Shown: in pieces, positions 1 through 64,000 of the stretch
Layout: each line of letters starts with the position of its first letter
How positions within the stretch are numbered: the first letter of the stretch is position 1
Source of the DNA: Candidatus Gastranaerophilales bacterium
Lineage (GTDB): Bacteria > Cyanobacteriota > Vampirovibrionia > Gastranaerophilales > Gastranaerophilaceae
Length of the DNA: 64,000 nucleotides
Assembly: GCA_944322855.1 (NCBI GenBank)
Contig: CALUQG010000007.1
Coordinates: 62,001-126,000 of the forward strand
Direction: 5' to 3'
Position numbers and translations under genes: made by a program
The notes under the pieces: model-generated
Databases searched by the model: none
What the model was told of the DNA's origin: nothing
Seen by the model: the letters and a program-made list of their open reading frames with translations, nothing else

Positions 1-15
1 CTAACTTTTTGAGTA

Positions 16-42
16 TGTAGTTCAGGTCAAAATAGCCGTAGT
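16..42 (+). promoter_or_regulatory. possible flagellar sigma-28-like promoter of flagellin
   Basis: The block GCCG at 35-38, with a TGTAGTTC-like block 11 bases upstream, is a partial match to the sigma-28 consensus (TAAAGTTT, 11 bases, GCCGATAA): about 5/8 and 4/8. It lies where a flagellin promoter with a leader of about 150 nt would be. This is weak; the true promoter could lie outside the window. Confidence 0.22.
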
Positions 43-59
43 ATGTATGTGTAAGAGGA

Positions 60-189
60 ATGCCATCCCTCTAAACTCAGAAAGTATAGGCTTTTTAAGC
101 CTCTGGTTTTTATGCCATCCAATCAGAGAGCTAAATAGAGCCTCTTTAGAGTTACACGGAAGTATTAAAGAAACTCTCTCAGAAAGGAG
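60..189 (+). promoter_or_regulatory. structured flagellin 5' leader with CsrA-like site and strong RBS
   Basis: The leader has a 9-base direct repeat (ATGCCATCC at 60-68 and 112-120), a short perfect hairpin (AGGCTT 88-93 with AAGCCT 97-102) and a long-range pairing (CTCTAAA 69-75 with TTTAGAG 145-151). Close to the start, AGAGTT (148-153) can pair with AACTCT (172-177), leaving a loop that carries ACACGGAAGT. This resembles the CsrA consensus RUACARGGAUGU at 9 of 12 positions (152-163). The ribosome binding site AAAGGAG at 183-189 follows, 8 bases before the ATG, and itself contains a GGA. The two-site arrangement is like the Bacillus hag leader; regulation by CsrA is inferred. Confidence 0.45.
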
Positions 190-197
190 CTATCACT

Positions 198-1106
198 ATG
201 GCTATTATTGTAAACACGAACATGACTGCGTTAAAAACGCAAACAAACTTGAGCACTGCAACAAACAAAATGGGCAATGCTCTTGAAAGAATGTCAACAG
301 GTTACAAAATCAACAGCGCAAAAGATGACGCTGCCGGTTTGTACGTAGCAACAGGTTTGGAAACACAGATCAGGGGATCAAAAGTAGCACAGGATAACAT
401 TGCTACAGGGAACAACGTGTTGCAAATCGTTGAAAGTGACCTTGACAACATGTTATCTAACCTCAACCGTATCAGAGACCTTGCAACACAGGCTGCAAAC
501 AGTATCTATGATGAAGATGCTATGAACGCTATGTATGAAGAAGTTGTTGCACGTATTGAGGAAATTAACAGGGTGTCACTTGCGTCCAACTTCAACGGTT
601 TGGAACTGTTGAGCGGTAACAGCAGATTGGCGACAGACGGCCTGAGACTTCAGGTTGGTGCAAACTCTGACCCTGCCGGAAACTCTATTATGATTGATGC
701 GACATTATTTAACCAGATTGACGCAACAACACTGGGTACAGGCGGTGACACAATCGCAGGTTCAACCGTTACTAATACTGATACAGTTGCAACAGGTGCG
801 GAAAAAGCATTCCTTGCTGCAACAGCTGCTGCAAGTTATATCGCTGTAATCGACTCAGCAATCGATACAATTTCTACAAACAAATCTACAATCGGTGCTG
901 TTATGAACAGACTTGAAACAGCAGAAGAATCATTGATTACAACAGTAGAAAACGCTACTGCTGCAAAATCAACAATTATGGATGCTGATATTGCTGAAGA
1001 ATCTGCAAATTATGTTCAAAACCAGATTTTGCAGCAAACATCATCAGCACTTCTTGTTCAAGCTAACTCATTGCCTCAAATCGCAATTCAGCTTGTACAA
1101 GGCTAA
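198..1106 (+). CDS. fliC: flagellin
   Basis: Structural subunit of the flagellar filament, exported through the flagellar type III apparatus and polymerised outside the cell. The 302-residue protein has the classic conserved ends: an N-terminal D0/D1 region (residues 1-150) opening with the MAIIVNTNMTALKTQ type of start, with ERMSTGYKINSAKDDAAG and the helix reaching NFNGLELLSG. The C-terminal D1/D0 region (about 225-302) contains RLETAEESL and ANYVQNQILQQTSSALLVQAN. The exposed central part is short, only about 70 residues and rich in Thr and Ala, so the filament surface domain is minimal. It ends in QLVQG rather than the usual leucine-arginine type terminus. The ATG is fixed by AAAGGAG 8 bases upstream. 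It is followed by a strong terminator and looks monocistronic. Confidence 0.97.
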   Translation: MAIIVNTNMTALKTQTNLSTATNKMGNALERMSTGYKINSAKDDAAGLYVATGLETQIRGSKVAQDNIATGNNVLQIVESDLDNMLSNLNRIRDLATQAANSIYDEDAMNAMYEEVVARIEEINRVSLASNFNGLELLSGNSRLATDGLRLQVGANSDPAGNSIMIDATLFNQIDATTLGTGGDTIAGSTVTNTDTVATGAEKAFLAATAAASYIAVIDSAIDTISTNKSTIGAVMNRLETAEESLITTVENATAAKSTIMDADIAEESANYVQNQILQQTSSALLVQANSLPQIAIQLVQG

Positions 1107-1200
1107 TAAAAAGCTTACGCTTACAATATACATACTTCTTTCTGAGCCCACAAAATATCTTTACGGTATGGAGTGGGCTCAAAATTATTAACAAAATAAA

Positions 1201-1231
1201 GCACCGTTTAAAAAACGGTGCTTTATTCTTT
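1201..1231. terminator. bidirectional rho-independent terminator
   Basis: GCACCGTTT (1201-1209) pairs perfectly with AAACGGTGC (1213-1221) around an AAA loop, followed by TTTATTCTTT on the plus strand and preceded by an A-rich stretch that gives a U tract on the minus strand. It lies between the convergent flagellin and branching-enzyme genes. A second stem, TGAGCCCA (1143-1150) with TGGGCTCA (1174-1181), sits between flagellin and this terminator without a T tract. Confidence 0.9.
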
Positions 1232-1246
1232 AACTTAAATATTTTG

Positions 1247-2968
1247 TTATTGATATAACGGTTTAAGTTTTTCTTCCTGCTGAGGAATTTTGCCTTCTTC
1301 AATTGGAAGATATGCTCTGTAATCGATTACAGGGAAGCAATTGTCGATAGATTCAATCTCTTGAAGTTTTGCGTCATCGATACAATTGTTTTCAATCATA
1401 TCAGCAATAGTTTCAAATCTTTCAACGTGTTCTCTGAATCTGTCTGTAGCATAGTCTTTTGCCTGCCATGTTGTAATAAGGAACGGCCAATCAGAACTTT
1501 GCAAAAGCAGGTTTTCTCTTGCAAGCTGATTTAATGCTCTGTGCAAAAGTTTGTCCTCAGGAATTTTTTCGTATTTTGAAACAATATCAATAATACGTCT
1601 TTCACAACCGTGAATAATCGGCCACATCCATTCAGTGAGGTGATTTTGCCATACATAGAAATGACCGCCCTGTCCCCATGAAGATTCAGGGATTTGAATT
1701 GCTTCTGTCGGCGGATGAGCCTGAAGATATTCGCCGGCTGTCATTCTTTCAACTTGGGGCAGATAGTTGTTGAATTTTCTTACAACCTGTTTGATAAACT
1801 CAACACCTTCAAACCACCAGTGTCCGAACAATTCTGTATCAAATGAAACCATAACAAGCCCTTCTTTATTGTGAGCGAGTTTGTAGTCGTTTAACATATG
1901 ATAAATCAAAGTTGTATAGTGATCGGAATTCAAATTAACCTGAGACATTGCAAGCACCGGATCATACAACATTTTGTCACCCAAATCGGTAGTTGAAGAA
2001 GTAATTCGCCAATAATGTGCACCTGATTTGTCATCTTTTTTGTGGAATTCTCTATAGCATCCGTCGCCCGGATATCCGTCAGCGGCTGACCATACCTGAA
2101 ATCCTGCTCTGTCGTTTCTGCCCATAACAGCAACCTGAGCATCAGGCAGCCAGTATGCAGAATATGTGTCATATCCTGTAGGTTCTCTTTCAGGCAGCGG
2201 AATATATTCAATATTTCCGTATACACCTATAACCCTTCTGTTGCCTATAGAATTACCGCCTTCTATTACATGAGATTCAGTAAAGAAATATTCTATATCA
2301 TTGTTTTGAAGAGTTACTTCGATAGCCGGTCTCCATTTTTTCTTGCCGTCTTTACCAGTATATTCATAACCCTGTCTGTATGCACATTCCGGAAGCCAGC
2401 ATCCTTTTGCTTTTTTACCGAACAATCTTTTTGTTGTGTCCGAACCGATTTTGAACTGTGCATTCAGGTTTGAATCTGTTGCAAGCAGCGGAGAAAATCC
2501 GTGTGTTGCACCTGAAGTTGTTATTTCAATACATCCAAGATCCTGATACTTTTTGAATGCACTGATAAGATCTTTATTATATTTATTAACAAAACTGTCT
2601 TTGATATGGTTAAACCAATCAAAATAATATTTTGCCAGATATTTCAAATGCTGTGAATGAGCAACTTCCGGATCAGGATATCTTTCCAAATCTTTTGAAA
2701 TTGCTTTTATTCTAGTGTCCAGATATTCAACAAAACCGTTTTGTAAATGTTCGTCGTTCAGCTGTTCGCCTAGGATAGGTGTAATACCTACTGTCAGTTT
2801 TGCTTTAATCCCTTCATCTTCATACAATTCAGAAATTGCATTCAATAAAGGTACATAAGTCTCTGCCATACATTCATAAAGATTTTCTTCCCCGAACGGC
2901 CACATGCCGGCTTTTCTGTAATAGGGGAGGTGGGAGTGTAACATAAATACGAATTGACCTACTGTCAT
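1247..2968 (-). CDS. GH57 family 1,4-alpha-glucan branching enzyme
   Basis: Probably forms alpha-1,6 branches in glycogen in the cytoplasm. The 573-residue protein has the conserved GH57 regions in order: HSHLPY (11-16), the TTSGATHGF segment (150-158), GCWLPECAY with the expected nucleophile Glu194, and VSFDTELFGHWWFEG with the expected acid Asp377, followed by the helical DUF1957-type C-terminal part (QGGHFYVWQNHLTEWMW). The Trp-rich region 4 and overall length fit the branching-enzyme subgroup better than GH57 amylases. The ribosome binding site AAAGGAG precedes the ATG. The gene stands alone and shares the 1201-1231 terminator with flagellin. No other glycogen gene is in the window. 4-alpha-glucanotransferase is the main alternative. 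Confidence 0.88.
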   Translation of the reverse strand: MTVGQFVFMLHSHLPYYRKAGMWPFGEENLYECMAETYVPLLNAISELYEDEGIKAKLTVGITPILGEQLNDEHLQNGFVEYLDTRIKAISKDLERYPDPEVAHSQHLKYLAKYYFDWFNHIKDSFVNKYNKDLISAFKKYQDLGCIEITTSGATHGFSPLLATDSNLNAQFKIGSDTTKRLFGKKAKGCWLPECAYRQGYEYTGKDGKKKWRPAIEVTLQNNDIEYFFTESHVIEGGNSIGNRRVIGVYGNIEYIPLPEREPTGYDTYSAYWLPDAQVAVMGRNDRAGFQVWSAADGYPGDGCYREFHKKDDKSGAHYWRITSSTTDLGDKMLYDPVLAMSQVNLNSDHYTTLIYHMLNDYKLAHNKEGLVMVSFDTELFGHWWFEGVEFIKQVVRKFNNYLPQVERMTAGEYLQAHPPTEAIQIPESSWGQGGHFYVWQNHLTEWMWPIIHGCERRIIDIVSKYEKIPEDKLLHRALNQLARENLLLQSSDWPFLITTWQAKDYATDRFREHVERFETIADMIENNCIDDAKLQEIESIDNCFPVIDYRAYLPIEEGKIPQQEEKLKPLYQ

Positions 2969-3133
2969 AAATTCTCCTTTTCTCTTAATTGCGTTTGACG
3001 CTATTCTCCATTATTTTATAAAATCAGCCCTGTAAGCCTAATTGTATATAGTTATATCACAATTATTTATAAAATATAACCCCCACGAGCTAATTCTTTT
3101 GGGTAATATTTACAAAAATACATTTTAAAAACT

Positions 3134-4363
3134 TTATTTTTGGGGGATATTGCCGGGTTCAATATCAAGTTTAATTATATTACAACCGTCGTCATACTCA
3201 GGCCAACCTTTCACTTTTGCGACATAAACAGCAGGTTTGTCATATCTTTGTTTTGTGTATCCTGTAATTCTACAATAGCCGTTTTTATCGGGTTCTGAGT
3301 ATTTGAATTCTCTTTTTTCAATAAATTTGCCATTTTGGTCAAAAAGCTCTGCACTTATTAGATTTCTTTGGTCATCGTAATATTTTTTTATTATGTTATT
3401 CTGTGTTTTGTTTGTTCTGAGGTTTGTTATTTTTCTTTTAGTGATTACTGTATTACCTTTTCTTATACTTTCAGAATATTTATAAATTTTTTCATTTTTG
3501 TATTCTTCTACATGACGGTATGTTTTTTTGTTGCGTTTAAATTCCCTTAGTTTCATAAAAGTACCGTCGCTTGTATATGTATAATCACCGTAGTAATTAT
3601 CTACAGTTATGTGATTATTAATTTCTCTAAGCCCGTTCTCTTCTTTTATATATTTTTCTCCGATAAATGTTTTCCCGTTAAAAAATATTTGATAATCAAA
3701 AAGATAACCATCTTTTTTTTCATATTCGTAAAATTTATTATCAAGTTTGTCATATTTTTGAATGCGGATGCATTCACCTTCTGGGGTATTTTCCCAGCGT
3801 CTTAGCTGTTCAAAACTGCTTTTTACTCTGGAAAAAATCCCGTATTTTAAAAGTTTTCCTGAAGTTTCATCATATTCTGCTTTATATTTGAAATTATGCT
3901 TTTTGTCATAAATTTTAACTACATTTTTTTCCTGCTCAATAATTCTGCCGTGTTTGTCCGTATATTCTTTTATGTCAGAAAGATTTTCCGGTTTATTTTT
4001 TTGAAAAATAACAGCTATTTTATCTTTTAAAGATGCGGTATATTCTTCAAGTTCTTTTTGTTTTTCAGCAAGTGTTTTCTGGATTTTTTCCGTTTCCTCC
4101 TGTTTTGATTTCTCAGCTAGGGCTTTAAGTTCTTCTTTTGCTTTTTTTGCAAGATAGTTGTTTTGTTTGTTAACAAGTACACCTGTTAAAACTGCAAGCG
4201 CCAAACCTCCGGTAACAAGAATTGCAGGAGTTTTGTACTGTTGGATAAAGCTTTTTGCCGGATTTGGAGTATTGTTTTTTTCTGCTTTATTCTGTTTACC
4301 TGCCTGTAAAGCTGTATTAAATGTTTTAAAAACAGAATTTCCTGATACACTTTGTATCTGCAT
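3134..4363 (-). CDS. membrane-anchored coiled-coil protein of unknown function
   Basis: Not recognised. The open frame extends six codons further to a TTG, but the ATG at 4363 is preceded by AAAAAGGAAAG and is the better start, giving 409 residues. There is no signal peptide. The N-terminus (MQIQSVSGNSVF) is polar, then a single hydrophobic segment (about residues 46-64, ILVTGGLALAVLTGVLV), then a highly charged Lys/Glu coiled coil (68-120, KAKEELKALAEKSKQEE type). The rest is rich in Tyr, Lys and Asp, with loosely repeated strands such as KIYDKKHNFKYKAEYD and YYDDQRNLISAELFDQNGK, reminiscent of MORN/YwqK-like beta repeats. The topology suggests a membrane anchor with a long soluble domain. 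It lies 56 bases downstream of the OppD-type gene on the same strand, so it may be cotranscribed. Confidence 0.6.
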   Translation of the reverse strand: MQIQSVSGNSVFKTFNTALQAGKQNKAEKNNTPNPAKSFIQQYKTPAILVTGGLALAVLTGVLVNKQNNYLAKKAKEELKALAEKSKQEETEKIQKTLAEKQKELEEYTASLKDKIAVIFQKNKPENLSDIKEYTDKHGRIIEQEKNVVKIYDKKHNFKYKAEYDETSGKLLKYGIFSRVKSSFEQLRRWENTPEGECIRIQKYDKLDNKFYEYEKKDGYLFDYQIFFNGKTFIGEKYIKEENGLREINNHITVDNYYGDYTYTSDGTFMKLREFKRNKKTYRHVEEYKNEKIYKYSESIRKGNTVITKRKITNLRTNKTQNNIIKKYYDDQRNLISAELFDQNGKFIEKREFKYSEPDKNGYCRITGYTKQRYDKPAVYVAKVKGWPEYDDGCNIIKLDIEPGNIPQK

Positions 4364-4419
4364 GATGCTTTCCTTTTTCAATTTAAAAATACAACAAAAA
4401 TTTTTTTGCTATAAGGAAA

Positions 4420-5379
4420 TTATTTTTTATAAAGCCAGCAGGAAACAAAATGATTTTCGGAAATATTAACATTATCGGGAAAATCTTTTGTACAAATGTC
4501 CAGACAGCTTTTGCATCTTGGATGAAACGGACATCCTGAAATTTTGTCAGTAATAGAAGGCGGCTGTCCTTCAATTGTTTTTACGGATTTTGTATGTATA
4601 TCAAGAATTACATCAAGCAATGCTTTTGTATATGGATGCTTGGGATTATTAAAAATTTCTTTAACAGAAGCGAATTCCACTACTCTTCCTGCGTACATAA
4701 CCGCAATTTTGTCAGCATTTTGAGCGACAATACCGAGGTCATGAGTAATCAAAATAATAGAAATACCGTATTTTTCTTTAACTTCTTTTAGTATATCCAT
4801 AATCTGCGCTTGAACAGTAACATCGAGTGCTGTTGTAGGTTCATCAGCAATGATTATTTCAGCATTGCAGGCCAGCGCCATTGCTATTATTACACGCTGT
4901 TTCATACCTCCTGAAAATTCATGCGGATATGATTTGAGTTTTTCTTTTGCATCCGGTATTTTTACTCTTTGAAGAGCCTGAATGGCAATCTGTTTTGCTT
5001 CTTCTCCTTTGAGTCCCTGATGCAGTTCAATGATTTCCAGCAATTGGTTCCCTATTGTATACAGAGGGTTCAAAGAGGTCATAGGATCCTGCGGAATGAG
5101 TGCAATTTTTTTACCTCTTATTTTTTGCATTTGTTTTTGAGACAATTCGAGAAGATTTTGTCCGTTATAAATTATTTCCCCTGATTTTATTTGTGCTGTT
5201 TCAGGCAAAAGCTGCAAAACCGACATTGTGGAGATAGTTTTTCCACATCCGGATTCTCCAACTATCGCAAGGGTTTCTCCTTTTTCCAAATTCAAATTCA
5301 CATCATAAATCGCCTGACAAAATCCGTCAGACAATTTAAAACCAATATTAAGATTTTTTATTTCCAATATATTAGACAT
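4420..5379 (-). CDS. OppD/DppD-type peptide ABC transporter ATPase
   Basis: ATP-hydrolysing subunit of a peptide/nickel-type ABC importer, cytoplasmic face of the membrane. Walker A GESGCGKT is at 41-48, the Q-loop in IPQDPMTSLNP (95-105), signature FSGGMKQR at 155-162, and Walker B IIIADEP at 175-181. The C-terminal oligopeptide-transporter extension has clustered cysteines (CPFHPRCKSCLDIC, about 283-296) that in this family may bind an Fe-S cluster. Length 319 is normal. Its ATG overlaps the dapF stop codon by one base, so the two are translationally coupled. No permease, binding protein or OppF partner is in the window, so it is an orphan here or works with subunits encoded elsewhere. Substrate is unknown; cell-wall peptides are a guess from the dapF linkage. 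Confidence 0.9.
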   Translation of the reverse strand: MSNILEIKNLNIGFKLSDGFCQAIYDVNLNLEKGETLAIVGESGCGKTISTMSVLQLLPETAQIKSGEIIYNGQNLLELSQKQMQKIRGKKIALIPQDPMTSLNPLYTIGNQLLEIIELHQGLKGEEAKQIAIQALQRVKIPDAKEKLKSYPHEFSGGMKQRVIIAMALACNAEIIIADEPTTALDVTVQAQIMDILKEVKEKYGISIILITHDLGIVAQNADKIAVMYAGRVVEFASVKEIFNNPKHPYTKALLDVILDIHTKSVKTIEGQPPSITDKISGCPFHPRCKSCLDICTKDFPDNVNISENHFVSCWLYKK

Positions 5380-6233
5380 TAAATATCTATAACACCTGTG
5401 TAAACATATTGAGCCTCACCGGTCATGAATACATCAAAATCTGTGTTTTGTGAATTGCCTGCCCATTCAATAGTCAAAATACCGCCAGGCAGGTTGACAT
5501 CAACTTTTTTGTCACAATGGTCATTTAATATTGCAGCAACTACACTTGCACAGGCTCCGGTTCCGCATGCGAGGGTGATACCGCAGCCTCTTTCCCATAC
5601 TGCAACATCTATTTCATTTCTGTTTTTAATTTTTACAAATTCGACATTTGTTTTCTCGGGGAAAAGATTGTCATGTTCTATTGCCTCACCGTATTTTTTT
5701 GCGAGTTCAGTTATGTCTTCTTCATCTTTTGCAAAAATTACGCAGTGGGGATTTCCCATGCTTACGGCATTTACAACGAATTTTTTTACACCGTCCCATA
5801 GAGGATAATTGAGATTTTTGCTCCCTCTAAACGGAATTTTTTCCGGTTCTAAAACGGGTTTTCCCATATTTACTCTGACTCTGAGATCATCAAGAACTTC
5901 AGGAACAATTTTTCCTGCACCGGTGTGAACGGTAAATTTTCTTTTATTTATAATTTTCTTATCAAAACAATATCTGGCAAAACATCTCATCCCGTTACCG
6001 CACATTTGTGCTGTTGAACCGTCTGCCTGATAAAAAAGCCACTCTAAATCCGAATATGTTTTTGGATTTTCTACGGGAACAAATATTCCGTCTGCCCCTA
6101 TTCCAAAATGTCTGTCACACAGTTTTACCGCAATTTGAGGAAATTGTTCTTCTATTTTTTTATACTCATTGTAATCCATAAGTATAAAATCGTTTCCTGC
6201 GCCTTGCATTTTTGTGAATTTTATTTGCGTCAT
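5379..6233 (-). CDS. dapF: diaminopimelate epimerase
   Basis: Converts LL- to meso-diaminopimelate for lysine and peptidoglycan synthesis in the cytoplasm, by a PLP-independent two-base mechanism. Both catalytic cysteines are visible: Cys78 in DGSTAQMCGNGMRC and Cys223 in ACGTGACAS. The start FTKMQGAGNDFILMD and the NPHCVIF segment (161-167) are family hallmarks. At 284 residues it is full length. It is the first gene of a minus-strand unit with the OppD-type ATPase, whose start overlaps the dapF stop. Confidence 0.96.
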   Translation of the reverse strand: MTQIKFTKMQGAGNDFILMDYNEYKKIEEQFPQIAVKLCDRHFGIGADGIFVPVENPKTYSDLEWLFYQADGSTAQMCGNGMRCFARYCFDKKIINKRKFTVHTGAGKIVPEVLDDLRVRVNMGKPVLEPEKIPFRGSKNLNYPLWDGVKKFVVNAVSMGNPHCVIFAKDEEDITELAKKYGEAIEHDNLFPEKTNVEFVKIKNRNEIDVAVWERGCGITLACGTGACASVVAAILNDHCDKKVDVNLPGGILTIEWAGNSQNTDFDVFMTGEAQYVYTGVIDI

Positions 6234-6378
6234 TGTTTTTTCCCTGTTTTTAATGTCTGGAGTGATTATAACATGTTTTTTATATTATTTCCTTACAAAT
6301 ACTTGAAAAAATTCTTTATAAAATCTAAAAAATGTGAGACAATAATCACAGTCGATTAGTTTTTTAGGAGTTAGAGAA

Positions 6379-7527
6379 ATGAAAGATAAATCTTTTTTGA
6401 TGATTCCGGGGCCTACGCCTGTTCCGGAAAGTGTATTGCTTGCCATGGCAAAACATCCTATCGGGCACAGAAGCAGTGAATTTTCTGCAATTCTTGAAGA
6501 AACATACGCTGATTTAAAATGGCTGTTTCAAACAGAAAATGATGTTTTTATTTACACATCAAGCGGTACCGGTGCGATGGAGGCTGCTTTGTCAAACCTT
6601 GTTAACGAAGGCGACAAAGTTCTTTCTCTTGTTATCGGAAATTTCGGAAACCGTTGGGCAAAAATTGCAAAATCTCTCGGTGCCGATGTTGAAAAAATTG
6701 AAGTCGAAGCAGGTAAAGCAATTGACCCTGCAGCGTTAAAAAGCAGATTGGATGCAGATGTTAACAAGGAAATAAAAATTGTCACACTCACACACAACGA
6801 AACATCAACAGGTGTAACAAATCCTTTGAAAGAACTTGTTTCAATAATAAAAGAACACGGTGCTGTTTCTGTTGTTGACGGAGTAACATCAATTGGTGCT
6901 ATAGAATGTAAAATGGATGATTGGGGTATTGATGTTTTGATTTCCGGTTCACAAAAGGGATTTATGATACCTCCCGGACTTGCATTTTTAGCTGCAAGTG
7001 AAAAGGCATTCAAAATGCACGAACAATGCAAACATCCTTCATTCTATTTTGATTGGAGCGCATACAGAAAATCTGTCAGGGCTAATTCTACACCTTATAC
7101 ACCGGCTGTAAATCTCATTGTAGCCCTGAATGAAGCTTTGAAAATGATGAAAAAAGACGGTCTTGAAAATATTCTCGCCCGTCATGCAAAACATGCAAAA
7201 GCACTGCGTGCTGCAATTAAAGCAATAGGACTAAAACCTATGGTTGAAGATGACTGCATTGCTTCAAATGCCATAACAGCTATTTATCCGCCGGATGGTG
7301 TTTCTGTTCCTGATATCAGAAGTACTTTGAAAAAAGACTTTGATATTGTTGTTGCAAACGGACAAAATGATTTGAAAGACAAAATATTCAGAATGGGAAC
7401 ACTCGGCTTTGTCTGTGACAGAGATGTTTTGTCTGCAGTAAGTGCACTTGAAGCTACATTGTATAAACTCGGCTATAAGTTTGAGTTAGGCTCAGGTGTC
7501 AAAGCCGCAATTGAAAATATTGTATAA
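6379..7527 (+). CDS. class V aminotransferase, alanine/serine-glyoxylate type
   Basis: PLP enzyme of the alanine-glyoxylate / serine-pyruvate aminotransferase family, cytoplasmic. The start FLMIPGPTPVPESV and IGHRSSEF (28-35) are typical. Further PLP-site features are SSGTGAMEAA (61-70), VVDGVTSIG (165-173, with the Asp that contacts the pyridine ring) and SGSQKGF with the Schiff-base Lys193. Length 382 is normal. Cyanobacterial homologues are often mislabelled as the small subunit of a soluble hydrogenase; nothing here supports a hydrogenase. TTTAGGAG precedes the ATG. It is monocistronic, ending at a strong terminator. The preferred amino donor cannot be read from sequence. Confidence 0.9.
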   Translation: MKDKSFLMIPGPTPVPESVLLAMAKHPIGHRSSEFSAILEETYADLKWLFQTENDVFIYTSSGTGAMEAALSNLVNEGDKVLSLVIGNFGNRWAKIAKSLGADVEKIEVEAGKAIDPAALKSRLDADVNKEIKIVTLTHNETSTGVTNPLKELVSIIKEHGAVSVVDGVTSIGAIECKMDDWGIDVLISGSQKGFMIPPGLAFLAASEKAFKMHEQCKHPSFYFDWSAYRKSVRANSTPYTPAVNLIVALNEALKMMKKDGLENILARHAKHAKALRAAIKAIGLKPMVEDDCIASNAITAIYPPDGVSVPDIRSTLKKDFDIVVANGQNDLKDKIFRMGTLGFVCDRDVLSAVSALEATLYKLGYKFELGSGVKAAIENIV

Positions 7528-7531
7528 ATAT

Positions 7532-7568
7532 AAAAAGCAGACACATTTTTGTTTGTGTCTGCTTTTTT
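7532..7568. terminator. bidirectional terminator
   Basis: GCAGACACA (7537-7545) pairs with TGTGTCTGC (7554-7562), flanked by AAAAA on the left and TTTTTT on the right, between convergent genes ending at 7527 and 7571. Confidence 0.93.
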
Positions 7569-7570
7569 GT

Positions 7571-8446
7571 CTATTTTAACGAAATTTCTACAAATATAGT
7601 GTCTGCTGTACCGGATAGTTTCAAAATGAAACTATAGAGTTTATTGATTATTTTAAAATCAAATTTTGACCATTTTTTGTGACCGCCCGGTTTATGTTTT
7701 AAAATCCAATGCATATGATTCATAAGACTGTATCTTTGAATATAACTGAATTTTTCTATTTTATATCCTGCTTTTTCAATGATTTGAGAAAGAGTTTTTT
7801 TGTCATAAACGTAAAGATGACAGCTCCAGTAAACAAAATCCTGAAAGCTTTGGCAGTTGTAGAGTTTTACAAGAGCATCTTTTGCGTTTGGTACTTCAAT
7901 AAAAATTCTGCTGTTTTCGTTTTTCAGAACTTTTTTTAATTCTTTCAGCGCAGAAACAGGATCTTTTATGTGTTCTAGAACGTGGAACATTGTTATTACG
8001 TCTGATTTTTCAGGTATTTCATAAATATTTTGAAAAATGTCCAATCCGCAATCTTTGAAATAAGAAACAAAATCTTTTTGAAGCTCCACACCGTATACTT
8101 TTTTGGCGAAATTCTTTGCTAAATTCAAAAAACCTGCATTGCCGCAGCCAAAGTCTGTTATGACTTTATCTTTTATGCTATTTTCAAGCATTGAAAAACG
8201 TCTTTTGTCGTCAGGCTCAGTGTTTCTTATCCAGTTTTCAAGATTAATTTTTCCTGCAAGCATTCCGCCTTCTTCATAAAAGTTTTCACTTATATGAGTA
8301 TTGTCAGAAAGGAACACGAGTCCGCATTTTTTGCAGCACAGAACATCAATATTACTGTTGTCTCTTGTGCCTTTGTGTATAATTTTGCTGTTTGGACTTT
8401 TGCAGTTGTAACACTGTATGTTATGTTGTTCTTTTGAATTATCCAT
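7571..8446 (-). CDS. SAM-dependent methyltransferase with N-terminal zinc-ribbon-like motif
   Basis: A class I methyltransferase, 291 residues. The N-terminus has two cysteine knuckles (Cys12-x2-Cys15 and Cys37/38 to Cys41 in CCKKCG), forming a probable zinc ribbon. It is followed by a Rossmann methyltransferase core with motif I DFGCGNAG (98-105), an acidic end of strand 2 (VYGVELQ) and motif FHVLEHIKDPVSAL, typical of Methyltransf_23-like enzymes. This Zn-ribbon plus methyltransferase arrangement is common among enzymes acting on nucleotide sugars or surface polysaccharide intermediates; the substrate is unknown. It lies 22 bases downstream of the DnaJ-like gene on the same strand. Confidence 0.85.
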   Translation of the reverse strand: MDNSKEQHNIQCYNCKSPNSKIIHKGTRDNSNIDVLCCKKCGLVFLSDNTHISENFYEEGGMLAGKINLENWIRNTEPDDKRRFSMLENSIKDKVITDFGCGNAGFLNLAKNFAKKVYGVELQKDFVSYFKDCGLDIFQNIYEIPEKSDVITMFHVLEHIKDPVSALKELKKVLKNENSRIFIEVPNAKDALVKLYNCQSFQDFVYWSCHLYVYDKKTLSQIIEKAGYKIEKFSYIQRYSLMNHMHWILKHKPGGHKKWSKFDFKIINKLYSFILKLSGTADTIFVEISLK

Positions 8447-8467
8447 AGCAAAAATTATATTACAAAC

Positions 8468-9535
8468 TTATTTTTCAAGTTTTAAAAGCTGTTCGTAAAG
8501 TTTTATTTGCTCATTTGTAAGGTTTTTTGGAATTGCAAGGTTAATTTTGACGTTAAGATTGCCATATCCGCCTGATTTTTTAGGAAGACCTAGTTCTTTT
8601 AATCTCAAAACTGCACCTCCTGTTGTTTTTGGAGGAATTTTTATATTAATATTGCCATGTAGTGTTGAGATTTCTTTTTTTGTACCAACAACGGCTTCTG
8701 CAGGAGTGATATCAACAGTTTTTGTCAAATCACAGCCATTTATGGCGTATTCTTTATCAGAAAATTTTACGACCAGGAATAAATCGCCCTTTACGTTTCC
8801 TGATCCTGTTTTGCCTTCGCCTTTTAGTCTTATTTTTTGACCTTCTTTTACTTCGGGCGGAATTTTGACGTTCAAGGTTTTTGAAAACGTAACAAAACCT
8901 GTACCGCTGCAGTAAGAACAAACAGAGCCGACCCCTGAACAGTGTGTGCATTTTTCAAGATTGTTAATTTTAACACTGACAGGTTTTTGGCTGAATATGT
9001 CTTTTGCACTGACTTTTATGTCTTGAGTAATATTCAAATCAGCAGTGTTTTGGGCAGTTCGAGTTTTGGAGGAGGCTGTTTTTGAACTTCTTGAAGAAAA
9101 ACCTCCAAGGTTATCATAGAAAGAGCTTCTTTGAGAAGTTCTTCCTCCTCCGGCTGAAGCAAATCCTCCGCCGAACAGACTGTTGAAGAAATCTGAAAAT
9201 CCTCCTAAATCTTCAAAATTTATACCGGATGTGCTGTACTGGTATTGGTTACCTCCGCCAAAACCGCCAAAATCAAAGTTTTCAAATCCCGGAGGCGGTG
9301 TATAGTTTGCGCCTGCCTGCCAGTTTGAACCGAGGCTGTCATAACGTTTACGTTTGTTTTCATCGCCGAGTACTTCAAAGGCTTCATTTATGTCTTTGAA
9401 TTTTTCTGATGCTTCCGGAGTTTTGTTTACATCAGGGTGATATTTTTTGGCAAGCTTACGATACGCAGACTTGATTTCAGCCTGTGTTGCTTCTCGTTTT
9501 ACACCCAGAATTTGATAATAGTCTTTGTATTCCAT
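8468..9535 (-). CDS. DnaJ-type co-chaperone with a half zinc finger
   Basis: Co-chaperone stimulating DnaK ATPase and delivering clients, cytoplasmic. The J domain spans 4-70 with His33-Pro34-Asp35 and [15 protein letters not shown] Gly/Phe/Ser-rich linker (75-165) follows, with many GGF repeats. Classical DnaJ has four CxxCxGxG motifs making two zinc centres; here there are only two, directly adjacent (Cys196, 199, 206, 209). The two C-terminal beta-barrel substrate-binding domains follow ([19 protein letters not shown] and [19 protein letters not shown]). It is therefore intermediate between DnaJ and CbpA types. No grpE or dnaK lies nearby. A GGAGC lies about 11 bases before the ATG. Confidence 0.92.
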
Positions 9536-9690
9536 GTTATTTCAAAGCTCCGTATTCTATTTGTATATTCTTATAATAATATAAAATATGCACTAATTAG
9601 TTGATTTTAATTATTTATTAATAAATTATCCTAAATATATGTCGTATTAATATTTATAGATGTCTGTATTTATTAAATCATCATAAGCTT

Positions 9691-11703
9691 ATGAAAAAAA
9701 TTGCAGCAAAGTTGTATATTTTTGTGTTTGTATTTGTCTTGTTGGGAACAAGGCTTAGTGCAGATGCTTTTCTTTTTAAAAAAGACAAAAAAGATACGGC
9801 GAATAAACAAAAAATTGAAAAAAAACAAACATCTACGCAAAAGACGAATACGACATCAGCTTCAATGCCTCAGGAAATAAATCTTCCGCCGGTTCCTTAT
9901 GACGGCATTCTTTCACAGTCTACTTTCAAAATTAGTGCTATTGATCCGATTTCCGGAGTTAATTTTACCGGGAATTTTTATCCGGGGGGCAGAGGGGCTA
10001 ACCAGCTTGTAATTTATACGCACAGAGTTGGTGCAAGGACAGGTACAAATGAATTCGGTGCAGAGGCTATTGTTGTAGACAATACTGTTGTGCAGATAAG
10101 CGGTGCTGATTCTATTATCCCCAAAGGCGGATTTGTAATCAGCGGACATGGAAGAGCCAAAACCTGGATGAATGAAAATCTTACTGTCGGTTCAAAGATT
10201 TTTATTGACTACAAAAATATGATAATAACTTCTTATTTGACAAATGACAGTTTTATTTTTGCTACAAAAGAAAAGATTAAAGAAATAGACGGGGTAATGC
10301 GTTATTACAAAGATAACGACATCTATTACGATGATTCCATTGCGCATGATTACATTACAAAAGCTCTGGACAATCTTAAACGTGCAAACAGAAACCCTAA
10401 CGATACCCAGAAATATTCTTCAATGGCAATAAATGCGGCGAACAAAGCTATGCAGTATGCTTTGCCTTATTACAAAAACGAATTTAAAGGAGTATGGCTC
10501 AGACCGACGGAAAAAACAGCCTCTGAAATTGAAAAAACTCTGGATAGAATAAAAAAATACGGTATAGAAACTGTTTTTTTGGAAACTTATTATCAGGGGA
10601 AAACAATATTTCCATCACAGACATTTGAAAAATACGGTGTACAAAAACAAAGGAATGAATATGCAAATGCTGATTTTGATCCTCTGCAGGTATGGATTGA
10701 CGGGGCGCACAAACGGGGATTAAAGATTTATATCTGGTTTGAAACATTTTATGCCGGAAATGAAAATCCGATGAACAATCCTTTGAATGTTATTTCGGTC
10801 TATCCAAAATGGGCAAATGTTACAAAATTAAAATATAATTCACCGACTCCTGTGGCTTCGATTTCCGAGCACAACGGATATTTTGTTGATCCTGCTAATC
10901 CGGAGGTTCAAACTTATCTTCTTACTTTGCTTGAAGAAATTATTACAAGATACAAACCTGACGGGATAAATCTTGATTATATAAGATATCCTCAATCAAT
11001 AAGTGCTAAATTCTCAGGTTATGAAATGAGCAACTGGGGGTACACTGAATATGCACGTAACGAGTTTAAAAAATCAGCAAATATTGATCCTATAGACATA
11101 AAATACGGTACACCTCAGTGGGACAGCTGGGCAAAATACAGACAGAATAAAATAACCAGCTTTGTTTTTAAAGCAAAACAGCTTACTGCAAAATATAATA
11201 TACCTTTGACTGCAGTAATATTTCCTGACCGTCTAAAAAGCATGGAAGTTAAAATGCAGGACTGGAAAACATGGTCAGACAATAATTACATTGACGGTTT
11301 TACACCTTTGATTTTGACCTGTGACAAAGATACGGCTGTTTATTTGATTAATGATATAAAAATCAATTCCAGACCAAATACAAAAATTTATCCAGGTTTG
11401 TTTGTTGCTTTTATGAACGGAAACCCGGATGATTTGCTGAGACAGCTTCATGAAACTAGAAAATTGAAACTTGGCGGTATTGTGCTTTTTGATTTTGCGC
11501 ATCTGGACAAAAAATACACAGATGTACTGTTAGCAAATGCGTTTACCCCGAGTACACCTACGCAGACTACGCTGTCTAAAAAGTCAGTACCCAAAGAACC
11601 TGTTAAAAAGAAAAGGAAATTTTTGTTTTTTAAATCCAAAGGTGATTTAACACAGGCTCCAAAAAATACTAAAAATGTTGCTAATATTACAAAAGCAAAT
11701 TAG
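9691..11703 (+). CDS. secreted GHL10-like glycoside hydrolase family protein
   Basis: The 670-residue protein has a signal peptide (1-25, VFVFVLLGTRLSADA). A low-complexity Lys/Thr linker follows to about 65, then an N-terminal domain (about 75-190) with LVIYTHRVGARTGTNEFG and GFVISGHGRAKTW. From about residue 266 comes the GHL10 (YddW/DUF187-like) TIM-barrel: GVWLRPTEKTASEIEKTLD, the DPLQVWIDGAHKRGLKIYIWFE segment, NGYFVDPANPEVQTYL and PDGINLDYIRYPQ with the likely catalytic acidic residue, up to about 620. The tail is Lys-rich. Proteins of this layout are thought to act on envelope polysaccharide or peptidoglycan; the substrate here is unknown. No good ribosome binding site is visible before the ATG. 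The gene is alone, divergent from the DnaJ-like gene. Confidence 0.85.
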   Translation: MKKIAAKLYIFVFVFVLLGTRLSADAFLFKKDKKDTANKQKIEKKQTSTQKTNTTSASMPQEINLPPVPYDGILSQSTFKISAIDPISGVNFTGNFYPGGRGANQLVIYTHRVGARTGTNEFGAEAIVVDNTVVQISGADSIIPKGGFVISGHGRAKTWMNENLTVGSKIFIDYKNMIITSYLTNDSFIFATKEKIKEIDGVMRYYKDNDIYYDDSIAHDYITKALDNLKRANRNPNDTQKYSSMAINAANKAMQYALPYYKNEFKGVWLRPTEKTASEIEKTLDRIKKYGIETVFLETYYQGKTIFPSQTFEKYGVQKQRNEYANADFDPLQVWIDGAHKRGLKIYIWFETFYAGNENPMNNPLNVISVYPKWANVTKLKYNSPTPVASISEHNGYFVDPANPEVQTYLLTLLEEIITRYKPDGINLDYIRYPQSISAKFSGYEMSNWGYTEYARNEFKKSANIDPIDIKYGTPQWDSWAKYRQNKITSFVFKAKQLTAKYNIPLTAVIFPDRLKSMEVKMQDWKTWSDNNYIDGFTPLILTCDKDTAVYLINDIKINSRPNTKIYPGLFVAFMNGNPDDLLRQLHETRKLKLGGIVLFDFAHLDKKYTDVLLANAFTPSTPTQTTLSKKSVPKEPVKKKRKFLFFKSKGDLTQAPKNTKNVANITKAN

Positions 11704-11793
11704 CATATTTGAAAAGTCTGTGTGTATTAATGTTTAGTGTTTAACAAAGCTTACTTTAAATAATGTTTTAGGATTTTATATACTACATAATTC

Positions 11794-11847
11794 AATAACA
11801 GCAAGTATAAAACTTTATTTTTTGCAGTATATTTGATGGCTGTTATT
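11794..11847 (+). repeat. inverted repeat in the leader of the ECF sigma gene
   Basis: AATAACAGC (11794-11802) is perfectly repeated inverted as GCTGTTATT (11839-11847) with 36 bases between, in the 249-base gap before the sigma factor gene. It has no T tract. It could be an operator or an RNA stem; the function is unknown. Confidence 0.4.
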
Positions 11848-11952
11848 CACTGTTTTTCTTTTTAATATAGCCCTGCTGTTTATATAGCAGAGAGCATGTA
11901 AAAAACGTAGGATTTTTTTATCTTTTATAAAGGTAGAAAAATTTGAGGTTTC

Positions 11953-12555
11953 ATGCTTCTTTTCGGTAAAAAAATATACAAAAATCATACACAGGAGGAA
12001 CTCATTGAGCTTGCAAAACAAGACAATCTCGATGCACTTGAGGAGCTTGTTAAAAGAAATCAAAACAATGTATATGCTTCTTTTTATTATTTGAGCGGCA
12101 ACTGTGAAGATATTCTTGATTTAACTCAGGAAGCTCTTTTGAAAATGGCAAAAAACATAAAAAATTTAAAAGATAATACAAAGTTCAAAACCTGGTTAAA
12201 TCAGATTGTCACAAGACTTTTTTATGATTATCTGAGAAACAAAAATAAAAAACTTATCACTATTCCTATAGACAAAAAAGATGATGATGAGGATAAATTT
12301 AATGTAACTGAAATCCCCTGCAAAACCTGTACTCCGGAAGAAAATACGCTAAAAACAGAATTGAATTGCATAATAGAACGTTCTATTCAAAAATTACCCG
12401 ACGCATTTCGTCTGGCGATAGTTCTGAGGGAATTTCAGGGACTTTCATATGAAGAGATAGCAGAAATTACAAATACAAATGTCGGAACGGTGAAATCAAG
12501 AATTGCCCGTGCAAGAAACAAACTTCAATCCGATTTGAAACAATACATTGCATAA
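11953..12555 (+). CDS. ECF-type RNA polymerase sigma factor
   Basis: Directs RNA polymerase to a special promoter set. The 200-residue protein has region 2 (about 25-95: DNLDALEELVKRNQNNVY, DLTQEALLKMAKNI, FKTWLNQIVTRLFYDYLR). An acidic Lys/Asp-rich linker includes DKKDDDEDK and CKTCTPEE. Region 4 (about 135-195) carries LPDAFRLAIVLREFQGLSYEEIAEITNTNVGTVKSRIARARNKL-type helix-turn-helix residues. There is no region 3, as in group 4 sigma factors. GAGG lies 5 bases before the ATG. Its partner is the membrane anti-sigma gene 17 bases downstream, so its activity is probably released by a signal acting on that protein. Target promoters are unknown. Confidence 0.93.
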   Translation: MLLFGKKIYKNHTQEELIELAKQDNLDALEELVKRNQNNVYASFYYLSGNCEDILDLTQEALLKMAKNIKNLKDNTKFKTWLNQIVTRLFYDYLRNKNKKLITIPIDKKDDDEDKFNVTEIPCKTCTPEENTLKTELNCIIERSIQKLPDAFRLAIVLREFQGLSYEEIAEITNTNVGTVKSRIARARNKLQSDLKQYIA

Positions 12556-12572
12556 TCAGGGAGAAATAATAA

Positions 12573-13256
12573 ATGATAAATAAACAGGTCTGTAAAAGAA
12601 TTGCGTCAATTTTGTCTTTGTATATTGACAACAAAGTTTCTGAAACACAGAAAAAATGTATAGAAGAACATCTCGCCGAATGTGATGAATGCAAAAAAAA
12701 ATATCTTTATCTAAAGTCCCTAATAAAAGATTTAAAAGCTTCTTATAAACAGGTTCTTGAACTTGCTATAAAAAAACAGGAAAAGAAACAATTTAGCATA
12801 AGAGAACATGAAAAATTTATGGAAAATTTATCACCTTATGTCGACAATGAACTTGATACTGGAGAATGTTTTGAGTTTAGAAAATACCTTATGAAATCGC
12901 AAAATGCTCAAAAAGAACTCAAAAATCTGTATTTTCTTCAAAAAGTCATGAGGCATTCATTTGATACAGCACAATACGGTTTAAAACAGGATATTTCAAA
13001 AGAAGTTATAAATTCAATAAAAGAAGAAAATGAAAAATGGAGTAATTCAAAAATTATTGAGATATTTTCAAGGCCAAAAGCACTGAAAATAGCAATTCTT
13101 GCAGGATTGATACTCATAGGCGGCTTTGAATTTGACCAGCTGTACAAACAATATGATGAAAAAGCCAGAATTTCTACACCACAAAACAGCGGCAGCTATT
13201 CTGCCATATACAGAAATGTTTTGAAAAAAGCATTGAATATTGTGCCTAATCACTGA
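12573..13256 (+). CDS. membrane anti-sigma factor with duplicated zinc-finger domain
   Basis: Likely cytoplasmic-facing inhibitor of the upstream ECF sigma factor. Residues 1-55 form a ZAS (zf-HC2) domain with Cys7 and His33-x3-Cys37-x2-Cys40. Residues about 80-128 repeat the same pattern without gaps: LSLYIDN (14-20) matches LSPYVDN (85-91). In this second copy the ligand positions read Tyr104, Ser108 and Ala111, so it cannot bind zinc in the same way. A single membrane segment lies at about 169-184 (ALKIAILAGLILIGGF), followed by a short 40-residue outer tail with no recognisable sensor domain. The stop overlaps the convergent glycosyltransferase gene by 11 bases. The assignment rests on the ZAS motif and the sigma partner. 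Confidence 0.88.
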   Translation: MINKQVCKRIASILSLYIDNKVSETQKKCIEEHLAECDECKKKYLYLKSLIKDLKASYKQVLELAIKKQEKKQFSIREHEKFMENLSPYVDNELDTGECFEFRKYLMKSQNAQKELKNLYFLQKVMRHSFDTAQYGLKQDISKEVINSIKEENEKWSNSKIIEIFSRPKALKIAILAGLILIGGFEFDQLYKQYDEKARISTPQNSGSYSAIYRNVLKKALNIVPNH

Positions 13257-13938
13257 AACGAAATCTTATAAGCGCAATAATTGCATGAATTCCGTCTTTC
13301 CATGTGATTTTTTTGCCTTCCGAGTATTCTCTTCCGTAATAAGAAATAGGCAGTTCATAGAGTCTGGCTTTTCTTTTTAAAACTTTTGCTGTAATTTCAG
13401 GCTCAAAATCGAATCTGTCGGATTTAATTTGAATACCTTTTAAAAAGCTTGTGCGAAAAGCCTTGTAACAGGTTTCCATGTCTGTCAAAGTTGCACCATA
13501 GAGTACGTTTGTTGTCAAAGTCAACAGCTTGTTTCCGAGAAGATGTGTAAACATAAACGAACGTGACGGCTTTGCTCCTGTCAGTCTTGAGCCGTAAACA
13601 ACATCAGCCTTGTTGTCGATAATTAGTTTTATAAGTTCCTCATAATCAACAGGATCATATTCAAGATCAGCATCTTGAATAACCATTATATCACCTGTTA
13701 TATGAGACATTCCTGTTCTTATTGCAGCACCTTTGCCCTGATTAAAATCGTGATAAAAAACTTTGTATTTCTCTTCGAGTTCTTTCAGGTGCTCCCTTGT
13801 TCCGTCAGTTGACATGTCATCAATCAAAATAATCTCTTTTTCCAGTCCGCAAAAAGATGCATTTTCAACTTTTTCAAGAATAATATCCAGTGTATTTATC
13901 TCATTGTATACAGGTATAATAATACTTACTTTATTCAT
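13246..13938 (-). CDS. family 2 glycosyltransferase (polyprenyl-phosphate sugar transferase-like)
   Basis: GT-A fold transferase, probably moving a nucleotide-activated sugar to a lipid-phosphate carrier at the inner membrane face. Counting from the ATG at 13938: VSIIIPVYNE (4-13), LIDDMSTDGT (39-48), HDFNQGKGAAIRTG (63-76), IQDADLEYDP with the metal-binding DAD (89-91), and GSRLTG. This pattern is typical of dolichyl/undecaprenyl-phosphate mannosyl- or glucosyltransferases. It lacks C-terminal membrane helices at 230 residues. The frame reaches upstream to a TTG at 13974, but the ATG at 13938 has GGGGAT 7 bases ahead and begins exactly at the family's usual start. It is convergent with the anti-sigma gene (11-base overlap). 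Confidence 0.87.
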   Translation of the reverse strand: MNKVSIIIPVYNEINTLDIILEKVENASFCGLEKEIILIDDMSTDGTREHLKELEEKYKVFYHDFNQGKGAAIRTGMSHITGDIMVIQDADLEYDPVDYEELIKLIIDNKADVVYGSRLTGAKPSRSFMFTHLLGNKLLTLTTNVLYGATLTDMETCYKAFRTSFLKGIQIKSDRFDFEPEITAKVLKRKARLYELPISYYGREYSEGKKITWKDGIHAIIALIRFRFSD

Positions 13939-14023
13939 ACAAATCCCCGATTTACTCCTTCTGTAGTTTATCAATTACAAAAAATATTGTATAATTAAAT
14001 GGAGAATATGTTAAGGGTTATCA

Positions 14024-15784
14024 ATGGAAGACTTTATTAAATCAGTTTGTGTTGAAGATATAAATAATGCTCAAAATACTATGTTTACTCTGTTCAAGAC
14101 ACTTGAAACAGCAAACATCGGAAGTTTGACTGCAAAAGCAGAAATGATACACAATACATTTTTGCTTAACAAATCTTACGAGTATATTGCTCAAAATTTG
14201 TCTTTGCTGGCTGTTTTAAAATACAAAGCAGACAAAAGCAATTACAAAATTGCATTGAATATGTTAGATGATGCAAAATTTCTTGCTGAAAATTCGCAGA
14301 GTAAAAATGCAATAAAAACCAATAGTTTTTGCTGGGGATATATCTATTTTTGTGAAAAGAACTATCCTCAGGCACTTTCTGTGTTAAAACAGGCAAGAAA
14401 CATTCCATCGGATAACTCTGTTATCAATATAAAAATTATGGATTTGATAAGCCGGATAGAATCAATGGAAATTGACAATTCCGCTTCCAGTTCAGTACCG
14501 CATGAAACAGAAATAGAAAAGCCTCTGGTTGCTCTTTTGAATGTAGCCAGAACTCTTGCAGCAGAAACAAGCCTCGAACTGCTTTTGAAAACTGTTGCAG
14601 AGGAAATCAAAAAAGTTCTTGATGCTGACAGATGTTCCGTCTTTCTTCTGGATAAAAGCAAAAACGAACTTGTTTCAAAAATAGCTCTCGGTATGGGAAC
14701 ACAGGAAATCCGCTTTCCTGCTAATACCGGTCTGGCAGGCTATGTTGCACAGTCAGGAGAAATAATAAATATCAAAGATGCGTATAGCGACTCCCGTTTT
14801 AATCAGGATATTGATAAAGAAACGGGTTATAAAACAAAAACTATTCTTTGTATGCCTATTTGGAATATGAAACACGAAATCCTGGGAGTTTTTCAAGTTT
14901 TAAATAAACAAAACGGAACATTTACAAAAGAAGACGAAGAAGTCTTGATTGCAATAGGTTCAAGCGCCGGCATTGCTATTGAAAATGCAAGGTTATTTGA
15001 ATCACAGCAGATGATGATTGACCAGCAAAAAGAATTGTTCAAAAGTTTTATTGATACATTAGCCGCTTCTATTGATGCCAGAGATAAAATCACTGCAGGT
15101 CATTCAAACCGTGTAATGATGTATTCTGAGCTAATCTGCGGTACAATGAATATTGATGAAAAAACAAAAGCAAATGTAATACATGCCGCGATACTTCATG
15201 ATATTGGAAAAATCGGGATAAAAGATGCTGTTTTGCAAAAAGAAGGCAAACTCACAGATGATGAATACAAACATATTCAGCAGCACGTAAAAATAACCTA
15301 TGATATTTTGAATAAAGTTTATATTTCAGATGAATTTAAAGAAGTGGCAGAAATAGCCTCCAGCCACCATGAAAAATATGACGGCACAGGATACTTCAGA
15401 AAACTAAAAGGGGAAGAAATTCATATCGGCGGCAGAATACTTGCTGTTAGTGATGTTTTTGATGCAATTACTTCCAAAAGACATTACCGTGACAAAATGC
15501 CGATAAAAAATGCCCTTGATATCATTAAATCAGGAAGCTGGAAACACTTTGACGGTGATGTTGTAGATGCATTTTTCAAAATACATCTGGATAGACTTGT
15601 CGATGTATTTTTAAGTGAAGTTGATTCGGTTCTTTATGATACACAGGACAGAGAAATTCTTTCACGGTATGATGTAGATGCGTTGTACAATTTGTTGAAC
15701 AAAAATGAAGACGAATTAACAAATGAAGAAAAGTCACTGATAGAATTGTTTAACAGATATTATAACTGCAAAGCAGGAAAATAA
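14024..15784 (+). CDS. GAF domain plus HD-GYP cyclic-di-GMP phosphodiesterase-like protein
   Basis: Cytoplasmic signalling protein, 586 residues, with no membrane segment. The N-terminal 150 residues are helical and TPR-like (YFCEKNYPQALSVLKQARN). A GAF domain spans about 170-325 (ETSLELLLKTVAEEIKKVL, DRCSVFLLD, GLAGYVAQSGEIINIKDAY, KTILCMPIWN). The HD-GYP domain spans about 340-540: His392-Asp393 in AAILHDIGKIGI, and His448-His449-Glu450 to Asp453-Gly454 in HHEKYDGTGYFRKLKG. The usual GYP is GYF here, but the metal ligands are kept, so activity on c-di-GMP is likely though unproven. An acidic C-terminal extension follows. A TATAAT (13990-13995) lies just upstream. It begins a run of signalling genes reaching 19.4 kb. 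Confidence 0.9.
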   Translation: MEDFIKSVCVEDINNAQNTMFTLFKTLETANIGSLTAKAEMIHNTFLLNKSYEYIAQNLSLLAVLKYKADKSNYKIALNMLDDAKFLAENSQSKNAIKTNSFCWGYIYFCEKNYPQALSVLKQARNIPSDNSVINIKIMDLISRIESMEIDNSASSSVPHETEIEKPLVALLNVARTLAAETSLELLLKTVAEEIKKVLDADRCSVFLLDKSKNELVSKIALGMGTQEIRFPANTGLAGYVAQSGEIINIKDAYSDSRFNQDIDKETGYKTKTILCMPIWNMKHEILGVFQVLNKQNGTFTKEDEEVLIAIGSSAGIAIENARLFESQQMMIDQQKELFKSFIDTLAASIDARDKITAGHSNRVMMYSELICGTMNIDEKTKANVIHAAILHDIGKIGIKDAVLQKEGKLTDDEYKHIQQHVKITYDILNKVYISDEFKEVAEIASSHHEKYDGTGYFRKLKGEEIHIGGRILAVSDVFDAITSKRHYRDKMPIKNALDIIKSGSWKHFDGDVVDAFFKIHLDRLVDVFLSEVDSVLYDTQDREILSRYDVDALYNLLNKNEDELTNEEKSLIELFNRYYNCKAGK

Positions 15785-15807
15785 TTTATTTAATTCAGGA
15801 ATTCATA

Positions 15808-17403
15808 ATGAAAAAAAATATATCAATATTAATGTTAATTGCGGCAATTGCCGCTTTTTCAGGGGATTGTGTACAGGCGCAATCTCACAGTCTTATTAAA
15901 ACTCCTGTATCGTCATTTAACAAAGAAAATCTAAAATTTATAAAAAATAACGGACTTTCCGGAGATTTTTTGAAAATTCTTACATTTTCACAAGACACAC
16001 CGGCAGTTTCAAATAAGATGACACCTGTTGATTATGCAAAAAAATATAGCGAAGCAAATGAAAAATTTGCTCAGGGCAATATTACAGCAGCTTACAAGGA
16101 TTATAAATCGATTCTTGCAGCAACTGCGACAGAAGATTTTGTAAATTTAGGTTTTGCATATAAATTTGCAAATATGGGACTGTTTTCACTTGCTCAGGAA
16201 GCAATAAACAATATTCAAGACAGAGAAATCTACAATTATCAAATTCAGTTAATAAAATCAAAACTGTTTCCGCAGGTTGTTCTGTCTTATGACGATGAAA
16301 TTCTTCTGGCACAAAATTATACAGAAATTTATTATAACAATCTTGCTTTTGAAATTGCCAGAGATATGGGAAAAATGCCTGACAGATTTAAAAGATCAGA
16401 TTATGCTCATTATATTTTGTCGCAGGCTTATTACAATATAAAAGAATATAATAAAGCGATTAATGAGATAAACAAAGCTCTGTCTATTAATCCTGATAAT
16501 ATCAATTATCAAAAATACAAGGCTCAGATTTTTTGTGAAACAAACAAACTATCTGATGCTTTAAAAATTTTGGATAACATGCTTGAAAGCAATATAAATA
16601 TTTTTGATTATAAAAACGATATTGAAGGCTTAAAATACTATACTCTTGCAAAAGCGACAAAAGACAGAGAAAAATCCAGATATTATCTCGCCAGCTATTT
16701 TGTAAAAACAGGAGACAGCAAAAGAGCAATAAAAGAGCTAAATCAAAATATTTCAGCAGACAAAAAAGCATATAATTCAATGACTCTGCTTGCCAATATT
16801 TATTTCAAACAAAAAAATCTTTCAGAAGCAATGGATTTGTTTGAAAAATCTTATAAAATCAAAAAAAACAATCCTGAAAATCTTATGGGCATAGCCAATA
16901 TGTATATGTATAAAAAAGATTACAAAAATGCGCTTGATTTTTATGTAAAAACTGTCAAAAAAGACAAAAATAATACAGAAGCGTTAATAAATGCATCTTT
17001 GTGCTACAAAATGCTCGGAATGACTGACAAGTCTATTGAATACGCAAACAAAGCACTGGAAAAAGAAAATGTTGATGCTCAGGTATATTTCATAGCTTCA
17101 AAAATTAATGAAATAAAAGATATCCAGTATCTGAAGAAAGCAGTTTCACTTGATCCGATGTTTGTTGATGCATGGCTAGGACTGGCTGATATTGCTTTGA
17201 AAAGTAACAGAATTGACCTTGCAAAAACTTATATAAAGCCTGTAAAATATGTTGACAGAAGAAATTACAAATACTATTATTACTCTGGAATGATAAATAA
17301 AAAACAGGGTAATAAAGAGGCTGCTGTAATAGATTTTAAAAAAGCGTTGGAAATAAATCCTCTTTTTGTTGAAGCAACAAATGAACTCAATTCGGAGCTG
17401 TAA
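15808..17403 (+). CDS. secreted TPR-repeat protein
   Basis: The 531-residue protein has a signal peptide (1-25, ISILMLIAAIAAFSGDCVQAQ). Many tetratricopeptide repeats follow from about residue 80 to the end, for example AHYILSQAYYNIKEYNKAINEINKALSINPDN, EAMDLFEKSYKIKKNNPENLMGIANMYMYKKDYKNALDFYVKTV and YYYSGMINKKQGNKEAAVIDFKKALEINPLF (each read as 34-residue units). It is probably a periplasmic or cell-surface scaffold. It lies 23 bases after the HD-GYP gene and 17 bases before a response regulator, so the three probably form one transcript. No specific partner can be named. Confidence 0.8.
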   Translation: MKKNISILMLIAAIAAFSGDCVQAQSHSLIKTPVSSFNKENLKFIKNNGLSGDFLKILTFSQDTPAVSNKMTPVDYAKKYSEANEKFAQGNITAAYKDYKSILAATATEDFVNLGFAYKFANMGLFSLAQEAINNIQDREIYNYQIQLIKSKLFPQVVLSYDDEILLAQNYTEIYYNNLAFEIARDMGKMPDRFKRSDYAHYILSQAYYNIKEYNKAINEINKALSINPDNINYQKYKAQIFCETNKLSDALKILDNMLESNINIFDYKNDIEGLKYYTLAKATKDREKSRYYLASYFVKTGDSKRAIKELNQNISADKKAYNSMTLLANIYFKQKNLSEAMDLFEKSYKIKKNNPENLMGIANMYMYKKDYKNALDFYVKTVKKDKNNTEALINASLCYKMLGMTDKSIEYANKALEKENVDAQVYFIASKINEIKDIQYLKKAVSLDPMFVDAWLGLADIALKSNRIDLAKTYIKPVKYVDRRNYKYYYYSGMINKKQGNKEAAVIDFKKALEINPLFVEATNELNSEL

Positions 17404-17420
17404 ATATATCGGGAATATGA

Positions 17421-18104
17421 ATGAAAAAATATAACATTTTGATTATAGAAGACCACGCACTAACTAGATTTGGCTTGAAAACAGCTTTTGAAGTAAAACA
17501 GGGTAATAATTCTGACATAGAATATAACATTTTTGAAGCCGCCAATGCAAAAAAAGGTCTGGAAATAGCTGAAAATGAAAAAATCGATGCAGTTATTATG
17601 GATCTTGGTCTTCCTGATATGAACGGTATTGAGGCAACAGAGATTATAAAGACCAATCATCCGAATACAAAAGTTATTATTTTGTCTTCACATGAAGATA
17701 AAATCGATGTTGTGAAATCTGTCAAAGCAGGTGCGAGTGCTTATTGCACAAAAGACACCAATCAAGATGAACTTGTGTATATTGTCAATGCGGTACTCTC
17801 AGGCGCAGCATGGTTTGATTCCAAAATAGCTAATTATATTCTCGATGCTGCAAAATCACAATCTTTAGCCGTAGAAAACGAAATACCAAAACCACAAAAT
17901 ACAGAAGAAATACCGATTTTAACTTCAAGAGAAAAACAGGTTTTGGCTCTTATAGTAGACGGCATGTCTAATAATGAAATCTCTGATAGCCTGAATATTA
18001 GCGTTAATACTGCAAAAGCACATGTCTGCAAGATTCTTCAAAAACTTGGTGCTGCAGATAGAACACAGGCAGCAGTAAAGGCTTGTAAAAACAATCTTAT
18101 ATAG
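17421..18104 (+). CDS. NarL/FixJ-family response regulator
   Basis: DNA-binding two-component output protein of 227 residues. The receiver domain (5-120) has the acidic pair in IIEDHA, the phosphoacceptor Asp61 in VIMDLGLPDMNG, Ser in ILSSHED and Lys in AYCTKD. A linker of about 35 residues precedes a LuxR-type helix-turn-helix (about 165-225: LTSREKQVLALIVDGMSNNEISDSLNISVNTAKAHVCKILQKLG). It lies 17 bases after the TPR gene with no terminator between, and no histidine kinase is in the neighbourhood, so the kinase must be encoded elsewhere. Gene targets are unknown. Confidence 0.92.
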   Translation: MKKYNILIIEDHALTRFGLKTAFEVKQGNNSDIEYNIFEAANAKKGLEIAENEKIDAVIMDLGLPDMNGIEATEIIKTNHPNTKVIILSSHEDKIDVVKSVKAGASAYCTKDTNQDELVYIVNAVLSGAAWFDSKIANYILDAAKSQSLAVENEIPKPQNTEEIPILTSREKQVLALIVDGMSNNEISDSLNISVNTAKAHVCKILQKLGAADRTQAAVKACKNNLI

Positions 18105-18134
18105 TATAAATAGATGAATTTCGCTTGTTTTCAA

Positions 18135-18163
18135 TTGATAAATCTTATCAAATCTATTAAAAT
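18135..18163 (+). promoter_or_regulatory. sigma-70-type promoter with overlapping inverted-repeat operator
   Basis: TTGATA (18135-18140), a 17-base spacer and TAAAAT (18158-18163) make a good promoter, 35 bases before the second response-regulator gene. A perfect dyad TTGATAA-ATC-TTATCAA (18135-18151) covers the -35 box and half of the spacer, the position of a repressor or autoregulator site. Confidence 0.65.
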
Positions 18164-18197
18164 TACAACTAAAGTATAAGAAAGAGCAGATAAGATA

Positions 18198-18827
18198 ATG
18201 GTAGCTATTGCAAAGATTTTGATTATTGATGACAGCCCTAAATATCTGGCAGATGCACTGCCTTTATACGGGTATGAAGTCGAAGTAGCAACAGATGGTC
18301 TTCAGGGTGTGAAAAAACTTACAGAAGAAGACAATGATTTTGATATGATTCTACTTGATGTAATGATGCCTAACATGGATGGCTGGGAAACACTCAGGGC
18401 TATAAGAAGCAATAAAAAATTTGAAAATATTCCTATAATCATGATAACAGCATTAAATGAAGAACAGAAAGAGATTTCGGGGTTGAAGTTTGGGGCTGAT
18501 GATTATATTGTAAAACCTTTTATCCTTCCTAACCTTCTTGCCAGAATAGAGGCTCTTCTAAGACGTTCAAACTGGCAAAAAGATAAAACAAACAATGTTA
18601 ATCTAAAATTTGTAAAAGAAGGTGAAATTGAACCTCTTACATCAAGAGAAAAAGAAATTTTGAAAATGGTTTCTCAAGGTGCAAGCAATAATGATATAGC
18701 TGAAAAGCTTTTTGTTAGAGAAGTTACAGTCAAAACTCACCTCAATAGTATTTTCAAAAAGCTCAAAGTTAAAAACAGAACACAGGCTGTACTTTTAGCA
18801 ATGCAGATGAGATTAATTGAAGATTAA
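18198..18827 (+). CDS. response regulator with receiver and LuxR-type DNA-binding domain
   Basis: 209 residues. The receiver domain (5-122) has Asp-Asp in LIIDDSP, phosphoacceptor Asp54 in ILLDVMMPNMDGWE, Thr in IMITAL and Lys in DDYIVKPF. A short linker leads to the helix-turn-helix (about 150-205: LTSREKEILKMVSQGASNNDIAEKLFVREVTVKTHLNSIFKKL). Receivers with the MMPNMDGW and DDYIVKPF features are more OmpR-like, combined here with a LuxR output, an arrangement seen in cyanobacterial regulators of the NblR/Ycf29 kind. It has its own promoter with an operator-like dyad, so it is probably autoregulated. No cognate kinase is in the window. Confidence 0.92.
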   Translation: MVAIAKILIIDDSPKYLADALPLYGYEVEVATDGLQGVKKLTEEDNDFDMILLDVMMPNMDGWETLRAIRSNKKFENIPIIMITALNEEQKEISGLKFGADDYIVKPFILPNLLARIEALLRRSNWQKDKTNNVNLKFVKEGEIEPLTSREKEILKMVSQGASNNDIAEKLFVREVTVKTHLNSIFKKLKVKNRTQAVLLAMQMRLIED

Positions 18828-18913
18828 TTAAAATTTATCTTTATAAGATGAATAAAGCATAAAAAAGGTGTTATTATATATATATCCGGTATAAATAGCT
18901 AAGGAGATACAGC

Positions 18914-19444
18914 ATGGCAGAATATACAAAAGAAGAATTGTTTGATCTTATTCTAAAAAATCCGCAACAGTATTCGGATTATAAGAAGGATAACAATGAT
19001 TTAGACCTTAGTGAACTTGATTTTTCAAATACAACTCTTGAAAATATTGATTTTACCGGAGCTGATTTATCCGGATGCTGTTTTAGTGAAACTAATTTTA
19101 CCGAAGTAAATTTTACGGATACAGATTTGACATCTGCTGACTTTTCAAGAGCAAATCTTGTTGAATGCGATTTTTCCGGATCACTTCTGAACGGTACTGA
19201 TTATAGCTATGCGACAGTAAATTACTGTAATTTTACAGATGCGGACATGGCTGGTGCTTTGTTTAATGAAAGTGATTTGCAAAATTCTGATTTTGCTGCG
19301 GCAGAAAATATGGATGCAGTTCGATTTGATGAAGCAACAATCTGGCCTGATACAGATATGCTTCCGGAAGATTTTGATACTACATATACAAAAGATTTGT
19401 CTTCATTGGAAGATGATGAAGATACAGTAAACCACGATTATTAA
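18914..19444 (+). CDS. pentapeptide-repeat protein
   Basis: 176 residues. From about 30 to 135 it is built of pentapeptide repeats with Phe/Leu at the centre and Ala/Asn/Asp before it: LENIDFTGADLSGCCFSETNF, then VNFTDTDLTSADFSRANL, read as 5-residue turns of a quadrilateral beta helix. There is no signal peptide or membrane segment, so it is cytoplasmic. The acidic C-terminus (DFDTTYTKDLSSLEDDEDT) lies outside the helix. Such proteins are abundant in cyanobacteria and mostly of unknown function; some mimic DNA and bind gyrase, but nothing here shows that. AAGGAG precedes the ATG; a strong terminator follows. Confidence 0.9.
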   Translation: MAEYTKEELFDLILKNPQQYSDYKKDNNDLDLSELDFSNTTLENIDFTGADLSGCCFSETNFTEVNFTDTDLTSADFSRANLVECDFSGSLLNGTDYSYATVNYCNFTDADMAGALFNESDLQNSDFAAAENMDAVRFDEATIWPDTDMLPEDFDTTYTKDLSSLEDDEDTVNHDY

Positions 19445-19472
19445 AAAAAAACGGGCTTTAGCCCGTTTTTTA
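19443..19472. terminator. bidirectional terminator
   Basis: ACGGGC (19451-19456) pairs with GCCCGT (19461-19466) around TTTA, with eight A on the left and a T tract on the right that overlaps the stop codon of the DJ-1 gene. It serves both convergent genes. Confidence 0.9.
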
Positions 19473-20150
19473 TTGATTTAATAATTTTTTTACTACAACC
19501 TGAGCAAGCTTTTTTGCTGAAGCAGGGTTTTGTCCGGTGATAAGATTTTCATCGGCAATAACATTTTCTGTCCATGGATCAGCTTCATTAAAATATGCGC
19601 CCAGTTGTCTCAATTTTGATTCCAACAAAAAAGGAACAAGTTTGTCTTTTTCAACAAGTTTTTCCTCTTTGTTGGTGAAAGAAGTAACCTGCATACCTTT
19701 TACAATAGGTTCACCGGTTTCTGTTTTGGCATTAATCAATCCTGCCGGGCCATGACATACAGCAGAGACGATTTTATGCGCATTGTAAAAATAAGACACA
19801 ACACCGGCAAGAAACTCGTCTTTTGCCAAATCAATCATAGGGCCATGACCGCCGGGGAAAAACAGTGCATCAAATGACTTGTAATTTGTATCAGAAAGCT
19901 TTGCTGTACCGTTCAATGCTTTAATAGTGTAATCCCATTCTGTCGGATTTTTACATTCGAGACTATCTTCATCCACAGGCGAAAGCCCCCCGAGGGGGCT
20001 GGCAACAGTAACCTCAAATCCGGCATCTTGAAATGCCAGATATGGTACTGCAAATTCTTCAAGCCAGACCCCCGTTTTATGAAAATCATCCAGTTTGGAT
20101 GCATTGGTTGCTACAATCAGAATTTTTTTCTTATCTTTAACTTTTTCCAA
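19470..20150 (-). CDS. DJ-1/PfpI superfamily protein (Hsp31-like class I glutamine-amidotransferase fold)
   Basis: 226-residue cytoplasmic protein. The nucleophile elbow AVCHGPAG contains Cys132-His133, the expected catalytic pair, and FFPGGHGPMIDL (97-108) forms the family's oxyanion region. The insertion TKTGVWLEEFAVPYLAF-type segment near residues 25-40 with Glu31/32 is typical of the Hsp31/YhbO-like chaperone or glyoxalase III group. Members act as holding chaperones, glyoxalases or deglycases, usually in stress; which applies here cannot be told. It is monocistronic on the minus strand, divergent from the phosphohexomutase gene, and contains an internal GC-rich palindrome (19984-20000). 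Confidence 0.88.
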   Translation of the reverse strand: MEKVKDKKKILIVATNASKLDDFHKTGVWLEEFAVPYLAFQDAGFEVTVASPLGGLSPVDEDSLECKNPTEWDYTIKALNGTAKLSDTNYKSFDALFFPGGHGPMIDLAKDEFLAGVVSYFYNAHKIVSAVCHGPAGLINAKTETGEPIVKGMQVTSFTNKEEKLVEKDKLVPFLLESKLRQLGAYFNEADPWTENVIADENLITGQNPASAKKLAQVVVKKLLNQ

Positions 20151-20229
20151 AATTATCTCCTTGAATTTTTGATAGCAAATTCAAGATACACAAAACTTTT
20201 TTTTATTACATTGGAAAAAAGTACTAACT

Positions 20230-20280
20230 TATAATGTGTAGTTGTTGATGATAGAAAGCATTTTACCTTTGGTGCTTTTT
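20230..20280 (+). promoter_or_regulatory. -10 box and leader hairpin ahead of the phosphohexomutase gene
   Basis: TATAAT at 20230-20235 gives an expected transcript start near 20242. AAAGCA (20255-20260) can pair with TGCTTT (20272-20277), followed by TTT, a weak terminator-like hairpin before the coding start at 20327. No convincing -35 box is seen at the right distance. Attenuation is only a possibility. Confidence 0.3.
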
Positions 20281-20326
20281 ATGAAATAATAGTCTTATAG
20301 AATATTATCGTCACAAGGTGGGCAGT

Positions 20327-21826
20327 ATGAGTAAAACATTGGATTTTAGAGCTTTTGGAAAAAATGATATAAGAGGCATCTACGGTGAAGATGTTACTGA
20401 GGAACTTTTTTACTATGCCGGACGAGGTTATGTCAAATTTGTCGTAGAAAATTTGAATAAAGATGTTTCTGAAGAAGACAAAATAGATGCAAAAGATATT
20501 TGGATTAGCGTATGTATGGACGTGCGCACACATTCTCCTTCATTAACTTCATCTTTGATTAAGGGATTAACTTCATGCGGAGCTAATGTTTTGAACCTCG
20601 GAGTAGCTCCTACACCATTGGGATATTATTCTGAATTTGCACAAATTCCTGAAAATATTGTTTCAAAAGGCAGAGTTCAGGGAGCTTTAATTGTAACGGC
20701 TAGCCACAATCCAAGTGAATACAACGGATTGAAAATGACTTTTAACAGAGCTTCTTTGACAGAAGAACAAATAAAACAGGTTAAAAAATATTCAATGGCA
20801 GAAGTTGATGCAAGAGAAACATCAAACAGACACGGTATTATAAAAAAATATGACATAATTGAGCAATACTGTGAAAATATAATAAACAAATTTGCATCAA
20901 TAGGAAGAGGTATAAAAATAGTCACAGACTGCGGAAATGCCACAGCTGGGCTTGTTGCACCTCAATTGTACAGAGATCTGGGATGTGAAGTTGTTGAACT
21001 CTTTACTGAACCGGACGGAACTTTCCCTAATCACCATCCAAACCCCAGTGATGACAAAACTCTTGATACCTTAAAAGAAACCGTTGTAAAAGAAAAAGCT
21101 GATATTGGAATTGCATTTGACGGAGATTCCGATAGAGTCGGTATTGTTGATTCAAAAGGAAACAGCATGACAGGAGACAAACTCCTTCTTATTTATGCTA
21201 CAGATATATGTGAACCGCTTGCAAAAAGAGGTGAGAAGCCTGCTGTTGTTTCAGAAGTTAAATGTTCACAGGTGCTTTTTGATACGATAAACGCTATGGG
21301 CGGAAATGCTGTTATGACAAAAACAGGCCATGGCTACATTAAATCGAAAATGAAAGAAGTTAACGCTATTCTTGCCGGAGAAATGTCAGGTCATACTTTC
21401 TTTAAAGACAGATATTACGGATTTGATGATGCAATTTATGCAGGCTGCAGAATTATTGAAATAATTGCAAAACACAAAATCTCCAATCCTGATTTTAAAA
21501 TAGAAGATATGCTGAAACCTTTCAACGGTGTTTGCACTTCAAAAGAAGTTCGTTTTCATTGTCCAAATGAATTCAAAAAAACGGTTTTGGACGAAATACA
21601 AAAAACAGTCAGCGAAAATCCTGACCTGTTTGGTACAAAAATAAAAGATATTATTACGCTTGACGGAATGAGAATTGTGCTGGAAGATGGTTTTGCTTTA
21701 ATTAGACAGAGTAATACAGAACCTGTTTTTACTCTTAGATTTGAAGCAAAATCAAAAGAAAATTGTGATAAATACAAAGAAATTTTTGTTGATTTGCTGG
21801 ATAAAACAGTCAAAAAATATGTATGA
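20327..21826 (+). CDS. phosphomannomutase/phosphoglucomutase
   Basis: Interconverts hexose 1- and 6-phosphates, feeding nucleotide sugars for envelope polysaccharides and glycogen. An upstream in-frame GTG exists at 20318, but it overlaps the ribosome binding site AAGGTGG, so the ATG at 20327 is preferred (499 residues). The alpha-D-phosphohexomutase signatures are complete: phosphoserine Ser126 in TASHNPSEYNG, metal loop Asp265-Gly-Asp-Ser-Asp-Arg270, sugar-specificity loop GEMSGHTFFKD, and phosphate-binding RQSNTEPVFTLR near the C-terminus. Length and the GEMSGH loop fit the dual-specificity PMM/PGM group. Monocistronic. Confidence 0.93.
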   Translation: MSKTLDFRAFGKNDIRGIYGEDVTEELFYYAGRGYVKFVVENLNKDVSEEDKIDAKDIWISVCMDVRTHSPSLTSSLIKGLTSCGANVLNLGVAPTPLGYYSEFAQIPENIVSKGRVQGALIVTASHNPSEYNGLKMTFNRASLTEEQIKQVKKYSMAEVDARETSNRHGIIKKYDIIEQYCENIINKFASIGRGIKIVTDCGNATAGLVAPQLYRDLGCEVVELFTEPDGTFPNHHPNPSDDKTLDTLKETVVKEKADIGIAFDGDSDRVGIVDSKGNSMTGDKLLLIYATDICEPLAKRGEKPAVVSEVKCSQVLFDTINAMGGNAVMTKTGHGYIKSKMKEVNAILAGEMSGHTFFKDRYYGFDDAIYAGCRIIEIIAKHKISNPDFKIEDMLKPFNGVCTSKEVRFHCPNEFKKTVLDEIQKTVSENPDLFGTKIKDIITLDGMRIVLEDGFALIRQSNTEPVFTLRFEAKSKENCDKYKEIFVDLLDKTVKKYV

Positions 21827-21947
21827 TGAATACTTTTTATATAGTAATTCGTAATAAAACCGGCAATTTTGGAGAAATAACGATATATCAATTACCGGCT
21901 CAACATGTATAACTGTGTCAATTTAGTATATTAAAATAAGAGCTTGA

Positions 21948-21976
21948 TTGTTAATAATTTTCTATACGGTTATAAT
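21948..21976 (+). promoter_or_regulatory. promoter of the UvrD-like helicase gene, possibly leaderless
   Basis: TTGTTA (21948-21953), a 17-base spacer and a perfect TATAAT (21971-21976). The expected transcript start, about 7 bases further, falls on the A of the ATG at 21983, so the message may have no leader. Confidence 0.55.
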
Positions 21977-21982
21977 AAATGT

Positions 21983-23983
21983 ATGGAAAGTATGATACCT
22001 GAAAACACTGCCAAACCTGCAGTAAAAAAGTATGTTCTGAAAAAACAGCCAACACAGGCGCAATATAAAATAAATTATGAAAAAGAGCTTAATCCTGCAC
22101 AATTTGAAGCAGTGAAATTTGACAAAGGTTCTGTCCTTGTTATAGCAGGAGCAGGCTCCGGAAAAACAAAGACTCTGACATACAGGGTTGCCAGATTGAT
22201 TGAAAACGGTGTTAATCCTGAAAATATTCTGCTGTTGACTTTTACAAAAAAAGCAGCTGATGAAATGCTCAATCGTGCTGTTATGATACTCGATTCAAGA
22301 TGTCAAAAAGTGGCAGGAGGAACTTTTCATTCTTTTTCTAACTTTATTCTTCGCAAATATTCAAATTTTCTTGATTTGAGAAATAATTTTACAATTATAG
22401 ACAGAGCGGATGCGGAAGATGTAATAAACCATATCAGAGGTAAACTCATAGGTAAACAGGAAAAACGTTTCCCAAGAAAAGGAACAATTCTTGATATTTA
22501 TTCAAAATCCATAAACAAGAACATGACTTCTCAAGAGGTTATAGAAAAAGAGTATAACCAGTTTTCTCATGCAGCTGAAAAAATAAATGAAATTGCAAAA
22601 GAATATATTGCTTACAAAAGAGCAAACAGTCTTCTTGATTATGATGATTTGCTTTTGTATTTGAGAACACTTCTCCAATCAAATGATGAAATAAGGAAAA
22701 AACTCTCGCTTCAATATAAATATATTATGATTGATGAGTATCAGGACACAAATGCTCTTCAAGCTGATATAATCAGACTTCTGGCAAGTGAACACAACAA
22801 TGTAATGGCTGTCGGGGACGACTCGCAGAGTATTTATTCATTTCGCGGCGCAAATTTTAGAAATATTCTGGATTTCCCGAATATTTTTGAAAACACAAAG
22901 ATAATAAAATTGGAACAAAATTACCGAAGTTCTCAAAACATTCTTGCTCTAACAAATGAGATAATAAAAAAAGCAAAAGAAAAATATACAAAAAATTTGT
23001 TTTCAGACATAACAAGCCCTGAAAAGCCTGCTTTGATTTGCACAAACGATATGCAGACTGAGGCAGAATTTGTTTCACAAAGGGTGTTGGAACTGCAGGA
23101 AGATGATATTTCCTTGAATGATATAGCTGTTCTCTGCCGCAGTGCGAGAATGACATACAATCTTGAAATTGAACTGGCTAAAAGAGCTATTCCGTATAAA
23201 AAATTCGGTGGGTTAAAGTTCATAGAAACAGCGCATGTAAAGGATGTCATTGCACATTTAAGAGTTATTCTCAACCCTCAGGATATAATAAGCCTGAACA
23301 GAATACTTTTGCTTCTAAACGGTGTGGGAAACCAGACGGCAATGAGACTTTTGCCTGTACTCAGCACAGAAAAAGTCGAAACAGACAAACTTATGCTGCC
23401 ATCAAAAAGCTCTCAAAGTATAAAAAAACTTTTTGATACTCTGGAAGGACAGAGGCAAAATTTACTTAAACCATCAGTAATTGTTGAAAAAGTTCTTTCG
23501 TATTATGAACCTATCTTGATAGAAAAATATGATGACTATCAAAAAAGGCTGAAAGATTTGGAACACTTTTTGTATCTTTCGTCACAATATAATTCGCTGG
23601 AAGATTTTTTAAGTGATCTTGCGCTGGAACCTCCGGATAGTTCGGTTTCAGAAGTTGAAGACGGAGCGCAAAAAGATGAATATCTTACGCTTTCTACAAT
23701 TCACAGCGCAAAAGGGCTTGAATGGAAAGCTGTATTTATAATCGGAGCAGTGGACGGACGTTTCCCTTCTGTTTATTCTTTTAATTCAGAAGAAGAACTC
23801 GATGAAGAATTGCGGCTTATGTACGTTGCTGCGACCAGAGCAAAAACTTATCTTTATATAACTTATCCTATTGATATGTTTGACTATTCAACAGGCATGG
23901 TGCTTTCAAAACCATCAAGATTTCTTGACAACATTGATGAAAATATACTTGAAAAATGGATGCTGGAAACAGAAGATGAATAA
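21983..23983 (+). CDS. UvrD/PcrA-family ATP-dependent DNA helicase
   Basis: Superfamily 1A 3'-5' helicase for DNA repair or replication restart, cytoplasmic, 666 residues from the ATG at 21983 (the frame continues up to a TTG at 21944 inside the promoter; ATG at 21992 is another option). Motifs in order: Q motif LNPAQFEAV, Walker A GAGSGKT (56-62), TFTKKAADEM, motif II Asp251-Glu252 in MIDEYQDTNALQ, motif III VGDDSQSIYSFRGA, motif IV EQNYRSSQNIL, motif V TIHSAKGLEWKAVFI and motif VI RLMYVAATRAK. It is separate from the AddA-like gene at the window end, and shorter than UvrD proper, lacking the long C-terminal tail. Confidence 0.93.
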   Translation: MESMIPENTAKPAVKKYVLKKQPTQAQYKINYEKELNPAQFEAVKFDKGSVLVIAGAGSGKTKTLTYRVARLIENGVNPENILLLTFTKKAADEMLNRAVMILDSRCQKVAGGTFHSFSNFILRKYSNFLDLRNNFTIIDRADAEDVINHIRGKLIGKQEKRFPRKGTILDIYSKSINKNMTSQEVIEKEYNQFSHAAEKINEIAKEYIAYKRANSLLDYDDLLLYLRTLLQSNDEIRKKLSLQYKYIMIDEYQDTNALQADIIRLLASEHNNVMAVGDDSQSIYSFRGANFRNILDFPNIFENTKIIKLEQNYRSSQNILALTNEIIKKAKEKYTKNLFSDITSPEKPALICTNDMQTEAEFVSQRVLELQEDDISLNDIAVLCRSARMTYNLEIELAKRAIPYKKFGGLKFIETAHVKDVIAHLRVILNPQDIISLNRILLLLNGVGNQTAMRLLPVLSTEKVETDKLMLPSKSSQSIKKLFDTLEGQRQNLLKPSVIVEKVLSYYEPILIEKYDDYQKRLKDLEHFLYLSSQYNSLEDFLSDLALEPPDSSVSEVEDGAQKDEYLTLSTIHSAKGLEWKAVFIIGAVDGRFPSVYSFNSEEELDEELRLMYVAATRAKTYLYITYPIDMFDYSTGMVLSKPSRFLDNIDENILEKWMLETEDE

Positions 23984-25057
23984 TTAATTACTGTTATCAA
24001 CATAGAGTCTTTCATCGTTGATTAATTTTTCAACATTTAAAATATTATAGACTTTCCCGTCGATATATGCTTCTGCATTAATATACAAATTATCAAGTGT
24101 CATATCATTTTTAGGTTCAATATAATCTTTTGAAATGTTTATTATATCAATAATATCATCAACGATAAATGCTATTTTTAATTCTGATGATTCAATTACT
24201 ATAATTTTTTCTTCATTACTTTTTTCGTGTAAGTGGGGGGGGGCCGCTATCTGTGGATTATGGAAATCATTATTGGTATATCCTATAAATGATTTCAGAT
24301 CATACACGGTATAAAAATTTCCTTTAAGATTTATTATTCCTTTAATAAAATCAGGTGTATATGGAATTTTTGTTACAGGATAATTTTTTAGTGAGATTAA
24401 TTCCTTTACAAAAAGAGAATAAATACAATATGTGTGTTTATTTATTTTAAATAGTACATACTGATCTTTTCCATATATGCTGGTATCCAAATTCATTTCC
24501 GGGATACTTGCTATATCGTTTCTCCTTTTTTGTAAAATACAAATAGAGTTTTCATCGCTTGGAAACAATTCGGAATAATTTGTTGTATTATTCATGCTAT
24601 GCGCACTTTTTATCGTATTTTCAAGCTGCTCTATGTTAATAATATTTATTACGTTTTCATCAATTTTATAAAATGTTTTGACAATATTGTTGGAGTTTTC
24701 TCCCATAACTCTTTGAATTTGAGAAGGAATTGCAGTGAAAAAATCAGTAACTTCATCAACAATAATTGCAATAAGAGATTCATCACCTTTTATAATAATT
24801 ACTTTGTTTGAAAGTTCATATTTTTTTTGAGGAAGAGAAAAGATTTTTCTTATATCAGCAACATTTATAAACATATCATTGTAATTCAATATCCCGACAA
24901 TAAACTCCGGCATTTTTTGCGGTTCATTTATCATTGGAAGAGTTGTAACTTCCAGAACATTTTGAGCACTCAATGCATAAATATTGTAGTCAAGCGTAAA
25001 ACATAAATAAAGATTTTCTGAATCATCGATGGTTAATAAAGATTGTTTAAAATCCAT
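23984..25057 (-). CDS. tandem CheW-domain chemotaxis coupling protein with a C9 tract
   Basis: 357-residue cytoplasmic protein containing two CheW folds, linking receptors to CheA. Domain 1 (about 15-150) has LCFTLDYNIYALSAQNVLEVTTLP, FIVGILNYNDMFINVADIR and IIIVDEVTDF. Domain 2 (about 195-350) has YVLFKINKHTYCIYSLFVKELISL, FIKGIINLKGNFYTVYDLKSF and IAFIVDDIIDI. A run of nine C in the coding strand (24235-24243 in plus coordinates, codons about 272-274, read Ala-Pro-Pro-His) lies in a loop of domain 2. Loss or gain of one C would give a stop within 15 codons and remove the end of domain 2. It is divergently transcribed from the MCP and CheA genes, with 141 bases between, so it belongs to the same system. 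Confidence 0.9.
   Translation of the reverse strand: MDFKQSLLTIDDSENLYLCFTLDYNIYALSAQNVLEVTTLPMINEPQKMPEFIVGILNYNDMFINVADIRKIFSLPQKKYELSNKVIIIKGDESLIAIIVDEVTDFFTAIPSQIQRVMGENSNNIVKTFYKIDENVINIINIEQLENTIKSAHSMNNTTNYSELFPSDENSICILQKRRNDIASIPEMNLDTSIYGKDQYVLFKINKHTYCIYSLFVKELISLKNYPVTKIPYTPDFIKGIINLKGNFYTVYDLKSFIGYTNNDFHNPQIAAPPHLHEKSNEEKIIVIESSELKIAFIVDDIIDIINISKDYIEPKNDMTLDNLYINAEAYIDGKVYNILNVEKLINDERLYVDNSN
24235..24243. repeat. nine-base G/C homopolymer inside the tandem cheW gene
   Basis: Nine consecutive G on the plus strand (C on the coding strand) in otherwise AT-rich DNA. It is in frame as given, and both single-base slips lead to early stops. Such tracts are classic contingency loci in host-associated bacteria. 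Confidence 0.9.
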
Positions 25058-25107
25058 AATTCTCTTTTCCCAAAAGTATGCTCAATGTAAGAACACAATT
25101 TAACATA

Positions 25108-25136
25108 TTGGCTCAAACGTAAATTTGTAATAAAAT
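25108..25136 (+). promoter_or_regulatory. likely promoter of the MCP-cheA transcript
   Basis: TTGGCT (25108-25113), a 17-base spacer and TAAAAT (25131-25136), 62 bases before the MCP start, in the divergent gap shared with the tandem cheW gene. Confidence 0.5.
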
Positions 25137-25198
25137 GATTATATTGCATTTTTGGCAAAATAAAAAGAGCTTTCATTCAGGCATGAGGAATTTAGAGT

Positions 25199-26209
25199 AT
25201 GAGCGGCAAAGACGAGTTGACATTCAGAAAAAAATCAGACATAAAATTTATGCTTGATGTTATTTTTCTTGTAATTTTATTAATATTAATAATTACCGTT
25301 TCACTGAAACAAATCTGGTATCCAGGTGTAATTATAGGTATTTCTATACTGTTTATTGCATATATAGGACAGTATATATGGAGTAGGGAATGGCTGCTCA
25401 ATGAATTAAGAAAAAGTGTCAAGGAAAAAGACAAAAAAACTCAAAAAACTGCTGATAAAATTCTTGATTCTACTCTTGAACAAAAAAACAGTATTAAAAA
25501 GTACGAAAATATCCACTCAAGCTCAATAATAAATCTTGAAAAACTTAGATCGTTATGTTTTACAATAAAACAAAATTCTAAAGAAATACTCTACAAAATC
25601 TCTGAGTCTTTGAAAAATGCCAATATTGAACAAAAGCCTGTTCAGGCAAATATTGATAAGATGATAGTTCTTAAACAACGTATACAAATTATTGCTGAAT
25701 TAATTCTTGAATTGAGTGAATATATCCAGCAAATAGGCTCAATAATCGGTCTTGTTGAAGATATAGCAGAACAGACAAATATGCTGGCATTGAATGCTGC
25801 TGTAGAAGCAGCTAGAGCCGGTGAACACGGTAAAGGTTTTGCTGTAGTAGCCGGTGAAATCAGAAAACTCGCCGATGAATCAAAGCAGGCAACAACAAAA
25901 ATCGGTTCTTTGATTAATGATATACAACACACTACAAATTCTACAGTAATGGCAACAGAAGAAGGCAGCAAAGAAATCGAATCAGGAGTAAAACTTGCAA
26001 GCAATATCGAAGAAAACTTCAATATCCTGAATGAGGCTTTGAATAATGCGTTAAAGTTCATTGAAAATATATCTTTGAATTCTGAAAATCAGGAAAAATT
26101 ATCATCAGAAATTGTTAAAACACTAAAAGAAAACGCAGAAGAGCTCTCTGATGTAAATCATCTTTTAAACAAAAATATCGAAACTATTAATAATCTGAAG
26201 AATGAATAA
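25199..26209 (+). CDS. methyl-accepting chemotaxis protein without a periplasmic sensor domain
   Basis: 336-residue chemoreceptor. Two hydrophobic segments (about residues 17-38 and 43-61) are separated by only a few residues (SLKQIWYPG), so there is essentially no ligand-binding domain outside the cell. No HAMP domain is obvious. The conserved receptor hairpin tip is at about 184-224 ([42 protein letters not shown]-type residues), which binds CheA and CheW. The signal must come from the membrane, the cytoplasm or another receptor. GAGGAA lies upstream of the ATG. It is followed after 36 bases by the CheA gene and is probably cotranscribed. Confidence 0.92.
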
Positions 26210-26245
26210 ACTAAATGCCATGTAACCACGGAGCCTAAAAAATAA

Positions 26246-29200
26246 ATGGATTTTTTGCCGGAAGAATTTGAAGAAATTTTGAATATATTCAGGGGTGAAA
26301 CTGAGGAAATCATCCAAAAATTCAATAATAATCTTCTGCAGCTTGAAAACAACCCGAATAATAAAGAACTTTTGATATACCTTTTCAGAGATGCGCATTC
26401 GCTTAAAGGTGCGGCAAGAATGATAGGATTTAATAATATTCAGCGTCTTGCCCACAAAATTGAAGATGTTCTCGGGATGGCAAAAGAAAATAAAATTGTC
26501 ATAGACAGAAAAATTCTTGATGCATTATATAAAGCAACAGATTTGCTGTCTGAGTTGATTTATGAATCAGTAAAAATAAAAAAGGAATACTATACAGATG
26601 ATATTCAGCATCAAATCGATTTTATAGACAATCTTCTCAATGAATACGAAACAACCAACTCTAATTCAGCTAAAAAAGAAGATTTGAAGGCTTCTCAAAC
26701 TATACAACCTGAACCTGAAAAACCTACAAAAGAATTTTCTAAAGAATGTCTAACTATAAATGCTATTATCTCCGAAGCATATCTTCTGCTAAATAACATG
26801 AAAGGGGAAGAAGGCTCGTCTTATATAGAGACATTTGATGATCTTATAAAACAGCTGAGAGAAAAATTTGAAAAAACCACTTATTTTGATATAAAAAATG
26901 AAATCGAAAATATTGATGCAAAAACTGAATTTGTCTTGAAAAATTCAAACATCATGACAGACGAAGAAATTTTTGATATAAAAGCAAAACTGACGAATAT
27001 TGTTAATTCTCTGAACAAAGTTTATACAGAACAGGGTTATGAACATTTTGATTTAAAAAAACTAATTGAAGAAAAGTCTCATAATAACCTGGAAAAAACA
27101 ACAGAAAAAAAACAAAACAATACTGCAGAAAAAACAGCAATACAGCTTGAAGAAAAAATTGAATATATCAAAGACGGACTTAATGAACTGGAGAAAAATC
27201 TTTCTCAAATCCCTTCATTAAATGAAGTTTTGAATGAGATTTCTAAATTAACACCAAATAAAAAAGATATTTCAAACATAATTGAAAAAATAAAAGAAAT
27301 TCTTGATATTTTAAAAAAAGAAAACTCTTTGCCTGAAAAAGAGATAATCAATATACTTAAACAAAGTCTTGCATCTGTTGAGAAAATGATATTTGAAACA
27401 AAAGAAGAAGCGGATGATATTTCACTTGTTATTCAAAGGCTTGATATTATAAAACAGATGCTTGACATAAACTCTTCTGTCAATCCTCTGAACAAGCTCA
27501 GTAACACTCTTGATGAGTCATCGCTACCAATAAAAAAAGCACAGGACTTTTTTAACTCATTCGAAACAACATCAATAAGGACTCTTCGTGTTGACTCAAA
27601 AAAACTTGACAGCCTTGTCAATCAGATTGGAGAGTTGATTATTGCAAGAATAAAACAGAAAAAAAATATAGCGGAATTGGAAAATATTCTGTCTGAAATA
27701 ACTGAGATAAAAAACTTTAATACAAAATCACAGAGTTTTATAAAATACTACGACAGAAAATACTTAAATACGGAAGAACCTATTGACTACGCTACATTTT
27801 CTGTATTTAGCAAACAAATTTTTTCTATATTACAAGAAAATTCTGCAAAAATATTAAAATTGAATAATCGCATTTTAAGTCTTCAAAAAATGGCAGATGA
27901 AGAAGACACAAAGCAAAGTCTTATTATCACGCAATTGGAAAGTATGATAAAAAATATTCGTGTGCTGCCGCTGGCGACTATTTTCCATATGTTTCCGAGA
28001 ATGATAAGAGATATATCTAAAGATACAGGTAAAGAAATTGAACTTCTGATATCAGGAAGCGAAACAAGTGCTGATAAAAAAGTTATTGAAGAAATCAAAG
28101 CGCCTTTAATGCATATCATAAGAAACTCTATAGACCACGGTATAGAAATGCCGCAGGAAAGAATAGCAATGGGAAAATCTCCTAAAGGGAAAATATATCT
28201 GATTGCTAAAAGCATACAGAATAAGATAATTATAGAGGTTCACGATGACGGAAGAGGCATTGATCTTCAAAAGATTGTAAAAAGAGCGCTTGAAAAAAAC
28301 TTGATTACAAAAAAAGAAGCGGAATATCTGAGTGCAGAGCAGATTATGAACATAATATTCTGGCCCGGATTTTCTACTGAACAGGTGGTAACAGAGATTT
28401 CTGGCAGAGGCATTGGACTCGATATTGTGCAAACAAAAATATCCCAGCTCAACGGAACAGTAAAAGTATTTTCAGTTCCCAATCAAGGGACAAAAATCAC
28501 TATTGAACTCCCTATTTCAATGTCGACTTTGAAAGCGTTTATTGTGGAAACTTCCGGACAGCTTTTTGCACTGTCTATGACGTCTATAAAAAATGTAATG
28601 TGGATAAATGAAAATGATATATATACAAGAAATGAAGCAAGAACAATAATGCTTGAAGGAAAAAATGTCAGCATTTTTTATTTGAATGAATTAATGGATC
28701 TTCCTGAAACAAGTCTTCAAAAAGAACCTAAAAAAACAGTTGTTCTTATAGAAATAGAAAACAGTCTTATGGGAATAATCGTTGATAGGATTCTCGGAGA
28801 TCAAAATATTCTCCAAAAAAAACTTGATCCGCCTATTGTTAAATTGAAAAACATTTCCGGTATAACTACACTTGCAAATGGTGAAATATGCCTGATATTA
28901 AATCTTGTTGAACTTTATAAGAGCACTTATGTACCGGTAGAGAAACCGCTTATGGCAGTACCAAAATATCAAATTGCCGCAAAAGAAAACAAAGATTACA
29001 AAATTTTGATTGTGGATGATTCCATTACAACAAGAGAACTTTTGAAGAATATTCTGGTTCACTGGGGATATAGCTTTGAAATGGTAAAAAATCCGAAAGA
29101 AGCTTTTGAAATGCTATATAAAACCAACTTTGATCTTATTCTCTCTGATATGGAAATGCCTGAGATGGACGGAAAAATGTTTGTTAGAGAACTCAAAGCA

Positions 29201-29356
29201 CATCCGAAGTTTAAAAATATTCCGGTTGTGATTATTTCCTCATATGATACTGATACAATGGCTCAGGATATACCCGAGGTAGATGCATTTATCAGAAAAT
29301 CAAATTTCAATCAGGATGATCTTCTTGATACTATAGAAAAACTATTGAAAATATAA
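26246..29356 (+). CDS. cheA: hybrid CheA histidine kinase with C-terminal receiver domain
   Basis: 1036-residue chemosensory kinase. Order of domains: HPt (1-125) with phospho-accepting His51 in DAHSLKGAARMIG; a long charged Lys/Glu/Asn-rich segment (about 130-440) in which no normal P2 docking domain is recognisable; dimerisation region (about 450-500, RVDSKKLDSLVNQIGELI); HATPase with N box HIIRNSIDHGIE, G1 HDDGRGID and G2 SGRGIGLDIV; a CheW-like regulatory domain (about 765-900); and a receiver with Asp968 in ILSDMEMPEMDG. CheA-receiver fusions are typical of cyanobacterial and type IV pilus chemosensory systems. The absent P2 fits direct phosphotransfer to the attached receiver. Neighbours are the MCP, tandem CheW and an HD protein; no cheR, cheB or separate cheY is nearby. 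Confidence 0.95.
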   Translation: MDFLPEEFEEILNIFRGETEEIIQKFNNNLLQLENNPNNKELLIYLFRDAHSLKGAARMIGFNNIQRLAHKIEDVLGMAKENKIVIDRKILDALYKATDLLSELIYESVKIKKEYYTDDIQHQIDFIDNLLNEYETTNSNSAKKEDLKASQTIQPEPEKPTKEFSKECLTINAIISEAYLLLNNMKGEEGSSYIETFDDLIKQLREKFEKTTYFDIKNEIENIDAKTEFVLKNSNIMTDEEIFDIKAKLTNIVNSLNKVYTEQGYEHFDLKKLIEEKSHNNLEKTTEKKQNNTAEKTAIQLEEKIEYIKDGLNELEKNLSQIPSLNEVLNEISKLTPNKKDISNIIEKIKEILDILKKENSLPEKEIINILKQSLASVEKMIFETKEEADDISLVIQRLDIIKQMLDINSSVNPLNKLSNTLDESSLPIKKAQDFFNSFETTSIRTLRVDSKKLDSLVNQIGELIIARIKQKKNIAELENILSEITEIKNFNTKSQSFIKYYDRKYLNTEEPIDYATFSVFSKQIFSILQENSAKILKLNNRILSLQKMADEEDTKQSLIITQLESMIKNIRVLPLATIFHMFPRMIRDISKDTGKEIELLISGSETSADKKVIEEIKAPLMHIIRNSIDHGIEMPQERIAMGKSPKGKIYLIAKSIQNKIIIEVHDDGRGIDLQKIVKRALEKNLITKKEAEYLSAEQIMNIIFWPGFSTEQVVTEISGRGIGLDIVQTKISQLNGTVKVFSVPNQGTKITIELPISMSTLKAFIVETSGQLFALSMTSIKNVMWINENDIYTRNEARTIMLEGKNVSIFYLNELMDLPETSLQKEPKKTVVLIEIENSLMGIIVDRILGDQNILQKKLDPPIVKLKNISGITTLANGEICLILNLVELYKSTYVPVEKPLMAVPKYQIAAKENKDYKILIVDDSITTRELLKNILVHWGYSFEMVKNPKEAFEMLYKTNFDLILSDMEMPEMDGKMFVRELKAHPKFKNIPVVIISSYDTDTMAQDIPEVDAFIRKSNFNQDDLLDTIEKLLKI

Positions 29357-29360
29357 TAAA

Positions 29361-29957
29361 ATGACTACAATGACAGAACAAAATACATATACAGCGGAAG
29401 AATTGTTTGAAAAGTTCTCGGACAGAAAAGAACATGCAAAACAGGTTCAACAATATGCGGAAAAACTTTTCGATGCATTAAACACAGGTGGAATTTGTAA
29501 TTTTACACAAAAAGAAAAAGAATATCTTTCCAAAGCCGCCCTGCTTCATGATATAGGATATTTTGTGGAACAAAAATCGCACCACAAACATACTATGAAG
29601 ATGATTTTAGAATACGGAATAAAAGGATTTGACTCAGATGAAATTAACCTTGTTGCAAATATCGCTCGATACCATCGTTCTTCTTTTCCAAAAGAAGAAA
29701 AACACAAGAATTATGCAATACTTGATGACAAACAGAAAGAAATAGTAAAAAAACTCGCATCAATACTTCGTATTGCAGACGGTCTCGACAAACCAAGCAA
29801 AAATCTTATATTGAGAATAGAAGCAAAAGAAACAACGGGCAGTATAGATTTTTACTTAAAAACAATAGGCTTTAAACCAAAACTAAAAATGGCGGAAGAA
29901 AAAAGCGATCTGTTTGAAGAAACATTTAAGAAAAAGGTTAACTTTTATTTTATATAA
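29361..29957 (+). CDS. stand-alone HD-domain protein related to the Ppx/GppA C-terminal domain
   Basis: 198-residue cytoplasmic protein. The HD motif is His63-Asp64 in AALLHDIGYFVEQKSHHKHT, followed by NIARYHRSSFP and LRIADGLDKPSKNL. This set matches the C-terminal HD-like domain of exopolyphosphatase/GppA proteins, but the N-terminal ASKHA phosphatase part is missing. It may hydrolyse a phosphorylated nucleotide or polyphosphate, or simply bind one; the function is unknown. It starts only 4 bases after the cheA stop, so it is translated with the chemosensory genes and may be part of that pathway. A second ATG three codons in (29370) is possible. No clear ribosome binding site is visible. Confidence 0.8.
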   Translation: MTTMTEQNTYTAEELFEKFSDRKEHAKQVQQYAEKLFDALNTGGICNFTQKEKEYLSKAALLHDIGYFVEQKSHHKHTMKMILEYGIKGFDSDEINLVANIARYHRSSFPKEEKHKNYAILDDKQKEIVKKLASILRIADGLDKPSKNLILRIEAKETTGSIDFYLKTIGFKPKLKMAEEKSDLFEETFKKKVNFYFI

Positions 29958-30025
29958 ACGTTTGTTGAAAAATACCAAAAAATATGCTAAAGAATAAGTA
30001 GAATATTCAATAAACAGGAGGTTAT

Positions 30026-30766
30026 ATGTTTAAAAGCACAAATCCGCTTCTTACGAGAATGGATGGAAATAATTTTGAAGGAGTACTGGATAGCGCTCCT
30101 ATGACAGTTAACGGGACAATAACAAAAGCATTTGCGCTAATATTAATAGCTGCAGTGTCGGGTGCGGCTGTATTCTATGAAGCTTTGATGGGTTATGCTG
30201 ACAAAGTCATGCTGATTATGACTATTGCACTTGCGGCAGGCTTAATCACAGGTCTGGTAACTTCTTTTGTACCGAAGCTTGCCAAATTTCTTGCACCTGT
30301 TTATGCTTTTTGTGAAGGTGCACTTTTGACAGGTGTATCTTTAATGCTTGAGGCAAAATTCCCCGGAATTGCAGTACAGGCAATTGGCGGAACAATGCTT
30401 GCTTTTGCTGTAATGCTTCTTCTCTACAGAACCGGTGCAATACGTGCAACAGAAAAGTTCAGAGCTACAATTCTGTCGGCAATTCTGACTGTAATGATTT
30501 TGTATATTATAAGCTTTATCGGAAGTTTCTTTAATTTTTCTATACCTTTTATCACAGGGAATGGCCCTATGAGCATTGTATTTAGCGGAATTGTTGTGCT
30601 CATTGCATCATTCAGCTTAATTCTTGATTTTGATTTTATTGAAAAAGGACAGGCTAATTTGCTTCCAAAAGACTTTGAATGGTACGGGGCTTTCGGGCTG
30701 ATTGTTACTCTGGTATGGCTTTATATAGAAATTTTGAACCTGCTTGCAAAACTCAGAAACGATTAG
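30026..30766 (+). CDS. Bax inhibitor-1/YccA-family membrane protein
   Basis: 246 residues with a polar N-terminus (FKSTNPLLTRM, typical of the bacterial BI-1-like DUF4149/YccA group) and about seven hydrophobic segments from residue 32 to the end, with the acidic LILDFDFIEKG and WYGAFGLIVTLVWLYIEILNLLAKL near the C-terminus. Family members are inner-membrane proteins, some acting as pH-sensitive calcium leak channels; the physiological role is not established in most bacteria. CAGGAGGT sits 6 bases before the ATG, one of the strongest ribosome binding sites in the window. Single-gene unit. Confidence 0.9.
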   Translation: MFKSTNPLLTRMDGNNFEGVLDSAPMTVNGTITKAFALILIAAVSGAAVFYEALMGYADKVMLIMTIALAAGLITGLVTSFVPKLAKFLAPVYAFCEGALLTGVSLMLEAKFPGIAVQAIGGTMLAFAVMLLLYRTGAIRATEKFRATILSAILTVMILYIISFIGSFFNFSIPFITGNGPMSIVFSGIVVLIASFSLILDFDFIEKGQANLLPKDFEWYGAFGLIVTLVWLYIEILNLLAKLRND

Positions 30767-30780
30767 ACTTTTATTTCATC

Positions 30781-30833
30781 CCTCTTTATTATAAAATTTA
30801 TACATAAATATTGGAAAATTATTAATAAAGAGG
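30781..30833 (+). promoter_or_regulatory. 11-bp inverted repeat covering the pheT ribosome binding site
   Basis: CCTCTTTATTA (30781-30791) is perfectly complementary to TAATAAAGAGG (30823-30833), whose last bases are the pheT ribosome binding site 11 bases before the ATG. If both arms are transcribed the site would be masked; if not, it may be a DNA operator. It is not a T-box. Confidence 0.5.
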
Positions 30834-30844
30834 ATGAATAAATT

Positions 30845-33319
30845 ATGAAAATTTCATTGGAGTGGCTTAATGAGTACATTGATCTGTCAGATGTTACACC
30901 GGAACAAATCGCACATGAACTTACAATGAGCGGTCTTGAGGTTGAAGAAATTGAAAAAGCCGGCCCAAAATTTTCAAATATAAAAGTTGCAAAAATACAG
31001 CTTATTGAGCAGCACCCTAATGCAGACAAGCTTCATCTTGTTACCGTAGATCTCGGAAATGAAACAAAAACAGTTGTATGCGGTGCACAAAATATTGAAG
31101 AAGGGCAGATTATTCCTTATGCATCAGTCGGTTCAAAAGTGCTTGATAGAAAAACAGGCGAGCAGTTCGAGCTTACACCTGCAAAAATCAGAGGCATTGA
31201 ATCTCAGGGAATGCTCTGCTCTCAGGATGAACTCGGGCTTGAAAATATGCAGGAAGAGGACGGAATTCTTATCCTCAACAGATTGTATTCAAATTTGACT
31301 CTCGGCGAGCCTCTGGAAAAAGTTCTTGATATCAAAGAAGACATTGTCTTTGATGTTGCTCCGACAGCAAACAGAGGAGATGAAATGTCAGTCATAGGTA
31401 TTGCAAGAGAACTGTCTGCAATATTTAACAAGAAATTGAATTTCTCTCCTTTGCAGGAAACAAAAGACTGCTCAACAGACAAATTTCAGGTTGAAATTCT
31501 TGACAGAGAAGGTTGTAAATATTATAGCGCAGGCCTTTTGAATGATGTTGTAATAAAACCATCCCCTGACTGGATGAAAAGAAGACTCGAAGCTTGCGGT
31601 ATCCGTTCAATCAATAATGTTGTTGACATAACAAACTATGTTCTGCTTGAATATGGATGTCCTCTGCATGCTTTTGACAGAGACAAGTTGAACGGTTATC
31701 TCTGCGTAAGAAGAGCTTTTGAAGGTGAAACAATTGTTACTCTGGATGAAGTAGAAAGAAAAACAAACAGCGATACAGTTTTGATTGCAACAAAAGAAAA
31801 ATCTGTATGCATAGGAGGCGTTTTCGGTTCTGCAAATAGTGAGGTGGACGAAAATACAAAAAATATCGCACTCGAAGCTGCTTATTTCACTCCTGCTCAA
31901 AACAGAAAATCAGCCAGAAGCGTTGGTTACAGAAGCGAAGCCAGTGCAAGATTTGAGCGTGGGATTGATATTGAAATGGTTAAACCTGCGTTACTCCGTG
32001 CAATGCAGCTTATGGTGGATCTCGCAGATGCAAAAGTTGACGGTATTGTTGAAACCGGAGACAACAAACTTCCTGAAATAGATATTACTCTGAGATTTGC
32101 CCAAATAAAACGTATTTTAGGTTATGAAATTCCTGCGGAAAAATGTATACAAATCCTTGAAAATCTCGGGTTTGAACTGCTTGGAAAAAATGAAATTGCC
32201 GCAAAATTTAAAGTCCCGTCTTTCAGAATGGTTGATGTGTATAGAGAAATAGATCTCATTGAAGAGATATCAAGGATTTACGGATATGACAAAATTGACC
32301 CGTCTTTGCCGAAAAATACCCAGTCTCCTGAAATCAGAGACGATGACAGAATTATGAAAAAAATTCAGGATATGTTCCTGGGCGCAGGTTTTTATGAGAT
32401 AATGACGTCTTCGCTTGTTGGAAAACCTTTATACAAAGAGTTTTCTGTATCATACAATGATGAAAAAGCAGTGAAAGTATGCAATCCTCAAAGTGAAGAA
32501 CATACAATGCTCAGGCAATCAATGATACCGAGCATTTTGAATATTGTTAAATCTAACTTTGCAAACGGTCAGAAAAATCTGAGACTTTTTGAAACAGGCA
32601 GAACTTACATTGTTGAAAATGAAGCTACAGAAAAAGAAACAGGTGTAAAAGAATGCAGAGTTCTTGCAGGTGTGATGACAGGTGATGTCAATAATGAAAA
32701 ATGGACTCCTTCATCAAAAGCTTCTGTTTTGGATTTCTTTAGTGTAAAAGGTATTGTTCAGGATTTGCTGGTTATGCTCGGATTGGAAAACCGTGTACAG
32801 TTCAGACCTTGCAGTGCAAATGAAGCAATGGACTTTTTACATCCAGGAAAATGTGCAAAACTGGTACTTCTGGGTAAACAGCCTCTTGATGTAGGATTTT
32901 TGGGTGAAGTGCATCCAATTTTAAAAGATAAAGAAAAATTCCAGCAAAATGTTTATTTATTTGAAATAAATCTGGAAGAACTTTTAAGTGCTGTTCACTC
33001 TCATACCGTTAGATACAAAAAACTTCCTCAATTCCCTGAGGTACAAAGAGATTTGGCATTTATTGTTCCTGAAAATGTTACACATGAAGAAATTGCAAAG
33101 GTTATTAAAAAATCAGTAAAAAGCAATCTTTTCAATGGCGAAGAACTTTTTGACATCTATCAGGGTGAGCATATTGAAGACGGATTTAAGAGCATGGCTT
33201 TTAGAATAAAATTGCAAGATGCGCAATCCACTTTGACTGATGAAATAGTTGAAGAACAGATGAATTCTATAAGAAATAATCTTAAAAAATCAATTGCTCA
33301 ACTCAGTTTTAGAGAATAA
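30845..33319 (+). CDS. pheT: phenylalanyl-tRNA synthetase beta subunit
   Basis: Beta subunit of the heterotetrameric PheRS that charges tRNA-Phe in the cytoplasm; 824 residues, normal length. It begins MKISLEWLNEYIDL, then has the EMAP-like tRNA-binding domain (39-150, LIEQHPNADKLHLVTVDLG), B3/B4 editing domain (about 210-385, SINNVVDITNYVLLEYGCPLHAFD, KSARSVGYRSEASARFERGID), B5 domain (about 410-480), the catalytic-like core (about 490-690, DLIEEISRIYGYDKI) and the C-terminal anticodon-binding ferredoxin-fold domain (about 730-824, FPEVQRDLAFIVP). pheS is not adjacent, as in cyanobacteria. A perfect dyad over its ribosome binding site suggests a local control. Confidence 0.97.
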   Translation: MKISLEWLNEYIDLSDVTPEQIAHELTMSGLEVEEIEKAGPKFSNIKVAKIQLIEQHPNADKLHLVTVDLGNETKTVVCGAQNIEEGQIIPYASVGSKVLDRKTGEQFELTPAKIRGIESQGMLCSQDELGLENMQEEDGILILNRLYSNLTLGEPLEKVLDIKEDIVFDVAPTANRGDEMSVIGIARELSAIFNKKLNFSPLQETKDCSTDKFQVEILDREGCKYYSAGLLNDVVIKPSPDWMKRRLEACGIRSINNVVDITNYVLLEYGCPLHAFDRDKLNGYLCVRRAFEGETIVTLDEVERKTNSDTVLIATKEKSVCIGGVFGSANSEVDENTKNIALEAAYFTPAQNRKSARSVGYRSEASARFERGIDIEMVKPALLRAMQLMVDLADAKVDGIVETGDNKLPEIDITLRFAQIKRILGYEIPAEKCIQILENLGFELLGKNEIAAKFKVPSFRMVDVYREIDLIEEISRIYGYDKIDPSLPKNTQSPEIRDDDRIMKKIQDMFLGAGFYEIMTSSLVGKPLYKEFSVSYNDEKAVKVCNPQSEEHTMLRQSMIPSILNIVKSNFANGQKNLRLFETGRTYIVENEATEKETGVKECRVLAGVMTGDVNNEKWTPSSKASVLDFFSVKGIVQDLLVMLGLENRVQFRPCSANEAMDFLHPGKCAKLVLLGKQPLDVGFLGEVHPILKDKEKFQQNVYLFEINLEELLSAVHSHTVRYKKLPQFPEVQRDLAFIVPENVTHEEIAKVIKKSVKSNLFNGEELFDIYQGEHIEDGFKSMAFRIKLQDAQSTLTDEIVEEQMNSIRNNLKKSIAQLSFRE

Positions 33320-33334
33320 TTTAGAAAGTATTTT

Positions 33335-34561
33335 ATGACAAATAATGAACAACTCGTAAAAGAATTGACAGCAAAAGATGAACAAAAAGCAGCAGCGGCT
33401 GCTGAAATTATCATCAACAATGCAAACATTGAAGCTTTTCAAATTCTTGCGGATAAAAGTGAATTCCTTTTTGATTTTGTAATCAACAATGTAAATAAGC
33501 GTTTGCAAAAAGCGATAAACGAGAACAATTACAAAAATCTGTTTGAATTCATGAAAGTTTATGCACCTGATTTTGAAGACACGATAATAGGTTCACTTGC
33601 AAAATTTGCTGATGAAGACCTCACTGATAAAATGCTGGAACTTTTGGAAAATGGCACAGAAAGTGAAAAAACTTATTGTGCAAAATACTTTTCGTACATT
33701 CCTGACACAATCAGTGCTGATGTGCTGACTGAATATGCTTTGAATAATGATAATGAAGCTATGGCATTTAATGCGGCAAAAGCTCTTGGGGCAATGCAAA
33801 TTGACAGTGCATATCAAAAAGCTCTTGAACTTTTGGAATCTGACGATGATTTTACGGTATTGAAAGCTGTGAAATTTCTTGTTGCTTATGAAAACAAAAA
33901 TGCCATTGATGCACTGTTTAAGGCAATGGAAAAATCATCAATGACAGAAAACATAGCAGGAGAAATTCCTTATCTTGAAAGTCTTTTGACTTTAGTTCAA
34001 ACAAAAAAGGAACCTGCATTAACCTGTCTTGGGTATATTTTGTCAGGTCTTGGGGAAATTTTGCCGCTTGGACAGATATTTAATTTTGAAATGTATGATG
34101 TACTTTCTTACCTGATTTCTGATAACCAGCAAAACAAAAATCCTCAAACATCAGTTGTGCTTTTGAGTGCTCTTTCAAAATTTGAAACTCTTGCAAACAA
34201 TGATGAATATACTTTTGATGAAGACAAAAGCACAAAACAGGAAATTGCCGAGATATTTAATCTCCTAAAAAAACAGCAGGAATATTTCTGGAATGCACAG
34301 AAAAAACTTGCCTTACAAGAGCTTACAGCTGATAAACCATCGAGAATTTCGGGCGCATTGCATATAATAAGCGAATTAAAAATATCAGAAGCAAAAGATG
34401 CTGTATTGAATATATTGAACACGGAAAATGAAATAATTCTGTGTGAAGCTGCAGCAACACTTAAACAAATCGGTGCTCTTCAGGATGCAGACAAGAATTT
34501 CATTCTGTCAAAAATTAAAGACGAAAATAAAAAAGCATTGATAGAAAGTTTGTTTTTATAA
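33335..34561 (+). CDS. HEAT-repeat-like alpha-solenoid protein of unknown function
   Basis: 408 residues, cytoplasmic, almost entirely helical and acidic. HEAT-like units can be seen in pairs of helices with small residues at turns, for example AMAFNAAKALGAMQIDSAYQKALELLESDDDFTVLKAVKFL and ILCEAAATLKQIGALQDADKNFILSKI (counted as about 30-residue units). No enzyme motif is visible. It begins 15 bases after pheT and its stop is immediately followed by the tatD ATG, so it is in an operon with both. A scaffold or lyase-like HEAT protein is plausible; I do not recognise a specific family. Confidence 0.7.
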   Translation: MTNNEQLVKELTAKDEQKAAAAAEIIINNANIEAFQILADKSEFLFDFVINNVNKRLQKAINENNYKNLFEFMKVYAPDFEDTIIGSLAKFADEDLTDKMLELLENGTESEKTYCAKYFSYIPDTISADVLTEYALNNDNEAMAFNAAKALGAMQIDSAYQKALELLESDDDFTVLKAVKFLVAYENKNAIDALFKAMEKSSMTENIAGEIPYLESLLTLVQTKKEPALTCLGYILSGLGEILPLGQIFNFEMYDVLSYLISDNQQNKNPQTSVVLLSALSKFETLANNDEYTFDEDKSTKQEIAEIFNLLKKQQEYFWNAQKKLALQELTADKPSRISGALHIISELKISEAKDAVLNILNTENEIILCEAAATLKQIGALQDADKNFILSKIKDENKKALIESLFL

Positions 34562-35326
34562 ATGTTGATAGACACACATACACATATTGATATGGAGAAT
34601 TTTGCAGCCAATTTTGAAGAAATATTGGAAAATGCAAAGTCCTCGGGTGTAGAAAAAGTTGTTATTCCCGGTGTGGAGCCGGCCGGATTTAATCGCATCT
34701 TGATGCTGTGTGAAAAATACGAAAATGTTTTCGGCGCTGTCGGGGTACATCCTGAAGATGTCGATTCTTTTAATGATGAAGCTGAAAGTATAATAAGAAA
34801 ATTTTTAAAACACGAAAAAATTATAGCTGTCGGCGAAATAGGTCTTGATTATTACTGGGACAAATCAAAAATTGAAAAACAAAAAGAAATCTTTGAAAAA
34901 CAAATTCTTATTGCAAAAGAAATGAAAAAGCCGGTACTTGTTCATGACAGAGAAGCACATCTGGATACTTTTGAGATTTTGAAAAAAACAAACGCAAAAG
35001 ACACTGGTGTTGTTATGCATTGCTTTTCAGGCAGCCCCGAGTTTGCGATGGAATGTGTAAAAGAAGGTTATTATATTGCGCTTGGCGGTGTTGTTACTTT
35101 CAAAAATGCCAAAAAAGCAAAAGAAGTTGCAAAAATAGTTCCGCTGGATAGACTTTTGCTTGAGACGGATGCTCCCTATATGACACCTGTACCTTTCAGA
35201 GGAAAAGAAAATCAGCCTGCATATGTAAAATATGTTGCTCAAGAAATTGCAGAGCTAAAAGGAATATCATTTGAGGAAGTAGCCTGCGCAACAACAAATA
35301 ATGCAAAAAAAATTCTCGGGATATAA
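34562..35326 (+). CDS. tatD: TatD-family metal-dependent DNase
   Basis: 254-residue amidohydrolase-fold nuclease with 3'-5' exonuclease/deoxyribonuclease activity in the family. Metal ligands are His6 and His8 in DTHTHID, Glu in VGEIGLDYYWD (about 91-101), His in PVLVHDREAH, His in VMHCFSG and Asp in LLLETDAPYMTP. The AVGVHPEDV segment is also typical. Start codon directly abuts the stop of the HEAT-repeat gene, indicating coupled translation. Often named ycfH in other bacteria. It ends the pheT operon at a strong terminator. Confidence 0.94.
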   Translation: MLIDTHTHIDMENFAANFEEILENAKSSGVEKVVIPGVEPAGFNRILMLCEKYENVFGAVGVHPEDVDSFNDEAESIIRKFLKHEKIIAVGEIGLDYYWDKSKIEKQKEIFEKQILIAKEMKKPVLVHDREAHLDTFEILKKTNAKDTGVVMHCFSGSPEFAMECVKEGYYIALGGVVTFKNAKKAKEVAKIVPLDRLLLETDAPYMTPVPFRGKENQPAYVKYVAQEIAELKGISFEEVACATTNNAKKILGI

Positions 35327-35330
35327 TACA

Positions 35331-35366
35331 AAAAAGCCTCTGATAGAAACGTTCAGAGGCTTTTTA
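35331..35366. terminator. bidirectional terminator
   Basis: AGCCTCTGA (35335-35343) pairs with TCAGAGGCT (35353-35361), flanked by an A tract and a T tract. It ends both tatD (plus) and the small gene at 35382-35561 (minus). Confidence 0.92.
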
Positions 35367-35381
35367 CTGAAAATTCTTAGT

Positions 35382-35561
35382 TTATTCAAAAGATAAAATA
35401 TCGTGTCCCGGTATTCTTTCGAGACCTTTGTTTTCTTTTAATGGGGTGGACAGTCTTGCAATAATACCTTTTCTGAATTTTGAATAGTTTTCAGAATTCA
35501 ATTCATTATTTTCTAAAGATAAAATTTTTCTGAATGAATTTTTTCCATTGGCATTGTTCAT
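35382..35561 (-). CDS. small 59-residue protein of unknown function
   Basis: A complete short frame on the minus strand, too small for routine gene calling. It has an ATG preceded 8 bases upstream by AAGAGGT, a good ribosome binding site, and its stop lies 16 bases before the bidirectional terminator at 35331-35366. The protein starts MNNANGKNSFRKILSLENNE and ends ERIPGHDILSFE. It is hydrophilic, with no signal peptide, membrane segment or cysteines, and contains GIIARLSTPLKENKG in the middle. Codon use (AAA, GAA, AAT, CTG mixture) is like its neighbours. I do not recognise it. It is divergent from fabI with 322 bases between them. Confidence 0.65.
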   Translation of the reverse strand: MNNANGKNSFRKILSLENNELNSENYSKFRKGIIARLSTPLKENKGLERIPGHDILSFE

Positions 35562-35883
35562 AACTCGAGACCTCTTTTCTCAGATAATTAAAAAGTAAAT
35601 AAACACATATAAAATTATTGACCTGATATTATTATGCAACATTTTTTTAATTTTGCCAATACATTTGTAGTAGGAATAATGAAAAACTTTACACTTATTA
35701 TCTAAAAAAGTTGCTATTCAGGCATGTTGATAATAATATACAGGTATATGTAATTGTGAATAAGAATTTTTTAATTTGATTTCACAGTGAAAGTGTGTCA
35801 GAGACGTTTAAAGTGAAAACAAAAGAAAAAGGCTTTACGATAGGCGAAACATGGCAGCACTAGATTAAATAAGGAGAATTTTT
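35562..35883. other. 322-base gap between the small gene and fabI
   Basis: AT-rich divergent intergenic region. I see a possible plus-strand promoter TTGCTA (35711-35716), 17 bases, TAATAT (35734-35739), and a strong fabI ribosome binding site AAGGAG shortly before 35884. No reading frame, tRNA, or clear terminator was found. The stretch 35800-35860 is less AT-rich than the rest and could be part of a long fabI leader. Confidence 0.4.
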
Positions 35884-36702
35884 ATGAAATTAATGGAAGG
35901 CAAAAAAGGTATTATTTTCGGTGTTTCAAATGCCAGAGGAATTGCTTATTCTATCGCAAAACAAATTCATGAAGCAGGTGCTGATATAGCTTTTACTTAT
36001 GCAAATGAGGCAATGGAATCACGTGTAAGACCGCTTGCTGAAGAAATGAATGCAAAAATGATTGCAGAATGCGATGTTACAAACGAAGAACAGGTAAAAG
36101 CTGTTTTTGCTGAATATGAAAAAATATATGGCAAACTTGATTTTGTTATTCATGCCGTAGCTTTTGCAAATAAAGAAGATTTGATGGGTGATTTTATTGA
36201 TACATCAAAAGAAGGCTGGGATACAGCATTGAGTGTGAGCGCTTATTCTCTTGTTTCACTTGCAAGAGCTGCAAAACCTTTATTTAATGAAGGCGGTGCT
36301 ATTCTGGCTTTGACATATCTCGGTTCAGAAAAAGTTGTTGCAAATTACAATGTAATGGGTGTTGCAAAAGCTACTCTTGAAGCATCAGCTAGATATCTGG
36401 CTGATAACCTCGGGAAAATTGGTGTCAGAGTGAACTGTCTGTCTGCAGGCGCTGTCAAAACGCTTGCTGCAAAAGGTATTTCAGGATTTGACAGAATGCT
36501 CAAGGCAGCTATTCTGAAAGCTCCATTGAGAAGAAATGTTTCTCTTGAAGATGTCGGCAAAACCGGTTTGTACCTTGTTTCTGATCTGTCTTCAGGTGTT
36601 ACAGGTGAAGTCGTTCACGTAGATTGCGGATGCCACTGTGTTTATGCTTCGATAGATGAAATGGAAGCTACTTACGCATATCAAAAAGATCATCAGCAAT
36701 AA
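35884..36702 (+). CDS. fabI: enoyl-[acyl-carrier-protein] reductase (NADH)
   Basis: Last reductive step of each fatty-acid elongation cycle, cytoplasmic; short-chain dehydrogenase fold, 272 residues. Nucleotide-binding start GKKGIIFGVSNARGIAYSIAK (residues 6-26), with the relaxed FabI glycine pattern, and CDVTNEEQV. Catalytic Tyr145 and Tyr155-x6-Lys162 (in YLGSEKVVANYNVMGVAKA) match the FabI Y-x(6)-K arrangement. GLYLVSDLSSGVTGEVVHVDCG is the conserved C-terminal part. AAGGAG precedes the ATG. Single gene with its own terminator. Confidence 0.95.
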   Translation: MKLMEGKKGIIFGVSNARGIAYSIAKQIHEAGADIAFTYANEAMESRVRPLAEEMNAKMIAECDVTNEEQVKAVFAEYEKIYGKLDFVIHAVAFANKEDLMGDFIDTSKEGWDTALSVSAYSLVSLARAAKPLFNEGGAILALTYLGSEKVVANYNVMGVAKATLEASARYLADNLGKIGVRVNCLSAGAVKTLAAKGISGFDRMLKAAILKAPLRRNVSLEDVGKTGLYLVSDLSSGVTGEVVHVDCGCHCVYASIDEMEATYAYQKDHQQ

Positions 36703-36710
36703 ATATTTAT

Positions 36711-36743
36711 AAAAAGGGGCATCTGTATTGACTGCCCCTTTTG
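36711..36743 (+). terminator. fabI terminator
   Basis: AAAGGGGCA (36713-36721) pairs with TGCCCCTTT (36733-36741), 11-base loop, short T tract interrupted by G. Confidence 0.85.
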
Positions 36744-36792
36744 TATTAAAAGAATTATCGTTAACCCGAAATATTAATAAGGAAAAAGAAAA

Positions 36793-38226
36793 ATGATTAT
36801 GAAAAAGAACAAAACGAAAATCGTCGCAACTCTCGGGCCTGCAAGTTGCGAAGAATCGATGATTGAAAGTTTAGTCCTAGCAGGCGCTACAATGTTTCGT
36901 ATCAACACTTCGCACAATACGGCAGAAGAGCATGCAAAAACAATTGCAAAAATCAGAAATGTTGAAAAGAAACTCAAAACATTTATTCCGGTTCTTGTTG
37001 ATCTTCAAGGACCAAAAATCAGAGTCGGCAATTTGATTGAACCTATTCCGATAGAACCCGGAAAAGAACTCGTTCTTGAATACGGTCTTGAACAGACTGA
37101 TCCGAATATTGTTCCTGTTGACTACAAAGGTGTTGCAGAGGATGTTCATGAAGGTGAATGTATTCTTCTCGATGACGGAAAAATCAAAATCCAGGTTACA
37201 AAAAAAGAAGGTACAAAAGTTCATGTAAAAGTTCTTCACGGTGAACTTTTAAAACCAAGAAAAGGTATCAATATTCCAGGCGGAACAAAAAGCTTGTCTG
37301 CTATTACTGAAAGAGACGTTGATTTTATTAAATTTGCAGTAGACAATGATGCTGATTATCTTGCATTGTCATTTGTAAGAGATAAAGATGATATTCTTCT
37401 TGCAAGAAAGTATTTAAGCCATTTCGGTGCAGATTTGCCGATTGTAGCAAAAATTGAAAAGCCCGAAGCAGTTAAAAATATTGAATCTATTCTCGATGTC
37501 GTAGATGCTGTTATGGTTGCAAGAGGTGACCTCGGTATTGAGCTTTCTCCGGAAAAAGTTCCGATGGTTCAAAAACATATTGTTGATGCAGCTTTTGCAC
37601 ACAGAAAAACTTGTATTGTTGCTACACAAATGCTTGAATCGATGATAGAAGATCCGCTGCCGACCAGAGCTGAGGCTTCTGACGTAGCAAATGCTATTCT
37701 TGACGGCGCAGATGCAGTAATGCTTTCCGGTGAAACTGCTGCAGGTAAATATCCTCTGGAAGCTGTTAAAATGATGGCAATGATTGCACATGACGTAGAA
37801 CAAAGCAATTTTGTAAACTACAATCTTGATTTGCCGATGAATCCAAACTATGAACCGACTCCTCAAGCAGTTGCCGGTGCTGCTGTAAAAATGGCAAAAG
37901 ACCTTGGCGCAAAAGCTATTCTCGCATTCACACACACAGGTTATACTGTCAAATTGCTTTCAAAATTGAGACCTTCGGTTCCTGTACTTGCAATTTCAGA
38001 CAGTGAAAAAGTATGCAGAAAATTAAATCTTTTCTGGGACATGCACCCTTATCAAAAAGATTGGGATGTAGTTTTGAATGACGAATTACTCAAGAAAATT
38101 GACAAACTTTTGCTTGAAAAAACTTCATTTAAGAAAGATGACAGAGTTATCATTATAGGTTCTATTCCAAAACTTATTACCGGAAGAACAAACTTTGTCA
38201 GAGTCCACAGAATGTGTGCTTTTTAA
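36793..38226 (+). CDS. pyk: pyruvate kinase
   Basis: Glycolytic enzyme making ATP and pyruvate from PEP, cytoplasmic. 477 residues, the short form without the extra C-terminal PEP-utiliser domain seen in many cyanobacteria. Motifs: TKIVATLGPAS at the start, FRINTSHNT, VLVDLQGPKIRVG (with Mg/K ligands), ARGDLGIELSPEKVP, the active-site TQMLESMIEDPLPTRAEASDVANAILDGADAVMLSGETAAGKYP block, and the regulatory C-domain from about 355 (AILAFTHTGYTVKLLSKLRP). Two ATGs lie two codons apart; the first is 9 bases after AAGGA and is chosen. Single gene, ending at a long hairpin terminator. Confidence 0.97.
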   Translation: MIMKKNKTKIVATLGPASCEESMIESLVLAGATMFRINTSHNTAEEHAKTIAKIRNVEKKLKTFIPVLVDLQGPKIRVGNLIEPIPIEPGKELVLEYGLEQTDPNIVPVDYKGVAEDVHEGECILLDDGKIKIQVTKKEGTKVHVKVLHGELLKPRKGINIPGGTKSLSAITERDVDFIKFAVDNDADYLALSFVRDKDDILLARKYLSHFGADLPIVAKIEKPEAVKNIESILDVVDAVMVARGDLGIELSPEKVPMVQKHIVDAAFAHRKTCIVATQMLESMIEDPLPTRAEASDVANAILDGADAVMLSGETAAGKYPLEAVKMMAMIAHDVEQSNFVNYNLDLPMNPNYEPTPQAVAGAAVKMAKDLGAKAILAFTHTGYTVKLLSKLRPSVPVLAISDSEKVCRKLNLFWDMHPYQKDWDVVLNDELLKKIDKLLLEKTSFKKDDRVIIIGSIPKLITGRTNFVRVHRMCAF

Positions 38227-38248
38227 TTTTTGATAGTTATATACTTAT

Positions 38249-38284
38249 AAGGTCTGGTTTTAATTTTAAAACCAGACCTTTTTG
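38249..38284 (+). terminator. pyk terminator
   Basis: A perfect 15-base stem, AAGGTCTGGTTTTAA (38249-38263) with TTAAAACCAGACCTT (38266-38280), and TTT following. Confidence 0.93.
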
Positions 38285-38369
38285 TTGTCTACATTATTTG
38301 GAGGATATTGGTGCAAATTTTTTAAAGCCTGAAATTTATATTTCGATATTATATACAGAGGAAGAGAAC

Positions 38370-38774
38370 ATGATAAACAGAACCACAGTACTCTTAATAC
38401 AGGATAATCTGAAAACTGTTTCCGAATTGACAGAAAAATGTCTAGAAGCAGGTATTTCTGAAAAAAATATATTTTCTGTATCTGATGCACAATCTGCTGA
38501 AAGATATTTGGAGATTGCAGGTATTTCATACATTATAGTTGATGCCGATTTATACAATTTTGTACTTGATTCAATCATAGAAAAATTTAATGCATATTTC
38601 CCTATTCAAACAATAATTATTAACGGTAAACCGGAACAAATTACCTTGAGAATGCTGAATAACAAATCTTTGACTTACGTAAATTCACTGGAAGAAATTC
38701 CTGACCTTTTGAAAGGTTCTCAAAGAAATAATATCTATTTTTATTCAGATGAACAGAATTTTCAAAATATATAA
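38370..38774 (+). CDS. stand-alone degenerate receiver (pseudo-receiver) protein
   Basis: 134 residues from the ATG at 38370, which has GAGGAAGAG upstream; the frame is open further up but runs through the pyk terminator, so that part is not coding. The fold pattern is that of a receiver: VLLIQDN (strand 1 with only one acidic residue), a helix, NIFSVSDAQSA, YIIVDADLYN with Asp58 at the phosphoacceptor position, IQTIIING, and LTYVNSLEEIPDLL in the place of the K-P turn, where the invariant Lys is replaced by Asn. It therefore probably does not switch by normal phosphorylation. No output domain. Bracketed by its own terminator and that of pyk. Role unknown. Confidence 0.7.
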   Translation: MINRTTVLLIQDNLKTVSELTEKCLEAGISEKNIFSVSDAQSAERYLEIAGISYIIVDADLYNFVLDSIIEKFNAYFPIQTIIINGKPEQITLRMLNNKSLTYVNSLEEIPDLLKGSQRNNIYFYSDEQNFQNI

Positions 38775-38803
38775 TTTTATTTTATCATCCCTGTTTAGAC
38801 TGT

Positions 38804-38836
38804 GCTGTTGAACCCCTAATTCAACAGCTTTTTTTT
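38804..38836 (+). terminator. terminator of the pseudo-receiver gene
   Basis: GCTGTTGAA (38804-38812) pairs with TTCAACAGC (38820-38828), followed by eight T. Confidence 0.95.
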
Positions 38837-38976
38837 ATATTTAAGTTGTGTGAAGATTTCTTGTAAAAGGTATTTGTTCAAAAATAATCTATAAAAAGTT
38901 TCTCCGAGAAAAATTCGTGATAAAAATTTTTTATTTATTTTATAATTGGTTTGTAAAAGCTTAATCGGGGATAGAT

Positions 38977-40110
38977 ATGAAAATTTCAATTTTGGGGTCA
39001 ACAGGTTCAATAGGCAGGCAGGCGCTGGAAGTTGTTCAAAAAATGCCCGGTTTTTTTGAGATAATTTCACTTTCTGCAGGCAGTAATGTCGAACTCTTAA
39101 AACAACAGATAAAGCTTGTTAATCCACAAAATGTCAGTGTAAAATCTGAAGAGGATGCAATTTGTCTTCAAAAGGAATTTCCAAAGCTAAATGTTTTGTT
39201 TGGTGAAAAAGGTATTGTTGATATTGCATCTGACAGAACTAACGAAAGAATTCTTGTTTCTGTCTCAGGAAAAACAGGGCTCAAGCCGACTCTTGCCGCA
39301 ATTGATAACAATATTGATGTGGCACTTGCCAACAAAGAAACCCTTGTTATGGCCGGTGATATAGTTATGCGAAAAGCGCAGGAAAAAAATGTAAAAATTC
39401 TTCCCGTAGATTCTGAACACGGTGCCATACATCAATGTTTAAAAGACAGAAATGAAGTGGAAAAGCTTATAATTACAGCATCAGGAGGCCCCTTTAGAGA
39501 AAAGAGTATTGATGATATAAAAAATGCAACTGTTGAAGAAACACTGCATCATCCGAGATGGAACATGGGCAAAAAAATAACTATTGATTCTGCTACTTTG
39601 ATGAACAAAGGGCTGGAAGTTATTGAAGCGCATCATCTTTTCGATATGCCTTATGATAAAATTCAGGTTGTTGTCCATCCGCAAAGTATTGTCCACAGTG
39701 CTGTTGAATATGTTGACGGAAGTGTAATCGCCCAGCTCGGTTTTCCTTCAATGCATATTCCTATACAATATACGCTTACTTACCCTTATAGATTTGAGGG
39801 AATAGAGACAAAAAGTTTTGATTTCGTTAAAGCCGGCAGATTGGATTTTCTCGAACCCGATGAAAACAAGTTCCCCTGTCTTAAGCTGGCATTTCAAGCC
39901 GGAAAAGAAGGCGGTACCCTGCCTGTTGTAATGAATGCAGCGAATGAAGAATGTGTTTTTGCTTTTCTTGACAAAAAAATATCGCTATGGCGCATTTTTG
40001 AAATAACAAAAAAAATGATGGAATGTCACGAAAATATAAAAAATCCATCTATTGATGAAATTTTTGAAGTGGATAGAATCACCAGAATACGTGTAAAAGA
40101 GCTATTTTAA
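38977..40110 (+). CDS. dxr: 1-deoxy-D-xylulose 5-phosphate reductoisomerase
   Basis: Makes 2-C-methyl-D-erythritol 4-phosphate, the committed step of the MEP isoprenoid pathway, using NADPH and a divalent metal. 377 residues. NADPH-binding GSTGSIGRQAL (7-17), ANKETLVMAG, the metal/substrate DSEHGAIHQCL (Asp, Glu), TASGGPFR flexible loop, HPRWNMGKKITIDSATLMNKGLEVIEAHHLF and the C-terminal helical domain with NAANEECVFAFLD. All expected active-site segments are present. GGGGAT is near the start. Its stop overlaps the end of the convergent TPR lipoprotein gene by 9 bases. Confidence 0.97.
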   Translation: MKISILGSTGSIGRQALEVVQKMPGFFEIISLSAGSNVELLKQQIKLVNPQNVSVKSEEDAICLQKEFPKLNVLFGEKGIVDIASDRTNERILVSVSGKTGLKPTLAAIDNNIDVALANKETLVMAGDIVMRKAQEKNVKILPVDSEHGAIHQCLKDRNEVEKLIITASGGPFREKSIDDIKNATVEETLHHPRWNMGKKITIDSATLMNKGLEVIEAHHLFDMPYDKIQVVVHPQSIVHSAVEYVDGSVIAQLGFPSMHIPIQYTLTYPYRFEGIETKSFDFVKAGRLDFLEPDENKFPCLKLAFQAGKEGGTLPVVMNAANEECVFAFLDKKISLWRIFEITKKMMECHENIKNPSIDEIFEVDRITRIRVKELF

Positions 40111-41106
40111 AATTGCAGTTTTTAATAAATCGATGTATTTTACCTTTTCATCGTTTGTAAAAGCACCTTTTTTTGCACAATGAATATGGTAAATACCTTT
40201 AGGTGTGTAGATTATTCTTGCAATTTCTGATTCTTTTGCGTTATCAAATTTCCATTCGTATAAAATTTCATTTTGTCTTTGTGTAATTATTTTTTTCTCA
40301 AAAGGTTTGTTAGAATTTTTTGCAATCGCTTCAATTGCACCGGTGTGGGTTTTGAAATATTCATCCAGAGTAGTTTTGAAATTGTCAGTAATAACAAAGT
40401 ATTGAACAGTAATAAGCTGTGTCCAGTCAAAGTTTTTTACATCTTCTCCTTTTAAGCCGTATTCAACTATTTTGGATTTTTCATCTTTTTGCTCAACTGC
40501 TTTTTCCCATTTTTTTGTGTCTAATGCCAGTATGACATCACCTGTTTGGTTTTGTATTGTTTCAGGTTTTTTTTCTTCTTCTTTTTTATAAGTGTTAACA
40601 ATTTCAGAATTTTGTGAAATGGCTGATTTGAGACGGTCTTCCATCTGCATATTGTACATAGCCTGTTCGTTTTTTAATTCTTTTAAAAATCTTTTGTAAT
40701 ACATTTTTTCTTTACCGCCCATAGATTCAAGTGTTACAGCGGTTTCGTAATATTCTACAGCAAGTTCATAATCGTGCTGGCTTTTTTTCAAATCCCCGAG
40801 AAAAATATATGCATTCCATTCATCAGGGAAAAGTTTTATTGCATCTTGAAAAGTTTTTTCTGCCATTTTTTCATCTTTTTTGTAGGCATAGCTGGTTCCC
40901 AAAAGGCATAATGCACTATATGAATCAGGCTTGTAATTCAATGCATTATTAAAGCTTATTATTGCTTCATCATAATTTTTTTCATTGTAAGCTCGAACGC
41001 CTTTGTCGTATTCGTATTTAAAATTAAGAGCTGAGCAGCCGCATTGCAAAAGCACTACAACACACATTATTGAACATATAAAAAAACGGTACAGATTTTT
41101 TTTCAT
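40102..41106 (-). CDS. TPR-containing putative lipoprotein
   Basis: 334 residues. Hydrophobic N-terminal signal (MCVVVLLQCGCS) with a lipobox-like Q-C-G-C at about 21-24; the Gln at -3 is unusual, so lipidation is uncertain but export is likely. Residues 30-145 hold three TPR units (YDKGVRAYNEKNYDEAIISFNNALNYKPD and following). Then comes a Lys/Glu-rich linker, and a C-terminal domain (about 225-334) of unknown fold ending in YHIHCAKKGAFTNDEKVKYIDLLKTAI. ACGGAGGT precedes the ATG. Probably a periplasmic assembly or envelope protein; no partner is identified. Confidence 0.78.
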   Translation of the reverse strand: MKKNLYRFFICSIMCVVVLLQCGCSALNFKYEYDKGVRAYNEKNYDEAIISFNNALNYKPDSYSALCLLGTSYAYKKDEKMAEKTFQDAIKLFPDEWNAYIFLGDLKKSQHDYELAVEYYETAVTLESMGGKEKMYYKRFLKELKNEQAMYNMQMEDRLKSAISQNSEIVNTYKKEEEKKPETIQNQTGDVILALDTKKWEKAVEQKDEKSKIVEYGLKGEDVKNFDWTQLITVQYFVITDNFKTTLDEYFKTHTGAIEAIAKNSNKPFEKKIITQRQNEILYEWKFDNAKESEIARIIYTPKGIYHIHCAKKGAFTNDEKVKYIDLLKTAILK

Positions 41107-41250
41107 TTAACCTCCGTAATACTTAAATTATAATGATTGTTTTTTTCATAGGCAATAATGTAATTTTAAAGTTTGGTTAAGAATTCGTCCTGAAAAGAAA
41201 AAACATATAAAATATAGTTATTGTTGAGTATTTAATATAGTGGAATAATA

Positions 41251-42012
41251 ATGAAAAAATTATCAAATTTTTTAAAACTTGCAGGAGTATTTCTCGCAAC
41301 GTTTTTTGTAAATACTGCAGTACAAGCTGCTGTGGCATTTCCTACAATTACCGTGGGAATGAATGAAGCAAACACTCCTCAGGAATTTACTCAAGGTGTT
41401 CAAATCCTTGTTCTTTTAACTATTCTTACGCTTGCTCCAAGTATTTTTATTATGTGTACGGCTTTTATAAGGATAATAATTGTACTTGCTTTGACCAGAC
41501 AGGCTATCGGAACTTCAACACTTCCGCCCAATCAGGTTCTGGCCGGTTTAGCTTTGATTTTGACGTTTTTTGTAATGGCTCCGACTTTCAATAAAATGAA
41601 TGAAACCGCTATTCAACCTTATATGAAAAATCAAATTACACAGCAGGTTGCCCTTGATAAAGCAATTTTGCCTATGAGAGAGTTTATGATACAGCATACG
41701 GAAGAAAAAGAGCTGGGATTGTTTTTAAGTATGGCAAAAATTGAAAAACCAAAAAACTGGAAAGATGTTCCGACTTATACACTTTTGCCGGCTTATATTT
41801 TGAGTGAATTAAAAACTTCTTTTAAGATAGGTTTTGTTATTTTTCTTCCTTTTCTTGTAATTGATATTGTAGTTTCAAGTATACTTGTATCAATGGGGAT
41901 GCTGTTTTTGCCGCCGACAACAGTTGCAATGCCGTTTAAGCTTATATTATTTGTAATGATAGACGGATGGTATTTGATAACAAAAACACTGCTCGAAGGT
42001 TTTATAACTTAA
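41251..42012 (+). CDS. fliP: flagellar export gate protein FliP
   Basis: Core membrane protein of the flagellar type III export gate. 253 residues: cleavable signal peptide (1-27, ending VQAA), then TM helices with the FliP signatures LTLAPSIFIMCTAFIRIIIVLALTRQAIGT, LPPNQVLAGLALILTFFVM, and IGFVIFLPFLVIDIVVSSILVSMGM-type block, then LPPTTVAMPFKLILFVMIDGWYL. First gene of fliP-fliQ-fliR-flhB, the conserved order. GTGGAAT precedes the ATG. No fliO is seen upstream. Confidence 0.97.
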   Translation: MKKLSNFLKLAGVFLATFFVNTAVQAAVAFPTITVGMNEANTPQEFTQGVQILVLLTILTLAPSIFIMCTAFIRIIIVLALTRQAIGTSTLPPNQVLAGLALILTFFVMAPTFNKMNETAIQPYMKNQITQQVALDKAILPMREFMIQHTEEKELGLFLSMAKIEKPKNWKDVPTYTLLPAYILSELKTSFKIGFVIFLPFLVIDIVVSSILVSMGMLFLPPTTVAMPFKLILFVMIDGWYLITKTLLEGFIT

Positions 42013-42031
42013 ATAAAAGGGAATTTTATAA

Positions 42032-42301
42032 ATGGATGATGCCACTTTTTTGACATTAACTCAAAATACATTGATTTTGACATTAATATTATCAACACCG
42101 ATTTTAATTATCAGTATGGTAGTTGGTCTTATTATAAGTATATTTCAGGCTGTTACACAAATTCAAGAGGCAACATTGACATTTGTGCCGAAGATTATTG
42201 CCGGAATTTTAACAATGATAATTTTGCTGCCTTGGATGTTGAATATGTTTGTTTCAAGAGTAAATGAAATGTTTGATTATGTTCAGACTTTTATAAGGTA
42301 A
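42032..42301 (+). CDS. fliQ: flagellar export gate protein FliQ
   Basis: 89 residues with two long membrane helices (NTLILTLILSTPILIISMVVGLIISIFQAVTQIQEATLTF and IIAGILTMIILLPWMLNMFV), the whole length matching FliQ. The QIQEATLTFVPK segment between the helices is the family signature. AAGGGAA precedes the ATG; 19 bases after fliP. Confidence 0.97.
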   Translation: MDDATFLTLTQNTLILTLILSTPILIISMVVGLIISIFQAVTQIQEATLTFVPKIIAGILTMIILLPWMLNMFVSRVNEMFDYVQTFIR

Positions 42302-42318
42302 ATTAAGGAGAAAAATCA

Positions 42319-43104
42319 TTGCAGCCAAATCTTTTGACATTATTATCTCCTGCAAACATAATTATTTTTGTGATAATTTTCACGAGAATAAGCGGAATGC
42401 TGTTTTCAATGCCATTGATTTCAACTTATCCGATACCTCAGCAAATTAAAATTTGGCTATGCGCATTTGTATCTTTTTTATTATTTCCAATGGTAGCATC
42501 TGCTGCACATTTTGCAGTACCGCAAAGTATACCTGAGCTAACAATATATCTGTTGCGTGAGTTTTCAGTCGGATATATAATCGGGTTTTGTGCATCGTTT
42601 TTATTTGCTGCAGTACAGATAGGCGGTGAATTTGTGAGTATACAGATAGGTATTTCAATGAGCCAGGTGCTTGACCCGAATACAGGCGAGCAGACGCAGG
42701 TTCTTTCTCAAATGTATTCGTACCTTGCTGCAATGGTTTTTGTCGGTCTGAACGCTCATCAATGGCTTTTTGCTGCTTTATATAAAAGTTTTCAATCCTT
42801 TCCTCCCGGAATGGAATTTGTTTATAACGGAGAGCTTGTTTCGCAGGTTCTTCATATGTCAGCATCTGTTTTTACAATCGGTATCAGTATGATTTTGCCG
42901 ATATTCTGTGTTATGTTTATATCAGAGGTGCTGATGGGATTTATGTCAAAGATGATGCCTCAAATGAATATTTTTATGGTTGCAATCCCTCTAAAAATCT
43001 ATGTTGGTATCATTTTGATGTTAATGTTTTTGTCACCGACGGTTACATATCTTGTGACTGTGATGCAGAATTATTTAAAAGGAATATTAAATATCTTCGG
43101 ATAA
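42319..43104 (+). CDS. fliR: flagellar export gate protein FliR
   Basis: 261 residues, about six membrane helices; IFTRISGMLFSMPLIS near the start, REFSVGYIIGFCASFLFAAVQIGGEFVSIQIG and the C-terminal MNIFMVAIPLKIYVGIILM are FliR landmarks. The start codon is TTG at 42319, 8 bases after a perfect AAGGAG (42305-42310); no ATG fits there, so TTG is well supported. Forms the FliPQR core with FliP and FliQ. Confidence 0.96.
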   Translation: MQPNLLTLLSPANIIIFVIIFTRISGMLFSMPLISTYPIPQQIKIWLCAFVSFLLFPMVASAAHFAVPQSIPELTIYLLREFSVGYIIGFCASFLFAAVQIGGEFVSIQIGISMSQVLDPNTGEQTQVLSQMYSYLAAMVFVGLNAHQWLFAALYKSFQSFPPGMEFVYNGELVSQVLHMSASVFTIGISMILPIFCVMFISEVLMGFMSKMMPQMNIFMVAIPLKIYVGIILMLMFLSPTVTYLVTVMQNYLKGILNIFG

Positions 43105-43127
43105 AGTTTTAAACAAACAGGTAAAAA

Positions 43128-44237
43128 ATGGCAGACGAAAGAACGGAAGAGGCGACCCCCCGGCGAAGGGAAGACGAACGAAAAAAAGGTAACGTAGCAC
43201 GTAGTCAGGATATGACAGCAGCTTTGACTATTACGACTGGTGTTGCTTTGCTTTTTGTACTTTCTCCTTTCATTCTTGAAAAAATCAGCAACCTTCTGTA
43301 TTACACATTTACTCATCTTAATCCTGATGAAATTGAAATGAATGATATAATTGCACTTTTTGCACCTTATGCAAAAATAACAGGAGAAATACTTTTACCG
43401 TTTCTTCTCGGGCTGATGGTTACAGCAATTATCATTCTCAGGATGCAGGTTGGAGCACTTTTTGCAACTGAAAAAATCAGACCCAAAATGGATAAGCTCA
43501 CTCCCGGAAGTATTGTAAACAACTTAAAAAAGATGCTAAATCCCTTCGAGCCGAGAAACATGCTTGAAATCGGAAAATCTGTTTTGAAAATGTCTATAGT
43601 TGGATATTGCGGCTTTTCTGCAATAAACGGCAGAAAAGACGAGCTTCTGGGGTTACTCGGTGTTGATATTCATACTGCCTTTGCTGTACTTGCAAGTATT
43701 TTGACTCAAATGGTTATAAATATTTGTGTTGCAATGCTGATTATCGGGTTTATTGATAAAAAATATCAGGATTATGAATACAACAAATCTATCAAAATGA
43801 CAAAACAGGAAGTCAAAGATGAATGGAAAAATATGGAAGGGGATCCTGTTATTAAATCAAAAATCAGATCTGCTCAAATGCAGTTTATGAAGCAAAAAAT
43901 GCTCAATGCTGTTCCTCAGGCAGATGTTGTAGTCGCAAATCCAACACATTTTTCTGTTGCTCTAAAGTATGACAAGGATATTGCTCCTGCACCTGTTGTT
44001 GTTGCAAAAGGTGTTGATTACATGGCTTTTAAAATAAGAGAAATTGCAAAAGCCAACGGGGTGCCGATTGTTGAAAATAAACCGCTTGCACGCTCATTGT
44101 ATAAGCTTGTACAGGTTGATCACGTTATTCCTGCTGATTTGTATGTTGCTGTTGCAGAAATTCTTGCCTTTGTTTACGGTAAAGACGGACCTCCTAAAAT
44201 GCGTATAAACAATCCAAACGCTGCTCAAAGAAGATAA
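43128..44237 (+). CDS. flhB: flagellar export switch protein FlhB
   Basis: 369 residues. N-terminal TEEATPRRREDERKKGNVARSQD, four membrane helices (about 30-210), and a cytoplasmic domain with the autocleavage site Asn271-Pro-Thr-His274 (VVANPTHFSVALKYD) that switches export from hook/rod to filament substrates. The C-terminal ENKPLARSLYKLVQVDHVIPADLYVAVAEILAFVY block is normal. A run of six C lies near the start (codons 10-12). It ends 9 bases before the convergent mnmE gene. flhA is not in the window. Confidence 0.97.
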   Translation: MADERTEEATPRRREDERKKGNVARSQDMTAALTITTGVALLFVLSPFILEKISNLLYYTFTHLNPDEIEMNDIIALFAPYAKITGEILLPFLLGLMVTAIIILRMQVGALFATEKIRPKMDKLTPGSIVNNLKKMLNPFEPRNMLEIGKSVLKMSIVGYCGFSAINGRKDELLGLLGVDIHTAFAVLASILTQMVINICVAMLIIGFIDKKYQDYEYNKSIKMTKQEVKDEWKNMEGDPVIKSKIRSAQMQFMKQKMLNAVPQADVVVANPTHFSVALKYDKDIAPAPVVVAKGVDYMAFKIREIAKANGVPIVENKPLARSLYKLVQVDHVIPADLYVAVAEILAFVYGKDGPPKMRINNPNAAQRR

Positions 44238-44246
44238 TTTTTAAGT

Positions 44247-45584
44247 TTATTTACCTATACAGAAATTTTCGAATATGTTATCAAGAATTTCGTCTGTAAT
44301 AACTTCTCCGGTAATTTCATCAAGAGCCAGCAGTGCTGCTTTTATATCTATGGAAATCAAATCTTGAATTTCACAGTTTTGTGTTGCTATCAAAGCATTT
44401 TTTAAAGCTGCCGCAGATTTTTTCAGGCATTCTTCCTGTCTGTTATTTGTGACAAATTCTGTTTCCATTGCGTCTTTATCTAAGACTGCATTTTTTATTC
44501 TTTCTTTCAGTTCTTCAATATTGAATCCTGTTTTTGATGAAATATTTATGGCTTCAGGGTTTGGAACTTCTGCAATATCAGCTTTTGCAGCAATTTTAAT
44601 GTGAGGTTTGTTTTCAATCATTTCATATATGGCAGCATCGTTTTCGTCAAAGCCTTTGCTCCAGTCAAACAAAAACAAGATTAAGTCTGCATTTTCTACG
44701 CAATTTTTTGTATATTCAATTCCTATTGCCTCTACTTTATCAATTTCTTCATTATCTCTTATGCCTGCGGTATCAATTAGGGTTGCAGGTATGCCGTCGA
44801 GGTCAATTGTTTCTTGTATAACATCTCTTGTTGTACCGGGGATTTCTGTAACTATTGCACGATTTATATTAAGCAAAGCGTTAAACAAAGACGATTTACC
44901 TGCATTCGGGCAGCCGGCTATTGCAATTTTTATACCCTGTCTCATTATATTGGATGCATTTGCATTTTTTAGTATTTTTTCAATTTTTTCCGAATTTTTT
45001 AGTATTTCATTTTCAATATAAGAATATTCGGGTTCTTTTACATCTTCAGGAAAATCCACAGCCGCTATTATTCTGGAATACAGAGTAAAAAGTGAAGATT
45101 TTATATTTTTAATCTCTCCGGCAAGCATTCCTGAAAGGTTATTTGCGCTTTTACAGGCGAAATTTTCTGTTTTTGCATGGATGATATCAAGCACAGCTTC
45201 TGCCTGAGATAAATCAAGTTTTTTGTTTAAAAAAGCTCTTTTGGTAAACTCACCTCTTTGAGCCATTCTTGCACCATTTTGAAGTACCAGATTGAGGATT
45301 TTTTGTACAACCTTTGGACCGCCATGACATTGTATTTCAACAATATCTTCTCCTGTGTAGCTGTGAGGATTTTTAAAAGGCAGCAATATAACTTCGTCAA
45401 TTTTTTGTTCTTTATCGACAATCCAGCCGTGCTGAATTTTGCCGTCAGTAATAATTTTTTTTGAAAAAATTCTGCCGGCAATATCAAATGCGTCATTCCC
45501 TGATATACGAATGACACCGACACCGCCTGTTCCAAGCGGAGTAGCTATTGCCGCAATTGTTTCAAATTCATAATTGATGTTCAT
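44247..45584 (-). CDS. mnmE: tRNA modification GTPase MnmE
   Basis: With MnmG it places (carboxymethyl)aminomethyl groups on uridine 34 of certain tRNAs. 445 residues: N-terminal formyl-THF-binding domain (1-115, IAAIATPLGTGGVGVIRISG), helical domain, inserted G domain (about 215-370) with G1 AGCPNAGKSSLFN, G2 GTTRDVIQE, G3 DTAGIRDNEE and G4 AKAD, and the C-terminal CIGK, whose Cys is catalytic in the family. mnmG is not nearby. Convergent with flhB. Confidence 0.97.
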   Translation of the reverse strand: MNINYEFETIAAIATPLGTGGVGVIRISGNDAFDIAGRIFSKKIITDGKIQHGWIVDKEQKIDEVILLPFKNPHSYTGEDIVEIQCHGGPKVVQKILNLVLQNGARMAQRGEFTKRAFLNKKLDLSQAEAVLDIIHAKTENFACKSANNLSGMLAGEIKNIKSSLFTLYSRIIAAVDFPEDVKEPEYSYIENEILKNSEKIEKILKNANASNIMRQGIKIAIAGCPNAGKSSLFNALLNINRAIVTEIPGTTRDVIQETIDLDGIPATLIDTAGIRDNEEIDKVEAIGIEYTKNCVENADLILFLFDWSKGFDENDAAIYEMIENKPHIKIAAKADIAEVPNPEAINISSKTGFNIEELKERIKNAVLDKDAMETEFVTNNRQEECLKKSAAALKNALIATQNCEIQDLISIDIKAALLALDEITGEVITDEILDNIFENFCIGK

Positions 45585-45626
45585 ATAAAAATATTAGTAT
45601 TAAAAAATTCAAATGTAAAACAAAGT

Positions 45627-46208
45627 CTACTGTAATTGTACGGAAGTTTCTTTTCCTGTGACTCTGTCCCATCTGAAATAGCTGTAATATATTCTTACAT
45701 TTCTGATTATATCAAGCCACATATCTTTCTGGTAATTCATAAAATACTGTGGATTTTTGTTAATATAATGTATTGATATCAAACCTTCATATCCTGCCGT
45801 AACTCTGACAATTTCGCATTGAGCAGGCATGGATGCATTTTTGTCGGCACACCAGATTGCAACTGAATCTACAAAAGCATCTTTTAAGATTTGTCTTTTC
45901 ATTGTTTTATTTTTTCCTTCAACAGCTGAAAGTAAATTCAATAGGAACTTGTAGCAAGAATCTCCTTTTGCCCAGCTGTATGAATGAAAAACAACAGACT
46001 CGCCCCAATTATTCGGATACGAATATGACGGTATCCACTGGGAAATAGTTTCTCCATACTGTTTGCCAAAGTAAATCTGTTTCCAGTTTTTGTTATTTTC
46101 AGGATATGTAATTAATGCTGTCTGATAGCAAATCCCTGACTGTGCGAGAAAATTTATACATATAAAGCATAAAATAATCAGTTTAAGGCTGAATATTTTT
46201 CTATACAT
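45627..46208 (-). CDS. putative secreted protein of unknown function
   Basis: Signal peptide MYRKIFSLKLIILCFICINFLAQSGICYQ (about 28 residues) followed by a 165-residue mature part rich in Tyr and Trp (GKQYGETISQWIPSYSYPN, SYFRWDRVTG). No family recognised. The frame opens earlier at an ATG at 46244 inside the Nif3-family gene; the ATG at 46208, overlapping that gene's stop by 8 bases and preceded by GGGAA, gives a normal signal peptide and is preferred. It looks like the last gene of the mutS-trpS-coaBC-Nif3 unit. Confidence 0.65.
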   Translation of the reverse strand: MYRKIFSLKLIILCFICINFLAQSGICYQTALITYPENNKNWKQIYFGKQYGETISQWIPSYSYPNNWGESVVFHSYSWAKGDSCYKFLLNLLSAVEGKNKTMKRQILKDAFVDSVAIWCADKNASMPAQCEIVRVTAGYEGLISIHYINKNPQYFMNYQKDMWLDIIRNVRIYYSYFRWDRVTGKETSVQLQ

Positions 46209-46944
46209 ATTCCCATGCTGTTTTTTCTTTTGCAATAACGACATCTATTCTTTCTTTTCTGTTTTCCAGCAATTTTTTTATTTCTTCCACAAAAGGTTTT
46301 TCTGATTCAAAATGCCCTATATCAAGTATTGCTGCGCGTCTGGAATCAAGTGCATCATGGTATTTTATTTCGGAAGTTATGTAAGCATCAATATTGTATT
46401 TTTCAACTTCCGGAATAAATTCCGCACCGGAACCGGCACATACCGCTATTGTTTTTATTATAGACTTTTTCGCATTATTGACAAGTTTTATTCTTTCAAC
46501 GTTAAAAGCAAGTTTTACATGGGCAATTAATTCATCAAGTGTCATGTCATGAGGTGCAAGGCCTACCCTCACAAAATCATTTAAAACAGCAGTTTTTCTG
46601 AGATTTAGTCTTTCTGCAAGTAAATCACTTGTACCGTTATTTGTTTTGTCGCAATTTGTATGAAGAGAATATATCTGAATACCTCTTTGAACAGCTTTTA
46701 TTATTTTTACATCTTTAACAACCTTCAAAGGTTTAAAAATCAAAGGGTGATGAGAGACAATCAGATTGCAGCCAAGTTCAAATGCCTGATTTATTACATC
46801 ATCTGTAACCGACAAACATAAAAGGACTTTTGTTGTATTATCATTTCCAAAAAACACCTGCCAGCCCGAATTGTCCCAGCTTTCAGCAAGTTCCGGTGGA
46901 GCAAAATCTTCAAGTATTTTAATTATTTCACTAGTTCTTGCCAT
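46201..46944 (-). CDS. Nif3-like dinuclear metal centre protein (DUF34)
   Basis: 247 residues. Metal-binding residues in IVSHHPLIF (about 63-71), HTNCDKTNNGTS and the C-terminal LDIGHFESE with His and Glu. Starts RTSEIIKILEDFAPPELAESWDNSGWQV, the common Nif3/YbgI start. Often annotated as GTP cyclohydrolase 1 type 2, which is an unverified assignment; the conserved role is unknown and may be metal-related. Its start overlaps the coaBC end by 14 bases, so the two are translationally coupled. Confidence 0.92.
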   Translation of the reverse strand: MARTSEIIKILEDFAPPELAESWDNSGWQVFFGNDNTTKVLLCLSVTDDVINQAFELGCNLIVSHHPLIFKPLKVVKDVKIIKAVQRGIQIYSLHTNCDKTNNGTSDLLAERLNLRKTAVLNDFVRVGLAPHDMTLDELIAHVKLAFNVERIKLVNNAKKSIIKTIAVCAGSGAEFIPEVEKYNIDAYITSEIKYHDALDSRRAAILDIGHFESEKPFVEEIKKLLENRKERIDVVIAKEKTAWEYV

Positions 46945-48127
46945 ATAAAAACTCCATTATCTTTGCTGCAATATTCTCTTTTGTATCTTTATCAATTTTG
47001 GTTATATTAAGTTTTTTGTCAAGAACAAAAACTTCATTATAATCACTCGAAAATCCTGTGTCTTGTTTTGAAATATCATTCGCTATCAAATAATCACAGC
47101 CTTTTTTTTGAATTTTTGTTTTTGCGTAATCCAAAACATCATTGCTTTCTGCACAAAAACCGATAACCTGCTGTGATTTGTCTTTTTGTTTGCAAATTTC
47201 ACTTAAAATATCAGGATTTTTTACAAGTTTTATATTAAGTTCGCTATTTTCTTCTTTTTTGATTTTTAAATCAGCAGAAAGTTCCGGTCTGTAGTCAGCA
47301 ACGGCTGCTACCATAAAAAGAATATCTTTTTTATAATCAGATGACAAAAATTCTTTTTGGACGCTCTCATACATTTCAAGAGCTGTTTTTACATCGATTG
47401 TTTTGTAATTTCTTTTTAAGGGAAAAGTTTTTATCAATGTGACATCCGCACCAAGTTCATAGGCGGCATCTGCTATAGCTGTTCCCATTTTGCCGGAGCT
47501 GTAATTTCCTATATATCTGACAGGATCAATATTTTCTTTTGTACCGCCTGCTGTAATGAGTATTTTTTTCCCTTTCAAGATTTGTTTTTTGTCAAAATAG
47601 TTTTTTATTGTGTTATAGATTTCGTTTATATCAGCAAGCCTGCCTTTTCCGTCTGTTCCGCAGGCCAAAAAGCCGGTATCGGGTTCAATTATTTTTACTC
47701 CTGATTGTTTTAACGTCTCAATATTTTTCTGAACAGCTTTATTTTCATACATGCCTGTATTCATTGCAGGAGCAGCAAAAATCTGTTTTTGAAAAGCACA
47801 GGCAAGAGAGGTTAAAAGATTGTCGCATATACCGTTCGCAATTTTTCCTAAGGTATTTGCACTTGCAGGTGCAATGACAAAAACATCTGCCCAGTCACAC
47901 AATGCAATATGTTCCGGTTTTTTTTCATTAGTGTCAAACTGGTCTAAAAAAACCTGATTTTGTGAAAGCGTTTCAAGTGTAAGTTCTGTCACAAATTCAA
48001 ATGCATTTGGTGTAACTACTACTTTTACATTTGCATTATTTTTTTTGAACATTCTTATGAGTTCACATGCCTTGTAAGCAGCGATACCGCCTGTTATTCC
48101 TATTAATATATTTTTATTCTCAATCAT
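46931..48127 (-). CDS. coaBC: bifunctional phosphopantothenoylcysteine decarboxylase / phosphopantothenate-cysteine ligase
   Basis: Two steps of coenzyme A synthesis. 398 residues. Domain 1 (1-180), the FMN-dependent decarboxylase: LIGITGGIAAYKACEL, active-site PAMNTGMYEN and the Cys in TGFLACGTDGKGRLAD. Domain 2 (185-398), the CTP-using ligase: LITAGGTKENIDPVRYIGNYSSGKMG, AAVADYRPE, KLVKNPDIL and IVANDI-type end. It begins directly after the trpS stop (adjacent bases) and overlaps the Nif3-family gene. Confidence 0.97.
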   Translation of the reverse strand: MIENKNILIGITGGIAAYKACELIRMFKKNNANVKVVVTPNAFEFVTELTLETLSQNQVFLDQFDTNEKKPEHIALCDWADVFVIAPASANTLGKIANGICDNLLTSLACAFQKQIFAAPAMNTGMYENKAVQKNIETLKQSGVKIIEPDTGFLACGTDGKGRLADINEIYNTIKNYFDKKQILKGKKILITAGGTKENIDPVRYIGNYSSGKMGTAIADAAYELGADVTLIKTFPLKRNYKTIDVKTALEMYESVQKEFLSSDYKKDILFMVAAVADYRPELSADLKIKKEENSELNIKLVKNPDILSEICKQKDKSQQVIGFCAESNDVLDYAKTKIQKKGCDYLIANDISKQDTGFSSDYNEVFVLDKKLNITKIDKDTKENIAAKIMEFLYGKN

Positions 48128-49150
48128 TTAGTCATACATTCCCACAACCGCACGTACTTTCTCCAGAATTTCGGCAGTTGCTTTTCTTGCGTTTTCATCA
48201 CCTTGTCTGATTATTTCATCTACAATTTCAGGGTGTTGTTCGTAATATTTTCTTCTTTCTCTGATAGAGCGTAGTTCTTCATTTATGCAGGCCGCAAGTT
48301 CTCTTTTGCAATCTACGCAGCCTCTTTTTCCGGCAATACATTCCTCTTGAACCTGTTTAATTTTTTCTTCTGAAGCAAAGGCTTTCCAGTATTCAAAAGC
48401 TACTTCGCAGTTTTGCGGATTGCCAGGATCGTCTTTTCTTGCTCTGGCTCTGTCTGTAATTGCTTTCATAACAGTTTTTGTTGTAGTTTCTTCATCATCC
48501 GAAATTTTTATATCGTTGTGGAAAGATTTACCCATTTTTTGACCGTCGACACCTTTTAACATTGGTGTATTTGTCAAAAGAGGTTTTGCTTCCTTAAACA
48601 AATCTGTTTTATAAATGTTATTGAAACGTCTGGCGATATCTCTTGTTATTTCAATATGGGCAACCTGATCAATACCGACCGGAACATAATCCACATTGAA
48701 ACATAAAATATCGGCTGACATCAAAACGGGATATCCCAAAAAACCATACGAAACATCGGGTCTGGAGCCGTCATCATTGTTTTTAATCATCTTAACAAGA
48801 TCTTTTAATGTTGGATCTCTTTCCACCCAGTTTTGCGGAGTAATCATGCTCAAATATATATGAAGTTCCGCTGTAGGCAGCACATGAGATTGTATATAAA
48901 TATTTGCTTTCTCGGGATCAATGCCGGCGGCAAGCCAGTCAAGCACTATGTTTCTTACATTTTCTTTTAAATCAGCGGTTGAATTGTATTTTGTAGTCAA
49001 AGCATGCCAGTCAGCAACAAAAAAGAAACATTCATATTCATCTTGAAGTTTTACCATATTTTTCAAAACACCAAGATAATGTCCGAGATGGAGTTTGCCG
49101 GTAGGGCGCATTCCTGTGACAATTCTGCCTTTTTTTTGCTGTTCTTTCAT
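48128..49150 (-). CDS. trpS: tryptophanyl-tRNA synthetase
   Basis: Class I synthetase charging tRNA-Trp in the cytoplasm; 340 residues. GMRPTGKLHLGHYLG (13-27) carries the HIGH-type HLGH, FFVADWHALT is the next conserved block, and the KMSKS loop reads KMGKS (GVDGQKMGKSFHND, about 200-213). CNVDYVPVGIDQVAHIEITRD and the C-terminal anticodon-binding helices are normal. GAGGAT precedes the ATG. 86 bases downstream of mutS on the same strand. Confidence 0.96.
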   Translation of the reverse strand: MKEQQKKGRIVTGMRPTGKLHLGHYLGVLKNMVKLQDEYECFFFVADWHALTTKYNSTADLKENVRNIVLDWLAAGIDPEKANIYIQSHVLPTAELHIYLSMITPQNWVERDPTLKDLVKMIKNNDDGSRPDVSYGFLGYPVLMSADILCFNVDYVPVGIDQVAHIEITRDIARRFNNIYKTDLFKEAKPLLTNTPMLKGVDGQKMGKSFHNDIKISDDEETTTKTVMKAITDRARARKDDPGNPQNCEVAFEYWKAFASEEKIKQVQEECIAGKRGCVDCKRELAACINEELRSIRERRKYYEQHPEIVDEIIRQGDENARKATAEILEKVRAVVGMYD

Positions 49151-49236
49151 TTATTATCCTCATTCTGCTGCAACATATGATCTACAAAATGATTATATAA
49201 CAGACACCCTGTAAAAACTATATAAGTATAATGAAA

Positions 49237-51831
49237 TTATTTTTCATCATTAAACAAAAATGACAATTGGGGCACTTCTGCTACAGGAATTTTGCTCTTA
49301 CGTTTGTTGGCTGACAAATCTTTTGAATAATCTATTTGCATTTTTGTCATCATATCTTCCGCTGTTTTTATAACAGAAGCAGGCAGTCCTGCCATTTTTG
49401 CAACCTGAATCCCATAGCTTTTGCTTGCGGAACCTTCGATAACCTTTCTCAGGAATATAATTTCTCCGTCATTTTCAGATATTGTCACTCTGTAATTTTT
49501 GATTTGAGGGAAAAGTGAACTCATAACATTCAGTTCATGATAGTGTGTTGCAAAAATTGTTCTTGCTTTGATTTTTGTGGCTATATATTCTGCCACACTC
49601 CAGGCTATTGCAACTCCGTCATAAGTACTTGTCCCTCTGCCAATTTCATCAAGCAAAATCAAGCTTTTTTCGGTAGCCGAGTTCAAAATAAATGCTGTTT
49701 CATTCATTTCAACCATAAAAGTTGATTGCCCCAAAGACAAATCATCCACAGCTCCTACACGTGTAAATATTTTATCAACTATACCTATTTTGGCCTTTGA
49801 ACACGGAACAAAACATCCTATCTGTGCCAGGATAACTATTAATGCATTCTGGCGCATATATGTAGATTTACCGGCCATATTCGGCCCTGTAAGTATCATA
49901 AATTGCGTGTTTTGTAATGCGTCATTATTTGCAATCAATTCTAAATCATTTGATACATATTGCCCCATTGGCAAAATCTTTTCCAGAACCGGATGTCTGC
50001 CGTCTTTTATAAATAATTCATTTGAATCATCAATCTGAGGACGGACATATTTGTTTTCAATAGAAGAGATTGCAAAAGAAACAAGTACATCAAGGTTTGC
50101 TATTTTGTCTGAGACTTCTCTTATTGCATCAACAAACTCTTTTGAGTATTCTCTCATGTCACAGAAAATTTTGTACTCCAGCTCAGAAGTTTTTGATTGA
50201 GCGGAAAGAACATCCGACTCGTGTCTTTTTAGTTCTTCTGTCACAAAACGCTCGCCGTTTGTCAAAGTCTGGCGTCTGATATAACTATCCGGAACCATGT
50301 TTAGATTTGAATTTGAAACTTCGATAAAGTATCCGAAAGTTTTTGAAAATCCAACTTTGAGAAATTTTATTCCGGTTTCTTCTTTTTGTTTGTTTTCAAA
50401 TTCAACAAGCCAGTTTTTGCCTCCGGCTAATAAATCACGATAATAATCCAAATCACCGGAAACTCCTTTTTGGATTACATTTCCGTCTTTTATTACAATT
50501 GGTGCATCAGGAGAAATCGTTTTTTCTATAATATCAGCAAATTCCTGCAAATTTTTGCCGGTGTTTGTAAAAGAATTCAATAAGCTTGAATGAAAGTTTT
50601 GCAGAATAGATGAAAATTCTGGGAGAAGTTTTATTGTATCTTTTAAAGAGAGAAAATCTCTCGGGTTAGCACTGTTGTTGCTGATTTTTGTAGAAAGTCT
50701 CTGTATATCATAAACTTTTTCAAGCAGACCTATAAGGCTGATTCTCTCTTGAGTATTTTGAATAAGTTCTTCAACCGCATCCTGTCTTTCAACAATTTTT
50801 TCTATATTCTTAAGCGGCTGGTGAAGCCATTTTTTCAGCTGTCTTGCCCCCATATTTGTATGGGTGTTGTCTATTGCCCATAAAAGCGAGCCGTATTTTG
50901 TTTTGTCTCTTGAAGTTTCAGTCAATTCGAGATTGCGTCTTGTATTTGCATCTATCGAAACAAATTCTGTAAGATTGTATGTTTCAATTTTTTCAAATTT
51001 CGGAAAATTTTCTTTCTGGGTTTTTATTAAATATTCCAGGATTGCTCCTGCAGCACAAAAACCTGTTTCAAATTGAGAAAAACCAAAAGTTTCTGCTGTT
51101 TCCAGTTTGAAAATTTCTTTTATATTCTTTTTTGCTCTTTCTTCCTCAAATGCAGCATAAGCCATCTTTGAACAGTTGTAGGTATTAGTTATTTCTTCCG
51201 GCAAATCAATTTTTTCGTCACCAACAAACTGAAAAGGCAATACTTTTTGAGAAATTTTGGGAACGACAATTTCTGTTGGTTTAATTCTTGATAGTTCACT
51301 CAAAAGCTGTTCAAAATTTGTTTGAGTAACTTTAAATTCCCCTGTAGAAATATCGGTGTATGCAAATCCGTATATTTCGTTTTTTTTTGATTTAACGATT
51401 GCTGCAAGATAGTTGTTTGCGTTTGATTTCAGAAGAGTAGTTTCTGTGAGAGTTCCTGCTGTAATAGTTTTTATAATATCTCTTTTCACCAGACCTTTTG
51501 CGGTTGCAGGGTCTTCCAGCTGTTCGCAGATAGAGATTTTATGACCTTTTTCCAGAAGTTTTGGCAGATAATTGTCAATTGCTTTTGCAGGAATTCCGGC
51601 CATAGGTATACGTCCAAGACTGCCGCCTTCACGACTTGTCAGCGTGATTTCCAAATCTTTAGACAAAATTATGGCATCCTCAAAAAAAGTTTCATAAAAA
51701 TCACCCATTCGATACAAAAGAACGACATCCGTATTGTTCCTTTTTATTTCCAAAAACTGTCTTAACATAGGTGTAGCTTCATTAATATCAACATCTATGC
51801 TGTTTATATAATTAATTTCAGATTTTGCCAT
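49237..51831 (-). CDS. mutS: DNA mismatch repair protein MutS
   Basis: Recognises mismatches and recruits MutL. 864 residues: mismatch-binding domain I (MLRQFLEIK start, GDFYETFFEDA with the Phe-x-Glu wedge), connector, lever and clamp (300-560), and ATPase with Walker A TGPNMAGKST (648-657), Walker B LILLDEIGRGTSTYDG and FATHYHEL. The C-terminal tail after SKSYGIQVAKMAG is short (about 60 residues), so a full tetramerisation region is lacking or reduced. Head of the minus-strand unit to 45.6 kb; a -35/-10-like pair lies in the 51.85-51.89 kb gap. mutL is not here. Confidence 0.97.
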   Translation of the reverse strand: MAKSEINYINSIDVDINEATPMLRQFLEIKRNNTDVVLLYRMGDFYETFFEDAIILSKDLEITLTSREGGSLGRIPMAGIPAKAIDNYLPKLLEKGHKISICEQLEDPATAKGLVKRDIIKTITAGTLTETTLLKSNANNYLAAIVKSKKNEIYGFAYTDISTGEFKVTQTNFEQLLSELSRIKPTEIVVPKISQKVLPFQFVGDEKIDLPEEITNTYNCSKMAYAAFEEERAKKNIKEIFKLETAETFGFSQFETGFCAAGAILEYLIKTQKENFPKFEKIETYNLTEFVSIDANTRRNLELTETSRDKTKYGSLLWAIDNTHTNMGARQLKKWLHQPLKNIEKIVERQDAVEELIQNTQERISLIGLLEKVYDIQRLSTKISNNSANPRDFLSLKDTIKLLPEFSSILQNFHSSLLNSFTNTGKNLQEFADIIEKTISPDAPIVIKDGNVIQKGVSGDLDYYRDLLAGGKNWLVEFENKQKEETGIKFLKVGFSKTFGYFIEVSNSNLNMVPDSYIRRQTLTNGERFVTEELKRHESDVLSAQSKTSELEYKIFCDMREYSKEFVDAIREVSDKIANLDVLVSFAISSIENKYVRPQIDDSNELFIKDGRHPVLEKILPMGQYVSNDLELIANNDALQNTQFMILTGPNMAGKSTYMRQNALIVILAQIGCFVPCSKAKIGIVDKIFTRVGAVDDLSLGQSTFMVEMNETAFILNSATEKSLILLDEIGRGTSTYDGVAIAWSVAEYIATKIKARTIFATHYHELNVMSSLFPQIKNYRVTISENDGEIIFLRKVIEGSASKSYGIQVAKMAGLPASVIKTAEDMMTKMQIDYSKDLSANKRKSKIPVAEVPQLSFLFNDEK

Positions 51832-51905
51832 ACTCCCTCACTTACAAAAAATTTACTATAAATAACAATGTTTTTCAAACTTGTAAAAAAAATAAAAAAA
51901 GTTTG

Positions 51906-51934
51906 TTGACATAGAAATATGTCTTAGATATTAT
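51906..51934 (+). promoter_or_regulatory. promoter of the tRNA-Glu gene
   Basis: TTGACA (51906-51911), a 17-base spacer and TATTAT (51929-51934), 36 bases before the tRNA; the best consensus promoter in the window. Confidence 0.85.
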
Positions 51935-51969
51935 TAATTTTACAGTCTGCTTGACGTAAAAAGCGAAAT

Positions 51970-52045
51970 GCTCCCATCGTCTAGAGGCCTAGGACACATC
52001 CCTTTCACGGATGCGGCAGGGGTTCAAATCCCCTTGGGAGTACCA
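51970..52045 (+). tRNA. tRNA-Glu (anticodon TTC)
   Basis: Cloverleaf folds by eye: acceptor GCTCCCA with TGGGAGT (one G-U at the first pair), D arm with the tRNA-Glu pattern GTCTAGAGGCCTAGGACAC, anticodon stem CATCC (51997-52001) with GGATG (52009-52013), loop CTTTCAC giving anticodon TTC at 52004-52006, T arm AGGGG-TTCAAAT-CCCCT, and an encoded 3' CCA (52043-52045). Close to the E. coli tRNA-Glu in layout. Own promoter upstream and terminator downstream. Confidence 0.97.
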
Positions 52046-52091
52046 TTTGGAACTAACGGTTTTTGTTTAATGAGAACCGACACATATAAAG

Positions 52092-52120
52092 AAGAGGCGA
52101 AAGCCTCTTTTTTATTTTTG
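52092..52120 (+). terminator. terminator of the tRNA-Glu transcript
   Basis: AAGAGGC (52092-52098), GAAA tetraloop, GCCTCTT (52103-52109), then a long T tract. It ends the tRNA transcript about 60 bases after the CCA. Confidence 0.9.
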
Positions 52121-52158
52121 TTTATATTTTTTTTTAATTTTTTTGACATAATAAAAAT

Positions 52159-53283
52159 ATGCAAATACAAACTTTTAAAGTTGAAGAATGGATGAATGAA
52201 TATGAAAAGTATTGCAAATACGATCTTGGCAATACAACAGTTAATATTCTTTCTATAGATGAATTATTGAAAATGTGTGAGATAGATAGAAAGGCATTCT
52301 GGCAAAATCTTTCATCAAAGAAACTGGGTTATGGCGATATAAAAGGTTCTGATGATTTAAAGCAGGGAATTGCCTCTTTATATCAACACATTAATCCGGA
52401 AGATGTACTTCCGACAGCAGGGGCCGCCGGAGCAAACCATCTGGTTTTCTATTCACTCATTGAGCCTGAAGACAATGTTATTTCCGTAATTCCGACATAT
52501 CAGCAGTTATATTCCATACCGGCTTCTTTTAAAGCAGACGTAAAACTATTGCGTTTGAAAAAAGAGAACAACTTTTTGCCGGATATAAATGAATTAAAAA
52601 GACTGGCAAACAAAAAAACGAAAATGATATGCATAAACAATCCAAACAATCCGGCCGGTTCTTTGATTAGTGAAAATTTAATGAATGAAATTATAAATAT
52701 TGCCCGTGAAAATGAAAGCTATATTCTTTGTGACGAAGTATACAGGGGACTAAATCATGACGGCAGTGTAACACCTTCTGTTTCAGATTTATACGAAAAA
52801 GGTATAAGCACATCCAGCATGTCAAAAACTTTTTCGCTTGCCGGTGTGAGACTGGGATGGCTGGCAACAAAAGACAAATCAGTGTTAAAACAATGTATGT
52901 CTCACAGGGAATACAGCCTGATTTCTTGTTCTATACTTGATGAAGCAGTATCTGCATTGGCTTTAAAAAATGCGGATAAAATTATAAATAAAAATGTATC
53001 CACAATAAACGAACATCTTAAAATTCTTGACGACTGGGTGAGAAATGAAAAACATGTTTCTTATGTAAAGCCGGTTTCAGGAACTACTGCAATGATTTAT
53101 TATGATGCGGATATAAAATCTAAAGAACTCTGTGACAGGCTGGCAAAAGAAAAAGGAGTTTTTCTCACTCCGGGATTTTGTTTTGAAGAAGAATTCTGTT
53201 TTAGGATAGGTTATTGCAAAGGTTTGCAGCAGCTTAAAAAAGGTTTAGAGATTATCAGTGAATATTTCAGACAATTTTCCTAG
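52159..53283 (+). CDS. PLP-dependent class I/II aminotransferase-like enzyme
   Basis: 374 residues, fold type I PLP enzyme. PLP features: INNPNNPAGS (154-163), ILCDEVYRG, and the Schiff-base Lys in SSMSKTFSLAGVRLGW, with the C-terminal FCFRIGYC (arginine binding the substrate carboxylate). The N-terminal EEWMNEYEKYCKYDLGNTT followed by LGYGDIKGSDDLKQGIASLY resembles the group that includes capreomycidine synthase (VioD-like) rather than classical AspC; the reaction is unknown. No good ribosome binding site precedes the ATG; an ATG at 52192 with GAAGAATGG is an alternative but would cut the conserved N-terminus. It lies 28-46 bases before the acyltransferase gene, so the two may act together. 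Confidence 0.82.
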   Translation: MQIQTFKVEEWMNEYEKYCKYDLGNTTVNILSIDELLKMCEIDRKAFWQNLSSKKLGYGDIKGSDDLKQGIASLYQHINPEDVLPTAGAAGANHLVFYSLIEPEDNVISVIPTYQQLYSIPASFKADVKLLRLKKENNFLPDINELKRLANKKTKMICINNPNNPAGSLISENLMNEIINIARENESYILCDEVYRGLNHDGSVTPSVSDLYEKGISTSSMSKTFSLAGVRLGWLATKDKSVLKQCMSHREYSLISCSILDEAVSALALKNADKIINKNVSTINEHLKILDDWVRNEKHVSYVKPVSGTTAMIYYDADIKSKELCDRLAKEKGVFLTPGFCFEEEFCFRIGYCKGLQQLKKGLEIISEYFRQFS

Positions 53284-53329
53284 ACTTTTATCTATTGAAA
53301 CAAATTAATTTTTGAGTAAAAATTATCCC

Positions 53330-54439
53330 ATGCAGCAAACAGTAAATACAGAAGAGAACAAAAAAGAATTTTCTAATAAGGTAAATGTTTTGAAAGCATT
53401 TGCTATTCTTCTGGTTGTTTCAGGACATCTTGAGTTTTCGCTGTTTGGGATGTTTACTCCGTATTCATTCCAGCTGGCTTTATTTTTCTTTATTTCTGGA
53501 TATTTATTTAAAGAAAAATACCTTGATGATATTTCAACATTTGTTCAAAGAAGGGCTAAAAGTCTTTTGCTGCCTTATTTTTTGTACAATGCATTTTATC
53601 TTGCGGTGACGGTTTTGATTGCCAGGCTAACCGGAAAATTCTGGGGAATGCCGTTGAGTTTCAAAAACTTTTTTATTACCCCTTTTTTAAACGGTCATCA
53701 GTTTGATTTGTCCTGTCCGTTGTGGTTTGTTACTCAATTATTTATGACAATGATGGTATTTTTGTTTTTATTCAGGATGCTTAGAGCTTTAAAAAACAAC
53801 AGATATTTTCATCTTGCAGTTTTTACTATACTTGGTGTTTTAGCTATTCCTCTTTCAAAAATTGTTCATCTTGACGCTTTTACTTTAATTATTGTAAGAA
53901 TAATGTTTTCTGTCTTTTTTGTTTATCTCGGATATTATTACAGGCATTTTATTGAAGACAAGATTGATATTTTTACTTATAAATGGTTCTGGACTATAAT
54001 ATGTATCCAGTCTGTCCTGTGGCTGTTTAACAGAGATTATGATCCGGAACACGGGATTGGTTTGAGTTATGTGCTTGTTTGGGCAAGATTTGATGAGCAG
54101 CTTATAGTTCCTGTTATAAGTGCAATAACAGGTATCTGGGCTTCTTTATGGGTATTAAAAATCACTTATCCTTATCTAAAAAGTTCAAAATTTGTCAGGC
54201 TCATGGGGGAAAATACCTATCATATTATGGCAAATCACCTGCTTGTAATGTATATTATTACTGCGATTTTTTTGTATATCAACGGAATTCCTATACAGGA
54301 ACGTGCAAATCATGATATTTACTGGATTTACAACCCTGTTCAAACAACATATCTTTATTTTGTATTAACTATGGTTATTTCAACATATATTGGTGTTGTT
54401 CTTAAGTGGATTAAGCAGAAATTTTTTAAAGATATTTAA
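53330..54439 (+). CDS. membrane acyltransferase (acyltransferase 3 family)
   Basis: Integral membrane O-acyltransferase of the Acyltransf_3/WecH type, modifying a polysaccharide or lipid, typically with acetyl groups. From the ATG at 53330 it has 369 residues and about ten membrane helices. Landmarks: VLKAFAILLVVSGHLEF (with the family His), FFFISGYLFKEKY, RRAKSLLLPYFLYN, and PLWFVTQLFM. The frame also offers a TTG at 53312; neither start has a clear ribosome binding site. The acceptor is unknown; surface glycan is likely. Confidence 0.85.
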   Translation: MQQTVNTEENKKEFSNKVNVLKAFAILLVVSGHLEFSLFGMFTPYSFQLALFFFISGYLFKEKYLDDISTFVQRRAKSLLLPYFLYNAFYLAVTVLIARLTGKFWGMPLSFKNFFITPFLNGHQFDLSCPLWFVTQLFMTMMVFLFLFRMLRALKNNRYFHLAVFTILGVLAIPLSKIVHLDAFTLIIVRIMFSVFFVYLGYYYRHFIEDKIDIFTYKWFWTIICIQSVLWLFNRDYDPEHGIGLSYVLVWARFDEQLIVPVISAITGIWASLWVLKITYPYLKSSKFVRLMGENTYHIMANHLLVMYIITAIFLYINGIPIQERANHDIYWIYNPVQTTYLYFVLTMVISTYIGVVLKWIKQKFFKDI

Positions 54440-54523
54440 TTTGTTAAAATTTATTCCGAAAATGTAATAAAAAACAATCAAAATATGATAAAATAATCCA
54501 TATTACAAAATAATGGAAGTGTT

Positions 54524-55036
54524 ATGAAAAAATTTTTATTTGTTATTTTAGGTATCATGTTGGCATCAAACTTTGCTTTTGCAAAAACTGATTTAAAAAA
54601 CATACCGGATATAATGATACAAAAAAATCCTGTTGTACTTGAAAGCGGCAGTTCTTTTGAGTATCCCATACCGGAAGGAGCTGTTATTCAGTGTTATGGA
54701 AAAAAGATAGACGGGAGTATTGATGACTTTGAAAAATACAATGATTATTTTCTTATGAGAAATGGTCATTTATACTCTAATACAATGCATAAGATTTATA
54801 AACCTAACAAAGCAGACAAATTGAAAAAAGTAGACAGGGTTAGTCTTACAAATAATAACAAAATATTAAAAATGTATGACCCGTTGTGGGAAGCTTCAAT
54901 AAGGCATCATATGAGGATAATAAAAATTAATATCGCAACAGGTGAATATTACATGACAGGAACTCAAGATAACTGGATGTGGTATAGAAATATAACAGCT
55001 ACGGGTTATTGTAGAGTTATTTATCCTAAAAAATAA
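54524..55036 (+). CDS. putative secreted protein of unknown function
   Basis: 170 residues with a clear signal peptide (MKKFLFVILGIMLASNFAFA, cut near 20). The mature part is basic and Tyr/Lys-rich with no cysteine bridge pattern apart from single Cys residues (VIQCYGKK, TGYCRVIYP), and ends shortly after the motif DNWMWYRNITATGYCRV. No family recognised. GGAAGTGTT precedes the ATG. Alone on its strand. Confidence 0.68.
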   Translation: MKKFLFVILGIMLASNFAFAKTDLKNIPDIMIQKNPVVLESGSSFEYPIPEGAVIQCYGKKIDGSIDDFEKYNDYFLMRNGHLYSNTMHKIYKPNKADKLKKVDRVSLTNNNKILKMYDPLWEASIRHHMRIIKINIATGEYYMTGTQDNWMWYRNITATGYCRVIYPKK

Positions 55037-55230
55037 TAAATATTAAAAATAATTATTTTATATAATTGTTAGATTTTAATTGGCTTTTCAGGGTAAAAGT
55101 GTGCATATCAAATCATATTGAAAAAAATGCTTTCCAAAGAGTATTGTATAAAAAGTGATATTTTAATAAAGCAATAACACCGTGCAAGGATATAAAAATT
55201 CTCATGTTAACTGATACAATTGAATTTCTT
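55037..55230. other. 194-base convergent gap
   Basis: AT-rich DNA between convergent genes. I see no clear terminator, RNA gene or reading frame longer than about 20 codons. Confidence 0.4.
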
Positions 55231-56643
55231 CTACATTAAATAAGCACTGCCAATCTTTTGTAGATAAATATTTTTTAAATTCCAATCGTAGTGTGGAATT
55301 TCTTGATAATTATCTTTTGGATTAGTTTTTAATTCTTCATTTTGCTGAACTTTCGGTTTTGTTATTTTATTGGCCGAAGGCTTTATATTCGATTTTTGTG
55401 TTTGTTTTTCAGCATTATCGGGATTTACCGGTTTTCTTAAAACAGGTTTTGTAATCTCAGGCTCCTGTTTGTTTTGCTGATTATTTATTTGAATTGTGTT
55501 TTTGTTTTGAGTTTCTGTCACTGGTGTTGTCTGTACAGCAGGTTTTACTTCTTGCTGCTTTACAGCAGGCTCGGGTAATGTGTTTGAAATTCCGTCTATA
55601 TCATCTCTGATTGAGTCAAACAATTTTTGATTTTGTTTCTTTTTTGTATCTTTTGTTTGGATATTTTGATTTATCGGAGTTAATTTTTTAACCCGAGTAT
55701 TTTCTATTGTCTGTTCGATTTGATTTGTTTTTTGCAGTTTTTGTTGTTCGAGTGAATGTTTTTTCTCAAGTTTTCTCACATTTTCAATATGTTTTTTCTG
55801 TTCATAGTTTTGGCGCATCTGTTTATATTTACGTTTTGTGTTGTCTTTGAGGTTATTAAAGTTTTGTTTTACAACAACACCGTTTACGGCAGGATAATAA
55901 ACTTTTGTGCCTTCATTTACAAATTTGCTTCTCATTTCTACGGATTTTGGTTCTTTAGGCGGTACAATCCAGGGGTTAACCTGTTTGTCCACTATATTTG
56001 TTACATATTCTGACATGTTTCTTGAATATTTTTTTATTTTTGCAAGCTGTGCATAACTTGGAGAAAAATGTACTATACCCAAATCGTAGTTATGAGCTTC
56101 GATATCTTTAAGATACATATCCTGCCAGAGTATGCGATAGTTTTTCTTATCAATCAAAGTGATTAGTGTTGCAAGCTGATAGGTAGGTTTTACGGGATCC
56201 ATTCCCGGAATATTAAGCTTGTTCCACCAGGTATCTTTCAAAAAATTGCTCTGTACATCAAGACCGCTTGTCACAAGCAAAAGATAGTCTGCAGGTATAT
56301 TTTTTGTAACCCTTTTAAGATTGACAAAATCTATATTGTAGTTGTATTTATAATCGTTTAAGAAAGTCATGTAATAAAGCGGTATATTGGTCTGTGTAAT
56401 TTTAGACATTGTATCGCCCAGTAAAGGCGCTTTCATTCTGTTAGTCATATTAATTCTGTTGACAAGATCGGTTGCAATGATATCGGATGCCGCACCGCAA
56501 ATCAAATAGTTTGTGCCATGTCTGTGTCCTGTATCAGTAATGACAGCTACTGTTTTTACAGGATGCGCAGTGCTGAATACCGCTGCTGCATTAATATGCA
56601 ATGTGAAAATCAAAAGCAAAAAATATACAAAAAACTTTTTCAT
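55231..56643 (-). CDS. secreted protein with Gln/Lys/Pro-rich disordered C-terminus
   Basis: 470 residues from the ATG at 56643 (a further ATG four codons upstream overlaps the GGGGATAGG ribosome binding region). Signal peptide to about residue 25 (FVYFLLLIFTLHINAAAVFS). A folded domain spans about 30-230 (VKTVAVITDTGHRHGTNYLICGAASDIIATDLVNR, IPADYLLLVTSGLDVQSNF, NYRILWQDMYLKDIEAHNYDLGIVHF), reminiscent of a TolB/CsgG-like alpha/beta lipoprotein domain but not identified. A long low-complexity tail (about 270-450) of Gln, Lys, Asn, Thr and Pro ends in NYQEIPHYDWNLKNIYLQKIG. Function unknown; the tail looks like an envelope- or peptidoglycan-spanning linker. Confidence 0.65.
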   Translation of the reverse strand: MKKFFVYFLLLIFTLHINAAAVFSTAHPVKTVAVITDTGHRHGTNYLICGAASDIIATDLVNRINMTNRMKAPLLGDTMSKITQTNIPLYYMTFLNDYKYNYNIDFVNLKRVTKNIPADYLLLVTSGLDVQSNFLKDTWWNKLNIPGMDPVKPTYQLATLITLIDKKNYRILWQDMYLKDIEAHNYDLGIVHFSPSYAQLAKIKKYSRNMSEYVTNIVDKQVNPWIVPPKEPKSVEMRSKFVNEGTKVYYPAVNGVVVKQNFNNLKDNTKRKYKQMRQNYEQKKHIENVRKLEKKHSLEQQKLQKTNQIEQTIENTRVKKLTPINQNIQTKDTKKKQNQKLFDSIRDDIDGISNTLPEPAVKQQEVKPAVQTTPVTETQNKNTIQINNQQNKQEPEITKPVLRKPVNPDNAEKQTQKSNIKPSANKITKPKVQQNEELKTNPKDNYQEIPHYDWNLKNIYLQKIGSAYLM

Positions 56644-56794
56644 ACCTATCCCCATTATTTATAGTTATAATTATGCTTTATTTTTTTATTATTAATATCC
56701 CTTAAATATAGTATTTTTCTGTATTTTTGTTCAAAATTTTTAATTATTGCATTAAAATTAAATTAATGAGAGTAGTATAGGGAAATAACGGAAT

Positions 56795-57187
56795 ATGCTG
56801 GATAATTTGGAACTTTTAAACTATGCAAAACAAGCCTGTGAAAATGCTTATGTGCCGTATTCAAATTTTCATGTAGGTGCATGTGCGTTATATGACACAG
56901 GAAATTATTATGTAGGCTGCAATGTTGAAAATGCAAGTTATGGATTATCTCTTTGCGCAGAGCGAAATGCTATGTCTAATGCAATTGTTGCAGGAGAAAA
57001 AGGAAAACTGGTAAAAATAGCAGTATATTCAAAAGACAGAGCAAACTGTATGCCCTGCGGAGCCTGCAGACAATGGATGGCAGAATTCAAAAAAGATGAT
57101 AATCTACAGATTGTTTTGGAAAGTGAAAATTCTAAATGCGCAGTCTTTACCATTGAAGAGCTTTTGCCATACGGATTTGTTTTGTAA
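56795..57187 (+). CDS. cdd: cytidine deaminase
   Basis: Deaminates cytidine and deoxycytidine in pyrimidine salvage, cytoplasm. 130 residues, the short homotetrameric type. YVPYSNFHVGACAL near the start, GCNVENASYGLSLCAERNA with catalytic Cys54-Ala-Glu56, and MPCGACRQWMAEF with zinc ligands Cys88 and Cys91. Single gene; recA follows after 239 bases. Confidence 0.96.
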   Translation: MLDNLELLNYAKQACENAYVPYSNFHVGACALYDTGNYYVGCNVENASYGLSLCAERNAMSNAIVAGEKGKLVKIAVYSKDRANCMPCGACRQWMAEFKKDDNLQIVLESENSKCAVFTIEELLPYGFVL

Positions 57188-57309
57188 TGATGTTATCTTA
57201 ACTAGACAACACTCATTTATGAATTGTTTAAATACAGATAAAGGCTTTAAGCGTACTTTTTTACATAAAGTCCAATAAATTATATCTAAACCCCCGAAGA
57301 GGTAATACG

Positions 57310-57333
57310 CCTGACAGAAAGTTTTTTGTCAGG
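57310..57333 (+). repeat. hairpin between cdd and recA
   Basis: CCTGACA (57310-57316) pairs with TGTCAGG (57327-57333), and the stem can be extended inwards through GAAA and TTTT, leaving a very small loop. No T tract follows on the plus strand, so it is not a standard terminator. It could end cdd inefficiently or be part of a small RNA; CCCCCGAAGAGGTAA lies just upstream. It matches no riboswitch class I know. Confidence 0.4.
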
Positions 57334-57348
57334 TAAATAAAAGAATGT

Positions 57349-57377
57349 TTGTACAAAACTTACAAATAATGTAAAAT
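57349..57377 (+). promoter_or_regulatory. recA promoter with a 10-base palindrome over the -35 box
   Basis: TTGTAC (57349-57354), a 17-base spacer and TAAAAT (57372-57377), with the transcript start expected near 57384 and the ATG at 57427. The perfect palindrome TTTGTACAAA (57348-57357) covers the -35 box, a natural place for a LexA-type site, although it does not match the known cyanobacterial box. Confidence 0.6.
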
Positions 57378-57426
57378 AGCAATTAAATAGATTATTACAG
57401 ACTGACTTACGGGAGAATTGAATACT

Positions 57427-58452
57427 ATGGCAGTAAAAGAAAAAGAAGAAAATGTTGCCGTTTCTGATGAAAAAAACAAAGCACTGAAACTTGCAATTGA
57501 AAAAATTGAAAAAGATTTTGGAAAAGGTTCAATAATGAAACTGGGTGACAAAACAGCAGTTGCCTGTGAAGCAATACCTACAGGAGCACTTGCTCTTGAT
57601 ATCGCATTAGGTATAGGCGGTGTGCCCAGAGGCCGTGTTATTGAAATATACGGGCCTGAATCATCAGGTAAAACTACTCTTGCACAGCATATTGTTGCAG
57701 AATGCCAGAAAAAGGGCGGTATTGCTGCATTTATAGATGCTGAACATGCACTTGATCCTGAATATGCAAGAGCACTCGGTGTAAATGTTGATGAACTTTT
57801 GATTTCACAGCCGGACACAGGTGAGCAGGCTCTTGAAATTGCTGAAGAACTTGTACGTTCCTCAGCTGTTGATGTTGTTGTTATTGACTCAGTTGCTGCT
57901 CTTGTACCGAAAGCAGAAATTGAAGGCGCTATGGAAGATCAACAAATGGGGCTTCAGGCTCGTTTGATGAGTAAGGCATTGAGAAAACTCACCGGTATTG
58001 TCGGCAAAACAAATACAACAGTTATTTTCATTAACCAGCTTCGCCAGAAAATCGGTGTTATGTACGGAAACCCTGAAACAACAACCGGTGGTAATGCTTT
58101 GAAATACTATTCATCAGTTCGTCTTGATATAAGAAGATGCGACTCAATCAAAAAAGATGACAAAGATATCGGAAACAGAGTAAGAGTAAAGGTTGTAAAA
58201 AACAAAGTTGCTCCGCCTTTCAAAACCTGCGAATTTGATATAATATTCGGCAAAGGAATATGCAAGCTCGGCTGTATTCTTGATGTGGCTGTAAATATGG
58301 ATATCGTTAAAAAGGCAGGCGCATGGTTCAGCTATAATGATGAAAAACTCGGTCAGGGACGTGAAAAAGCAAAAGAATACTTTGAAGCACACCCTGAAAT
58401 TCTTGAAGAAGTCGAAGCAAAAGTAAGAGAAAAACTTGCTGCCGACAAATAA
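57427..58452 (+). CDS. recA: RecA recombinase
   Basis: Strand exchange and SOS co-protease, cytoplasm. 341 residues from the ATG at 57427, which lies 11 bases after GGGAG; the upstream in-frame TTG at 57418 is too close to that site. Walker [10 protein letters not shown] (76-84), [64 protein letters not shown] (loop L2) and [23 protein letters not shown] all match RecA. No recX or cinA adjacent. Ends at its own terminator. Confidence 0.98.
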
Positions 58453-58458
58453 AGGTTC

Positions 58459-58499
58459 TCACCGGATTTGAGTTTTATTTTCAAATCCGGTGATTTATT
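58459..58499 (+). terminator. recA terminator
   Basis: TCACCGGATTTGA (58459-58471) pairs perfectly with TCAAATCCGGTGA (58481-58493), 9-base loop, then TTTATTC. Confidence 0.93.
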
Positions 58500-58521
58500 C
58501 AGACAAATAGGTTTAATAAAT

Positions 58522-59019
58522 ATGTTTGATTGGGTAAAAGTTGAAACAGATGAACAAATAAAAGAGCTTTGTGAGCTGGCAAAAAAAATATGGAATGAGT
58601 ATTCGATTTGTTTTATAAATCAAGAACAAATCGACTATATGCTCGAAAAATTTCAGTCGGAAGATGCTGTCAAAAACCAGATAAATTTTCAAAGATATCA
58701 ATACTTTTTTCTTGAAGAAGACGGAGAAAATTTCGGCTATTTTGCATTGCAACCGCAAAAAGACAATCTTTTCTTATCAAAAATTTATATAGATAAAGAA
58801 CACAGAGGCAAAGGCTATGCACGAAAAGCTTTTAATAATGCCATTGTTGAAATTGCAAAGGAAAAAGAACTGCCAAAAATTACTTTGACTGTTAACAAAT
58901 ACAATCTTCCATCTATTGCCGTCTACGAAAAACTTGGATTTCTCAGAACAAAATCTGTGGAAACAGATATTGGAAACGGCTACATAATGGATGATTATAT
59001 ATATGAGTTTGAACTATAG
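58522..59019 (+). CDS. GNAT-family N-acetyltransferase
   Basis: 165-residue acetyl-CoA-dependent transferase. The GNAT core shows LSKIYIDKEHRGKGYARKAFNNAI (the acetyl-CoA-binding R/Q-x-x-G-x-G/A pattern as RGKGYA) and LTVNKYNLPSIAVYEKLGFLRTKS. The open frame extends back through the recA terminator, so the ATG at 58522 is the start; the ribosome binding site is weak. The acceptor (protein terminus, amine or antibiotic) is unknown. First of a tight run with the GT9 gene (9 bases downstream). Confidence 0.88.
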   Translation: MFDWVKVETDEQIKELCELAKKIWNEYSICFINQEQIDYMLEKFQSEDAVKNQINFQRYQYFFLEEDGENFGYFALQPQKDNLFLSKIYIDKEHRGKGYARKAFNNAIVEIAKEKELPKITLTVNKYNLPSIAVYEKLGFLRTKSVETDIGNGYIMDDYIYEFEL

Positions 59020-59028
59020 GAAAATAAA

Positions 59029-60003
59029 ATGCAAAAAATTCTGATTATAAGAGAAGGAGCAATAGGTGATGTTGTTCATTCAACAAATGTTTATAGAAGT
59101 ATAAAAGAAGCATATCCGAACATAAAAATCGATTATGTAACAAGCAAACTTCCTTCTGAATTAATAAAACATGATTCCAGGCTGAACAAAGTTTTTGTAC
59201 TGGAGAGCAAAAAATATTCTCATATTTTCAAACTGGCTAAAGTGTTGAGAAAAGAAAAATATGACCTTGTACTGAATTTACAGCCTTCTGTAAGATTTAA
59301 AATACTAAGTTTTTTGTGCTTTCCATCTAAAATAGTAACCTACAGAAAAACCTTCAAGCTCCACGCTGTCGAAAACTTTTTCCGTACAGCAAAAAAAGTA
59401 TTGAAAGCCATAGAAAATCCAAATGACCTGAAACTAGAAATCCCTCAGGAGATTATTGAGAAAGTAAAACAAGAAATTCCTATGGATAAAAAACTTGTAA
59501 TTCTCAATACTGAAACAAGTCCGACCCGTCATGGCAGAAGATGGCCTGCAAAATATTTTAAAGAGCTGGCATTGAGTTTGATTGAAGAATATGACTGCAA
59601 TATTCTTATCCCGGGGTCAAAAGAAGATGCTGAAAAAGTAAAAATATATGAAAATATTCATCCGAATGTGAAAATTATTGCAGGAAAATATTCAATACTG
59701 GAGTCCGCCGCTGTTTTTTCTCTGTGTGATGTATTTGTTTCAAGCGACACAGGACCTTTACATATAGCTTCAGCTGTTGAAAAACCTTATTGTATAGGAT
59801 TATACGGAGCTGCGCCTGTCGAAAGAACAGGCCCGTGGGGGATAAATCACTTTGCTGTTTCTGCGGATCTCAGCTGTATTCCTTGCAACCACAGAAAATG
59901 TAAAATTAAAGAGTATGCAGAAACAGAAATAAATCCTTGCATGAGTGCAATAAAACCGGAGCATATTCTAAGAATTATAAAGGATAATGACCTTTTAGCA
60001 TGA
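59029..60003 (+). CDS. family 9 glycosyltransferase (heptosyltransferase-like)
   Basis: 324 residues, GT-B fold, related to lipopolysaccharide heptosyltransferases WaaC/WaaF/RfaQ, adding sugars to the LPS core at the inner membrane. MQKILIIREGAIGDVVHSTNVYRSIKEAYP at the start, DLVLNLQPSVR, VILNTETSPTRHGRRWPAKYFKELA and the diagnostic VFVSSDTGPLHIASAVEKPYCIGLYGAAPVERTGPWG. The C-terminal cluster CIPCNHRKCKIK is common in this family. AGGAAA precedes the ATG. Its last four bases ATGA overlap the addB start, so it is coupled to it. Confidence 0.93.
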   Translation: MQKILIIREGAIGDVVHSTNVYRSIKEAYPNIKIDYVTSKLPSELIKHDSRLNKVFVLESKKYSHIFKLAKVLRKEKYDLVLNLQPSVRFKILSFLCFPSKIVTYRKTFKLHAVENFFRTAKKVLKAIENPNDLKLEIPQEIIEKVKQEIPMDKKLVILNTETSPTRHGRRWPAKYFKELALSLIEEYDCNILIPGSKEDAEKVKIYENIHPNVKIIAGKYSILESAAVFSLCDVFVSSDTGPLHIASAVEKPYCIGLYGAAPVERTGPWGINHFAVSADLSCIPCNHRKCKIKEYAETEINPCMSAIKPEHILRIIKDNDLLA

Positions 60004-62612
60004 ACGAGCAGATTGACGTTGAAGAAAATTTGTCAAACCGGCAGAATTACACAATGTTTGCACTGAACATTGTAAAATCTCTTGTGACAAAATTCTTTAA
60101 AAATGACAAAGCTCTTAATTGTCTGGCAAAATCTGAAAGCTTTCAGGCTGATATATTAAATGTTTTCAATAACTTATTCTATAAAAATATACGGCCCCTG
60201 ATGTTTCAAGAAACAGCAGAAAGTATAAGCACTTCTGAAACTGATAAAAAAAGACTCGGGATTATTTCTTCTGTTTATTGCGCTTATATAGATATAATGC
60301 AAAAAAACAATTATGAAATACCTTTTCCTAAAAAAACAGTAGCATTTAATATCTCAAAATTTTTAGAAAGAACCAAAAATGCAGATATAAAACAGAGGAG
60401 CGAATTTCTTACAGATATTTTTTATACAAAACAAAAAAAACAATTCGATTTCAAGAAATCAGAGAATATAAATTACCTTGAATTTTCTGATATACAAAAT
60501 GAGTGTTTATATGTATGTGAAAAGATAAAATCTCTTGCTGCTTCTAATAAATATAATTACGCTGATTTTGCTGTATTTATTGACAAAACTCAATCAAGAC
60601 AAAAATTTCTGGATATGCTAAAGGCATACAAAATTCCTGTATCAAGCAGCATATACAATGAAGAATATGAAAATCTTAAGTACAAGATTGATATTTATGA
60701 ACAAATTTCCGATATTTGTTCTCAGCTATCGATGGAAGAATTTTCATATAATGAATTAAAAAAAGCACTAGACTGTTATCCGTCGAAAGCAAAAAAAGAA
60801 ATGCTTGTCGAGATACTGGATGAAGCTGTGAAAAACTTGCTGGCAAATATTCTTGATAATAATCTGATTTTATCAAAACTTGCTTTTCAAAAAGAAAATT
60901 CGCAGGTTAATAAGTCATTGCTTGAAATAATTTATATTAATGCAGGGAAAAACCTTTTTTCTCAGGATACTATTCAGGCGATGACCACAGAATTTTCAGC
61001 ATTAAAAAACTTCTATGAAGATTACAAAAAAGAAAATTATTCTCACGCTATCAGTTCGGTAATAAAAAGATATTTAAAACTGTTTGATGACAAAAAATTA
61101 AAAGAAGTAATCGCAGGAAAAATAAAAAGTCTTGATGAGCTTCAAAATCTTTATATCAGTGTAATCAAAGAAAAACCAGATTTTTCTTCGTTCAAAGATA
61201 TTTTGCAGTGGCTTCCAATAGACAAAGAAAACAGCAAAAATGCTGTCAAACTGGCCTCAATTACATCAGATTTAAGACCTGATGATGCATACAGACATAT
61301 TTTTATATGCGGTCTTACAGAAAATAATTTTCCGGGAACAAATACATTTTATCCGTTTATATCATCTCAAACAGATATCCTGCTGTGCGAGGATTTAAGA
61401 AAGAAAAATCCTGACTTCAACTGTTTTTTAAAAACTGATGAAATACATTTTCAGGAACGCTTTTATGCTATTTGTTCTATTTTGGCAATTGCAAGTGAAA
61501 ATATTACACTGACAACTCACACGTATGAAGCCAAAAAAACAGTTCAGCCTTCAATCTTTTTCAAAATTCTGGCCGACAACGATTCATCAAATTTGAAGAT
61601 AATAGATGACCGTATTGTAGAAGAACAAACAGGTATAAAAGATTTTCTTTTAAAATCAGAAATTACAAAATCTACAGTTATTGACCAAAACGATATTTTA
61701 AACCTGAACCCGTCTTCCATATCAAATTTCCAGCAATGCCCCAGGAAATATTATTACAAAAATCTTTTAAACCTAAAAGAAAGTTCTAATTTTGCCGCAA
61801 GTTACGGCAGTATAGTCCATTGTGTTTTTGAACTTTTAAACAGAAAATTTTTGAATTCTTACAACAAGCAAACTGCGATGTCGCTTGCTGAAATTTTGTT
61901 TTCAGCAAAATCAAATGAAGAAAATGTTTTGAAAGCAGGCTTTAAGCAAACTGATGCGGATTTGATAAAAGCTACCGATGAACTGTCTTTGAAAGAGATG
62001 AAAGACAATTTCCAAAATGCAATTGAAGATTATGATATGATGGGGTATTTTGACAAACCTCCTGTGCAAGCAGTTTGTGAAAAAAGCTTTAGTTTTAGTA
62101 TTGAAGAGCTGCCAAATGTAATCTTTGACGGGCGAATTGATGCAATATTAACTGAATCTAACGGTTCAAATATTATTATAGACTATAAAACAGGGAAAAA
62201 TAAGATAAATTCTCTTGCTTATGCAATAAGTGAATACGGTATCAATTTTAAATCCAAAACAGGCAAAGACCCTTCGAACATAGAAACTTTACAAAAAAAT
62301 TATGATTACCAGATACCTGTTTATTACCTTGCCTGCAAAAATTCTGAGTCATTACAGAAATACAAAAATAACATAAGCAGACTCGGGCTGATTTATGTAC
62401 GGCCTGCCAATAAACAAGACGGCTGTGATGAAGATTTTATCGATGCGGAAAAATTAGAATTGTACAAAGATAAAATTATACAGAATTTGAAAGAAACAGT
62501 TGTAGATAAAATTATAAATGAAACCGAATTTAAACCGGAAAAAAGCTGGAACTGCGAGAACTGTTCATACAAATTCCTCTGTGATGAAGGAGAAGATACC
62601 GATGACGAATAA
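60000..62612 (+). CDS. addB: AddB-like subunit of a helicase-nuclease with Fe-S nuclease domain
   Basis: 870 residues, partner of the following helicase in double-strand-break end processing. The N-terminal two-thirds is a degenerate helicase-like fold with DDAYRHIFICGLTENNFPG and ERFYAICSILAIASENITLTTHTY but without a Walker A. The C-terminal PD-(D/E)xK nuclease has IFDGRIDAIL and IIDYKTGK, with the four-cysteine Fe-S frame Cys580 (QQCPRKYYYKN), Cys852, Cys855 and Cys861 (CENCSYKFLC), characteristic of AddB. Shorter than Bacillus AddB. Start overlaps the GT9 stop (ATGA); end overlaps the helicase gene by 11 bases. Confidence 0.88.
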   Translation: MNEQIDVEENLSNRQNYTMFALNIVKSLVTKFFKNDKALNCLAKSESFQADILNVFNNLFYKNIRPLMFQETAESISTSETDKKRLGIISSVYCAYIDIMQKNNYEIPFPKKTVAFNISKFLERTKNADIKQRSEFLTDIFYTKQKKQFDFKKSENINYLEFSDIQNECLYVCEKIKSLAASNKYNYADFAVFIDKTQSRQKFLDMLKAYKIPVSSSIYNEEYENLKYKIDIYEQISDICSQLSMEEFSYNELKKALDCYPSKAKKEMLVEILDEAVKNLLANILDNNLILSKLAFQKENSQVNKSLLEIIYINAGKNLFSQDTIQAMTTEFSALKNFYEDYKKENYSHAISSVIKRYLKLFDDKKLKEVIAGKIKSLDELQNLYISVIKEKPDFSSFKDILQWLPIDKENSKNAVKLASITSDLRPDDAYRHIFICGLTENNFPGTNTFYPFISSQTDILLCEDLRKKNPDFNCFLKTDEIHFQERFYAICSILAIASENITLTTHTYEAKKTVQPSIFFKILADNDSSNLKIIDDRIVEEQTGIKDFLLKSEITKSTVIDQNDILNLNPSSISNFQQCPRKYYYKNLLNLKESSNFAASYGSIVHCVFELLNRKFLNSYNKQTAMSLAEILFSAKSNEENVLKAGFKQTDADLIKATDELSLKEMKDNFQNAIEDYDMMGYFDKPPVQAVCEKSFSFSIEELPNVIFDGRIDAILTESNGSNIIIDYKTGKNKINSLAYAISEYGINFKSKTGKDPSNIETLQKNYDYQIPVYYLACKNSESLQKYKNNISRLGLIYVRPANKQDGCDEDFIDAEKLELYKDKIIQNLKETVVDKIINETEFKPEKSWNCENCSYKFLCDEGEDTDDE

Positions 62613-64000
62613 TATAACTCTTAAAAAAATCACAGAAGGTTTGAATGAAGCCCAGTCACAGGCTGTGTCAAATCCTCTCAACTCGTGCACAAAAATAGTT
62701 GCCGGTGCAGGAACAGGTAAAACAAAAATCATATCAAAACGGTTTCTCAAACTTGTTCTGGATTTGATAGAACAAAATGAAGAAAAACCTCAATCGAAAA
62801 TTCTTGTCATTACATTTACGGACAAAGCAGCAAATGAAATGAAAGAACGTATTGTAAAAGAACTCGAACAAAACAATATTGAAATCGGGGATGTAAATTC
62901 TCTGTGGATTTCTACTTTCCATAGTTTTTGTATAAGAATTTTAAAAAAATATTCTATAGAAGCCGGGCTTTCACCTTCTTTTAAAATGGCAGAAGAAAAA
63001 CAGCTTAAAGATATTTATGACAATATAATTAAACACATAAAATATGCCGAAGCATCAAACATAGAAAATTTTTCTGAAATTTTGAATAATTCAAATATTG
63101 AACCCGAGATTCTTTCTGTTGAAGAAATTTCAAAACTTTCATCCATAGCAGATTTAGACACACTGTTTGAAAACATATATCTGACAATAAAAAAAATAAA
63201 ATCTCTCGGAATAGACTCAAAAGAATTTCTGGAAACTTCTATAACTGCAGTTCAAAAATTTTCAAATACAGTGGAAACAACCCCTTTTAAATTTGATACA
63301 AAAGAAGATTATGCTTTTGCCTGGAGAGAACATTTCAAAAAATATTGCGATGACGGATTGATATTTGATGAAAATATATTTGATGCAATTGCAAAAGAAA
63401 AACTTATTCTTGACAAAAACGGAAAAAGAAAAGCTTCAGAATACGGTATGGCTAAAGGCTTTCCTGAAAATACAAAGCCAATTTGCGAAATAGAAATACA
63501 ATTGATAAAAACAATAGCGTCTATATATGCTCTTTATCAAGCAGAACTTGAAAGACAGGATCTGGCGGATTTTGATGATTTAATAAACAAAACCATCCAA
63601 ATATTTAAACACAATGAACTCATACGTTCATATTATCAGGAATACTTTAAACAAATAATTGTAGATGAATTTCAAGATACAAACGGTGCGCAGCTCGAAC
63701 TCATAGAGTTGTTGTTAAATCCGAAATATCCAAATCTGACTTTTGTAGGAGACAGAAAACAGTCTATCTATGCCTTCAGATACGCTCAGATGGAAAATCT
63801 TGAAGTACTTCATCAAAATGTTGAAAAACGCTACAATCAAAAATTTGCACCGGTAAATCTTTCTATAAACTACCGCTCAACACCGGAAGTTCTTAATGCG
63901 GTGAATTTTGTCACTGAAAAAGAGCTTGGACTTAAAAATGAAAATCTGACAGCAAACCCGAACTTGACATATCCTGATACTTCAAAAGATATAAAAGTTA
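62602..64000 (+). CDS. addA: AddA-like UvrD-type helicase, runs off the window end (partial)
   Basis: The frame starts with ATG at 62602 after AAGGAG and stays open for 466 codons to the window edge, so the gene is cut by the end of the sequence. SF1A helicase motifs: AGAGTGKT (34-41), VITFTDKAANEMKERI, STFHSFCIRILK, motif II Asp355-Glu356 in IIVDEFQDTNGAQLEL, VGDRKQSIYAFRYAQ and LSINYRSTPEVLN. By analogy with AddA (about 1150-1240 residues) a C-terminal nuclease domain would be expected beyond the window, but this cannot be seen. It overlaps addB by 11 bases and forms a translationally coupled pair with it. A UvrD homologue without nuclease is the alternative. Confidence 0.87.
   Translation, partial: MTNNITLKKITEGLNEAQSQAVSNPLNSCTKIVAGAGTGKTKIISKRFLKLVLDLIEQNEEKPQSKILVITFTDKAANEMKERIVKELEQNNIEIGDVNSLWISTFHSFCIRILKKYSIEAGLSPSFKMAEEKQLKDIYDNIIKHIKYAEASNIENFSEILNNSNIEPEILSVEEISKLSSIADLDTLFENIYLTIKKIKSLGIDSKEFLETSITAVQKFSNTVETTPFKFDTKEDYAFAWREHFKKYCDDGLIFDENIFDAIAKEKLILDKNGKRKASEYGMAKGFPENTKPICEIEIQLIKTIASIYALYQAELERQDLADFDDLINKTIQIFKHNELIRSYYQEYFKQIIVDEFQDTNGAQLELIELLLNPKYPNLTFVGDRKQSIYAFRYAQMENLEVLHQNVEKRYNQKFAPVNLSINYRSTPEVLNAVNFVTEKELGLKNENLTANPNLTYPDTSKDIKV

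Follow-up and report, generated by a model that had tools for sequence, protein, structure and literature searches.

The window, a stretch of 64,000 nucleotides from a Candidatus Gastranaerophilales bacterium, carries a gene for a 357 aa CheW-CheW coupling protein (23984-25057, minus strand). Its divergent neighbour encodes a methyl-accepting chemotaxis protein (25199-26209, plus strand), followed by the gene for CheA (26246-29356, plus strand) with Hpt, dimerisation, ATPase, CheW and C-terminal receiver domains. Two PF01584 domains in the 357 aa product scored over the Pfam cut-off (154.9 bits in total), which bears out the two-CheW protein claimed in the first-pass annotation; the first is encoded at 24623-25009 and the second at 24011-24463, both on the minus strand. 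A CheV identity was considered and rejected, since the protein has no PF00072 receiver domain. CheW domains in this genome are confined to this protein and CheA, and it is therefore the sole CheW-type protein outside CheA. There are also 11 matches to flagellin in the genome. Four of the flagellins (L247-L250, on C3, C6, C33 and C27) have long, open frames of 630-699 aa, with near-identical N-termini and diverging central regions. A termite-gut relative, 'Candidatus Gastranaerophilus termiticola', has been described as likely motile and as having chemotaxis genes (PMC5877343).

The second CheW domain is interrupted by a C9 homopolymer (24235-24243, minus strand), which reads as G9 on the plus strand and confirms the nine consecutive G/C bases first noticed there. 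The codons at the tract are GCC CCC CCC CAC, encoding Ala-Pro-Pro-His, and at a length of nine the tract is in frame, as had been claimed; it occupies codons 272-275. One additional C gives a product of 280 aa ending at a TAA, and the loss of one C gives a product of 285 aa ending at a TAG, compared to 357 aa at full length. By arithmetic, these stops fall within 24199-24218 on the minus strand, the TAA near 24216-24218 and the TAG near 24199-24201, in agreement with the earlier prediction of stops about 8 and about 14 codons past the tract start. The tails read in the two shifted frames are short and rich in lysine, with nothing remarkable about them. The tract is a G/C run of at least 7 within a reading frame, which is the working cut-off for a poly-G/C contingency locus, and a change of one base ends translation early.

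The position of the tract was examined on an AlphaFold2 model of the CheW protein built from 29 sequences (mean pLDDT 73). The tract lies in a disordered, length-variable loop of the second CheW domain (residues 261-281, 24215-24277, minus strand; pLDDT <50), which sits between strand 247-253/helix 254-257 and strand 284-288. Within the aligned region that was examined, no part varied more in length than this loop. Both frameshift products stop at or just past the loop and are without the six strands and last helix of the domain (E284 to H346), so that the invariant residues D300, I302, E329 and D348 are lost. In all, 72-77 residues, half a domain, would go on a frameshift, and the first domain would be untouched. 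The computed frames support the proposal that slippage would remove the end of the second CheW domain and spare the first. The shortened protein may be altered or inactive.

The C9 tract is the sole G/C run of at least 7 in the window, where 0.43 matches were expected. Stretches sampled elsewhere in the genome (240 kb, 35% GC) had G/C runs of 6 at most, with counts falling ~8-fold per added base. Long A/T runs, by contrast with the long G/C runs of the genome, are depleted: their counts fell faster above 7, with a sharp drop above 8. A pattern search of the whole 2.0 Mb genome found 52 G/C runs of at least 6. Extrapolating from these 52 runs with the ~8-fold fall per base, ~0.7 runs of at least 8 would be expected, and seven were seen, of lengths 8, 9, 9, 9, 9, 10 and 11, six of them being 9-11. 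Codon bias was rejected as the source of the run, since the probability of Ala-Pro-Pro being written as GCC CCC CCC is about 0.0008 under the codon usage of the genome. Surface-sugar homologues hold or adjoin three of the other tracts of this genome; one tract is within a hexapeptide-transferase-like gene, one is within a DUF1796 gene adjoining a glycosyltransferase-like gene, and one is at the end of a gene of the FdtA sugar-isomerase family. The C9 run in cheW is a real, unusual slippage-prone tract.

The cheW tract is known from one genome of its species; a search of genome contigs for further members of the species gave only three relatives, at 69-72% identity. A G/C run of at least 8 was found in none of the 46 other cheW genes read, 22 of them from other species of the genus and another 24 from the family, so that the tract is recent and species-specific, and the loop, too, is unique to the species. 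A single G/C run, 6 long, was found in or near cheW of L216, and in L204 (G039) a G9 lies outside the cheW gene, the frame of which is open over 339 aa. In the alignment, Ala-Pro-Pro is missing at the tract position from all 22 other species of the genus. Varied synonymous codons for Ala-Pro-Pro, which the first-pass annotation had named as grounds for refutation, have no bearing here because the homologues have no Ala-Pro-Pro there. Tracts of at least 8 were absent from the cheW orthologues; their presence would have been supportive and is not obligatory for a contingency locus. Many homology groups in Campylobacter mix genes with and without tracts (PMC6321876).

Long G/C tracts were common among the relatives. 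G/C runs of at least 8 occur in 20 of the 23 genomes of the genus, with 91-92 tracts in all; their lengths are 8-13 with a mode of 10-11, and a C stands directly before 65 of 92. In the family, such runs are carried by 106 of 117 genomes, representing 36 of 37 genera, with a median of 15 and a maximum of 133 tracts per genome and at least 90 tracts in each of 13 genomes. A class-level draw included one genome, G195, with 179 tracts of at least 8; families f3, f8 and f9 were also tract-rich, and the large-genome family f2 was poor. These family and class figures are raw tract counts, the excess over chance having been computed for the window's own genome. Many of the relatives' tracts lie ~50-250 bases from a contig end (G006:C90, G011:C10, C35 and C60, G010:C16, G016:C74 and others), where the tract or flanking repeats perhaps break the assembly.

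The genes that carry these tracts were then compared; several of the genus target names were assigned by eye from sequence. Large proteins with GGAIYN/GDFIGNY repeats, resembling polymorphic membrane proteins (Pmp), have the tract near the start, between the ATG and a signal-peptide-like segment. The one such protein tested gave a weak match to PF02415 Chlam_PMP (E=0.00024) over the repeat part only. In the G016 and G018 assemblies, none of the Pmp-like copies examined read through from the upstream ATG; read-through does occur in copies from other species, L115, L117, L158 and L181 among them. Several copies of the Pmp-like genes are present per genome, with tracts of 9-13 (L163-L178, L117, L123, L128, L181 and L183). 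In AlgX-like acetyltransferase genes of four species (L114, L124, L129 and L187), a C10-C11 tract lies at about residue 100, its length being 10 in two species and 11 in two. The tract divides a methyltransferase-like gene (L109), a pyruvyltransferase-like gene (L152) and a DNA methylase gene (L175) into two frames each, and a flagellin gene (L157) is split at a G12; a FliF gene of the genus has a G8 that is in frame. L175 comprises two adjoining DNA-methyltransferase-like genes (G018:C7:28899 and 29476) with a G11 each, one of which is split in frame. From its sequence, this pair is a candidate phase-variable methylation system.

Some of the tract-bearing genes form arrays and encode prepilin-like proteins. 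In G132, we sampled 20 regions (L227-L246), where many of the prepilin-like genes have a G9-G11 tract and most of the sampled copies are out of frame. Ten clear prepilin genes were found in these regions, with the tract ~8 codons past the ATG and before FTLAEVLITL-type motifs; the upstream frame gives KGDKIM or something close to it. The tract is in frame in two of the ten, and PF07963 was matched for the one prepilin tested. A pattern joining G8 to an FTLAEVLITL-type motif within 30-60 bases matched 28 of the 117 family genomes, compared to none of the 117 for a reversed control of the pattern. G132 itself gave 61 forward and 23 reverse matches, roughly 47 genes after allowing for overlap (forward). 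The pattern was absent from all six genomes of the window's genus in the 117-genome draw. Across the family, ON and OFF frames are mixed among the tract genes. This suggests that the family-wide poly-G set consists of translational contingency loci that allow on/off switching on a large scale. At the sequence level the lineage-wide poly-G set has good support, and it is a stronger and more important result than the cheW tract.

Tracts in the genus were grouped by matching 22-base flanks, giving 84 pairs, and tract length differed in 58 of these pairs, which are mostly paralogues or cross-species copies and not strains. Among the 15 pairs with identical flanks, five differed in tract length. 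These differences show faster change in the length of the tracts than in their flanks; they do not speak to slippage within a strain. Between G016 and G018, a close species pair chosen for same-locus comparison, no orthologues could be cleanly paired one to one on both flanks.

The nearest parallel to this set is the phasome of Campylobacter. C. jejuni has 18-39 phase-variable genes, and 81 repeats were counted in one subsp. doylei genome at a cut-off of 7 (PMC6321876). In both lineages, G/C runs of at least 7 lie in reading frames of an AT-rich genome, switching is by translational frame, and the targets include glycan, flagellar and restriction-modification genes. In contrast to Campylobacter, the Gastranaerophilales belong to another phylum, as non-photosynthetic Cyanobacteriota, and on their side there are up to 179 tracts (of at least 8) and prepilin genes in arrays. 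In Helicobacter canadensis, phase variation of C-termini (PMC2823697) resembles the cheW case in that poly-G occurs late in the coding sequence and slippage alters the end of the protein without doing away with it; there, mostly few residues are changed and the tracts are at least 10, whereas cheW would lose 72-77 residues at a tract of 9. The analogy with Campylobacter and Helicobacter poly-G loci drawn in the first-pass annotation holds. The genome has an excess of tracts and the whole family carries them in number, many of them dividing genes that belong to the classic contingency classes. The polymorphic membrane proteins of Chlamydia also carry poly-G tracts. The GGAIYN/GDFIGNY-repeat proteins of the genus are similar to them in often having a tract near the start, but the phylum is different, the weak match is to the repeats only, and the cheW tract is unrelated. 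H. pylori fliP is a motility contingency locus. As at fliP and at maf1 of C. jejuni, a homopolymer in cheW would make motility switchable, with the difference that the target here is a chemotaxis coupling protein.

In the favoured explanation, the C9 tract is a slippage-prone run in the gene for the sole CheW coupling protein of a flagellin-bearing bacterium, and it may act as a switch. Gain or loss of a C at replication would convert the full-length protein, reversibly, into one with the first CheW domain and the first half of the second, and this would alter receptor-CheA coupling in part of the population. The tract is one of seven long G/C tracts in the genome and would be part of the family-wide contingency set. 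We give an even chance to the tract being such a working switch within that set. Phase variation of this cheW is plausible; that the tract slips, that the function of the second domain is lost and that the cell benefits are steps that we infer. The published literature, as far as its searched part extends, holds no phase-variable cheW. The earlier reading of a phase-variable coupling protein stands as regards the tract, the frames, the two-CheW protein and the analogy. To call it a reversible on/off control of chemotaxis goes too far, because a frameshift would leave a protein with the first domain and half of the second.

The switch has to be weighed against a tract that arose by chance in an insertion-tolerant loop, in a lineage where long G/C runs are tolerated at replication, and that slips at a raised rate to give defective variants which are purged, with no selected switch. 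The loop that holds the C9 is length-variable and disordered, no other cheW gene read has the tract, and some tracts of the genus occur in genes that by eye are housekeeping-like, such as the AddB-like L143 and L108, resembling a PLP-dependent enzyme of sulfur metabolism. With nine bases against a mode of 10-11 and a loop that tolerates insertions, the tract may be a recent neutral expansion. However, three of the seven tracts in this genome lie in or at surface-sugar homologues, which would be rare under random placement, and long homopolymers are normally avoided in coding sequence. We regard the neutral tract as a serious possibility that is somewhat less than probable; as between a working switch and a neutral tract, the balance is about even. 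A consensus artefact, with the true length differing from nine, is improbable: homopolymers are error-prone, the assembly is a draft in 33 contigs, and several relatives' tracts lie at contig ends, but at a length of nine the two halves of the CheW domain, itself a good match, share one frame, and both sides of the tract align to orthologues. Slightly more improbable still is programmed frameshifting or transcriptional slippage, by which both proteins would be made at once from unchanged DNA. Polymerases or ribosomes are known to slip on long homopolymers, but neither the tract nor a shifted frame is conserved in the orthologues, and the tails after the shift are short, rich in lysine and without notable features.

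Poly-G phase variation is known mainly from a few pathogens, and Gastranaerophilales are common, essentially uncultured gut residents. In the part of the literature searched, no paper on phase variation in Gastranaerophilales or Melainabacteria was found. It is somewhat more probable than not, taking both parts together, that Gastranaerophilales and some other Vampirovibrionia families have poly-G phasomes among the largest known and that cheW has been captured into one in the window species. If so, there would be up to ~180 tracts per 2 Mb genome, prepilin arrays and Pmp-like proteins would each be switched by a G-tract near the gene start, and one clone could display a vast number of surface combinations. 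The captured cheW would make chemotactic coupling heterogeneous within the window-species population. A phasome several-fold larger than that of Campylobacter, with pilins, Pmp-like proteins, glycans, DNA methylation and motility as its targets, would suggest that harmless gut bacteria make surface diversity likewise.

Sequence around the tracts is in places common to different loci. The stretch ATGCA-Gn-CGGCACG(T/C)CCCTG occurs in L104 (G000:C10:20305, G9) and in L159 (G015:C11:46130, G8), which are from different species, and L012 and L014 have the stretch TGAAGAAAATTTACTCAGTCCTG in common.
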